Assembly: GCA_019695095.1 (NCBI GenBank)
Contig: JAIBAQ010000042.1
Span: 1-37,756, forward strand
Source of the DNA: Candidatus Hydrogenedentota bacterium
Lineage (GTDB): Bacteria; Hydrogenedentota; Hydrogenedentia; Hydrogenedentales; SLHB01
Direction: 5' to 3'
Length of the DNA: 37,756 nt
The translations under genes were made by a program, and so were the position numbers. Below the pieces are notes generated by a model. It ran no database searches and had not been told where the DNA came from. It worked only from the letters and a program-made list of their open reading frames with translations. Shown here piece by piece: positions 1 to 37,756 of this stretch (its first letter is position 1; each line of letters opens with the position of its first letter).

Positions 1-102
1 ATTCTGGCGAAGCCGTTTGCAGAAGAGACGATTTTCCGCGTCGCGTCGACGTACGAAAAGGCGCGCGGATTCGACATGGGAACGCCCGCGGGTCTTCAAT
101 AG
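1..102 (+). CDS. gatA: GatA C-terminus (partial)
   Basis: This is the last 33 codons of an open frame entering from the left edge and ending at a TAG at 100-102. The visible peptide contains KPFAEETIFRVASTYEKA, which resembles the C-terminal helix of the A subunit (amidase) of Asp-tRNA(Asn)/Glu-tRNA(Gln) amidotransferase. GatA hydrolyses glutamine to supply ammonia for GatB. The immediate neighbour is gatB, 52 nt downstream on the same strand, which is the usual gatCAB order and supports the call. The catalytic Ser-cisSer-Lys part lies outside the window. The frame is short and recognition rests on this tail plus context. Confidence 0.8.
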   Translation: MLAKPFAEETIFRVASTYEKARGFDMGTPAGLQ

Positions 103-154
103 CCTCGGGCAACAGGCCGCCGTTTTGGCGGCAACAGGAATCGAAGAGAGCACT

Positions 155-1588
155 ATGAAATACGAGGCCGTCATCGGCTTGGAAGTCCACGTCGAACTCA
201 GCACGAAGTCGAAGGTGTTCTGCGGGTGCAGCACGGATTTCAACGCGCCCGCCAACACCAATGTGTGCCCGATCTGCCTTGGCATGCCCGGCGTGTTGCC
301 CACCATCAACAAGCGCGCCGTGGAATTCTCCGTGGCCGTCGGCGTGGCGCTCGGCTGCACCATTTCGCGCTGGTCGAAGATGGACCGCAAGAACTACTTC
401 TACCCCGACCTCGCCAAGAACTACCAGATTAGCCAGTACGATTTACCGCTCTGTTACAACGGGCACATTGATGTGTTGGTCAACGGCGAAACGAAGCGCA
501 TCGGAATCACGCGCGCCCACCTGGAAGAGGATACGGCCCGCAACACGCACACCATCGGCGGCGGCGACAGCGGCGTCGACTTCAACCGGTCCGGCTTGGC
601 CTTGCTCGAAATCGTCACCGAACCGGATATCCGAAGCGCGGACGAAGCCTACGCCTATCTTACCGACCTTAAACAGTTGCTCCGCTACCTCGAGGTCAGC
701 GACTGCAACATGGAAGAAGGGTCGTTGCGCGCCGAGGCCAATATCAGTCTGCGCCCGGTGGGTCAGAAGGAATTCGGCACCAAGACCGAGGTGAAGAACG
801 TGGCGTCGTTCAGCGGCGTCCACAAAGCCATCGCGTACGAAATCGCGCGGCAACAGGCCGTGCTCGAAGAGGGCGGGAAGATTGTCCAAGAAACGCGCGG
901 CTGGGATGCCAACCGCGGCATCACCTTCTCGCAGCGCCAAAAGGAATCGGCCCACGACTACCGTTATTTCCCCGAGCCGGACCTTGTGCCGATGGTGATC
1001 GACGAGGCATGGGAGAAGCGCATCCGCGAATCCCTGCCGGAGTTGCCCAAGGCAAGACTCGCACGCTTCGAGTCGCAGTACGGCCTTACCACCTACGACG
1101 CGGGGGTGCTCACTTCGGAACGCCCCATGGCCGACTACTACGAGGCCGTGGTCAAGGCGGGCGCGCCATCGAAACCGGCGGCCAACTGGGTGATGGGCGA
1201 CCTTCAAGGCATGCTCACGGAACAGAAGGTGGATATCGCGGCATGCCCCGTGAAACCCGAGAACCTCGCCGCCATGATCCTCCTCATCGAGGATGGTACA
1301 ATTAGTGGGAAGATTGCCAAGGACCTGCTTCCAGAGATGTATGCCACCGGCAAAGATGCCAAGGCGCTCGTCGCGGAGAAGGGCTTGGTCCAGATCAGCG
1401 ATACGGCGGAAATCGAGGCCGTTGCCCGGCAGGTCCTTGCGGACAATCCGGGCCCGGTGGCCGATTTCCGGGGAGGCAAGGAGAAGGCCCTTGGCTTCCT
1501 GGTCGGGCAGTTGATGAAGGCAACAAAAGGCAAGGCCAATCCGAAGGTCGCGAACGACGCGCTCCGGAAAGTCCTGTCCGAGAACTGA
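155..1588 (+). CDS. gatB: Asp-tRNA(Asn)/Glu-tRNA(Gln) amidotransferase subunit B
   Basis: The protein has 477 residues, the normal GatB length. GatB is the tRNA-dependent kinase/transamidase subunit of GatCAB: it activates mischarged Glu-tRNA(Gln) or Asp-tRNA(Asn) and transfers ammonia from GatA. The N-terminus MKYEAVIGLEVHVEL is the GatB signature, followed by Cys motifs (CGC and CPICLGMPG) that form the zinc site. The C-terminal ~150 residues match the GatB/YqeY helical domain. The frame is open upstream to base 17, but that stretch overlaps the end of gatA in another frame. The ATG at 155 matches the family start. It is likely co-transcribed with gatA and rsfS. Presence of GatCAB implies an indirect route to Gln-tRNA and/or Asn-tRNA. 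Confidence 0.97.
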   Translation: MKYEAVIGLEVHVELSTKSKVFCGCSTDFNAPANTNVCPICLGMPGVLPTINKRAVEFSVAVGVALGCTISRWSKMDRKNYFYPDLAKNYQISQYDLPLCYNGHIDVLVNGETKRIGITRAHLEEDTARNTHTIGGGDSGVDFNRSGLALLEIVTEPDIRSADEAYAYLTDLKQLLRYLEVSDCNMEEGSLRAEANISLRPVGQKEFGTKTEVKNVASFSGVHKAIAYEIARQQAVLEEGGKIVQETRGWDANRGITFSQRQKESAHDYRYFPEPDLVPMVIDEAWEKRIRESLPELPKARLARFESQYGLTTYDAGVLTSERPMADYYEAVVKAGAPSKPAANWVMGDLQGMLTEQKVDIAACPVKPENLAAMILLIEDGTISGKIAKDLLPEMYATGKDAKALVAEKGLVQISDTAEIEAVARQVLADNPGPVADFRGGKEKALGFLVGQLMKATKGKANPKVANDALRKVLSEN

Positions 1589-1629
1589 GAGCACTCTGGT
1601 AAGCAACTCTCTGGGAGTACCCATTAAGC

Positions 1630-2010
1630 TTGGCTCGACTCGTTAAGAAATCCGTTTCTGAAGAACCCGATTTCCTTCCCAACACGCGGCGCGCAGCGGC
1701 GTTAGCGGATGACAAAAAGGCGGTCGATATTCGCGCATACGACGTGCGAGGATTGACGTTGATTGCCGATAGTTTCATCGTCTGTTCCGCCACCAGTGAA
1801 CCTCACTTGAAGGCCGTCTACAGCGCGATTTCGGCGGGTATGCACGAGATTGGCCTAAAGACCCTGCATTCGGAGGGTTCGCATTCTTCCAACTGGCTGG
1901 TGCTCGACTTCGGCAACATCATTGTTCATATCTTTCGCCAGGATGCGCGGGAGTACTACGACTTGGATGGACTTTGGGGCGATGCGCCTCAAATCGATTT
2001 GGGTCTGTAG
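1630..2010 (+). CDS. rsfS: ribosomal silencing factor RsfS (Iojap/YbeB)
   Basis: The 126-residue protein has the RsfS core: KAVDIRAYDVRGLT, then DSFIVCSATSEPHLKAV, then a C-terminal block (SNWLVLDFGNIIVHIF, followed by REYYDLDGLWGDAP) that is diagnostic of the family. RsfS binds ribosomal protein L14 (uL14) and blocks 30S/50S joining when nutrients are scarce. The start is a TTG at 1630. No in-frame ATG occurs before the conserved core, and a GGGAG lies about 12 nt upstream, slightly far. It follows gatB by 41 nt, so co-transcription is likely. The partners nadD and obgE, often adjacent elsewhere, are not here. Confidence 0.93.
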   Translation: MARLVKKSVSEEPDFLPNTRRAAALADDKKAVDIRAYDVRGLTLIADSFIVCSATSEPHLKAVYSAISAGMHEIGLKTLHSEGSHSSNWLVLDFGNIIVHIFRQDAREYYDLDGLWGDAPQIDLGL

Positions 2011-2062
2011 TCGCGGGTGAGCGCGTCGCTACCCTAGACTATAGGACCGGTGGGATTTCGCC

Positions 2063-2896
2063 ATGAAGCAAGAACTGCCCGATAGGCTCGCGATATACCA
2101 TTTCAAACTCGACCGGCTTCTCGGTCGCGGCGGCACAGGCACCGTCTACCGCGGCATCGATCTGGAGAAGGGCGAAGTCGTCGCGGTCAAAGTGTTTCAC
2201 GCGAATTTCTTCCGCAACAAGGCCCAGATTCGTGATTTCGCCAAGAACATCAAAGTCTTCAGCAAGTTCAATCACCAGAACGTGGTGAAGGTCACGGAAT
2301 TTATCGACGGACCCGAAGGTCTGTGCATGACCATGGAATACGTCGACGGCCCTGACCTCAAGTGGTACATCGAGAATCGTCCGTGGAATCTCCAGGAGCG
2401 CGTAGTCGTGGTATCGCAGATCTGCAACGGACTGCAGTACATCCACGATCAAGGCTTTACACACCACGATCTCAAGCCCGCCAACATCTTGTTCACGCGC
2501 TCGGGCATCGCGAAGCTCTCGGACTATTCCCTCTGCCGCGACAAGATGTTCGGATTCATCGACAGCGGTATTGTCGAACAGATCACGCCAATGTACGTCG
2601 CGCCGGAGATTATCAGCAAGATCAAAGCCACCCCGCGCGCGGATATCTACTCGCTGGGCATTACCCTCTATCTGATGTTCGCGGGGAAAGTGCCATTCGA
2701 AGTGGATAGCCTGGCGAAACTCTACAACTGCCATCTCCGCGTGGTACCGCTTCATCCTTCGATGGTGAACCGCAAGTGCCCCCAGGCCATCGGCGACATC
2801 ATCATGAAGATGCTTGAGAAAGACCCCGCCAAGCGCTACGAGAGCTGCGACCAGTTGCGCATTGCCCTCTCGGAAGCGGCCCGCCCGAGGATCTGA
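2063..2896 (+). CDS. PknB-type Ser/Thr protein kinase, kinase domain only
   Basis: The 277 residues are almost entirely one eukaryotic-like kinase domain. Visible elements are the glycine loop GRGGTGTVY (21-29), the VAVK lysine (K43), the catalytic loop HHDLKPAN (134-141, HRD changed to HHD), DYS in place of DFG (154-156), the APE motif (180-182) and a D-x-YSLG helix (194-199). Catalytic and metal-binding aspartates are retained. The helix-C glutamate expected about nine residues before the NHQN stretch appears to be Asn62. There is no transmembrane segment, PASTA or other sensor domain, so it is a cytoplasmic kinase whose input and substrate are unknown. A GGTGGG lies 8 nt before the ATG. 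The gene converges on pyrC, 21 nt away. The kinase call is secure; activity is only inferred. Confidence 0.9.
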   Translation: MKQELPDRLAIYHFKLDRLLGRGGTGTVYRGIDLEKGEVVAVKVFHANFFRNKAQIRDFAKNIKVFSKFNHQNVVKVTEFIDGPEGLCMTMEYVDGPDLKWYIENRPWNLQERVVVVSQICNGLQYIHDQGFTHHDLKPANILFTRSGIAKLSDYSLCRDKMFGFIDSGIVEQITPMYVAPEIISKIKATPRADIYSLGITLYLMFAGKVPFEVDSLAKLYNCHLRVVPLHPSMVNRKCPQAIGDIIMKMLEKDPAKRYESCDQLRIALSEAARPRI

Positions 2897-2917
2897 CAAT
2901 CTGTCGAATGACGTGCT

Positions 2918-4186
2918 TTACGCCCAGTAAACCACGGCTCCGTCGCAAAGCGTCGCCTTGACGAGGCCGCGTAACGTCATGCCTTTGAAGGGCGTGTTGC
3001 GGCTGCGGGAATGAAAAGTCTCAGGATCGACGACCCATTCGGCTTTCGGATCGAACACGGCAATGTCGGCGGGACCGCCTTCGCGCAAGACACCCGCATT
3101 CAGATTGAAGATTTTGGCTGGGGCTGAAGTCAGGAGCGCGATTGCCCGTTCCATGGTCAGGACTCCCGGCTCCACCAAACCCGTGATGGTCGCGGCCAGC
3201 AACGTCTCAAGACCGACGATGCCAAACGGAGCCAACTGAAACTCCACGTCCTTTTCGGTCTGCGTATGCGGCGCGTGGTCCGTGGCGATGCAGTCGATGG
3301 TCCCATCCGCCAAGCCCTCGCGAACGGCCGCCACGTCTTCCGCTTCACGCAACGGTGGATTCATCTTGGCGTTGGTGCCGAATCCGACGACCGCGTCGTC
3401 CGTCAGCATCCAGTAGTGCGGCCCGGTCTCGCACGTCACGGGAAGGCCACGCTTCTTGGCGCGCCGAATGATGTCCACGCCGCCTTTGCTGGTAACGTGC
3501 TGAATGTGAATTCTCGCCTTACTCAGTTCCGCCAACCGGATGTTGCGATCGATCCGAATCTCTTCAACGGCTTTTGGCAGGCCGGGGATGCCCAGGCGCG
3601 TTGAATTATAGCCTTCGTTCATCGCGCCGCCTTCGGCAAGGGTCTCGTCTTCGCAGTGTGCCATATACGTCAGGCCGCACATCGTCGCATACTCAAGCAC
3701 GCGCCGCATGACCCAACTGCTGGCGATATCCTTTCCATCGTCGGTAACGGCCACGGCGCCGACGGCCTTCAATTCGGCCATTTCCGTCATCTCGGCGCCT
3801 TCCATGCCCTTGGTTGCGCATGCCGCGGGCCAAACCTTGATTATCGCTGTCTCGCGCGCGCGCCGGTTGACGAATTCGACCATACCCGCGTTATCAATCA
3901 CGGGACGCGTGTTCGCCATGGTGACAACCGACGTCACGCCTCCCTTTGCCGCGGCGCGGCTGCCGGTAGCGATGGTCTCCTTGGATTCGTACCCAGGTTC
4001 GCGGAAGTGAACGTGCACATCGACCAAACCCGGGCAAACAATGCATCCCTTTGCGTCGATGGTCTCGTCACCCTTGAGGTTCTTGCCGATCTTTGTAACC
4101 TTCTTCCCCTCGACAAGGATGTCCACGGGCTCGGAAATGCCCGATGTCGGCTCTATCAGATGACCGTTAACGATGGCAAGACTCAT
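2918..4186 (-). CDS. pyrC: dihydroorotase, class I
   Basis: This 422-residue metal-dependent amidohydrolase cyclises N-carbamoyl-aspartate to dihydroorotate, step 3 of UMP synthesis. The first metal site is DVHVHFREPG (56-65). Later ligands are visible in AVTDDGKD, MAHCEDE, IHIQHVTSK and CIATDHAPHT. The length and the HFREPG form fit class I (Bacillus/Aquifex-type) enzymes that often associate with PyrB. A GTG at 4198 would add four residues, but the ATG at 4186 has a GGAG six bases upstream and starts at the conserved MSLAIVNG, so it is chosen. It is the last gene of pyrR-pyrB-pyrC, 42 nt after pyrB, and should share the operon's leader control. Confidence 0.96.
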   Translation of the reverse strand: MSLAIVNGHLIEPTSGISEPVDILVEGKKVTKIGKNLKGDETIDAKGCIVCPGLVDVHVHFREPGYESKETIATGSRAAAKGGVTSVVTMANTRPVIDNAGMVEFVNRRARETAIIKVWPAACATKGMEGAEMTEMAELKAVGAVAVTDDGKDIASSWVMRRVLEYATMCGLTYMAHCEDETLAEGGAMNEGYNSTRLGIPGLPKAVEEIRIDRNIRLAELSKARIHIQHVTSKGGVDIIRRAKKRGLPVTCETGPHYWMLTDDAVVGFGTNAKMNPPLREAEDVAAVREGLADGTIDCIATDHAPHTQTEKDVEFQLAPFGIVGLETLLAATITGLVEPGVLTMERAIALLTSAPAKIFNLNAGVLREGGPADIAVFDPKAEWVVDPETFHSRSRNTPFKGMTLRGLVKATLCDGAVVYWA

Positions 4187-4228
4187 CTTCGACTCCACTC
4201 CTGTGCTTGCGGCCTGACACTGGCTGCG

Positions 4229-5209
4229 TCAGCTCTGGCCACCGTTTATCAGCAGGTGCATGACTGCCATGCGCACCGCCACACCGTTGCTCACTTGTTC
4301 AAGGATTACGCTGCGGGGACCGTCGGCCACTTCGCTGGCAAGCTCAATATCACGGTTTATGGGACCGGGATGCATCACCAACGCGTGCTTGGGAGCCGCG
4401 CGCAACGATTCGTTGTCGATTCGGAACAGTCGAATGTACTCGCGCATGCTCGGGAAAAGGCACTTCGCTTGACGCTCCAATTGAATGCGCAGCGCGTATA
4501 CCACGTCCGCGTCGCAGATGGCCTCTCGCAAATCATGCGTCGTCTCCGCGCCCATCCGCTTGATTTCGACCGGCATCAGCGTGCTCGGCCCGCACAGCCG
4601 GACCTTTGCTCCGAGCTTGGTCAGGCCCCAGATATTGCTGCGCGCCACACGGCTGTGAGTGATGTCGCCAATGATCGCCACGCGGATACCATCCAAACTT
4701 GCCTGCGGGTCATTGCGCAATTTACGGACGTGCTCGCGCATCGTGTACGCGTCCAACAAACCCTGCGTGGGATGCTCGTGTGCGCCGTCTCCGGCATTGA
4801 TGATGTGAGACTCGTGCCGTTCGGCAAGTATGTGCGCCGCCCCGGCCATACTGTGGCGAATCACGACGACATCGCTGTGCATCGCCTCGATATTGTCCAA
4901 CGTATCGTGGAGGGTCTCCCCTTTCTTGGAACTCGACACTTGCACGTTCATGGTGAGCGTGTCGGCACTCAGGCGTTTGGCCGCCAGCTCGAACGACGTG
5001 CGTGTGCGCGTGCTCGGCTCGAAAAACCAATTCACGACGAGCCGGCCCTGCAACAGCGGCACTTTCTTTATGCCGCTCTCACGTTTCGACACCGCAACAA
5101 ATTGCGGCGCCGTGTCGAGAATCATTTCCAGTTCCCGACGCGACAAGTCCTCTAAAGCCGTCAGGTCCTTGCGCGTCCAGGTGAATCCCTCTTCCTCCGC
5201 ATGTACCAC
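4229..5209 (-). CDS. pyrB: aspartate carbamoyltransferase catalytic subunit
   Basis: PyrB condenses carbamoyl phosphate with aspartate, the committed step of pyrimidine synthesis. The 326-residue protein shows the carbamoyl-phosphate motif FEPSTRTRTSFE (63-74), the SSSKKGET loop (92-99), HPTQ (146-149) and the aspartate-domain motif HPGPINRDIE near the C-terminus. The length is typical. No pyrI regulatory-chain gene is present in the window, so control is probably transcriptional through the pyrR leader. The start is GTG at 5209, with GGAAGA about 7 nt upstream; no better in-frame start is near. It lies between pyrR (62 nt upstream) and pyrC (42 nt downstream) in one leftward operon. Confidence 0.97.
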   Translation of the reverse strand: MVHAEEEGFTWTRKDLTALEDLSRRELEMILDTAPQFVAVSKRESGIKKVPLLQGRLVVNWFFEPSTRTRTSFELAAKRLSADTLTMNVQVSSSKKGETLHDTLDNIEAMHSDVVVIRHSMAGAAHILAERHESHIINAGDGAHEHPTQGLLDAYTMREHVRKLRNDPQASLDGIRVAIIGDITHSRVARSNIWGLTKLGAKVRLCGPSTLMPVEIKRMGAETTHDLREAICDADVVYALRIQLERQAKCLFPSMREYIRLFRIDNESLRAAPKHALVMHPGPINRDIELASEVADGPRSVILEQVSNGVAVRMAVMHLLINGGQS

Positions 5210-5271
5210 TTTGCATCTTCCCCGTTGTTGTCAGCTTGGGACAGACACCATTATCAAAAAGCCGAGCCCGG

Positions 5272-5832
5272 TTACTCGCCGGACTCCGCCGCTATACGTT
5301 CCAGCAGAACAGCATCCTCACCATCGGCTTCCTTAAGCCGAACCGACACGTGGTCTTCCGGGTTCGTCGCGAGAGACCACCCCAGATAGTCCGCGCGTAT
5401 CGGCAATTCACGATGTCCGCGGTCCACCAGGCACGCCAACTGCACCCGCTTGGGCCTGCCATAATCGATAATCTCGTCCAGAGCGGCCCGCACCGTCCTG
5501 CCGGTAGACAGAACGTCATCCACCAGGACCACGGTCACCCCTTCCACATCAAAATCGAAGTGGGTGACATTTCCTGCCAGATTCGGTTTCTTGCCGCTAC
5601 GCAAGTCGTCGCGATATAGCGTGGTTGCCAGCGATCCTATGCGCGGTTTGACTCCGCTCATCTTGGAAATCTCTTCGGCCAGCCGTTCCGCCAGCGGACG
5701 GCCCCGTTTCAGAATTCCCAGAAGGACGACTTCGTCCATGGACTCATTGCCAGCCACGATTTCTTGGGCCATGCGGTGTATCGCGGCGTCTACACCCGCG
5801 GCGTCCAGCACTACGGTAGTCTCGCTAGTCAC
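5272..5832 (-). CDS. pyrR: PyrR bifunctional regulator / uracil phosphoribosyltransferase
   Basis: The 186-residue protein is a type I phosphoribosyltransferase with the PRPP loop VVLVDDVLSTGRT (101-113) and PyrR-typical blocks such as LLGILKRGRPLAERL and the basic loop TLYRDDL. In Bacillus PyrR binds pyr mRNA when UMP/UTP is high and promotes leader termination; it also has weak uracil phosphoribosyltransferase activity. It is the first gene of the operon, and the leader just upstream has a strong terminator hairpin (5868-5898), which fits that role. The start is a GTG at 5832 with only a weak AAAGAA upstream. Outside the Firmicutes some PyrR proteins have no known RNA-binding role, so RNA control here is inferred from sequence. 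Confidence 0.95.
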   Translation of the reverse strand: MTSETTVVLDAAGVDAAIHRMAQEIVAGNESMDEVVLLGILKRGRPLAERLAEEISKMSGVKPRIGSLATTLYRDDLRSGKKPNLAGNVTHFDFDVEGVTVVLVDDVLSTGRTVRAALDEIIDYGRPKRVQLACLVDRGHRELPIRADYLGWSLATNPEDHVSVRLKEADGEDAVLLERIAAESGE

Positions 5833-5867
5833 TTCTTTAACGTCGCTCCCTACGCTCGAACAGGTAG

Positions 5868-5898
5868 AAAAAATCCCCTCTCATTCACATGAGAAGGG
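5868..5898 (-). terminator. leader terminator (attenuator) upstream of pyrR
   Basis: Read on the minus strand, a 10-bp stem (CCCTTCTCAT with ATGAGAGGGG, one G-U pair) closes a GTGA loop and is followed by A then six T. This is a complete intrinsic terminator lying between the promoter at 5954-5982 and the pyrR start at 5832. Terminators in pyr leaders are the hallmark of attenuation. An ATGAG upstream (about 5925-5929) could pair with CTCAT of the 5' arm and act as antiterminator; this pairing is my inference. Confidence 0.85.
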
Positions 5899-5940
5899 TC
5901 TATAGTGATCATAGTGATACTCATTGTTATGCGCCCGCAT
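5881..5940 (-). CDS. possible pyr leader peptide, 19 codons
   Basis: An ATG at 5940-5938 opens a frame reading MRAHNNEYHYDHYRPFSCE and stopping at a TGA (5883-5881) inside the 3' arm of the leader terminator. The ATG sits only ~6 nt after the predicted transcript start, with no Shine-Dalgarno, so translation would have to be leaderless. In enterobacterial pyrBI and pyrE, a leader ORF running into the terminator couples ribosome progress to attenuation. The geometry here is similar, but the ORF is short and could be chance. Tyr/His codons are enriched because of an ATAGTGAT tandem repeat. Confidence 0.35.
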   Translation of the reverse strand: MRAHNNEYHYDHYRPFSCE

Positions 5941-5953
5941 TGCGCCGAAAAGG

Positions 5954-5982
5954 AGTGTAGCAGTCCTTCGCAGAACAGTCAA
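5954..5982 (-). promoter_or_regulatory. sigma-70 promoter of pyrRBC
   Basis: On the minus strand TTGACT (5982-5977) is separated by exactly 17 nt from TACACT (5959-5954). The predicted start is near 5946, giving a leader of about 114 nt to pyrR that contains the terminator at 5868-5898. Confidence 0.8.
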
Positions 5983-6077
5983 ACAAACCGTATGGAATCC
6001 TCCGAATCCGGCCACTCCGTGTCCGGGCAGCTTCCGGCGTCGATTAAGTCCCCCCTCAAGGCGATTCGCGTAGCCTA

Positions 6078-6106
6078 TTCCCAAATTTGGTGCATCGTGC
6101 TATAAA
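6078..6106 (+). promoter_or_regulatory. candidate promoter of the zinc-ribbon membrane gene
   Basis: TTCCCA and TATAAA are separated by 17 nt, ending about 54 nt before the ATG at 6160. It is divergent from the pyr promoter. The -35 matches only four of six consensus bases. Confidence 0.4.
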
Positions 6107-6159
6107 GACTCTGCTTCGACGTCGTACAAAGGTAGCGTCCACAGCCGGGGGGGCATTGT

Positions 6160-6801
6160 ATGGACACCAAGACGAACGTTGTAACGTGCAGCATCTGTGG
6201 TCATCGTATGGCCATTCCACCGGGTTTTGAAGGCAAAGCAGGGCGATGCAGCAAGTGCGGTACGTCCCTGCAAACCGGCGAGGATGTCCTGAATCTGAAG
6301 CTGGATTTCGATCTGGGTTCTCCTGTAACGCCAAAGGCCGCCGCGCCTGCCCAACCTCAATCGCATTCCGAATCGCGGGTGCCGCTGAAGAAAGCACTCA
6401 TCAAAGCAAGTGTGCACGCGCTATTGGGGCTCCTTCTGGGAATGGTCGCGCTGGGCATCATTCTGGGCATTTTGGCCGTCGTAACGTCGCCCTCGAACAC
6501 GCATCTCGCCACTAGTTTCCGTACAGCATTCAATGGCGGCGTCTCTTTCGGAATGCTCGGAGGGTTCATGGTTGGAGCTATTGTCAGCCTCATGTACTCG
6601 TTGGACCCGTCAATTCCAAAAGGTGCGGCAATAGGCGCATCAATAGGCTTGATTGCCTCATTGGTCCAATACGCCATTGAAAACACGTTTCTGGCCACAT
6701 CGGACACAACAGCGCTCCTGAACGGTCTGATTGGAACCTTTGGCGGAGCGACGTTAGCCGCATTGACAGTCTGGTATAGACAATACCGCGAATCCCGCTA
6801 G
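6160..6801 (+). CDS. zinc-ribbon membrane protein of unknown function
   Basis: The 213-residue protein begins with two CxxC pairs (C10/C13 and C30/C33) spaced like a zinc ribbon of the MJ0042/'IPPGFEGKAGRCSKCG' type that is common in planctomycete-like genomes. A Pro/Ala-rich linker (~55-75) follows. Then come about four hydrophobic, glycine-rich segments near 86-108, 125-147, 155-172 and 185-205, and a basic tail. It is therefore an inner-membrane protein with a cytoplasmic or peripheral zinc-binding head. A run of G lies 7-12 nt before the ATG. No enzymatic motif is seen and the gene stands alone, divergent from pyrR and convergent with the HU gene. Function unknown. Confidence 0.75.
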   Translation: MDTKTNVVTCSICGHRMAIPPGFEGKAGRCSKCGTSLQTGEDVLNLKLDFDLGSPVTPKAAAPAQPQSHSESRVPLKKALIKASVHALLGLLLGMVALGIILGILAVVTSPSNTHLATSFRTAFNGGVSFGMLGGFMVGAIVSLMYSLDPSIPKGAAIGASIGLIASLVQYAIENTFLATSDTTALLNGLIGTFGGATLAALTVWYRQYRESR

Positions 6802-6843
6802 GTCGAATCTCGCACGAGCACACAAGATACTGTCTCGTAACCG

Positions 6844-6893
6844 GTGTGTTCGCGAAGAATCCTCACGGCATAACCTCCACGTCATGCACGCGC
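6844..6893 (+). repeat. dispersed intergenic repeat, copy A
   Basis: A ~45-nt block beginning GTGTGTTCGCGA and containing GGCATAACCTC and TGCACG recurs on the opposite strand at 20245-20291. Both copies lie in intergenic DNA and are followed within 0-20 nt by a long hairpin (here the HU terminator, 6911-6943). No transposase is nearby. Confidence 0.7.
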
Positions 6894-6901
6894 GGCCATT
6901 C

Positions 6902-6943
6902 AAAAAGCAAGCCGGCCCGGAGGAGGTGCTCCTCCGGACCGGC
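6902..6943 (-). terminator. terminator of the HU gene
   Basis: On the minus strand a stem of about 14 bp with one mismatch (GCCGG and CGGAGGAG blocks, loop of 3 nt) at 6943-6911 is followed by TTGC and five T (6906-6902). It lies 22 nt past the HU stop codon. Confidence 0.85.
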
Positions 6944-6965
6944 GATGCGCGCTGGAGTAAATCTC

Positions 6966-7250
6966 TTACTTGATGGCGTCTTTCGCCTGCTTAGCGATGC
7001 GGAACTTAAGGACGCGCTTCGCCGGAATCGTGATCGTCTCGCCCGTTGCCGGGTTACGGCCGGTGCGCTTCTTGCGATTCACAACGACGAGCTTACCAAG
7101 GCCCGGAATCGTGAAGCCGACTTTCGCTTCTTTGTACGCCAAGCCAACAAGCTCGGCCACGACGTTACCAACGTCTTTCTTGCTCAGGCCGGTCTTCTCG
7201 GCAAGAGCGGTGATGATCTGAGCCTTTGTCTTCGCTTTCTTTTCTGCCAT
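6966..7250 (-). CDS. hup: HU-family nucleoid DNA-binding protein
   Basis: This 94-residue HU/IHF-type protein bends and compacts DNA as a dimer. The family signature GRNPATGETITIPA is present in the beta-arm, preceded by TGLSKKDVGNVV helices and IPGLGKLVV. The N-terminus is Lys-rich (MAEKKAKTK). The frame extends upstream to 7385, but the ATG at 7250 has GAGGAGG eight bases before it and matches the family start, so it is chosen. It is a single-gene unit with its own promoter (7392-7420) and terminator (6902-6943). HU and IHF cannot be told apart with certainty; a chromosomal HU is most likely. Confidence 0.95.
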   Translation of the reverse strand: MAEKKAKTKAQIITALAEKTGLSKKDVGNVVAELVGLAYKEAKVGFTIPGLGKLVVVNRKKRTGRNPATGETITIPAKRVLKFRIAKQAKDAIK

Positions 7251-7391
7251 CGCTTGTGCCTCCTCGCTTTGGGGATTCCCTCTTCCCCACGCTTTCGACC
7301 TTGAAGTCTTCAGACGACGCACCTTGCACGTCTGCATTTCGTGGGATAGCCCAGTGCTGAGGGTCGCCATATCCCCTCTCCGCACCCCCGT

Positions 7392-7420
7392 TCTTTACAA
7401 TTTAACGAGGCGTTTGTCAA
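7392..7420 (-). promoter_or_regulatory. promoter of the HU gene
   Basis: On the minus strand a perfect TTGACA (7420-7415) is followed after 17 nt by TAAAGA (7397-7392). The predicted start near 7385 gives a ~135-nt untranslated leader before the ATG at 7250. The rest of 7251-7646 contains no convincing gene. Confidence 0.6.
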
Positions 7421-7646
7421 GCCCTATTTTCAAGGCTAAAATGAAATCGAGGTCAGAATCACCCGGTGTTTTGGGGCTCATCCGCATCGCTGGCCACAAA
7501 TGCCCCACTTTTTCCCGAGTTTCGCGCCCTTTTTCCGGCTTGTTTCGTGATTATGTACCCGTTGAACAATGACTCGGAAGTGACTTACCATGCACTGCCT
7601 CGGGCAACTTTTCTATTACGGACTCGATGGTTGGAGCATTGAACAC

Positions 7647-8330
7647 ATGATTATTGCCGCTCTCGGCGGTGTCTCGGGCAATCTTCCCGCACTTGAAGCG
7701 GTGTTGAGCCATATCGATCGCGCCGGTATCCATATTGTTGTGAACACGGGTGATACCTTGGTTGGCGGACCCAATCCCAACGAATCGTGGGAACGGCTGG
7801 AGAAGCGCGAAGTTCTTTCCGTACAGGGCGAACTCGATCGGCAAGCGCTTCGCGTCGTGCGAAAAGCAGACTCGCTTCCTCAGCGCGTATCTCCCGCCCT
7901 CCTTGCGGCACTTCAGTTCGCACACGAAAAGACGCTCAGCAAGAATCTCGAGAAGATTTCAGGGTTGCCCAGGCGCAGAATCTTCACGGTCGACGGACTT
8001 TCCGTCTGTCTGTGCCATGGCACGCCGGCTAGTCAATCGGAGGGACTGGAGGAACAGGACGACCCGAGCAGGTTTCGCAGACAGCGTGAATTCGCCAACG
8101 TACATGTGATTGTCGCGGGCCGCACTCCCCATGCGTTCTCCCGAATGGTCGACGATACGCTGTTCGTCAATCCCGGCCGCGTTGGAACTGGGAAACCTGG
8201 CCTGGCTCATTACGCCATCATCAGCACAGAAGAACACCCCTGGAAGGTCGATATACAGAAAGTCGTGTATGACCCCACGAACGTGCAGAAACAGCTCGAT
8301 AGCGCGGGTCTTCAATGGCCTGACTGGTAA
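7647..8330 (+). CDS. degenerate calcineurin-like phosphoesterase (probable pseudoenzyme)
   Basis: The 227-residue protein follows the YfcE/MJ0936-type metallophosphoesterase layout but has lost metal ligands. The canonical ISDIHGN is LGGVSGN (6-12; Asp to Gly8, His to Ser10), GNHD is QGELD, and GHTH is GRTP. Retained are GDTLVGGPNPNE, CHGTP and FVNPGRVG, so the fold is still recognisable. The canonical relative at 21049-21774 keeps every motif, giving an internal contrast. The frame also opens at 7590, but homology begins at the ATG at 7647, with GGAG ten bases upstream. It is not truncated or frameshifted, which argues for a conserved non-catalytic (perhaps nucleotide-binding or regulatory) role. 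It stands alone, divergent from the HU gene. Confidence 0.8.
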   Translation: MIIAALGGVSGNLPALEAVLSHIDRAGIHIVVNTGDTLVGGPNPNESWERLEKREVLSVQGELDRQALRVVRKADSLPQRVSPALLAALQFAHEKTLSKNLEKISGLPRRRIFTVDGLSVCLCHGTPASQSEGLEEQDDPSRFRRQREFANVHVIVAGRTPHAFSRMVDDTLFVNPGRVGTGKPGLAHYAIISTEEHPWKVDIQKVVYDPTNVQKQLDSAGLQWPDW

Positions 8331-8344
8331 ACCGCATTTCGTTA

Positions 8345-9058
8345 CTACGTCAGATCCGGCAGCACTTCCAGGAAATCTCGCCAGTGCTTAAAGACATAGT
8401 CGGCGGTAGTATTTGCGACATGTCGATCGTTGTCACCGGCAAACAATGCCGCGCGCGCGCCAACCGCTTTGGCCCCCACCACGTCGGTTGTCTCCAGGTC
8501 ACCGATGTGCAGCAGCTCACTTGGCGCAACGCCCAGCCCTTGAGCGCACGTATCAAACATACGCGCATGAGGTTTTGACACGCCGACTTCATCGGAAAAG
8601 ACGACGCTATCGAAGAACGGCAGGAATCCGTTTCGCTCCAGCAGTGTCCGCAACGAACTACCTGGGCTCAATCCCGAATCGGATATTACTCCTACGGGGC
8701 CTCGCTTCGCAGCGGCTGCCACGGCGTCCAACGCGCCATCAATGGGAATCGGAGGGAAGTGCAGTATAGCCGTGGCGAATACCTCCGCTAGATGTTGCTG
8801 CACTTCCGGGGACAGTTTCACCCCCACTTCTCGCATGACAATTCGGACGGCGTCCTCCGGCCCAAGCGTTCGCTGCAGCTCAATATGATGCTGCATGAAC
8901 TCGCGCTCGGAGGTCTGCAGAGCCGCGCGAGCTGACTCGGGCGAAGCGCCCGTTGCCTCGCACACGGCGCGAATGCGGATCAGCCGGCGCTGCTCCGGAT
9001 CCTTGGCTTCATGAAATAGGGTACGCCAGAAATCAAAGGTGATCGCTCGAATGGGCAT
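8345..9058 (-). CDS. HAD-family hydrolase
   Basis: The 237-residue protein has the four HAD motifs: I, DFWRTLF (nucleophile Asp9, with Trp where the second Asp usually sits); II, GVISDSG; III, the Lys in VSKPHARMF; and IV, HIGDLETTD. A helical C1 cap lies around residues 20-105. The DxWxT form is found in haloacid-dehalogenase/phosphatase-like members, so a phosphatase or dehalogenase acting on a small molecule is likely; the substrate cannot be named. The ATG is 3 nt after the stop of the acyltransferase gene upstream, so the two are translated from one message. Confidence 0.88.
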   Translation of the reverse strand: MPIRAITFDFWRTLFHEAKDPEQRRLIRIRAVCEATGASPESARAALQTSEREFMQHHIELQRTLGPEDAVRIVMREVGVKLSPEVQQHLAEVFATAILHFPPIPIDGALDAVAAAAKRGPVGVISDSGLSPGSSLRTLLERNGFLPFFDSVVFSDEVGVSKPHARMFDTCAQGLGVAPSELLHIGDLETTDVVGAKAVGARAALFAGDNDRHVANTTADYVFKHWRDFLEVLPDLT

Positions 9059-9061
9059 GGC

Positions 9062-9658
9062 TCACCATTCGCGCCGGTCTTTGCGGATGCCCTGCTCGGC
9101 CAACAGTCGAGATGCTAAATCGGCGACCTCCTCGGGCAAGTCCTTGGTGCGGTGCCGGAGAAACTTTGCGGGTGCGCCGGTCCACACTTCGTATGCGGGT
9201 ACATCGTGCGTGACAACGCTTTTCACGCCGATTACCGCGCCCTTGCCGATACGAACGCCCTTGGAGACATACGCGCCGCTTCCTACCCACGCCCCTTCTT
9301 CTATAATCACGGGGCGGTAATAATTCGGCGTGTAGCGCCAGTTCGCCTCCGTGCCGTAGATGAGATGCGTCCCATCCCGAATGACCGCATACTCGGCAAT
9401 GCCCACCATGTCGTGCAGCTCGACGAGTTCCCCGGCCTCAATCACGACATTCCAGCTCAACAGGCAACGGCTTCCGATAACGATCTTCCCTTCGGGACGA
9501 GCGCGTAAACGCACCGACTCGCGTATACGGCTATAGTCACCGAGTTCGACGTGCCCTTCTATTTCCAGGTCTCTGCCGATAAAGCGGCAGCCCTTGCCCA
9601 ATTTCGCGAACTTCCTGCTATGACGCCAATTGCGCCAAGCCCTCGTAATTCCGTCCAT
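9062..9658 (-). CDS. hexapeptide-repeat (LbH) acyltransferase
   Basis: The 198-residue protein has isoleucine-patch hexapeptide repeats (EIEGHVELGDYSRI, then VRIGKGAVIGVKSVV) and the closing element VWTGAPAKFLRHR typical of left-handed beta-helix acetyltransferases such as WbbJ/maltose O-acetyltransferase relatives. These transfer acyl groups from CoA to sugars, often in surface polysaccharide synthesis. An insertion with YGTEANWRYTPNYYR interrupts the helix. Two ATGs are near; the one at 9658 has GGGAG six bases upstream, whereas the one at 9664 overlaps it, so 9658 is preferred. It forms a two-gene operon with the HAD hydrolase (gap 3 nt). Acceptor unknown. Confidence 0.88.
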   Translation of the reverse strand: MDGITRAWRNWRHSRKFAKLGKGCRFIGRDLEIEGHVELGDYSRIRESVRLRARPEGKIVIGSRCLLSWNVVIEAGELVELHDMVGIAEYAVIRDGTHLIYGTEANWRYTPNYYRPVIIEEGAWVGSGAYVSKGVRIGKGAVIGVKSVVTHDVPAYEVWTGAPAKFLRHRTKDLPEEVADLASRLLAEQGIRKDRREW

Positions 9659-9752
9659 TGCCATCTCCCTGCTTCGGTAAGCGGCATATTGTAGCGGATG
9701 ATAGGCGTGGCGGGAAATAGTTGGTGCCCGCCGCGGGAGCGGCCGCGGAAAA

Positions 9753-10100
9753 TCACACGTCGGCGGGCGGAGTGCCGAGGTACTTAATCACCTTGATGTC
9801 TTCCAGTGTGACAAGCCCTTCTTTGACCATTTCCTCGATGCACGGGAGAAACTGGTTGATGCGCTCTTTGCTGTCCACGATTTCAATGATTATGGGGAGG
9901 TCTTCGGAAAGCCGCAGCACCTTGGTTGTGTGAAGCCGGCTGGTCGCGCCGAATCCCATCGGCCCGCGCAGCACGGTGGCGCCTGCGAGGTGAAGTTCGC
10001 GCGCCTTGAGCACTATGGCTTCATAGAGCGGCCGGTGTTGCCAACGGTCGCTTTCACCAATGAAGATTCGCAGCAGGTATCCGTCTTCGGGCACGTGCAT
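9753..10100 (-). CDS. DUF190 family protein
   Basis: The 115-residue protein matches the DUF190 pattern: LLRIFIGESDRW, then ARELHLAGATVLRGPMGFG, then DLPIIIEIVDSKERI. The fold is ferredoxin-like/PII-like, so a signalling or regulatory role is suspected. DUF190 genes are very often beside crcB, as here: it follows crcB by 14 nt on the same strand, implying a part in fluoride resistance. The ATG at 10100 has GGAGGG seven bases upstream; a TTG 18 nt further up overlaps that Shine-Dalgarno and is rejected. Confidence 0.9.
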   Translation of the reverse strand: MHVPEDGYLLRIFIGESDRWQHRPLYEAIVLKARELHLAGATVLRGPMGFGATSRLHTTKVLRLSEDLPIIIEIVDSKERINQFLPCIEEMVKEGLVTLEDIKVIKYLGTPPADV

Positions 10101-10114
10101 AGGACTACCCTCCT

Positions 10115-10498
10115 TCAAACACCAAACGAATATTCACCGAACCGGTAACCCAACCATGCCGCAGTCAGGCACAGGGCCACGCTGAACAGAACGTTCAACA
10201 ATGCCATGCCAAACTGGCCGTCATTCGCAAGCATCAGCGTTTCAAGGCTGAAGCTGGAAAACGTCGTAAACCCTCCCAGTACGCCCACCATCAGGCCAAT
10301 ACGATAGTCGTCCCGGATGAGAATTGGGCCGGTAAGCGTGGCGGCGAGAAATCCGATAACAAGAGACCCCACAACGTTCACGACAAGCGTACCCAACGGG
10401 AAGGAAGTATCGGCCGCGCGCTGAGTCCAACCCGCAATGGCGTATCGGAGGACTGATCCCAGTCCCCCACCGAGAAATATGAGTGCGTATCGAATCAT
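10115..10498 (-). CDS. crcB: fluoride ion channel CrcB/Fluc
   Basis: The 127-residue small membrane protein has four hydrophobic helices and the Fluc motifs: GGGLGSVLRY near the N-terminus, GTLVVNVVGSLVIGF in TM2 and GGFTTFSSFSLE (the Phe-box/TTFS element) in TM3. It works as a dual-topology dimer that exports F-. The frame reaches 10558, but the ATG at 10498 matches the family start. No crcB-type fluoride riboswitch could be recognised upstream. It precedes the DUF190 gene in one operon. Confidence 0.95.
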   Translation of the reverse strand: MIRYALIFLGGGLGSVLRYAIAGWTQRAADTSFPLGTLVVNVVGSLVIGFLAATLTGPILIRDDYRIGLMVGVLGGFTTFSSFSLETLMLANDGQFGMALLNVLFSVALCLTAAWLGYRFGEYSFGV

Positions 10499-10565
10499 CT
10501 GGCATGCTATCCGTGGCGTAAGCGGACTGAGGATACTACTCGAACAGGCGCGAGACAACCACGGC

Positions 10566-10595
10566 TTGTGAGAATCGAGCGGCCGCCGCTATACT
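10566..10595 (+). promoter_or_regulatory. candidate promoter of the DUF2147 gene
   Basis: TTGTGA and TATACT are separated by 18 nt, about 64 nt upstream of the ATG at 10659. Confidence 0.5.
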
Positions 10596-10658
10596 CAGGC
10601 CTCCACGGCACACACGGGCGCTGTGGTCAACAATAGTGAATACCAGGAGATTGAGTCC

Positions 10659-11165
10659 ATGAAGCAAGTGCTTTTGGGATGTGCAGTGTGTTTGGCAGCG
10701 GCGGTGGCCGTGACCTTCGCCGCCCCCGACCCCGACGCGGTCCTTGGACAGTGGTATACCGCAGGCAAGGAATCCAAAGTCGAGATTACGAAGGAAGACG
10801 GCAAGTATTTCGGCGCATTGGTCTGGCTAAAGGACCCGCTGGTGGAAGAAGGTAAACCGGATGCAGGAAAACCCAAACTTGACGTGAACAACCCGGATCC
10901 GGCACACAAAAACGACCCGATTCTCGGATTGAAGTTGCTGAAAGGCTTCTCCTTCGACGGCAAGGAAAACTGGTCGGGAGGCACAATTTACGATCCCGAA
11001 AGCGGCAAGACGTACAAATGCACAATGAAGCTTTCCAACAACGATACGTTGGATGTGCGAGGCTATCTCGGTATCGCGGCATTCGGACGCACAACACAAT
11101 GGTCGCGCGTACCAAAAGAAGAAGAATCAAAGCCGGGAGAATCTGCGGATAAGCCTACGAAGTAG
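10659..11165 (+). CDS. exported DUF2147-type protein
   Basis: The 168-residue protein has a Sec signal peptide (MKQVLLGCAVCLAAAVAVTF, cut near AFA-like residues) and a DUF2147-like domain: VLGQWYTAGKESKVEI at the start, LLKGFSFDGKENWSGGTIYDP in the middle and LDVRGYLGIAAFGRTTQW at the end. DUF2147 proteins are small periplasmic beta-barrels of unknown function, lipocalin-like in shape. The C-terminal tail is charged and Lys/Glu-rich. AGGAG lies 9 nt before the ATG at 10659; the frame is open from 10623 but without a signal peptide. The 3' end overlaps the end of the convergent ABC-F gene by 11 nt. Confidence 0.88.
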   Translation: MKQVLLGCAVCLAAAVAVTFAAPDPDAVLGQWYTAGKESKVEITKEDGKYFGALVWLKDPLVEEGKPDAGKPKLDVNNPDPAHKNDPILGLKLLKGFSFDGKENWSGGTIYDPESGKTYKCTMKLSNNDTLDVRGYLGIAAFGRTTQWSRVPKEEESKPGESADKPTK

Positions 11166-13050
11166 TCTCTTCGGCGATCCGTTCCCATTCGACATACATC
11201 TCGCTGAGGTCGCTCTTTAACCCGTCGTATTCGGATTTGAGCTGCTGCGCGGTCTGGTAGTCGGACGGATCGATTTCGGTGAACCGTTGTTCGAGCGCGG
11301 CAATCATCTCCTCGAGGGAGCTGATGTCGCGCTCGATTTCTTCCAACTGCTTCTGTTGCTTGCGGCGCGCCTTCTCCTCCACCTTGCGAGGCGGCTGAAT
11401 CTTATTGCGCCGGATTCGCAGCACGTCTTCAGTCGATTTACTTGAGGCTTCGGCAGCGGCCTCGCCGACTTTCCATCGATAGTGCGTGTAATTGCCGAGA
11501 TGAACCGACGCGGTTCCATGCTCGATGATGACGAGTTTATCCACCAGGCGGTCTATCAGTTGCCGGTCGTGCGAAACAATCAGCAGGCTTCCTGGAAACT
11601 CCGCCAACGCGGCTTCCAGAGCCTCGCGAGATGCGATGTCGAGATGGTTTGTGGGTTCGTCGAGAAGCAGCACGTTGGCCTGAGAAAGAACCAGCTTCGC
11701 CAGCGAAACACGGCTCAACTCTCCCCCGCTCAGCGCTGAGATCGGCTTGAATACATCCTCACCGGTGAACAGAAAACGTCCCAGGAAGGTTCGAATCTGC
11801 TCCGGTTTCCACTCAGGCCGCGCGGCGCTGACCTCGCGCATCACGTCCGCTCCCGGATTCACGTCGCTGTGGTGCTGCTCATAGAATCCGAGCGTTACTT
11901 TGTGCCCCAGCCGGACTGTGCCGGGCGCACCATCCAGCCGGCCCACAAGATGCCGCAGCAGCGTAGTCTTCCCCGCACCGTTGGGACCGATAATCCCCAC
12001 GCGCTCCCCGCGCTCGACCGTGAATGACACGTCCTTGTAGAGAACCAGGTCTCCATACGCCATGGAAAGGCCCTTGGCTTCGAGGACTACGGCTCCACTC
12101 CGCACAACCTGTCCCAGCCCAAACTTTGCGGAAGCTTGCTCGCTGTCGGGCGCGTCGACTCGGTCCATTTTTTCGAGCCGCTTAATGCGGCTCTGTACTT
12201 GCGTCGCCTTGGTGTTCTTGTATCGAAACCGGTCAATCCACTTCTCTTCTTTCTCGATGAATTCCTGCTGTCGCTCAAAGGCTTTCTGCTGTTGTTCACG
12301 CATCAGCGCCTTTTGTCCGCAGAACGATTCGTAGTTGCCCGTGTAACAACGGACTTTGCCGCGCTCGAGATCGGCAATCGTGTTGGTGACCGCGTTCAGC
12401 ATCCGCCGGTCGTGAGAAATGATGACGAATGCCCGTGGCCATTCTTTCAGGAAATCTTCCAGCCACTCGCGTGCTTCGAGGTCAAGGTGGTTCTCGGGTT
12501 CATCCAGCAGCAGGATGTCGGCGTCTTGCAGCAACACCAACGCGAGCATCAGGCGCGTGCGCTGCCCACCGCTTAGTGCCCCAATGTGAAGGTCGTAGTC
12601 ATGGGTCGTAAACCCTAGCCCGTGCAACACACGCTTCACCTGCGTCCGAAAGTCATAGCCTCCGCGCCGCTGAAACTCTTCCTGTGTCGCGCTGTATTGC
12701 CTCAGGGCTCCCTCGTCACCGGATGCGATACGTTCTTCCAGAACTGTGAGTTTGTGTTCGAGATCGGTCAACTCCGAGAACGTCCTCAAAACGATATCGA
12801 ACAACGTATCGCTCGCCTCAAATTGAGGCAATTGCGCCAATGCCGCGATTCGGAGCTTCCGCGCCCGCTCCACGGACCCCATATCGGCGTCGGTTTCCCC
12901 CAACATCAGGCGGAAAATAGTAGATTTTCCGGTGCCATTCCTGCCGATAAGCCCAATCTTGTCACCCGTTTCGACGCGGAGGTCTACCCCGTCGAGCACG
13001 GTTTCGCCCCCATATGATTTACTGACGTTTTCGAGTCGGATTAGGCTCAT
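11155..13050 (-). CDS. ABC-F family ATPase (Uup/EttA-like)
   Basis: The 631-residue protein has two ABC domains on one chain and no membrane segment, the ABC-F layout. Domain 1: Walker A GRNGTGKS (36-43), signature LSGGQ, Walker B ILLLDEP. Domain 2: Walker A GPNGAGKT, signature LSGGE, Walker B VLLLDEPTNHLD. The linker between them is long, charged and helical (the P-site tRNA interaction motif region). The C-terminus is a coiled coil (EEKARRKQQKQLEEIERD and onwards), as in Uup. ABC-F proteins bind the ribosomal E site and act in translation quality control or antibiotic protection. The ATG at 13050 fits the family start MSLIRLENVSKSYGG; the frame runs on to 13137 without homology. Confidence 0.93.
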   Translation of the reverse strand: MSLIRLENVSKSYGGETVLDGVDLRVETGDKIGLIGRNGTGKSTIFRLMLGETDADMGSVERARKLRIAALAQLPQFEASDTLFDIVLRTFSELTDLEHKLTVLEERIASGDEGALRQYSATQEEFQRRGGYDFRTQVKRVLHGLGFTTHDYDLHIGALSGGQRTRLMLALVLLQDADILLLDEPENHLDLEAREWLEDFLKEWPRAFVIISHDRRMLNAVTNTIADLERGKVRCYTGNYESFCGQKALMREQQQKAFERQQEFIEKEEKWIDRFRYKNTKATQVQSRIKRLEKMDRVDAPDSEQASAKFGLGQVVRSGAVVLEAKGLSMAYGDLVLYKDVSFTVERGERVGIIGPNGAGKTTLLRHLVGRLDGAPGTVRLGHKVTLGFYEQHHSDVNPGADVMREVSAARPEWKPEQIRTFLGRFLFTGEDVFKPISALSGGELSRVSLAKLVLSQANVLLLDEPTNHLDIASREALEAALAEFPGSLLIVSHDRQLIDRLVDKLVIIEHGTASVHLGNYTHYRWKVGEAAAEASSKSTEDVLRIRRNKIQPPRKVEEKARRKQQKQLEEIERDISSLEEMIAALEQRFTEIDPSDYQTAQQLKSEYDGLKSDLSEMYVEWERIAEETTS

Positions 13051-13137
13051 GGTGAATTCCGGACATCGGCGCGAAGCGCCGGGTGATAACAGAAACGGCG
13101 GCGCGTAGCATACCGAATATTCAACCAGCATAACCAC

Positions 13138-13166
13138 TTGAGGAAACTAAGGAATCAGAGTATAGT
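13138..13166 (+). promoter_or_regulatory. candidate promoter of the A/P-rich lipoprotein gene
   Basis: TTGAGG and TATAGT are spaced by 17 nt, giving a ~100-nt leader to the ATG at 13277. Confidence 0.55.
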
Positions 13167-13276
13167 GAGAGGAAGTAGTCCGGATGGCCAGAGATTTCGC
13201 GAGATTCTTCAGGAAGGCATTAGCGCCAAGTGGGCGTGAAATGTGTACAAACTAGGTAGTGGAGGATGAAAGAGAA

Positions 13277-13561
13277 ATGAAGAAGAGATGGCTTGCCGTA
13301 ATGATGGTGTGCTTATTGGTAGCTGTCGTGGGCATGCTGGGTGTACTCAGCGGTTGCGAGAAGAAACAACCCGCGCCCGCTGAGAAGCAGGAGACCAATG
13401 CTCCGGCCCCGCCTGAAGCGGGAACCCCGCCTCCGCCTCCTCCGCCTCCAGCAGCAGCCCCGGCACCAGCCCCAGCAGCTCCGGTTGAAGCTCCGGCCGC
13501 CCCGGCACCGGCTCCGGCAGAAGCTCCGGCCGCCCCGGCACCTGCTCCGGCTGCGCAGTAA
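13277..13561 (+). CDS. small Ala/Pro-rich lipoprotein
   Basis: The 94-residue precursor has a basic start (MKKR), a long hydrophobic core and the lipobox LSGC with Cys27 as the lipidated residue. The mature part is almost only Ala, Pro and Glu, including an eight-Pro run and an APAPAPA-type tail, so it is extended and unstructured: probably a spacer anchored in the outer or inner membrane, possibly crossing the periplasm or binding peptidoglycan. A 33-nt unit is duplicated in tandem at 13487-13552. The ATG at 13277 gives a proper signal peptide; an upstream GTG at 13259 would add six residues. A strong terminator follows. No partner gene is evident. Confidence 0.75.
   Translation: MKKRWLAVMMVCLLVAVVGMLGVLSGCEKKQPAPAEKQETNAPAPPEAGTPPPPPPPPAAAPAPAPAAPVEAPAAPAPAPAEAPAAPAPAPAAQ
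13487..13552 (+). repeat. 33-nt tandem repeat inside the lipoprotein gene
   Basis: Two near-identical 33-nt units (13487-13519 and 13520-13552) encode EAPAAPAPAPA. In-frame units of this kind expand or contract by slippage without breaking the frame. Confidence 0.85.
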
Positions 13562-13594
13562 CAGCAACGATCTCGACAGTACAATATCCATTGA

Positions 13595-13633
13595 GGAAGG
13601 GCCTCCACCTAGGGTGGAGGCTCTTCCCTTTTT
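13595..13633 (+). terminator. terminator of the lipoprotein gene
   Basis: A 15-bp stem (GGAAG, then GCCTCCACC with GGTGGAGGC, then CTTCC) has a 3-nt TAG loop and is followed by C and five T. Confidence 0.9.
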
Positions 13634-13678
13634 AAGATTGAAAGGGACTCTCCGAGAGGAGTAGCCTGCGCCGCCCCC

Positions 13679-13966
13679 TTAGCAGTTCAAATGGATATAC
13701 AATCTGTCGTACACTGCCCTTCCTTCGCTCAAGCGCACCAGACTCCCATACGCACGAGTTGCCGGGAAGAGCATTGAGTATCGCGGTGATTCTCCAAAAT
13801 CATCGTGAGCACGCATGAACCCTGGACGGAATCGCCACTGGAGTCCTTCTCGTCTGCTCTCCTTGGTTGCACTCAGTCTCGACAGCTCGAATTGCAGTCC
13901 ATGCCTTTTGTCAACGTGTGCGCACTTCAAGCCTGAAGCGAGGTAGAATACAGAAACTCGACACAA
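13679..13966 (-). CDS. uncertain ORF, no recognised family
   Basis: The gap between the terminator at 13633 and the sulfatase holds a leftward 95-codon frame ending RLSEGRAVYDRLYIHLNC. Its second half (FMRAHDDFGESPRYSMLFP) has plausible protein composition, but there is no clear start signal, no recognised motif and no neighbour in the same direction. It may be a small gene, a remnant of a longer one, or chance. Nothing else is visible in 13634-13977. Confidence 0.2.
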   Translation of the reverse strand: MCRVSVFYLASGLKCAHVDKRHGLQFELSRLSATKESRREGLQWRFRPGFMRAHDDFGESPRYSMLFPATRAYGSLVRLSEGRAVYDRLYIHLNC

Positions 13967-13977
13967 AGGGGCAGGTC

Positions 13978-15603
13978 ATGAATCGACGAGAATTCCTGAC
14001 AAAGTCGGCGGGAACGTTGGCTGTAACCTTGACGGGAGTATCCACCACAGCTCGCAGCCACGCAGCAACGGGAGACGACCGGCATCCCAACATCCTTATC
14101 ATCATGGCCGACGATCTTGGTTATTCGGACATCGGCAGGTATGGCTCCGAAATCGCCACTCCCAACCTCGACAGCCTTGCACGTGATGGGTGTACCTTCA
14201 CTCACGCCTACAACGCAGCGCGCTGCTGTCCTTCGCGGGCGGCACTCCTGACGGGTCTCCACCCGCACCAGGCGGGCATGGGTGCAATGACCAGCCCTCC
14301 CGATCGCGTCGTCCCCGAAGGGCCGTATCAGGGATATCTCAACCGCAACTGCATGACGCTCGCTGAAGCGCTGAAGACTGCCGGATACCGGACCTACATG
14401 TCAGGGAAATGGCATGTGGGCGCCGCGCGCGAGAATTGGCCGCGCCAGCGCGGGTTCGACCGGTACTTCGGTCTCATCAGCGGTGCGAGCAGCTATTGGG
14501 AAATCCTCCCCGAGGAACGCGACGTCCGCACGATGGCACTCGACGACGATGTGTATGTGCCGTCCGGCGACACGTTCTACATGACCGACGCATTCACCGA
14601 CCACGCCGTACAATTCCTGAAGGAGCACGACACAAGCACTTCGCCGTTTCTCCTTTACCTCGCTTATACGGCCCCGCACTGGCCGTTGCACGCCTGGGAA
14701 CAAGATATCGCGAAGTATAGGGATCGTTACCTGTCTGGCTGGGATGCCTTGAGGGAAGAGCGTTACAAACGACAACTGGACCTCGGCATCATTGCCCCCA
14801 AGTGGAAGCTCTCACCACGCGACGAGCAAGTGCCTGCATGGGGCAGCGTCACAAACAAGGAAGACTGGGCCCTGCGCATGGCCGTCTACGCAGCGATGAT
14901 CGACCGAATGGATCAAGGGATCGGCCGTGTCCTGCAGACGTTGCTCGAAACCGGCGCCGAAGACAACACGCTCGTGCTGTTCCTCTCCGACAATGGCGGC
15001 TGTCACGAGGACCTGAATAAGAAGACGTTTAACAAGCCGGGAAGCAAACCCGGAGAGCGCGGCTCGTATGTGGCGTATGAGCGGCCGTGGGCCAACGCAA
15101 GCAACACTCCGTTTCGCATGTTTAAACACTGGGTCCACGAGGGCGGCATTGCTACGCCCATGCTCGCGCGCTGGCCGGCAGGTAGCGCGAAACGTACACA
15201 GCCGCTTAGCGACGTCGTGCACATCACCGACATTATGGCCACGTGCCTGGACCTTGCTGGCGTAGAGTACCCAAAGACATACAACGGCAACGCGCTACAC
15301 CCGCTTGTGGGCAAGAGCGTTGCCCCTCTGCTTCGGGGCAAATCTCGAGAGGGACACGCTCGCCTCTGCTGGGAACACCAGGGGAATTGTGCGATTCGCG
15401 AGGGCGACTGGAAGCTGGTGATACCCGCCAGGGGGGCCTGGGAACTCTACAATCTCGCGGACGACCGCACCGAGTTGACGAATCTCGTGGAGAAGGACGC
15501 GAAACGCGCCGCACGAATGCACACGGCATGGATGCAGTGGGCGGATGAAAACGGCGTCAAGATTCCTGATGAAGCGCGAAACCTGTCGTCGGCACCGGCG
15601 TAA
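13978..15603 (+). CDS. Tat-exported arylsulfatase-type sulfatase
   Basis: The 541-residue type I sulfatase removes sulfate esters. It starts MNRREFLTKSAG, a twin-arginine signal, so it is exported folded. The metal site begins NILIIMADDLGYSD (Asp45/Asp46). The active-site motif is CCPSRAALLTG, where Cys83 of C-x-P-S-R would become formylglycine, requiring a maturase encoded elsewhere. Downstream are SGKWHVG (catalytic Lys/His) and LFLSDNGG (metal ligands). An extra Cys84 sits inside the motif but does not break it. Related enzymes in marine and soil bacteria act on sulfated polysaccharides or glycosaminoglycans; the substrate cannot be assigned. The ATG at 13978 has an AGG-rich stretch upstream. 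It converges on the glycosyltransferase pair. Confidence 0.95.
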   Translation: MNRREFLTKSAGTLAVTLTGVSTTARSHAATGDDRHPNILIIMADDLGYSDIGRYGSEIATPNLDSLARDGCTFTHAYNAARCCPSRAALLTGLHPHQAGMGAMTSPPDRVVPEGPYQGYLNRNCMTLAEALKTAGYRTYMSGKWHVGAARENWPRQRGFDRYFGLISGASSYWEILPEERDVRTMALDDDVYVPSGDTFYMTDAFTDHAVQFLKEHDTSTSPFLLYLAYTAPHWPLHAWEQDIAKYRDRYLSGWDALREERYKRQLDLGIIAPKWKLSPRDEQVPAWGSVTNKEDWALRMAVYAAMIDRMDQGIGRVLQTLLETGAEDNTLVLFLSDNGGCHEDLNKKTFNKPGSKPGERGSYVAYERPWANASNTPFRMFKHWVHEGGIATPMLARWPAGSAKRTQPLSDVVHITDIMATCLDLAGVEYPKTYNGNALHPLVGKSVAPLLRGKSREGHARLCWEHQGNCAIREGDWKLVIPARGAWELYNLADDRTELTNLVEKDAKRAARMHTAWMQWADENGVKIPDEARNLSSAPA

Positions 15604-15627
15604 TGCCAGACCGTTGCACGGCGCAGT

Positions 15628-16710
15628 TCACGAGGTGACGAGTTCTTCGTAAACGCGAAGGTTACCCTCGATCATGCGCTCTTTCGTGAATTTTTCAGTC
15701 AGCATCGTCTTGGCTCGCGCAGCCATGACCGCGGACTGATTCGGATTGCGGATGGCCTGGAGGATGCAGGATGCCAGCTCTCTCGGATTCTGAATCGGAG
15801 CAAGTCTGCCGGTTTCGTGGTGCCGGACCATTTCGGGGATTCCGCCGCCAGCCGTCGCCACCACAGGCACGTCACAGGCCATGGCGTCGAGCACGGAAGT
15901 TCCGAGGCCTTCCTCTTTGCTGCTCATGACGAACAAGTCCAGAGTTCGCAATATACGCGGCACGTCCTTGCGGTATCCCAGGAAATGAACATTCCACTCC
16001 AGATCGAGTGACTTTGCTTGTTTGAGGAGTCCCTCGCGCAATGGGCCGTCTCCCGCGATAAGCAGGTGCGCATTCGGCGTGTCCCTGACTACCAAGTGCA
16101 TTGCGTCCAGGAGTGTGGCCTGGTCCTTGTGATCAACCAGAGCCGCAACATTGCCCAGCAGGAATGCATCCTCGGGTACGCCCAGTTCATCACGCGTCAG
16201 CGGTGGCACATCGAAGCGCTCAACGTCAATGCCACTGTGCACCGTCCGCAGGCAGTCTTCACCAATGCCAAACTCACGCATAACCTCTGCGATACGATCG
16301 GAAATCGCGATAACACGATCAGCCTGCCGGTACTTCCACCGGCTGAATGCGTTTCGATTGGGCGGAAAATCCACGCGACGCGACGCGACAACCTTGCCCC
16401 GGCGCGCAATGGCTCGCGCGAGACATGCGTAGGTAATTGCGTGGCTCGTGTGCGCATGAAGGATATCCACGCCTTGCGACTTCACCACCTTGGCCAGGCG
16501 CATCGCCGTGAACACGTCCGCTTCGCCACGGCACGAGACGCCAATGCGTGTGAGATCCGGCACTCCATGAGCGCTTCCAAGAAATTCGCTGCCCACGCGT
16601 CCTGCGATGAGACACCGGTGCCCGCGCTCCGCAAGTCCGCGAATAAGGTAACTCGCTTGCTGTTCTCCCCCTCGCCATCCGGTCTGTTCGTCGATATGCA
16701 GGACGATCAT
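15628..16710 (-). CDS. GT4-family glycosyltransferase
   Basis: The 360-residue GT-B enzyme transfers a sugar from an NDP- or lipid-activated donor. The N-terminal domain begins MIVLHIDEQTGWRGGEQQ with the glycine-rich loop. The donor-binding C-domain has GNVAALVDHKDQATLLDA, LLIAGDGPLREGL and KEEGLGTSVLDAMACDVPVV, a version of the E-x7-E motif with Asp at the second position. This subgroup is common in LPS or polysaccharide synthesis. The ATG overlaps the upstream gene's stop by 4 nt (ATGA, 16707-16710), so translation is coupled. Donor and acceptor unknown. Confidence 0.92.
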   Translation of the reverse strand: MIVLHIDEQTGWRGGEQQASYLIRGLAERGHRCLIAGRVGSEFLGSAHGVPDLTRIGVSCRGEADVFTAMRLAKVVKSQGVDILHAHTSHAITYACLARAIARRGKVVASRRVDFPPNRNAFSRWKYRQADRVIAISDRIAEVMREFGIGEDCLRTVHSGIDVERFDVPPLTRDELGVPEDAFLLGNVAALVDHKDQATLLDAMHLVVRDTPNAHLLIAGDGPLREGLLKQAKSLDLEWNVHFLGYRKDVPRILRTLDLFVMSSKEEGLGTSVLDAMACDVPVVATAGGGIPEMVRHHETGRLAPIQNPRELASCILQAIRNPNQSAVMAARAKTMLTEKFTKERMIEGNLRVYEELVTS

Positions 16711-17861
16711 GTCGCGCGTCGCTTTGCGTGAATGCTCAATGCCTCGTCGTACGCCTCAAGCGTGCGCGACGCCAGCAGGCCAAGCGTAAACTCCGATTCG
16801 ATGCGCTTTCTCGCCGATTGCCCCATCGCTCGCCGTTGTGCGGGGTCGCGTAAAAGTCTGGCAAGCGCATCGGCGAGCGGTTCGACTGTACCTTGCGGCA
16901 CAATGAAACCGTCCTTTCCATCGCGCACAATCTCCTTCGTGCCTCCGTGATCAGAAGCGACAATGGGGATCTCCGTGGCCATCTGCTCCATCACGCTGAA
17001 GGAAGACGCCTCGCAATCGATTGAAGGCTGCGCTCCGATGTCGAATGCCTGAATACAGTCGCCGATATCATTGCGAAACCCGCCAAAATGCGTGATGGAA
17101 TCGATCTCCAGGTCACGCGCCAAGTCTCGCAAAGATTGGTCTAGCACACCCTGCCCCAGGATAAGCAGTCGCAATTGGGGGTACTGAGATTTGAGCTTGG
17201 CGGCTGCCTCGAATAGGAACCGATGCCCCTTAGCCTCCGCAAGCCGCGCAGCCATGCCCACGACAATGTGCTCGTCCGCGTAGCCAAATTCCTGCCGCGT
17301 GCGGGTGCGCGCCGCCGCATCAGAGCAGTATTTCTTGGGATCAACACCGTTGTGAATCACACGCATGCGCTCCGCGTCGAACGTGGGCCTCGAAATGCGC
17401 AACTGAAGCACGGCATCGCACACCGCGATTTGGTAATCGGTCCACGACAGGTTCAGCAACCGGTTCGGAAGACTGTTCCCGACGGCGTAGGTGTTGTGCC
17501 GAGTTCGAACCATACAAACCGGCCGGCCAAGCAGACGATTACCCAGACCGCTAATCCAATGATCTTGCGAGCCGTTCGCGTGGAGGACATCGGGCTTGAC
17601 CTCGCGAATAAAACGGGCGAGGCGGCGAAGATCGCCAAACCACGCGCGCGGACGGAGGCCGCCGCGATACGCGAATGGACTGTTCCCCCGACACTCGGCA
17701 TCTCGTGCGCAGGCCACCAGGACGCTGTCGGGCTTACAGCCTAGATACACGGCGTGCCCGAGGCGAGTCAGCTCGCGCGCGAGTTCCGTGACGTAACGAA
17801 CCTGTCCCCCACCTTTCAGGTGCGGATCGGACAGCAGAATAGTCAGTGGTCGACTAGGCAT
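16707..17861 (-). CDS. GT4-family glycosyltransferase
   Basis: The 384-residue GT-B protein has a glycine-rich N-terminal loop (LKGGGQVRYVTELARELTR), then a C-domain with VGMAARLAEAKGHRFLFEA, LRLLILGQGVLDQ and CEASSFSVMEQMATEIPIV, a full E-x7-E motif. It is clearly related to the downstream glycosyltransferase and overlaps it by 4 nt; the pair probably adds successive sugars to one surface glycan. The ATG at 17861 has no Shine-Dalgarno but lies 6 nt downstream of a TATACT, suggesting a leaderless transcript. Confidence 0.92.
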   Translation of the reverse strand: MPSRPLTILLSDPHLKGGGQVRYVTELARELTRLGHAVYLGCKPDSVLVACARDAECRGNSPFAYRGGLRPRAWFGDLRRLARFIREVKPDVLHANGSQDHWISGLGNRLLGRPVCMVRTRHNTYAVGNSLPNRLLNLSWTDYQIAVCDAVLQLRISRPTFDAERMRVIHNGVDPKKYCSDAAARTRTRQEFGYADEHIVVGMAARLAEAKGHRFLFEAAAKLKSQYPQLRLLILGQGVLDQSLRDLARDLEIDSITHFGGFRNDIGDCIQAFDIGAQPSIDCEASSFSVMEQMATEIPIVASDHGGTKEIVRDGKDGFIVPQGTVEPLADALARLLRDPAQRRAMGQSARKRIESEFTLGLLASRTLEAYDEALSIHAKRRAT

Positions 17862-17867
17862 GTGAAC

Positions 17868-17873
17868 AGTATA
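17868..17873 (-). promoter_or_regulatory. possible leaderless -10 element of the glycosyltransferase pair
   Basis: TATACT on the minus strand ends 6 nt before the ATG at 17861, so transcription would begin at or next to the start codon. No good -35 at 16-18 nt is seen; the nearest is TTGGCG at 19 nt. Confidence 0.4.
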
Positions 17874-17981
17874 GTCGCGCGGCGGCGAGTCTCGCCAAAT
17901 CGGTCATGAATCCACTTAGTGCTCGAACCGCGCGCCATCGAAAGATGGGACCGCAGGAGCCTGGACACTCGGGCGAAGGTG

Positions 17982-18209
17982 TCAATTGGCTTCCGGAGTC
18001 TGCTGCTCGCTCTCGGCAGAGGCACCGGGCGCCGCGTCTTCCCCTTCTGCAGCCAACTCGGGCACAGGCTTGATCGGCTCCATCGTCGAAAGCAGGTTCA
18101 CGATACGCTGATTCGCGCCGTCCAAAGCCTGCATGGCTACTTCCAACTCGTCATCTATGTCGACAAGATCGTCGTCTCTTCGAATTACAATTTTCTCTTT
18201 CTTCGACAC
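17982..18209 (-). CDS. small acidic protein, family unknown
   Basis: The 75-residue protein starts MSKKEKIVIRRDDDLVDIDDELEVAMQALDGANQRIVNLL and has an acidic, Ala/Glu-rich tail. The first 50 residues look like one or two helices. The GTG start at 18209 has GAGGTG about five bases upstream, which supports a real gene. No motif or family is recognised. It lies 88 nt after the HDOD gene on the same strand and could be co-transcribed. Role unknown. Confidence 0.6.
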   Translation of the reverse strand: MSKKEKIVIRRDDDLVDIDDELEVAMQALDGANQRIVNLLSTMEPIKPVPELAAEGEDAAPGASAESEQQTPEAN

Positions 18210-18297
18210 TTTCCACCTCGTGGTGCGCGCAAGATTGGCCTGTTGCGTGGCATTAGGAGCCGATCTCGCTTCCGATTAGACTCAAGCGGCGAATTCG

Positions 18298-19173
18298 TCA
18301 GAATTGAGGAATGGGAACTTCCTTGAGTTCCTCCGCGATTGTCTTGATCACTTCGAACCGCGCATTCCTCGATATGGGCGCTGGCACGGAATCCAATACG
18401 CTCCAGGCTTCCTCGTTCACGCAGGGATGATCGCCGATCGCCTCGGCGTTCTCAAAGTCTTCATGCGCCGCCAAGTTGGAGATACGCACGACAGCGGCCA
18501 GCTTTGGATCCTTTGCGCTTGTTAGCAGACACCCGTCAATTGAATGATGCAGCAATAACGCATCGCCAAGAGCGGATGGAAAATTCCAGGCAGCCGCGAG
18601 CGCCGCCGCCGCATCGGCATGCGTGAATCCATACCGCTCGCGTTCCGCAACGCATAATGCATCCGAAGAACCGCCCGTCTTCTTGATGATGTCGGCATAC
18701 GTGGATCCAAGCTGGCGGAGAAGGATCAATTTGCCTATATCGTGAAGAAGTCCTGATGTGAAGGCTTCCCCCTGAAGACCGATGGAAAGCACATTGGACA
18801 GTTTTTTTGCGAATCCAGCCACCGTAAACGCGTGCGACCAGAAATTCTTGGCCACGAGCGTGACAAGCTTCTCGTCATGCAACGTATCGACAACCGCGAT
18901 CCCCAGCACAATGTTGCGGACTTCACGCACACCCAAAATTACGAGTGCCAGCTTGAGCGTGCCCACATACTGCTTCATTCCATAGTAAGGCGAATTGCTG
19001 ACCCGTAGAATCTTGGCGGTCAAAGCCGGGTCCTTTTCAAGCGCTTGGGTCACTTCTCCCAACTCGACCATCGGATCGTCCGTCAAGCGAAGAAGCTCGG
19101 CGACAGTCGCGGGCATAGCGGGCAAATCGCCTACACGCTCTATCACACGTTGAACGGCATTCCTAGTTTCCAT
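18298..19173 (-). CDS. HDOD-domain signalling protein
   Basis: The 291-residue protein is a single HDOD domain: LPAMPATVAELLRLTDDP, then DPALTAKILRVSNSPYYG, LKLALVILGVREVRNIVLG and SGLLHDIGKLILL. HDOD proteins look like HD phosphohydrolases but usually lack activity, and act as scaffolds in regulatory networks (two-component, stress, motility). Here HD in LLHDIGK is present, but the full HD ligand set is not evident. The upstream usp gene is only 34 nt away on the same strand, and the small acidic gene follows, so all three may form one unit. Confidence 0.92.
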   Translation of the reverse strand: METRNAVQRVIERVGDLPAMPATVAELLRLTDDPMVELGEVTQALEKDPALTAKILRVSNSPYYGMKQYVGTLKLALVILGVREVRNIVLGIAVVDTLHDEKLVTLVAKNFWSHAFTVAGFAKKLSNVLSIGLQGEAFTSGLLHDIGKLILLRQLGSTYADIIKKTGGSSDALCVAERERYGFTHADAAAALAAAWNFPSALGDALLLHHSIDGCLLTSAKDPKLAAVVRISNLAAHEDFENAEAIGDHPCVNEEAWSVLDSVPAPISRNARFEVIKTIAEELKEVPIPQF

Positions 19174-19207
19174 AATCCCTCACGTTCATACAACGAGGTG
19201 TTGTGGT

Positions 19208-20038
19208 TCAACGGGTCAAAAGCAACGGACACCCTGCCCGATTCATGGCGTAGGCTGTCGTACTCCCGACTACAAGTTCACGCACCTTTGTATGCCCATA
19301 GGCTCCCATTACGAGAAGATCCGCCCTGCACTCAGCGGCATGTTCGACAATCACTTCGCTTGGATCACCCTCGCGAACGACATAATTCACGGCGACATCG
19401 TGAGGTGCAAGATATGCGCGCGCCTCATCAAGCAGTGCACTCGCCTTCGCACCTCCCACCGATAGAACTTCGAGCGGCGCTCCCCAACTCGAACTCATTT
19501 GCACGGCCACCTGCAGCGCCTTCTTGGAGTGCGCCGAACCGTCGTAGGCCACCAGAAACTTCCCGCGTCCGGGTATTGCAACTCCCGTCACAAGGACTGG
19601 CCGCGTGCTTCGACGTACAACCGCTTGCGTGGTAGAGCCCAGCAAACCCTCAAGCCATTCGCTGTGCTCTCCGCTTCGGCCAAGAATGATGAGGTCGGTG
19701 AGCTCGCTCTTCTCAAGTATGGTGCGAGGCACAAGCCCCGCTATCTGCTCAATGGTGAATGCGACCCCCGCCTCTTCGCAGGTCTTTTGAAATAACTGGA
19801 GCGCAAGTCTTCCACGCTCCTCCAGAATCATGGTGATATTGCCCTGATAATTGGCATAGGGAGCCGTACCCAAAGAGGCCGACACATCGCGCAAAAACGG
19901 CCCCTCAAGCAACTTGATGTCCATGACATGCAGCCCATGAACGGTTGCCTCGAAATGCTTCGCTACCGCGATCGCGTACCGCACCCCAAGCATGGCTTGC
20001 TCGCTGCCGTCGGTAGGAACAAGGATATGTTTAATCAT
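19208..20038 (-). CDS. tandem universal stress protein (UspA x2)
   Basis: The 276-residue protein has two Usp domains. Domain 1 begins MIKHILVPTDGSE and has the ATP-binding loop GRSGEHSEWLEGLLGSTT. Domain 2 begins KFLVAYDGSAHSKKAL and has GAYGHTKVRELVVGSTT. Both keep the G-2X-G-9X-G-S/T pattern of ATP-binding Usps. Tandem Usps act in stress survival and persistence. The ATG at 20038 matches the Usp start and has GGGAG upstream, preferred over the GTG at 20053. It likely heads a unit with the HDOD gene. Confidence 0.93.
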   Translation of the reverse strand: MIKHILVPTDGSEQAMLGVRYAIAVAKHFEATVHGLHVMDIKLLEGPFLRDVSASLGTAPYANYQGNITMILEERGRLALQLFQKTCEEAGVAFTIEQIAGLVPRTILEKSELTDLIILGRSGEHSEWLEGLLGSTTQAVVRRSTRPVLVTGVAIPGRGKFLVAYDGSAHSKKALQVAVQMSSSWGAPLEVLSVGGAKASALLDEARAYLAPHDVAVNYVVREGDPSEVIVEHAAECRADLLVMGAYGHTKVRELVVGSTTAYAMNRAGCPLLLTR

Positions 20039-20200
20039 GGTACTCCCGAACACCTATTCACACATGAACTCCGATACCGTGCGCGAAAATTGTAGCGAAA
20101 CCACTTTGAAAAATCACTTTTTGCGGGATGCGCTTGGCCGGTGGGCGCTTCTCAAGCGTTCGTTTCGCCGTGCGCAGGAGACATGAAGTCTACCGAGTCC

Positions 20201-20240
20201 GCAATTTGCACCGACGCGATTGAGCGCCGGCGCAAATTGC
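20201..20240. repeat. long imperfect hairpin
   Basis: GCAATTTGC (20201-20209) pairs with GCAAATTGC (20232-20240). Inside, CCG/CGG and CGC/GCG also pair, with two A-C mismatches and a 6-nt loop, giving a 15-of-17-pair stem. It abuts repeat copy B. Confidence 0.85.
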
Positions 20241-20291
20241 CCACGTGCAAGACGTTGAGGTTATGCCATGAGGATTTATCGCGAACACACT
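20241..20291 (-). repeat. dispersed intergenic repeat, copy B
   Basis: Opposite-strand copy of the block at 6844-6893, about 85% identical by eye over ~45 nt. Its outer 20 nt (20272-20291) also form an inverted repeat with 20362-20381, matching 18 of 20. Confidence 0.7.
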
Positions 20292-20361
20292 CTGTTTTCG
20301 GATAGTCGCGCTGCCTTTCGCCGCAAGTCTCGCAAACGCGACGATTACGAGAGAGGGGCTA

Positions 20362-20381
20362 AGTGTGTTCGTGAGAAATCC
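20362..20381 (+). repeat. partial copy C of the dispersed repeat
   Basis: AGTGTGTTCGTGAGAAATCC matches the outer end of copy B in inverted orientation at 18 of 20 positions, with 70 nt between them. The pair brackets a segment with no gene. Confidence 0.65.
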
Positions 20382-20394
20382 GGGCGAGAAACGG

Positions 20395-20436
20395 AAAACC
20401 GGAAGCGGGCCTCCCATACGGTGGCCAGCTTCCGGT
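20395..20436 (-). terminator. terminator of hisB
   Basis: On the minus strand ACCGGAAGC (20436-20428) pairs with GCTTCCGGT (20406-20398), with inner GGCC pairing, followed by TTTT. It lies just past the hisB stop codon. Confidence 0.8.
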
Positions 20437-20441
20437 GCGTC

Positions 20442-21032
20442 TTATGCTTGAAGCATCCCCTTGGTCGAGGGCACACCCGATACACGCGCGTCGATACACG
20501 TCGCCGCATCCAGTGCCCGCGCGAAGGCCTTGAACATGCCTTCGATACAGTGGTGAAGATTTCCTTCCTGACGCAGAATCACATGAAGTGTGACGCGAGC
20601 GTTTACGGCGAAAGCGCGAAAGAACTCCTCGGCAAGTTCCGTGTCGAAGTCTCCGAGCCGCGTCCGCTGCAAATCCGCCTTGTAGGAAAAGTAGGGCCTG
20701 CCGCTGATGTCGACTGCAACCTCGGCCAATACCTCATCCATCGGAACGACGGCATGACCATAGCGAACGATGCCTTTGCGGTCGCCCAAGGCTTGAATAA
20801 AAGCCATGCCCAGGCAAATGCCCACGTCTTCCACGGTATGGTGCGGATCGATGTGCAAGTCGCCCTTCGCTTCCACGTTCAAATCGAAAAGCCCGTGCCG
20901 GGCGATGTGATTCAGCATGTGATCGAAGAAGCCGATGCCCGTCTTTATGTTCGAACGGCCCGATCCGTCAAGATTCAGTTCAATCCGAATTGCGGTTTCG
21001 GCAGTCTCGCGGGTAATTACCGCGTTTCGCAT
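20442..21032 (-). CDS. hisB: imidazoleglycerol-phosphate dehydratase
   Basis: The 196-residue enzyme dehydrates imidazole glycerol phosphate in histidine synthesis. It shows both manganese-binding repeats: GFFDHMLNHIARHGLFDL with HHTVEDVGICLG, and later HVILRQEGNLHHCIEGMFKAFARAL. The length is that of a monofunctional dehydratase, without the phosphatase fusion of enterobacteria. The ATG at 21032 has AAAGG eight bases upstream, inside the end of the previous gene's region; the frame is open further but without homology. It is 16 nt downstream of the metallophosphoesterase gene and away from other his genes, which are not in the window. Confidence 0.96.
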   Translation of the reverse strand: MRNAVITRETAETAIRIELNLDGSGRSNIKTGIGFFDHMLNHIARHGLFDLNVEAKGDLHIDPHHTVEDVGICLGMAFIQALGDRKGIVRYGHAVVPMDEVLAEVAVDISGRPYFSYKADLQRTRLGDFDTELAEEFFRAFAVNARVTLHVILRQEGNLHHCIEGMFKAFARALDAATCIDARVSGVPSTKGMLQA

Positions 21033-21048
21033 GGCAACAGCCTTTCTA

Positions 21049-21774
21049 TCACCGGCCCAGAGACAGTCGTTCTGCAAGGAAATGGGGCAATCCGGCTTCA
21101 AGTATTCGTTGAGCCGCCTTCTCGACATCGTATTCGACACGAATCAACTGGTACTCGTTCTTTTGCGAATCGAACAGGCCAAACGCCGCTCGAGGATCGC
21201 CGTCCCGCGGTTGTCCCACGGAGCCGGGATTGATAAAGAAGGTCTTTCCTTCTCCCAACGCAAACTTGAGATCGTCGTCCACCGAGTACAGACCGTCTGC
21301 CGAAAATATCCCAGGACTATGCGTATGGCCGAAGAAGCACAGACGATAGTTCTGCTCCGCAAGGTAGGGAATGTGGGGCAGCACATCCTCCCACGTAAAC
21401 AGATAGCAGTCGCGATCCGTGGGCGACCCATGTGCGGCAAGAAAATGCGTGAACTGCATGTTGTCGGGCAACTCACGCAACCACTTCAGGTTTGCCTCGG
21501 AAAGATGTTCGCGCGTCCACAGCGCCGCATGCAGCGCCACCGGATTGAAACCCCATGGCTCCTCGATTCCGCAAGCCACCGCATCATGATTGCCGCATAT
21601 GGTGGGAATTCCGGTCTCGCGAACCAAGTCCGCACACTCGTTCGGACTCGCGTTATAGCCAACGACATCGCCTAAGCAGACGATTTGGTCCACTGCCAAT
21701 TCTTGAATGCGCGCCTGAACGGCCTGCAAGGCCTCAAGGTTGGCGTGCACATCCGAGATTATCGCGTAACGCAA
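21049..21774 (-). CDS. metallophosphoesterase, canonical motifs
   Basis: The 241-residue protein has every ligand motif of the calcineurin-like family: ISDVHANLEAL, GDVVGYNASPNE, CGNHDA, AAHGSP, FFGHTHSPG and INPGSVGQPRDGDPRA. It belongs to the YfcE/diadenosine-tetraphosphatase-like group and probably hydrolyses a phosphodiester or phosphomonoester in the cytoplasm with two metal ions. The start is a TTG at 21774 with GGAG four bases upstream. It is co-directional with hisB (16 nt gap). Placement next to hisB makes a phosphatase role in histidine synthesis (histidinol-phosphate) imaginable, but no direct evidence is seen. Confidence 0.92.
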   Translation of the reverse strand: MRYAIISDVHANLEALQAVQARIQELAVDQIVCLGDVVGYNASPNECADLVRETGIPTICGNHDAVACGIEEPWGFNPVALHAALWTREHLSEANLKWLRELPDNMQFTHFLAAHGSPTDRDCYLFTWEDVLPHIPYLAEQNYRLCFFGHTHSPGIFSADGLYSVDDDLKFALGEGKTFFINPGSVGQPRDGDPRAAFGLFDSQKNEYQLIRVEYDVEKAAQRILEAGLPHFLAERLSLGR

Positions 21775-22113
21775 ATAACTCCATCCTCACGCCGACGGCG
21801 CTTCGTTAGTCATCCCTACCCCACTCATCCTACATCTTCAGATCGCGCATATTCATGGCACAGCCACGCCACACCGGTACTCGACATTGTACAAACAACC
21901 GGCGATCACTTCGCGCTCCGCGGGACTAAGCTTACGTGCACAGATCGGGCGAAGCCGCAATAGTGGGCATTGTGCCCCAACGGACGCCGGGTTTCAACCG
22001 CCGGGATCGTTCGTGATCGGCACCCGCGCGCCAAAGAATAGTACAATGTAGGTGAGTTCGGTCATTCTTCGCCGAATCAGACGAAAGACGTGACCATCGC
22101 TGTGGAGGTTGGA
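21775..22113. other. intergenic region, divergent
   Basis: This 339-nt stretch separates the leftward phosphoesterase from the rightward glycosyltransferase. It contains a TACAAT at about 22043-22048 without a good -35, and no gene, terminator or repeat that I can support. Confidence 0.5.
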
Positions 22114-23082
22114 ATGATACGTATTCTCGTTATGCACCCCCGGGATTGGACGGTAAAGAAGCCTTCTTACATCGAGCGTTCCATTCACGAAATCCTAAAG
22201 CGCATTGCCGCACAAGGGCACTATGTGGCTTGGCTGTGCGGTAAGCGCCTCACCCTTAGGTCAGGAAGTGTAGGCGTCCAGGAACTCGAATTGGTGGACG
22301 GCATCCACGTGGCCCGGCTTGGCCCCATGCCACTCCACAGACCATTGGCCCGTCTCTTCCTGGGTCGCTTGGCAAAATCCGGCTCATGCCCGTTTGACGT
22401 CGTCCTGAACTGCGTCGCTGGTCGAACCTTGGACGTCGCCTCTCATCTCCAGGTCCCGGTACTACCTTGGGTGTTCAGCGTGACCGCCAAAACGCCCGCT
22501 ATCAGTGACAGGATGGGCCCGATAATCGCCACAACACAACTTGGCGCAAGTCAACTGCGTGAGCTTGGGGTCCCGCCGGGACACATTGTATTCGCCCCCG
22601 TGGGCGTAAATGGGGTGGACTACGAGCGAAAACGGGCTGACACGGAAAGACGCGTACTCGTTCTTGGAAAGTTTGGCGAGTCGCGGCTCTTTCGAACCGG
22701 CGGTGCACGGCTAATCGCTCGCCTGAAGACCAAAGGGATACAGGTGGATACCCAACTTGATCCGGCAATGGCCCCTTGGATCGCGTACTGCGGCGAAGGC
22801 CATGAATGGGAAGCGCTTGAATTTGCAGACCGTGGTATTCCAGTGCTCAGCCCGAACACCATTGCCGCCCGCGAGTGTGTCGTTCCGGAAGAAACCGGAC
22901 TTCTCCATGCCGCTGGCAATTGGAAAGAACTGGAAGCTCAGTTCGAACGCATCTCCAAGGATGAAGTGCTCTACAAGCGCCTCTCGGAGGGAGCGGCGAA
23001 ATACGCGTCACAACGGCGGTGGGAGAGGTCTGCCGGGCTCGTACTTGCAGCCATTGAGAATATGCTGGCCAGTGTCTCGTAA
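22114..23082 (+). CDS. glycosyltransferase, GT4-like, short
   Basis: The 322-residue protein resembles GT-B glycosyltransferases: MIRILVMHPRDWTVKKPSYI at the start, a segment IIATTQLGASQLRELGV (receptor-domain end), then VGVNGVDYERK and the C-terminal stretch ALEFADRGIPVLSPNT. It is shorter than usual (360-400). The second half lacks the usual E-x7-E motif, having CGEGHEWEALEFADRG instead. It may therefore use another donor or be a degenerate member. GGAGG lies five bases before the ATG at 22114. No operon partner follows. Confidence 0.72.
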   Translation: MIRILVMHPRDWTVKKPSYIERSIHEILKRIAAQGHYVAWLCGKRLTLRSGSVGVQELELVDGIHVARLGPMPLHRPLARLFLGRLAKSGSCPFDVVLNCVAGRTLDVASHLQVPVLPWVFSVTAKTPAISDRMGPIIATTQLGASQLRELGVPPGHIVFAPVGVNGVDYERKRADTERRVLVLGKFGESRLFRTGGARLIARLKTKGIQVDTQLDPAMAPWIAYCGEGHEWEALEFADRGIPVLSPNTIAARECVVPEETGLLHAAGNWKELEAQFERISKDEVLYKRLSEGAAKYASQRRWERSAGLVLAAIENMLASVS

Positions 23083-23866
23083 GAGAAGTCCGGTTCCCTA
23101 CGCATCCGTAACGAGCCACGCACTACACGCCCGTGTAACTCTTTATATTGAAATTAGTTACAATCACTCATCAGACATCGGCATTGTCTGAATTCAGTAA
23201 CCCGTGGCTGCTGTAGGCTCCGCTGTCTCTACCCGACTCTCAGATGAGGGAGTCCCGTGCGAAGAGTATTGCCCAAACCGCTCAGTGTCACAGATCATTT
23301 GATAGCGGAGGGGAAAACTGCGCATATTGTGCATTCCATACACTCACATAATTCAATAATTTCAATTGCTACTTGCGGGATGAGCGGAGACCGTGTACAA
23401 TATCCGCTGATATAAGAATTGTGGCCATCAGCAAACAGTTTTCCTTGCACGCACGGGCAACACCGGATCGACCTACCAGTTGTGTCTCGCTGTGTCCGCC
23501 AGAGACCCGGAATTACTGAAGTCTACAGGGAAGCGCATGACGCCCACTTGATTAGGTTTGTGTACGAGGCGCCGGATGGTAGCAGGATAAGTTCCGTTGA
23601 AGTGAGAGAAACCGGGACGGGCGCACTTTTGGGGAGCGGAAGACCTCGCAGGATTCATGGGTTCTTCGCGCACCAACACTGCTGGTCCATTACGGAATCA
23701 CGCTGGAGAAAAGACTTGGAGTCAGTGTTCTTTGGGGGTTGGGTTTGGATGATCGGACATTTACCAGGCAAACGAGCCGAAACAGGAAAGGCTCGATGGG
23801 CCACTCGGGCGGACCATCGAATCGGTTCTGCTTGATGTCGATCGTTCTGAAAAGGAGCAATTAAGA
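23083..23866. other. long region upstream of the chemoreceptor
   Basis: This 784-nt stretch has an AT-rich first part with a 7-bp inverted repeat (TCAGACA/TGTCTGA, 23171-23191) and a promoter at 23373-23401. It is followed by ~460 nt before the chemoreceptor ATG. An open frame at 23419-23835 (138 codons, TTG start, no Shine-Dalgarno) has no recognised motif; the segment RFVYEAPDGSRISSVEV looks protein-like but the rest does not. I do not call it a gene. Confidence 0.5.
23373..23401 (+). promoter_or_regulatory. promoter upstream of the chemoreceptor
   Basis: TTGCGG and TACAAT are separated by 17 nt. The leader to the ATG at 23867 would be about 460 nt, unusually long. Confidence 0.6.
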
Positions 23867-25900
23867 ATGAAATTGGGAACAAAATTGATGCTCTCATTCC
23901 TGGCGATCGCCGCGATTGCCGTGTTTGTTGGATTAGTAGGCGTTTATTTTACAACCCATCTCGACGAATCGTTGATGACGTTCAGCCACACGAGCCTGCC
24001 GAGTGTCCGGGCCTTGATGACCATCACAAACAAGATGGAGGTTCAGCGCACGCAGAACCGAGCGCTGCTCAGTTCGCACTTGCCCAAAGAGAATCGTGCA
24101 AAAGCGGCCGATACCCGCGACGCGGCGCTCAAGGACATGCTGGCCGCATGGGAAGAATACGAGAAGCTGGATCGCACCCCTGAGCAGCAGCAGATGTGGG
24201 ATGCCTTCAAGAAAGCCTTCGAACCGTGGGACCAGGACCGCCAGAAGATAAACACGATGTTGGCGGAATTTGACAAGAACGACATCCTTAACCCGGACGA
24301 TATGCTGGCGAAACTGGAGAGGTTCCGGGGGGATCATTTCACGCTGTTGTTCAAATGCGACCGGCTGGCTTCCTCGGGGACCGCGTTTGAGGGCGGAGAC
24401 GATTCATCGGCATGCAACTACGGCAAGTGGGTAGCCCTTTCGCCCACGACCAATCAAACCATTTTGGACTGCATCAAGGAGAACGATCCCGTTCACAAGA
24501 AGTATCACGAATGCGTGAAAAGGGTCCAGGAGGCCGTGCGGGCCGGGAACGCGGCTGAAGCTGGCCGTATCGTAGGCGATGAAATGACCCCTGCCCTTGA
24601 AACCATCATGGGACCAAAAGGTCTTGGGGGCATGCAAGCGGAAGCGGAAAAGGCGGTGGAACAATTCCTGGCCATCAACGCACTCGCCATGGGACCCTTG
24701 ACCAAGAGTGGCGGCGAACTGGGCAAGGCGCTGACTGAGCTAGTAGACAAGACCCGCACGGACGTCGATAACTTTTCTATTGCCGCTCAACAGGCTGCCG
24801 ATTGGGGCAGAATGATCATGCTCGTCTGCCTCTGTGTCGGTGTCGTGCTTGCTGTGATCCTGGGACTGATCATCACGCGCAGCATCACCAAACCCATCAA
24901 CCGCATTATCGACTCTTTGACTTCCGGCGCGGACCAGGTTTCGTCTGCCGCAGGTCAAGTCGCCCAGTCTAGCCAGCAAATGGCGCAGGGAGCCAGCGAG
25001 CAGGCGTCAAGCCTTGAAGAAACCTCAGCGTCGCTTGAAGAAATGGCGTCGATGACACGGCAGAATGCCGAGAGCGCCAACCAAGCGCGATCGATGAGCC
25101 AAGAATCTCGTAACGGCGCTGAAAACGGCAGCGAGGTCACCTCGCGCATGAATACGGCGATCCAGCAAATCAAAGTCTCGTCGGACGCAACGGCAAAAAT
25201 ACTCAAGACAATCGACGAGATCGCCTTCCAGACTAATCTGCTTGCGCTCAACGCGGCCGTTGAGGCCGCTCGCGCCGGCGAAGCGGGCAAGGGATTTGCC
25301 GTCGTCGCAGAAGAAGTGCGAAACCTCGCCCAACGGTGCGCCGAGGCAGCACGAAATACGGCCACTCTCGTGGAAGAGTCTCAAAGAAACGCGGAGAACG
25401 GTGTCGCCGTTTCGGCCGAGGTTGCGGAGATTCTGAACACGATCGTGGGTCATGCGCAAAAAGTCGAACAGCTCATCAACGAAGTGTCTGCGGCAAGCAA
25501 TGAACAGTCGCAGGGGATCGACCAAATCAATCGAGCCGTCGCCGAGATGGATAAGGTCACCCAGATGAACGCCGCCAATTCCGAGGAAGCAGCGGCTGCC
25601 AGCGAGGAATTGTCTGCCCAAGCGGCAAACCTCACAGAGATCGTGGACGAGCTGGCGAAGATCGTCGGCAACAAAGTGAAGCACCGCACTGCGCAATCGA
25701 GTTCGGTCACGAAGTCCACTTCCATGCGCAAGAAGCCGGCGCCAACTGCGGCGCGGCAAGCATTGAAGCGCCCGCCCGCAGCCAAAACCGGCGAACGGAG
25801 AGAACCCAAGGCACTGACCGCAAGCCCTGCTGCGGAGCAGCGTGTCCATAAACCCGAAGAGGTGATTCCGCTCGACGACACAGATATGGCCGACTTCTAG
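23867..25900 (+). CDS. methyl-accepting chemotaxis protein with extracytoplasmic CZB-like zinc site
   Basis: The 677-residue chemoreceptor has TM1 at ~8-28 and TM2 at ~314-336, enclosing a ~285-residue helical sensor region. Within it, His157, Cys183 (CNYGKW, 183-188), His210 and His214 (HKKYH) reproduce the 3His-1Cys zinc pattern of CZB domains, which are usually cytoplasmic. After TM2 only the first HAMP helix ([13 protein letters not shown]) is evident. The signalling hairpin tip [18 protein letters not shown] and the [12 protein letters not shown] continuation are intact. The C-terminus is Lys/Ala/Pro-rich and lacks a NWETF-type CheR tether. It would signal to CheA/CheW, none of which is in the window. 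Zinc, or zinc-thiol chemistry such as hypochlorite sensing, is a possible input, inferred from CZB biology. An AAGGAG lies 8 nt upstream of the ATG. Confidence 0.95.
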
Positions 25901-25976
25901 CAGCAACGGCTTGGCGTCATGCCAAAGTGTCGTCATGTAAATCATCAACGACACAATACGGCCACACAGCCCACTT

Positions 25977-26010
25977 ACCGGGAGGTCAAGCGCACGCCTG
26001 ACCTCCCGGT
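25977..26010 (+). terminator. hairpin after the chemoreceptor gene
   Basis: ACCGGGAGGTCA pairs perfectly with TGACCTCCCGGT across a 10-nt loop. No T-tract follows, so it may end or protect the transcript rather than act as a classic intrinsic terminator. Confidence 0.5.
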
Positions 26011-26222
26011 CCGTTCGAAACCCCTCAGCGCACATTTGCCCGCCTTTACCCAGTCCTGGGCGCAAAATTGAGGGCAGATGCCACATCCACGCGCGTCTCC
26101 CGTAGCCGGTATCCAATACATTTGCGTGGAGCGTATCTTCTGCCAATCGGCCACCGCTAGTAGCACATCATGCGAACAATCCCTTACACACACACTATAT
26201 CTGATTGTACGAAATTATTTTG

Positions 26223-26252
26223 TTGACAAATCGTCATTTTTTACATTAGTAT
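26223..26252 (+). promoter_or_regulatory. candidate promoter (distal) of the receiver-kinase unit
   Basis: A perfect TTGACA is followed after 18 nt by TAGTAT, in the AT-rich block. Confidence 0.45.
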
Positions 26253-26340
26253 AAATCAGAACAGATTAGTTTCAGCAAACACGGCAATGGCAATATATGT
26301 GGATTATTCAAGACTATAATCAATAAATTCTTAAAGTTGC

Positions 26341-26369
26341 TTGCGGAACTATCGGTTTATGTGTAAAAT
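26341..26369 (+). promoter_or_regulatory. candidate promoter (proximal) of the receiver-kinase unit
   Basis: TTGCGG and TAAAAT are separated by 17 nt. Both boxes and the GTG before the -10 resemble the promoter upstream of the chemoreceptor (23373-23401). The leader to 26643 is about 270 nt. Confidence 0.55.
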
Positions 26370-26642
26370 ACATCTAGATCCTATCAATTTGAAACGTGCT
26401 TCCGAACGCGACCGATGCCAACAATTGTGCAGTCGTTCGCTAGAGAAGGGGGAAACACGAGTTCATGCGGCCTCGACTGCGGGGAGGTCTTGAGTTGGGT
26501 CTGGACAGGAAATCGGTGAAGTCGCGACCATTCAGACGGTGGGGTCTCACAGCGAGCAAATGCCGGTGGTGCGTAAAGCGTTGGAAGGTAGGGGAATTCC
26601 TAGGAAGTACTAGGGGTCATTTTGATCGGGGAGTAGTTGACC

Positions 26643-27068
26643 ATGGATTGCGATCAGAGTCGGGGAAATGCCTCTTTGTGTGTGCTTCTCTTTGAAGATT
26701 CGAACCCGGTAAACCAGCCTATCGAACCCTACCTCTCAGGCGTGGCGAACCTTGACTTCGCCATAGAGGTTGCCTCGGACCACGAACGAGGCCTGTCTCG
26801 ACTTTCTGAAGGCGGCGTGGACGCCGTCGTCCTGAACCAGCCGCTGCACGATGAGTCGCAAGTCGACGTCTTGAAGCGAGTACATGCCCACTCGCCCAAT
26901 GTGCCCATCATTGTGACCGCGGAAACGGGAGACCATGAATCGATCATAGCGGCCGTTCAGTACGGGGCCGAAGACTATTTCATCAAGGATGAAGCGGGAC
27001 CGGACGTATTGGCTAGAACAATACGATTCGCGGCTCAAGTGAGTTCCTTGAGATTGCGAAGCGCCTAA
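26643..27068 (+). CDS. receiver-domain protein lacking the phospho-acceptor Asp
   Basis: The 141-residue protein is a lone CheY-like receiver domain with no output domain. It keeps acidic residues at the N-terminal strand (Glu18-Asp19 in LLFEDSNPVNQ), the switch Thr92 (IIVTAETGD) and Lys115 (DYFIKDE). The phospho-acceptor strand reads DAVVLNQPLHD, where canonical domains read DxxLLDxxLPD, so the acceptor position is Asn65. It probably cannot be phosphorylated in the normal way and would act as an atypical receiver, perhaps constitutive or ligand-binding. A GGGGAG lies 9 nt before the ATG at 26643; a TTG two codons upstream is less likely. It is followed at 163 nt by the hybrid kinase, the likely partner. 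Confidence 0.88.
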   Translation: MDCDQSRGNASLCVLLFEDSNPVNQPIEPYLSGVANLDFAIEVASDHERGLSRLSEGGVDAVVLNQPLHDESQVDVLKRVHAHSPNVPIIVTAETGDHESIIAAVQYGAEDYFIKDEAGPDVLARTIRFAAQVSSLRLRSA

Positions 27069-27231
27069 TCTGGCGCTCCGCGTGCCGGGCTCCCGCCCGG
27101 CGCAAGCAGGATTCCATGTGGACGGGGCTGTACGCCAAGGACGGCGGACAATGCTAGCGAGCACTGAATCGAGTGCTTGCGTCCCGTCAGGACCCTGAGA
27201 CCGACGAAACGCTTCACGGGGTGCCCTATCT

Positions 27232-29682
27232 GTGTTTTTCGTAGATAGCTGTAAAGCGATTCGAAGTGCGCGCGTGGCGAACGGTGACTACGAGGTTCTC
27301 TCAATCGCCGATCGTCTCAGAGATGCTTCTGCTCTGCGTTTCCTGCAGGAGATACTCGACGCCGTTCCCCACCCCATGCTCATCGTCGATATTGACGCTC
27401 ACGACGTTATCTTGACAAACACGTCGGCCAAACGCGCTTCCCCCAACAGCATTTCGACGTGCCACGCGTACTTGTTCGAGCACAAAGGCCCGTGCGCATC
27501 TCCCAAGCACAGTTGCCCCGTTGCCGTCGTGCGTGAATCCGGCAAACCCGCGACCGTCGAGCAAGTCTATGTAGACTCTTCCGGTACGCGCCGTCATGTC
27601 GAGTTGCATGCATATCCCCTCTTCGGACCGGACGGCCGCGTTACGCATCTAATCGAACACAGCGTGGACATCACGCCACGCAAGCAGCAGGATCTGGACC
27701 GTATCGAAACGCTGGAACATCTCAAGAGCAAACAGCAGGAGTTGCGCGCCCTGTATGCCCAATTGAAAGCCAGCGAAGTAGAACTCCGCGAAAGCGAGCG
27801 CGTGTTGGCCACCCTGCTCGGCAATCTTCGCGGGATGGTCTATAGGTGCAAGAACGACAAGCTCTGGACCATGGACTTCGTCAGCGAGGGAGCGCTGGCC
27901 CTGACCGGATATACGTCCGCGGAATTTCGGAGGCGCAAAGAGGTTTCGTACGCGAACCTGATTCACCCGGATGATCGGGAACGTGTCTGGGATGCAGTAC
28001 AGGCGGCCCTCGCGGAACGACGCCCATTCGAGATCGAATACCGCATAATCACCAAGGACGGCACTGAGAAATGGGTGCGCGAACAAGGCGTCGGTATCTT
28101 CGGAGAGGATGAACTGGCTGCAATCGAGGGGTTCATCCACGATGACACCAAACGAAAGCATGCCGAAGACGAACGCGCGCGCCTCGTTGGAGCAATCGAA
28201 CAAGCCGCGGAAAGCATCCTGCTCACGGATCGGAGCGGCGTCATCTACTATGTGAACCCGGCTTTCACGCGAATGACGGGGTATTCCATGCATGAAGCCA
28301 TTGGCCAGAATCTTCGGCTGACGCTCGCGGGTCGCCAGAACGAAGACTTCTACGCCAAAATGTGGGACACGCTGGAAAGCGGCAACATCTGGCGGGGACG
28401 TCTGGTCAATCAACGCAAAGACGGCACTCTATTCAATGAGGATATGACCATTGCCCCGGTACGAGACGAGACGGGCGCAATTACTGGATATGTGGCTGTG
28501 CGCCGCGACGTGACGGAGCAGGTGAAATCGGCGCAACGGCTTCGGCAAAAGCAGAAGCTGGAGGCAATTGGAACGCTTGCCGGCGGCATTGCCCACGATT
28601 TCAACAACATTCTATTGCCGATTATGGGGTTCACGGAACTCGTGCGCGACGAGTTGCCCCAAGGCGATTCCAAGGAACGCCTGAGTCAGGTCATGCAGGC
28701 CTGTCTTCGCGCGAAAGACTTGGTTGGCCAAATTCTGACCTTCAGCGGCAACGTAGAGCTGGAACGAAAGCCTCTACCTCTTCAGCCGCTGCTGCATGAG
28801 ACGCTTGCGCTTTTGCGCGCGTCGATTCCGACGACGATTGAAATACGGGAAATTGTCTCGGAACAGACCTGCCTCGTCTTCTGCGCTTCCACCGAGATAC
28901 ACCAGATCGTCATGAATCTCGGAACCAACGCGTTTCATGCGATGGAAGACGTGGGCGGCACCATGACCGTGACATGCGAACTAATCGACACGAACACCTT
29001 GGCCGCTCTCAGACAACCTCGTCTGCGGCCAGGGCGTACGTATGTGCGCTTGAGTGTCAGCGATTCGGGCATCGGAATGGACAAGGCGACTCTGGAGCGC
29101 GCATTCGATCCATTCTTCACGACCAAGGATCACGGCAAAGGGACCGGCCTCGGACTCTCCACCGTGCATGGCATCGTCACCGATCTGGGTGGAGAAATCG
29201 CTGTTCGAACCAAACCTGGGAAAGGCACCACGATCGAGGTCTATCTTCCCGCGTACCACGAAACCGAAGATCGCCCGTTGATGCGCGACATGCCCCCTCC
29301 TCCAGGCAACGGTGAGCACATCCTGCTGGTTGACGACGAGGAAGTTATTCTCCAATTGGGGCGCCTGCTGCTCGGCAGGCTCCAATACCGCGTGACGACT
29401 GTTGCGAGTCCGTCGGAAGCCCTAAAGTTGTTCCAGGAAGCGCCCATGTACTTCGACCTGCTGCTGACGGACCATACCATGCCCAAAATGACGGGGACGG
29501 AATTGGCCGACGCGGCACACGGCGTGCGCCCGGACTTGCCCGTGATACTGACAAGCGGACTGAATGAATCAACGCGCATCCTCTCGGCAACGAGCGGAGG
29601 CCCCGTGCTGTTCATCAAGAAGCCATTCACGGCCAGCGAACTGGCGCGAACTCTTCGCACGGCGCTGGAAATGAAGCATTAA
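27232..29682 (+). CDS. hybrid histidine kinase (PAS x3 - HisKA - HATPase - REC)
   Basis: The 816-residue protein has no membrane segment, so sensing is cytoplasmic. PAS1 (~35-150) contains a Cys/His cluster (TCHAY, GPCASPKHSCPV), a pattern seen in PAS domains of hybrid kinases and possibly a metal or redox site. A short coiled coil follows. PAS2 (~195-315) ends with the PAC strand AAIEGFIHDDTKRK; PAS3 (~320-440) has LTDRSGVIYYVNPAF. The HisKA box is GGIAHDFNNILLPI with phospho-His455. The ATPase has NLGTNAFHAM (N-box), SDSGIGM and FFTTKDHGKGTGLGLSTV. The C-terminal receiver has LLVDDEE, the acceptor Asp747 (LLLTDHTMP), LTSG and KKPF. The start is GTG at 27232. It is probably co-transcribed with the upstream receiver gene; no DNA-binding output regulator is adjacent. 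Confidence 0.94.
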   Translation: MFFVDSCKAIRSARVANGDYEVLSIADRLRDASALRFLQEILDAVPHPMLIVDIDAHDVILTNTSAKRASPNSISTCHAYLFEHKGPCASPKHSCPVAVVRESGKPATVEQVYVDSSGTRRHVELHAYPLFGPDGRVTHLIEHSVDITPRKQQDLDRIETLEHLKSKQQELRALYAQLKASEVELRESERVLATLLGNLRGMVYRCKNDKLWTMDFVSEGALALTGYTSAEFRRRKEVSYANLIHPDDRERVWDAVQAALAERRPFEIEYRIITKDGTEKWVREQGVGIFGEDELAAIEGFIHDDTKRKHAEDERARLVGAIEQAAESILLTDRSGVIYYVNPAFTRMTGYSMHEAIGQNLRLTLAGRQNEDFYAKMWDTLESGNIWRGRLVNQRKDGTLFNEDMTIAPVRDETGAITGYVAVRRDVTEQVKSAQRLRQKQKLEAIGTLAGGIAHDFNNILLPIMGFTELVRDELPQGDSKERLSQVMQACLRAKDLVGQILTFSGNVELERKPLPLQPLLHETLALLRASIPTTIEIREIVSEQTCLVFCASTEIHQIVMNLGTNAFHAMEDVGGTMTVTCELIDTNTLAALRQPRLRPGRTYVRLSVSDSGIGMDKATLERAFDPFFTTKDHGKGTGLGLSTVHGIVTDLGGEIAVRTKPGKGTTIEVYLPAYHETEDRPLMRDMPPPPGNGEHILLVDDEEVILQLGRLLLGRLQYRVTTVASPSEALKLFQEAPMYFDLLLTDHTMPKMTGTELADAAHGVRPDLPVILTSGLNESTRILSATSGGPVLFIKKPFTASELARTLRTALEMKH

Positions 29683-29809
29683 CCCGCAAGTCACGCATCT
29701 GCAAATCGCTCATGCGCCAACCCAATCACCCCATCTGAGCGGCAGAATGGAATGAAGGCCCCGCACGCGCAGGGCCCCAGCAGTCACGTCATAGTCTTCC
29801 GGCGTGCGA

Positions 29810-30757
29810 TTAGCTCGTGGCTTTGGCAACGACTTCGCGCATCTTACGCAAGCCATTTTCCGCAACTACCTTCGGGTCCATCGCCCAATGCTCCTTATTG
29901 AACAGCTCAAGCGAAAGCGGGCCCGTATAGTTGATTGCCATCAAGTCCTTCAGCAAGGGCACCAATGGCAGGACACCGTCGCCTGGATAGACTCGGTGCT
30001 CATCGCGCGCCGCTTCAGGAGCAACATCGCCGGGCACGTCGTTCCAGTGGAAATCCGCGATGAAACTGCCGTTCAAATGCTTCACCCCGTTGAAACCCGA
30101 GCCACCGCCAAACAAGTGAAAGGTGTCCGCGATGATCCCGGCGTCCGAGTCATTCGCATCAATTGCCATACCACTCGCAAAGCCTAAGCGGTTGACTCCC
30201 TTTGCGAATCCCACGAACTCAAACGCGGGCAGAATGCCGTACTCTTCGCGCCCGATCTTCAGCAAATCCCGGTACCGGTCCGTGCCCCAACGATGATCGA
30301 AGTCTTCGCGATCAGGGAACGGCAGCACAGCGACATGCTTCGACTTCACCGCCGCGCAAATCCGCATCCGGTCGCGCGATGTCGGCATGATCTTGTCCCA
30401 CTCTTCTTGCGTCGCGGGCATGCAATCCCACAACCCAATAACGTTGGGAACAGAGAGTCCAAGGTCAGCGATCTCCTTGCCGAGATCGGTCAGATTCCCG
30501 CCCGCCTTCTCGAAGTCCTCCAGCTCTCGCACCCACAACTCAATACCATCCCATCCCGTCTCTTTCGCGACGCGAATCTTGTCTTTCAGCGGGGTAGGGC
30601 GAATCGTGCTCGCATTGAGCACAAACGCCCATTGGCTGATACCTTCCTGATACTTCTTTGGAGCCTGAGCTGACGCGGTGGAAGCGGCTGTCAACGCTGC
30701 TCCCGCGGCGGCGCCAACTTGAAAAAACTGTCTTCGATTCATCGACGATTGCGGCAT
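29810..30757 (-). CDS. exported xylose-isomerase-like TIM-barrel protein
   Basis: The 315-residue protein has a Tat-type signal (NRRQFFQVGAAAGAAL, then an AQA-like cleavage site) followed by a sugar-phosphate isomerase/epimerase domain of the AP-endonuclease-2/xylose-isomerase superfamily. Visible blocks are GWDGIELWVRELEDFEKAG, PAFEFVGFAKG, IIADTFHLFGGGSG, IADFHWNDVPG and YTGPLSLELFN, which supply the metal-binding Glu/Asp/His set. Secreted members of this kind are abundant in planctomycete-like genomes and probably isomerise or epimerise sugars outside the cytoplasm. AGAGGTG lies five bases before the ATG. It follows the phosphoesterase gene by 78 nt and is likely in the same unit. Confidence 0.9.
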   Translation of the reverse strand: MPQSSMNRRQFFQVGAAAGAALTAASTASAQAPKKYQEGISQWAFVLNASTIRPTPLKDKIRVAKETGWDGIELWVRELEDFEKAGGNLTDLGKEIADLGLSVPNVIGLWDCMPATQEEWDKIMPTSRDRMRICAAVKSKHVAVLPFPDREDFDHRWGTDRYRDLLKIGREEYGILPAFEFVGFAKGVNRLGFASGMAIDANDSDAGIIADTFHLFGGGSGFNGVKHLNGSFIADFHWNDVPGDVAPEAARDEHRVYPGDGVLPLVPLLKDLMAINYTGPLSLELFNKEHWAMDPKVVAENGLRKMREVVAKATS

Positions 30758-30835
30758 GGGTCACCTCTACAGTTAGTCATGGGAATTGTCAGGGTCGGAC
30801 TCTATGCGAAAGGTCACGGCGCGTGCAAGCAGCGA

Positions 30836-33424
30836 TTAGTCCTCATCTGTCACACTTCCAGACAGCATCAGCCCCAGCTTCTTCAGCCCCTTCCCGTGGG
30901 CGCCGGCATACTCCTCCGGGTATGGCGCGTCGACACCCATCGCGGAATGCCAGATGATCCGGTTCAGGGTGTCCTCGTCGGCGTTGTCCACCACGGACAG
31001 ATCCATGGCCAGACTCTGCTCCGCCCAGTGCAGTGCCTGACCCGACAGCGCTGCCTTCGGCGGATTCAATTCATCGAGGGGAATCGCGTTGGGCAATGCC
31101 GTATAGGGACTAAAATCAGGCTTGGACGTAAAGCACCGGCTCATCAGGGGCGCGGCGGCGTCCATCTGGTTCATTGGCGGGCATCCAAAGATGCGCGAAA
31201 TCGTGTGAAGCACGGACGTCTGATTGTAGAACTCGCTGATGACCTTACCTCGCTTTGTGTACGGGCTCATGACGAGACAGATGGAGCGGTGACCATCCAC
31301 GTGGTCGAACCCGTCCTGCGGGTCGTCTTCATTAACGAAGATGCACGTCGCGGGCCAGAACCGGCTTCTCGAAATCCTCTCCACCATTCGCCCCAGGGCC
31401 AAATCGTTGTCCGCTACGTGCGCGCGCGGCGTGGGCGCGTCCGGCTGCGTGCCGGATCCATGGTCCTGCGGCAAGTAAACAATCATGAAGTTGGGCCAAC
31501 GGCCGGTCGCCTCGCTGTCCGCGAGTTCCCGAAGGAAGATGTCCGCGCGAAGGACATCGGGGATTGCGAGGTTCCATCCCGGATAGGTGGGGCATGCCAG
31601 TGTTCGCATGCGCTCGACGCCGATGCGGTGCGTAATGGCAATGGAGCGCGTCCCGGAAACGAAATCGTCGTACACCGCCTTGAAGGGCGTCTTCTCGGGC
31701 TGAAGCGTAGCGTAGTCGAACTCGCCGTAGTTGCGGAACGTCAGACCACGCGCCAGCACCGAATCCCAAATGAAGCCGGTGCTCGAAAACGTCAGGGGGT
31801 CGTCGCCGAACGTGTAACTTCGCGCAAATCCTCCGAATGACTTCTCCAGGTGATCGGTCACGTTGCCTTCCGTGGCCCAGGAATGTCCATCGGCGCTCAG
31901 CACCCCGTTGCAGTAATAGTTGTCAAGAAGGACGAATTGCTCCGCGAGGGCATGGTGGTTGGGTGAGACCTCGCGCGGAAAGACGCACAGTCCGGGCATG
32001 CCGTTCCCCTGCGGCAGGTCTCCGAACATCTGGTCGTAGGTGCGATTCTCCTTGATGATGTAGACCACGTGCTCGAATACAGACGGCTCTCCAGTGTGCC
32101 GGGGCACCGGCAGAGGTCTGACATTAACGCGCCCGGCCATGGAGAGCGCCTTCTTGGCCTGAGCGGTCAGTGCGCCGGCAAGAGCGCTCCGCGTCAGCGC
32201 TCCCAGTTCGCTGTCCTGCGGAAGGGGCGATGCGGACACGGATCCCTGGTGCCAATACACGTGCCATCCGCGCTTGTTGGGATCCTTATTGCGCGAACCA
32301 TACCCCTTCACGTTCGCCACGAAGATCCGTCCATTCGCAATGGCTAGCGCGCCAGGATACCACCCCGCGGGAATGAACCCGCGCACTTCGGGAGCGTCCT
32401 TCTGCTCAAGCGATACCACCGCCACGGCGTTATTCCCGCCGTTGGCGACGTACAGACAACGGCGCGCAGCGTCAATCGCCAATCCGCCAGGCGCGCTTCC
32501 AAACGGCAGCCCGGCGTCGGGCCGCACGGATAGCGTTGCCGCCAACGTGAATGTATCGAGATGAATGGCGGACACCGTGTCGGAATTCGCGTTGGCCACG
32601 TACAAGGTGTCCGCTTCGGAATCCAACGCCAATGCGGAAGGATGCAGTCCGGTATCCACGTGCTTGGTCTCGCGCATCAGTGTCAGGTCGATGCGAGAGA
32701 CCGTGCCGCTAGCTGCCACTCCACGCTCGTCAATCACCACTTGCGTCCCCGATGACGGCGCGGTTCGCTCGCCTTTGGCGGGAGGCCGCCCTCCCCAGTT
32801 GGACACCCACCCCTCCGCGCCATCTTGGCTCAACAAGATATCGAACGGCGCGATTCCCACCTGGATTTGCGTGACAATCGCCATCGACTGCAGATTCACC
32901 GCGGCCACGGTGTTGTGCCGCGAAAGACAGATATAGGCGGTGTCGTTGCCTGCGTTGATCGCAATGCCGCACGGCACGGACGATCCCTCGCCCTGTGGTC
33001 CGGGAATGTCCAGTATCCGCGCCCAGGAAAGTACCCCCTTCGCGCTCACCACGGCCTCGCACAATCGTCCTTGCGCGGTCGTCGCGTATACACGCCCCCC
33101 GTCGCTCGTAACCGCTATGCCGTGCATCGAACCTCCCTGCTTGTCAGGGAACGCAAGTTCCTGCAGGACCTTCATCGTGACCGCATCGAGTACAACCAGA
33201 CCGCGATTGTCCTTGACATAGAGTCTGCCCGCGTCGGGCGACAGCGCCATGTCCACCGGCCGGCCTCCAAACGCGGTAGTCGTACCGGCTGGATGAACCA
33301 CCTGCCCTGTGGCGACTACCGTTCCTCCGTGCGAGTCTGATCCGACCGCGTGGTCTGTCTGCGCCTCAGCCGAAATCCCGAAACAGATAGAAAGCACGGA
33401 CAAAACGAGGCAGATGCGCATCAT
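30836..33424 (-). CDS. secreted YncE-type beta-propeller / phosphoesterase fusion
   Basis: The 862-residue protein begins with a Sec signal peptide (MMRICLVLSVLSICFGISAEA). Residues ~50-390 are a beta-propeller with repeated LYVANxNSDTVSAI-type blades (YVANANSDTV, YVANGGNNAVAVV, FVANVKG). Residues ~450-790 are a phosphoesterase domain (PF04185-like, the acid phosphatase/phospholipase C group) beginning HVVYIIKENRTYDQMFGDL, where Glu459 and Asn460 would bind metal. MIVYLPQDHGSG, FVNEDDPQDGFDHVDGHR and PYTKRGKV follow. It probably cleaves phosphate esters outside the cytoplasm; the propeller may bind substrate or surface. A GGGGGA lies before the double ATG. The unit continues into the TIM-barrel gene, and the esterase gene is divergent. 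Confidence 0.93.
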   Translation of the reverse strand: MMRICLVLSVLSICFGISAEAQTDHAVGSDSHGGTVVATGQVVHPAGTTTAFGGRPVDMALSPDAGRLYVKDNRGLVVLDAVTMKVLQELAFPDKQGGSMHGIAVTSDGGRVYATTAQGRLCEAVVSAKGVLSWARILDIPGPQGEGSSVPCGIAINAGNDTAYICLSRHNTVAAVNLQSMAIVTQIQVGIAPFDILLSQDGAEGWVSNWGGRPPAKGERTAPSSGTQVVIDERGVAASGTVSRIDLTLMRETKHVDTGLHPSALALDSEADTLYVANANSDTVSAIHLDTFTLAATLSVRPDAGLPFGSAPGGLAIDAARRCLYVANGGNNAVAVVSLEQKDAPEVRGFIPAGWYPGALAIANGRIFVANVKGYGSRNKDPNKRGWHVYWHQGSVSASPLPQDSELGALTRSALAGALTAQAKKALSMAGRVNVRPLPVPRHTGEPSVFEHVVYIIKENRTYDQMFGDLPQGNGMPGLCVFPREVSPNHHALAEQFVLLDNYYCNGVLSADGHSWATEGNVTDHLEKSFGGFARSYTFGDDPLTFSSTGFIWDSVLARGLTFRNYGEFDYATLQPEKTPFKAVYDDFVSGTRSIAITHRIGVERMRTLACPTYPGWNLAIPDVLRADIFLRELADSEATGRWPNFMIVYLPQDHGSGTQPDAPTPRAHVADNDLALGRMVERISRSRFWPATCIFVNEDDPQDGFDHVDGHRSICLVMSPYTKRGKVISEFYNQTSVLHTISRIFGCPPMNQMDAAAPLMSRCFTSKPDFSPYTALPNAIPLDELNPPKAALSGQALHWAEQSLAMDLSVVDNADEDTLNRIIWHSAMGVDAPYPEEYAGAHGKGLKKLGLMLSGSVTDED

Positions 33425-33503
33425 GGTGGTCCCCCGTGGCTGGCAACGCGTTGTGTTTGTACACTACTCCTGACAAGCCGCCAGCCGCAAACCCAGATAG
33501 TAA

Positions 33504-33532
33504 TTGACAGCGCGTCACGGCCGTTCTATCGT
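33504..33532 (+). promoter_or_regulatory. promoter of the esterase / DUF5703 unit
   Basis: A perfect TTGACA is followed after 17 nt by TATCGT. The predicted start (~33539) lies 22 nt upstream of the GTG at 33561, which rules out the longer frame start at 33504. Confidence 0.7.
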
Positions 33533-33560
33533 GGGCCTCGCAAACACACAGGAGGATATC

Positions 33561-34658
33561 GTGGGAATTATCTTCGCGCTGCTGCTGACCGTACTCACAC
33601 TAGATGGCGAGTATCCGGGGCACTATCAGGAACCCATCGAGGCGTCGCGCCCCATTCGCCAGAGGGAGTTTGACCAGATTGCCGACTACGCCCAGCGCCT
33701 CAACGCAGGCGCCCCGGCGCGGCGCGATGCGTTTGTCCAACCGGACTACGGAAGTGTCTCCGCATACGAACAGTCGATCGCTCCGCTTCGCGCTCGGGTG
33801 CGGGAGCGCATCGGGTTTCCACCGCCGATGATCAAGCGCGGCGCCGAACCCCGGTTCGAGCACGTCGCGGACGACTCCTATGCGAGTATCTACCGCGTAT
33901 GGTTGGAAGTCCTTGAGGGCGTGGAGTCCTACGGCATCCTCAGCATTCCCCACGGCCTCAAGGGACGTGCCCCGCTAATGATATGCCAACACGGCGGAGG
34001 TGGCAGCCCGGAGATCATTCAACCCACCATGCCTACCGCGGGCAACTACGGCTGGATGGTGCAGCGTGCCTTGCAGGAAGGTTATGTAACCTATGCGCCC
34101 GCGCTCATCTTCAACATCGGCGGAAACGAACCGATAGAGGGACCCAACCGATTGCAGTTGGACCAACAACTGCGAAACGTGGGCACGTCCATAATGGCCG
34201 TGGAGGTCTGGAAGATCTGCCGCGCCATCGACGTCGTCAGCGCCCGCCCCGAGGTGGACCGCTCGCGCATTGCGATGATGGGATTGTCGTACGGCGGCCT
34301 CTATACGCTCTACACAACCGCGCTCGAACCGCGCATCAAGGTGGCGGTGAGTTCGTGCTACTTTAACGAACGGAACCGCTATGCCTGGCAGGACTGGTCC
34401 TTCTTCAATTACTTCAACGAGTTCAATGACGCGGAAATCTGCGCGCTTATATGCCCGCGTCCGTTGATGGTGGAAGTTGGCATAAACGACGAACTATTCG
34501 CAGTTGAGGGCGCGCGCGCCGAGTACCAACGCGCGAGACGTTTCTGGGACGGCCTGAACCTCAGCGACCGCTTCGTGATGGCGGAGTTCGATGGTGGCCA
34601 CGAGTTTCGCGGTGACGGCGCATTCGAGTTCGTGAAACGCTACGTGTCGGGACAATAG
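33561..34658 (+). CDS. exported alpha/beta-hydrolase, dienelactone-hydrolase/acetyl-xylan-esterase-like
   Basis: The 365-residue protein has a short signal peptide (MGIIFALLLTVLTLDG). The hydrolase core shows an oxyanion region CQHGGGGSPE, the nucleophile elbow GLSYGG with Ser243, Asp310 in GINDEL and His347 in DGGHEF, a complete catalytic triad. The family removes acyl groups from polysaccharides or small esters. The GTG start at 33561 has AGGAGG five bases upstream and fits the promoter position; the upstream ATG-less frame to 33504 would begin inside the promoter. The next gene begins 30 nt downstream on the same strand, so esterase and DUF5703 protein likely act on one substrate. Confidence 0.9.
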   Translation: MGIIFALLLTVLTLDGEYPGHYQEPIEASRPIRQREFDQIADYAQRLNAGAPARRDAFVQPDYGSVSAYEQSIAPLRARVRERIGFPPPMIKRGAEPRFEHVADDSYASIYRVWLEVLEGVESYGILSIPHGLKGRAPLMICQHGGGGSPEIIQPTMPTAGNYGWMVQRALQEGYVTYAPALIFNIGGNEPIEGPNRLQLDQQLRNVGTSIMAVEVWKICRAIDVVSARPEVDRSRIAMMGLSYGGLYTLYTTALEPRIKVAVSSCYFNERNRYAWQDWSFFNYFNEFNDAEICALICPRPLMVEVGINDELFAVEGARAEYQRARRFWDGLNLSDRFVMAEFDGGHEFRGDGAFEFVKRYVSGQ

Positions 34659-34688
34659 ACGCCGGTGCGGACAATTGGGGGAAGTGAA

Positions 34689-36935
34689 ATGGGTGCATCG
34701 TTGCTTCTGGTCGCATTCGCGGCATGTTTGGGCTCGGGACCCGATGCCTACGACGTCGTGTGGACGTCTCCCAGTGCCGATTCATCCGGCTCAATGCCGC
34801 TCGGAAACGGCGACATCGGCGTCAACCTGTGGATGGAACCAAGCGGCGACCTTCTCTTCTACGTGAGCAAAACAGACGCCTGGGACGACAATTGCCGGCT
34901 GCTGAAACTGGGCCGCGTGCGCGTATCACTGACTCCAAACCCGTTTGCTGGCGTAAAGCACTTTCGGCAAACGCTCAAGCTCGAAGATGGCGCCGTCAGT
35001 ATCACGTCTGGACGTTCCGATTCCATTCGCATATGGGTGGACGCCAATCATCCGGCCGTGCGGGTCGAGGCGCGAACGAGCGATCCAACTTCGGTGGTCG
35101 TTGCGTTGGAACCTTGGCGGACTGAAAAGCGCGCGCTGGGCAAAGACGAAGCCGTCAGCGCATACGGAATGATGGAAGCGCCCCACCCCGTCTATTCAAT
35201 GCCTGACGTCATTTTCGACGACGCCGATGATACCGTTCTCTGGTGCCACAGTAACGAAACGTCGATCTGGCGTGAAACAATGGACCTTCAGGGCATGGGC
35301 TCATGGGCCGCCGAACGTCCGGATCCGCTGCTGTTCCGGACGTTTGGAGGAATGATTGCAGGTGACGGCTTGGTGAAGCGGGGCAAACTGGAGTTGGTCT
35401 CCCCCACTCCACGGCGAACTCATGACGTCAATGTGTATTGCCTGAGCACCGTCCCTCAGCAAGGCACGCCTACAATAGACGTTGCTGCCGTCACCGCCAG
35501 TTGGAGACAAAGAATAGCTGCGATTGCGGACGCGGATCGTACTCTGAACAAGCACCAATCGTATTCTGATCATCGCGCTTGGTGGCATGACTTCTGGAAT
35601 CGAAGCTGGATTCACGCGGATGGCAAGGACCAAGCCCGCGAGACATCTCAGGGATACGCACTGCAACGCTTCATGACCGCGTGCGCGGGACGCGGCGCTT
35701 CTCCCATCAAGTTTAACGGCTCCATCTTCACGGTCGACGCCCGCGAAGGCAAGGAAACCTTCGATGCCGATTACCGGCGTTGGGGCGGACCGTACTGGTT
35801 TCAAAACACGCGGCTCATCTACTGGCCGCTGATGGCGTCGGGCGATTTCGATATGGCGGCCCCGCTGTTTCGGATGTATACCGACGCTTTGCCCTTCGCT
35901 GAAGCGCGTACGCAAACCTACTTCGGTCACGACGGCGCCTTCTTCCCGGAGACCATGTACTTCTGGGGCGCATACGCCAACGACAACTACGGTTGGGATC
36001 GCGCTGGCAAACCCGTTTCCCTCGTGGACAACCGCTATATCCGCTGGTATTGGACAAGCCAACTGGAACTCATCGCGCTCATGCTCGATCACCATGCCCA
36101 CACGCAGGATGCTTCGTTTCTCCGGGACACCCTTCTCCCCTTCGCCGAAACCGCGCTGGAGTTCTTCGACAAACACTACGCACGCGATGCCGCCGGAAAA
36201 ATTCTGCTCAAGCCGGGCCAAGCGCTTGAGACGTGGCAGGACGTGGTGAACCCGGCGCCCGATATCGCCGGACTCCAATACGTGCTCTCTCGACTCATTG
36301 AGCTTCCACCGGACGCGTTTTCGGAGTCACAGCGCACCCAATGGCAACGCATGCTCAGCGAGACGCCGGATCTCCCAACGCGTGATCTCGAAGGGGTCCG
36401 TATGCTCGCGCCTGCGCAAGAGATTCTCGCTGACCGAGCAAACTCCGAGAATGCGGAACTGTACGCCGTGTTCCCGTTTCGCATCTTCGGCGTAGGCAAA
36501 CCCGATCTGGAACTGGCTCGCAAGACATTCGAGCATCGCGAGGTGAAGGGCAACAGGGGATGGAATCAGGATGCCGTGCAGGCCGCGCTTCTTGGAATGG
36601 CCGATACTGCAGCCGACCTCGTGGCAGACCGTTTTGTCACACACCACGAGGGCAGCCGATTCCCCGCTTTCTGGGGACCGAACTTCGACTGGATACCCGA
36701 CCAAGACCACGGGTGCAACGGCGTACTCGCCCTTCAGACTATGCTCATCCAATCCGAAGGCAAGACCATTCGCCTCTTCCCTGCCTGGCCCAAGAGCTGG
36801 GACGTCGACTTCAAAGTACACGCCCCATACCAAACCACCGTCGAGGGCCGTTTGAAGAACGGCAGACTCGAACGGCTCAAGGTACACCCGCAAGAACGCC
36901 TGGCGGACGTCGAGGTAATGCTACCGCGCGATTGA
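34689..36935 (+). CDS. DUF5703-type secreted glycoside hydrolase-like protein
   Basis: The 748-residue protein has a signal peptide (MGASLLLVAFAACLGS) and an N-terminal DUF5703 domain: YDVVWTSPSADSSGSMPLGNGDIGVN, then FYVSKTDAWDDNCRLLKLGRVRV. The middle and C-terminal parts have helical-barrel features, as in GH95-like (alpha/alpha)6 enzymes, with conserved WGGPYWFQNTRLIYWP and GHDGAFFPETMYFWG blocks rich in aromatic and acidic residues. A small beta domain closes the protein. DUF5703 proteins are found in polysaccharide-degrading bacteria and are predicted glycosidases; substrate unknown. A GGGGGAAG lies four bases before the ATG at 34689. It is co-directional with the esterase. Confidence 0.88.
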   Translation: MGASLLLVAFAACLGSGPDAYDVVWTSPSADSSGSMPLGNGDIGVNLWMEPSGDLLFYVSKTDAWDDNCRLLKLGRVRVSLTPNPFAGVKHFRQTLKLEDGAVSITSGRSDSIRIWVDANHPAVRVEARTSDPTSVVVALEPWRTEKRALGKDEAVSAYGMMEAPHPVYSMPDVIFDDADDTVLWCHSNETSIWRETMDLQGMGSWAAERPDPLLFRTFGGMIAGDGLVKRGKLELVSPTPRRTHDVNVYCLSTVPQQGTPTIDVAAVTASWRQRIAAIADADRTLNKHQSYSDHRAWWHDFWNRSWIHADGKDQARETSQGYALQRFMTACAGRGASPIKFNGSIFTVDAREGKETFDADYRRWGGPYWFQNTRLIYWPLMASGDFDMAAPLFRMYTDALPFAEARTQTYFGHDGAFFPETMYFWGAYANDNYGWDRAGKPVSLVDNRYIRWYWTSQLELIALMLDHHAHTQDASFLRDTLLPFAETALEFFDKHYARDAAGKILLKPGQALETWQDVVNPAPDIAGLQYVLSRLIELPPDAFSESQRTQWQRMLSETPDLPTRDLEGVRMLAPAQEILADRANSENAELYAVFPFRIFGVGKPDLELARKTFEHREVKGNRGWNQDAVQAALLGMADTAADLVADRFVTHHEGSRFPAFWGPNFDWIPDQDHGCNGVLALQTMLIQSEGKTIRLFPAWPKSWDVDFKVHAPYQTTVEGRLKNGRLERLKVHPQERLADVEVMLPRD

Positions 36936-37102
36936 TCGCCTGGCAAGCAACGCAAGCCTCTTCCTTCACGACAGAAGACCCTTGAGTCATTCCGATTCAT
37001 TGACCGAACAGTGCAACGACTCGTCACATATATATTTGGGAACACTTGGATGACGGACCTGCCCACTCGGACATCGTCTTTCTTGCTTGGGATCATCGCA
37101 AC

Positions 37103-37158
37103 TTGGTGGTGAGAACGTCCGGAAATTTACCACCAAGTCACAAAGACACGAAGAAGAA
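37103..37158. repeat. inverted repeat plus CACAAAGACACGAAG motif
   Basis: ACTTGGTGGT (37103-37112) is the reverse complement of ACCACCAAGT (37131-37140). The second arm continues into CACAAAGACACGAAG, a widespread intergenic motif type in PVC-like genomes (recalled, not searched). Confidence 0.6.
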
Positions 37159-37249
37159 CAAGAGAAGACAGAAGACACTCAATTCAAAATGACGAGAGGA
37201 CATTTGCATAACTAACTTCACGCGATAGGTCGAGGGTAACAGTCTTTCT

Positions 37250-37284
37250 TTTGCGGCTTTGCGCCTTCGCGCCACTGCGTTTCT
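37250..37284. repeat. TTTGCG-type short tandem motif
   Basis: Successive units TTGCGGC, TTTGCGCC, TTCGCGCC and ACTGCG, 6-8 nt each, form a degenerate tandem block like the 'TTTGCGCCTTTGCG' intergenic motif common in related genomes (recalled). Confidence 0.5.
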
Positions 37285-37468
37285 TCTTGAATTGAATTCT
37301 GCACGAAGATGCCAAGAGGCCGTTTGTCATGCAGAACTGCATGCGCGAAGACTCGCTCCAACACGGACCTTGGTAGAAGAAATCGCGGCCAAGCTAATGC
37401 ATCTATTTGGCGCTGTGCAGAATGCCCAGCCTTCTGTTCACTATCACTCCCACAGTCTTTTCTCTTGA

Positions 37469-37572
37469 GTGCCGTAGGCACGGCAGACTCCAGCCTGGGG
37501 TGAGAATCGCGTCAACGACGCGAATCGAAACCCCAGGTTCCTGCCCCCGCCCAACGGGAGCCCTGTAAGGGC
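37469..37572. repeat. three-hairpin intergenic element
   Basis: Hairpin 1: GTGCC-GTA-GGCAC (37469-37481). Hairpin 2: CCTGGGGT (37494-37501) with ACCCCAGG (37530-37537), containing an inner TCGCGTC-AAC-GACGCGA (37507-37523). Hairpin 3: GCCCT-GTA-AGGGC (37560-37572). The order and the shared GTA loops suggest a structured mobile or RNA element rather than random sequence. Confidence 0.7.
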
Positions 37573-37666
37573 GAGAGAGACTTGCACTGACTATCCATGA
37601 TGAAAACGAGGCGTAGACTAAGAAATTGGCGAAACGGCGGTGGCGTCTGGTGACGCGGAGAATATT

Positions 37667-37694
37667 GACCACGAAACACGCGAATCACACGAAT
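37667..37694. repeat. ACGAAACACGCGAA-type intergenic motif
   Basis: GACCACGAAACACGCGAATC followed by ACACGAAT is a degenerate tandem of ACACGAA. Similar motifs are scattered between genes in planctomycete-type genomes (recalled, not searched). Confidence 0.5.
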
Positions 37695-37756
37695 GAAGAG
37701 CGCCAATCAAGCCCATTCAGCGCAATGATTCATGCAAGAGGCGCAGGCATATATTG

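Follow-up and report, generated by a model that had tools for sequence, protein, structure and literature searches.

Probable ribosome-controlled attenuation of the pyrR-pyrB-pyrC operon in Candidatus Hydrogenedentota

The pyrR-pyrB-pyrC operon of Candidatus Hydrogenedentota is probably regulated by a transcription attenuator that is controlled by a ribosome. The window, by which we mean the whole stretch of 37,756 nucleotides analyzed, is a MAG contig from this phylum and carries the operon on the minus strand in the order pyrR (positions 5272 to 5832; PRTase family, GTG start), pyrB (4229 to 5209; aspartate carbamoyltransferase), and pyrC (2918 to 4198; dihydroorotase). Among relatives, pyrB follows pyrR in all 33 loci that have enough downstream sequence. 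Upstream of pyrR, a promoter, a terminator, and a positioned start codon are conserved in sequence. Control shared by PyrR and a leader ribosome, which the first-pass annotation had considered unusual, was reportedly proposed earlier for Thermus ZO5; what is new here is a phylum-wide comparative case, with a sequence-constrained hairpin arm that occurs only before pyrR, a positioned start codon, and signs that both the RNA site for PyrR and the binding surface of the protein have been lost.

The promoter consists of a -35 hexamer, TTGACT (5977 to 5982, minus strand), and a -10 hexamer, TACACT (5954 to 5959, minus strand), which are separated by a spacer of 17 nucleotides; the -10 hexamer is preceded by TG. 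Transcription would start at about 5948 to 5946 on the minus strand, giving a leader of about 115 nucleotides up to the pyrR GTG at 5832. The intrinsic terminator hairpin, CCCTTCTCAT-GTGA-ATGAGAGGGG (5875 to 5898, minus strand), has a 10-bp stem, 3' of which come one A and then six T (T tract, 5868 to 5873, minus strand). In the window taken alone, pattern scans place both kinds of element near their chance rates, with 3 promoter-like sites in the region against 1.5 expected and 5 terminator-like sites against 3.4 expected. We accept the promoter and the terminator as real because they are conserved in relatives: promoter-like hexamers scoring at least 9 of 12 lie upstream of the attenuator in 27 of 44 cases, TTGAC-type -35 boxes precede it in many relatives, and the terminator recurs as described below. 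The first-pass annotation had already described the TTGACT-17-TACACT promoter, a leader of about 114 nucleotides, and a 10-bp terminator stem with six T, and all three hold.

We found pyrR in 61 of 68 Hydrogenedentota genomes and examined the upstream sequence at all 61 loci. An intrinsic terminator lies just upstream of the gene at 45 of these loci, representing 31 of 39 genera. Its 5' arm is conserved in sequence: CCTTCTC (5891 to 5897 in the window, minus strand) is identical at 36 of the 45 loci and in 22 of the 31 genera, and what is conserved is the exact order of C and U, not merely the pyrimidine content. The exact complement, GAGAAGG, is present in the 3' arm at 15 of the 45 loci (9 of the 31 genera). 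When the stems of related pyrR leaders are compared, the 3' arm is seen to drift, mostly by A-to-G differences that keep the pairing by wobble. Part of this asymmetry between the arms is expected from wobble rules; the T at the third position of the 5' arm, however, is kept even where its partner is G (11 genera), a pattern that suggests constraint beyond pairing. The loop is variable in both length and sequence. Across the 68 whole genomes, the hairpin and T-tract pattern gave matches in 26 genomes, all of which fall, by contig and coordinate, at the pyrR leader, and the reversed hairpin pattern gave one match; outside Hydrogenedentota, the hairpin pattern matched in 11 of 223 genomes. Being confined to pyrR leaders, this conserved arm offers a well-defined point of attack for experiments. 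In most leaders, the T tract is followed by a G, usually within TTG, ATG, or CTG (e.g., L009, L061, L067, and L070), about 8 nucleotides past the Shine-Dalgarno-like 3' arm GAGAAGG; this G may mark a second start site or favor pausing.

The terminator is absent at 16 of the 61 loci (L018, L025, L026, L054, L071, L072, L074, L075, L077 to L080, and L082 to L085), which include genera g23, g25, and g27 and four genomes of family f6 (L082 to L085). In family f6, PyrR is fused in frame to PyrB, the partner being recognized from the translation only, and the fusion is followed by pyrC, with no attenuator; the fused protein has 535 amino acids in genome G055 (L116:143-1750), and open frames of 548 to 570 amino acids are present in G052 to G054.

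The leader contains an open reading frame of 20 codons, MITIDPSHVNERGFFLPVRA (5850 to 5912, minus strand), which spans the whole terminator in frame +1 relative to pyrR. Its ATG, at 5912, lies 15 nucleotides before the conserved 5' arm, and its TAG, at 5850, lies 17 nucleotides before the pyrR GTG; with the ATG at 5924, which lies farther upstream in the same frame, it would have 24 codons. The position of this ATG is conserved. Namely, 14 of 29 genera (23 of 43 loci) have an ATG 13 to 16 nucleotides ahead of CCTTCTC, whereas over 500 shuffles the best ATG window held 8.1 genera on average and 12 at most. Starts that bear a Shine-Dalgarno sequence and cross the arm are likewise enriched, with a genus-level mean score of 4.58 against 3.20 ± 0.33 in shuffled leaders; none of 1,000 shuffles reached 4.58, and the enrichment is also seen at the locus level. 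For open reading frames in frame +1 to pyrR, 16 genera have one that crosses the stem, compared with 9.3 expected (P = 0.006). This is the frame that yields ATGA overlaps with the pyrR start, and such overlaps occur in 10 genera, compared with 5.2 expected (P = 0.009). In relatives, crossing frames commonly end at or overlap the pyrR start. Those in the other two frames are at the level of the shuffled controls, and any stem-crossing ATG frame is found in 24 genera against 20.2 expected; these frame-level enrichments are moderate because crossing frames are common by chance in GC-rich leaders. Relatives share ancestry, which the shuffles ignore; counting by genus reduces this effect of kinship, and most of the genomes are draft MAGs.

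In the nearest genera, the leader frame matches that of the window in position and phase (MDITRPSQ..., MNVRTPSH..., MTIQTPSH..., and MNLAGPSP...). Across the phylum, neither the peptide sequence nor the codon phase is conserved, the same arm being read as PS, LL, or FS; therefore, it seems to be the passage of the ribosome, rather than the peptide, that has been selected. Control by a specific peptide was rejected on the same grounds. In leaders of genus g18 (L014, L015, and L029), CCCGGAGG, a likely Shine-Dalgarno sequence, is able to base-pair with a CYTCCGGG downstream of the terminator; after read-through, this pairing could hide the leader start.

These features suggest how the attenuator would work. 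Transcription from the promoter at 5982 to 5954 would yield the leader, and a ribosome starting at AUG 5912 would occupy or enter the 5' arm of the hairpin and stop it from pairing with the 3' arm. With the hairpin blocked, RNA polymerase would read on into pyrR; if no ribosome arrived in time, the hairpin would form and transcription would end at the U tract. The same ribosome, finishing at or near the pyrR start, could also feed the translation of pyrR. Since an initiating ribosome covers roughly 13 to 15 nucleotides past its start codon, one placed on an AUG at -15 would reach just to the foot of the hairpin and could block the terminator on initiation or within a few codons. Both the blocking of the hairpin by the ribosome and its role as the way in which pyrimidine supply is read are what we infer from the conserved elements. 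Besides the moderate frame enrichments and the loci that lack a terminator, this reading has to accommodate open reading frames in g11, g15, and g18 that stop inside the stem. It also has to accommodate the window itself, where the Shine-Dalgarno sequence before AUG 5912 is weak and the frame ends short of pyrR and does not overlap it; in these respects the window leader is an average member of the family and not its clearest one.

The first-pass annotation had proposed a different set of parts for a hybrid of PyrR and a leader frame. Its reading frame, 19 codons from an ATG with a TGA in the 3' arm of the stem (5881 to 5940, minus strand), is present but is not supported as the functional frame: it lies in frame 0 to pyrR, and crossing frames of this phase occur in 7 genera compared with 9.2 in shuffled leaders. 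The tandem repeat of ATAGTGAT is indeed found in the window leader, at 5902 to 5909 and 5911 to 5918, but in none of the other leaders listed. An ATGAG, a conceivable antiterminator, can pair with CTCAT, yet pairing of the upstream leader with the 5' arm is no better than in shuffled leaders (mean z of +0.13 over 45 loci, with 4 of the 45 in the best tenth). Thus, the general idea survives in the attenuator, the positioned start, the Shine-Dalgarno sequences, and the enriched frame +1, while the particular frame, repeat, and ATGAG do not.

What would sense pyrimidines is a separate question, for which two candidates are nearly even. Given the attenuator, we put at about an even chance that PyrR bound to UMP denies ribosomes the leader, as in the Thermus proposal, and at somewhat below even that slow transcription of the pyrimidine-rich arm at low UTP or CTP lets the ribosome catch up, as in pyrBI. 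In the first, which as a complete explanation we consider somewhat less likely than not, PyrR-UMP would bind the leader and block ribosome entry at its start so that the terminator forms. In its favor, the attenuator is followed first by pyrR at 45 loci, the hairpin pattern occurs only before pyrR in the 68 genomes, and the operon order resembles that of Thermus. Among solved structures, the window PyrR matches PyrR proteins, the closest natural one being the Thermus "pyr mRNA-binding attenuation protein" (1ufr), and R141 of PyrR is invariant.

Several results point away from PyrR as the regulator. A covariance-model search for the PyrR element RF00515, in which B. subtilis, L. lactis, and Thermus composti were positive controls, gave no match in any of the 68 Hydrogenedentota genomes or in the window, with the stricter filters of the large search being such that very weak sites could be missed. 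The RNA-binding residues of B. subtilis PyrR are reportedly those listed by Savacool and Switzer in 2002. Where the B. subtilis protein has T18, H22, R27, K40, H140, R146, and K152, most genera carry a different residue at the aligned position, with K40 changed to L in 38 of 39 genera and R146 to Q in 35 of 39; the window PyrR itself keeps H140, R141, and R146. In PyrR, RNA binding is assigned to a basic concave surface (PMC7430163). The same substitutions are carried by PyrR in genera without the attenuator. Finally, a search for upp-family uracil phosphoribosyltransferases gave no hit in the 68 genomes, whereas 12 of 14 controls were positive; PyrR may therefore be kept as the uracil phosphoribosyltransferase, mainly as a salvage enzyme. 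The absence of RF00515, the replaced residues, and the lack of upp together weaken the case for PyrR as regulator. Its binding to the leader is partly argued against by the first two of these, leaving PyrR a candidate regulator only, although it could recognize a different RNA. Upstream of the leader start, we saw no common RNA element. Among genus representatives, neither k-mers nor folding energy exceeded the shuffled level (mean structure z of -0.18 ± 0.19), and a common upstream protein-binding motif was rejected on this basis. In genus g40 (L053, L062, L064, and L068), the leaders share a conserved hairpin, GGTGTACGCATANGGCTGCACC, where the RNA is predicted to begin; it was seen in no other genus.

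The second candidate takes these same results as support. Here PyrR would be only a uracil phosphoribosyltransferase, RNA polymerase would slow in the CCUUCUC arm and the U tract at low UTP or CTP, and a ribosome close behind would block the hairpin. The missing RF00515, the replaced residues, the lack of upp, which would keep PyrR as an enzyme, and the lack of any common upstream motif or fold that a protein might recognize all agree with it, as does a leader that is U-poor until the pyrimidine-rich arm. Coupling with short leader frames, moreover, requires pausing by RNA polymerase (PMC4824070). Against it, the arm keeps its exact succession of C and U and not its pyrimidine content alone, and the E. 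coli leader frame is longer (135 bp; PMC4824070) than one whose AUG stands about 15 nucleotides from the hairpin; as a complete explanation we find it rather doubtful. A bolder form of the idea, which we consider unlikely, would extend it to the whole phylum, with PyrR a salvage enzyme only, polymerase slowing in CCUUCUC as the sensor, and an initiating ribosome half a footprint upstream as the antiterminator. If true, attenuation that senses UTP or CTP would have evolved outside the Proteobacteria, beside a PyrR that no longer controls RNA.

It is improbable that the hairpin itself is a binding site for PyrR or another factor, with translation not needed. The excess of CCTTCTC (22 of 31 genera) over its exact partner (9 of 31) is what one would expect of such a site, but wobble rules account for part of the asymmetry, the loop varies, and the positioned starts, the Shine-Dalgarno excess, and the frame enrichment would be left unexplained. 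In a B. subtilis-type mechanism, PyrR would bind an anti-antiterminator, and the antiterminator would form when some upstream segment, ATGAG for instance, paired with the 5' arm. This is very improbable: although a pyrR gene, an attenuator, and an ATGAG able to pair are present in the window, the upstream pairing is at the shuffled level, RF00515 is absent, and there is no additional upstream structure. Equally improbable is an unregulated terminator or chance hairpin, such as a stem for RNA processing or the close of a preceding transcription unit; the near-chance rate of terminator-like sites in the window would allow it, but conservation across the phylum, only at pyrR and downstream of a promoter, refutes chance.

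Ribosome-controlled attenuation before pyrR can be set beside known pyrimidine control systems. The B. subtilis pyr attenuators (RF00515) also have an operon encoding PyrR and an intrinsic terminator before pyrR; unlike them, the leaders studied here have no RF00515 match, no element of the ARUCCAGAGAGGYU type (the consensus given in PMC7430163), and no antiterminator pairing. The B. subtilis pyrG leader (RF02371) matched the hairpin region weakly though over its full length (20.5 bits, E value of 1.8), falling far short of the 65-bit gathering score, and gave no match in the whole-genome search; we attribute the weak match to chance, with the terminator as its source. A PyrG leader acting by reiterative transcription was rejected for its weak Rfam score and the lack of a conserved 5' run of G.

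In E. coli pyrBI, as here, a leader frame (pyrL) runs through an intrinsic terminator, and the proximity of the ribosome suppresses termination (PMC5021804, PMC4824070). Unlike in E. coli, the frame here has about 20 codons and starts about 15 nucleotides before the hairpin, pyrR adjoins it, and there is no U-rich upstream pause cluster. Of the features typical of pyrBI and pyrE, we thus find a leader frame that spans the terminator and, toward pausing, only the pyrimidine-rich 5' arm.

Thermus offers another close likeness. For the pyrR-pyrB-bbc-pyrC attenuator of Thermus ZO5, Van de Casteele et al. reportedly proposed in 1997 (J. Bacteriol.) control by PyrR and a translating ribosome, with no antiterminator. 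In that operon, too, pyrR reportedly comes first and is accompanied by pyrB and pyrC, the leader is about 115 nucleotides long, there is a terminator but no antiterminator, and a translating ribosome is proposed to prevent the hairpin. Of the features of that type, we find a terminator before pyrR (45 of 61 loci) and, statistically, a leader frame running into or through it. Unlike Thermus, where the T. composti genome matches RF00515, Hydrogenedentota has no match in 68 genomes; unlike in Thermus ZO5, a hairpin arm is conserved in sequence and most residues of the PyrR binding surface are replaced. A conserved attenuator beside a PyrR that has lost the known RNA site and most of the known binding surface, in genomes where no upp was found, sharpens the question of whether PyrR always regulates. 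Overall, the leaders provide comparative support, across about 31 genera, for a type of pyrimidine control proposed decades ago for Thermus and, to our knowledge, not broadly compared since.
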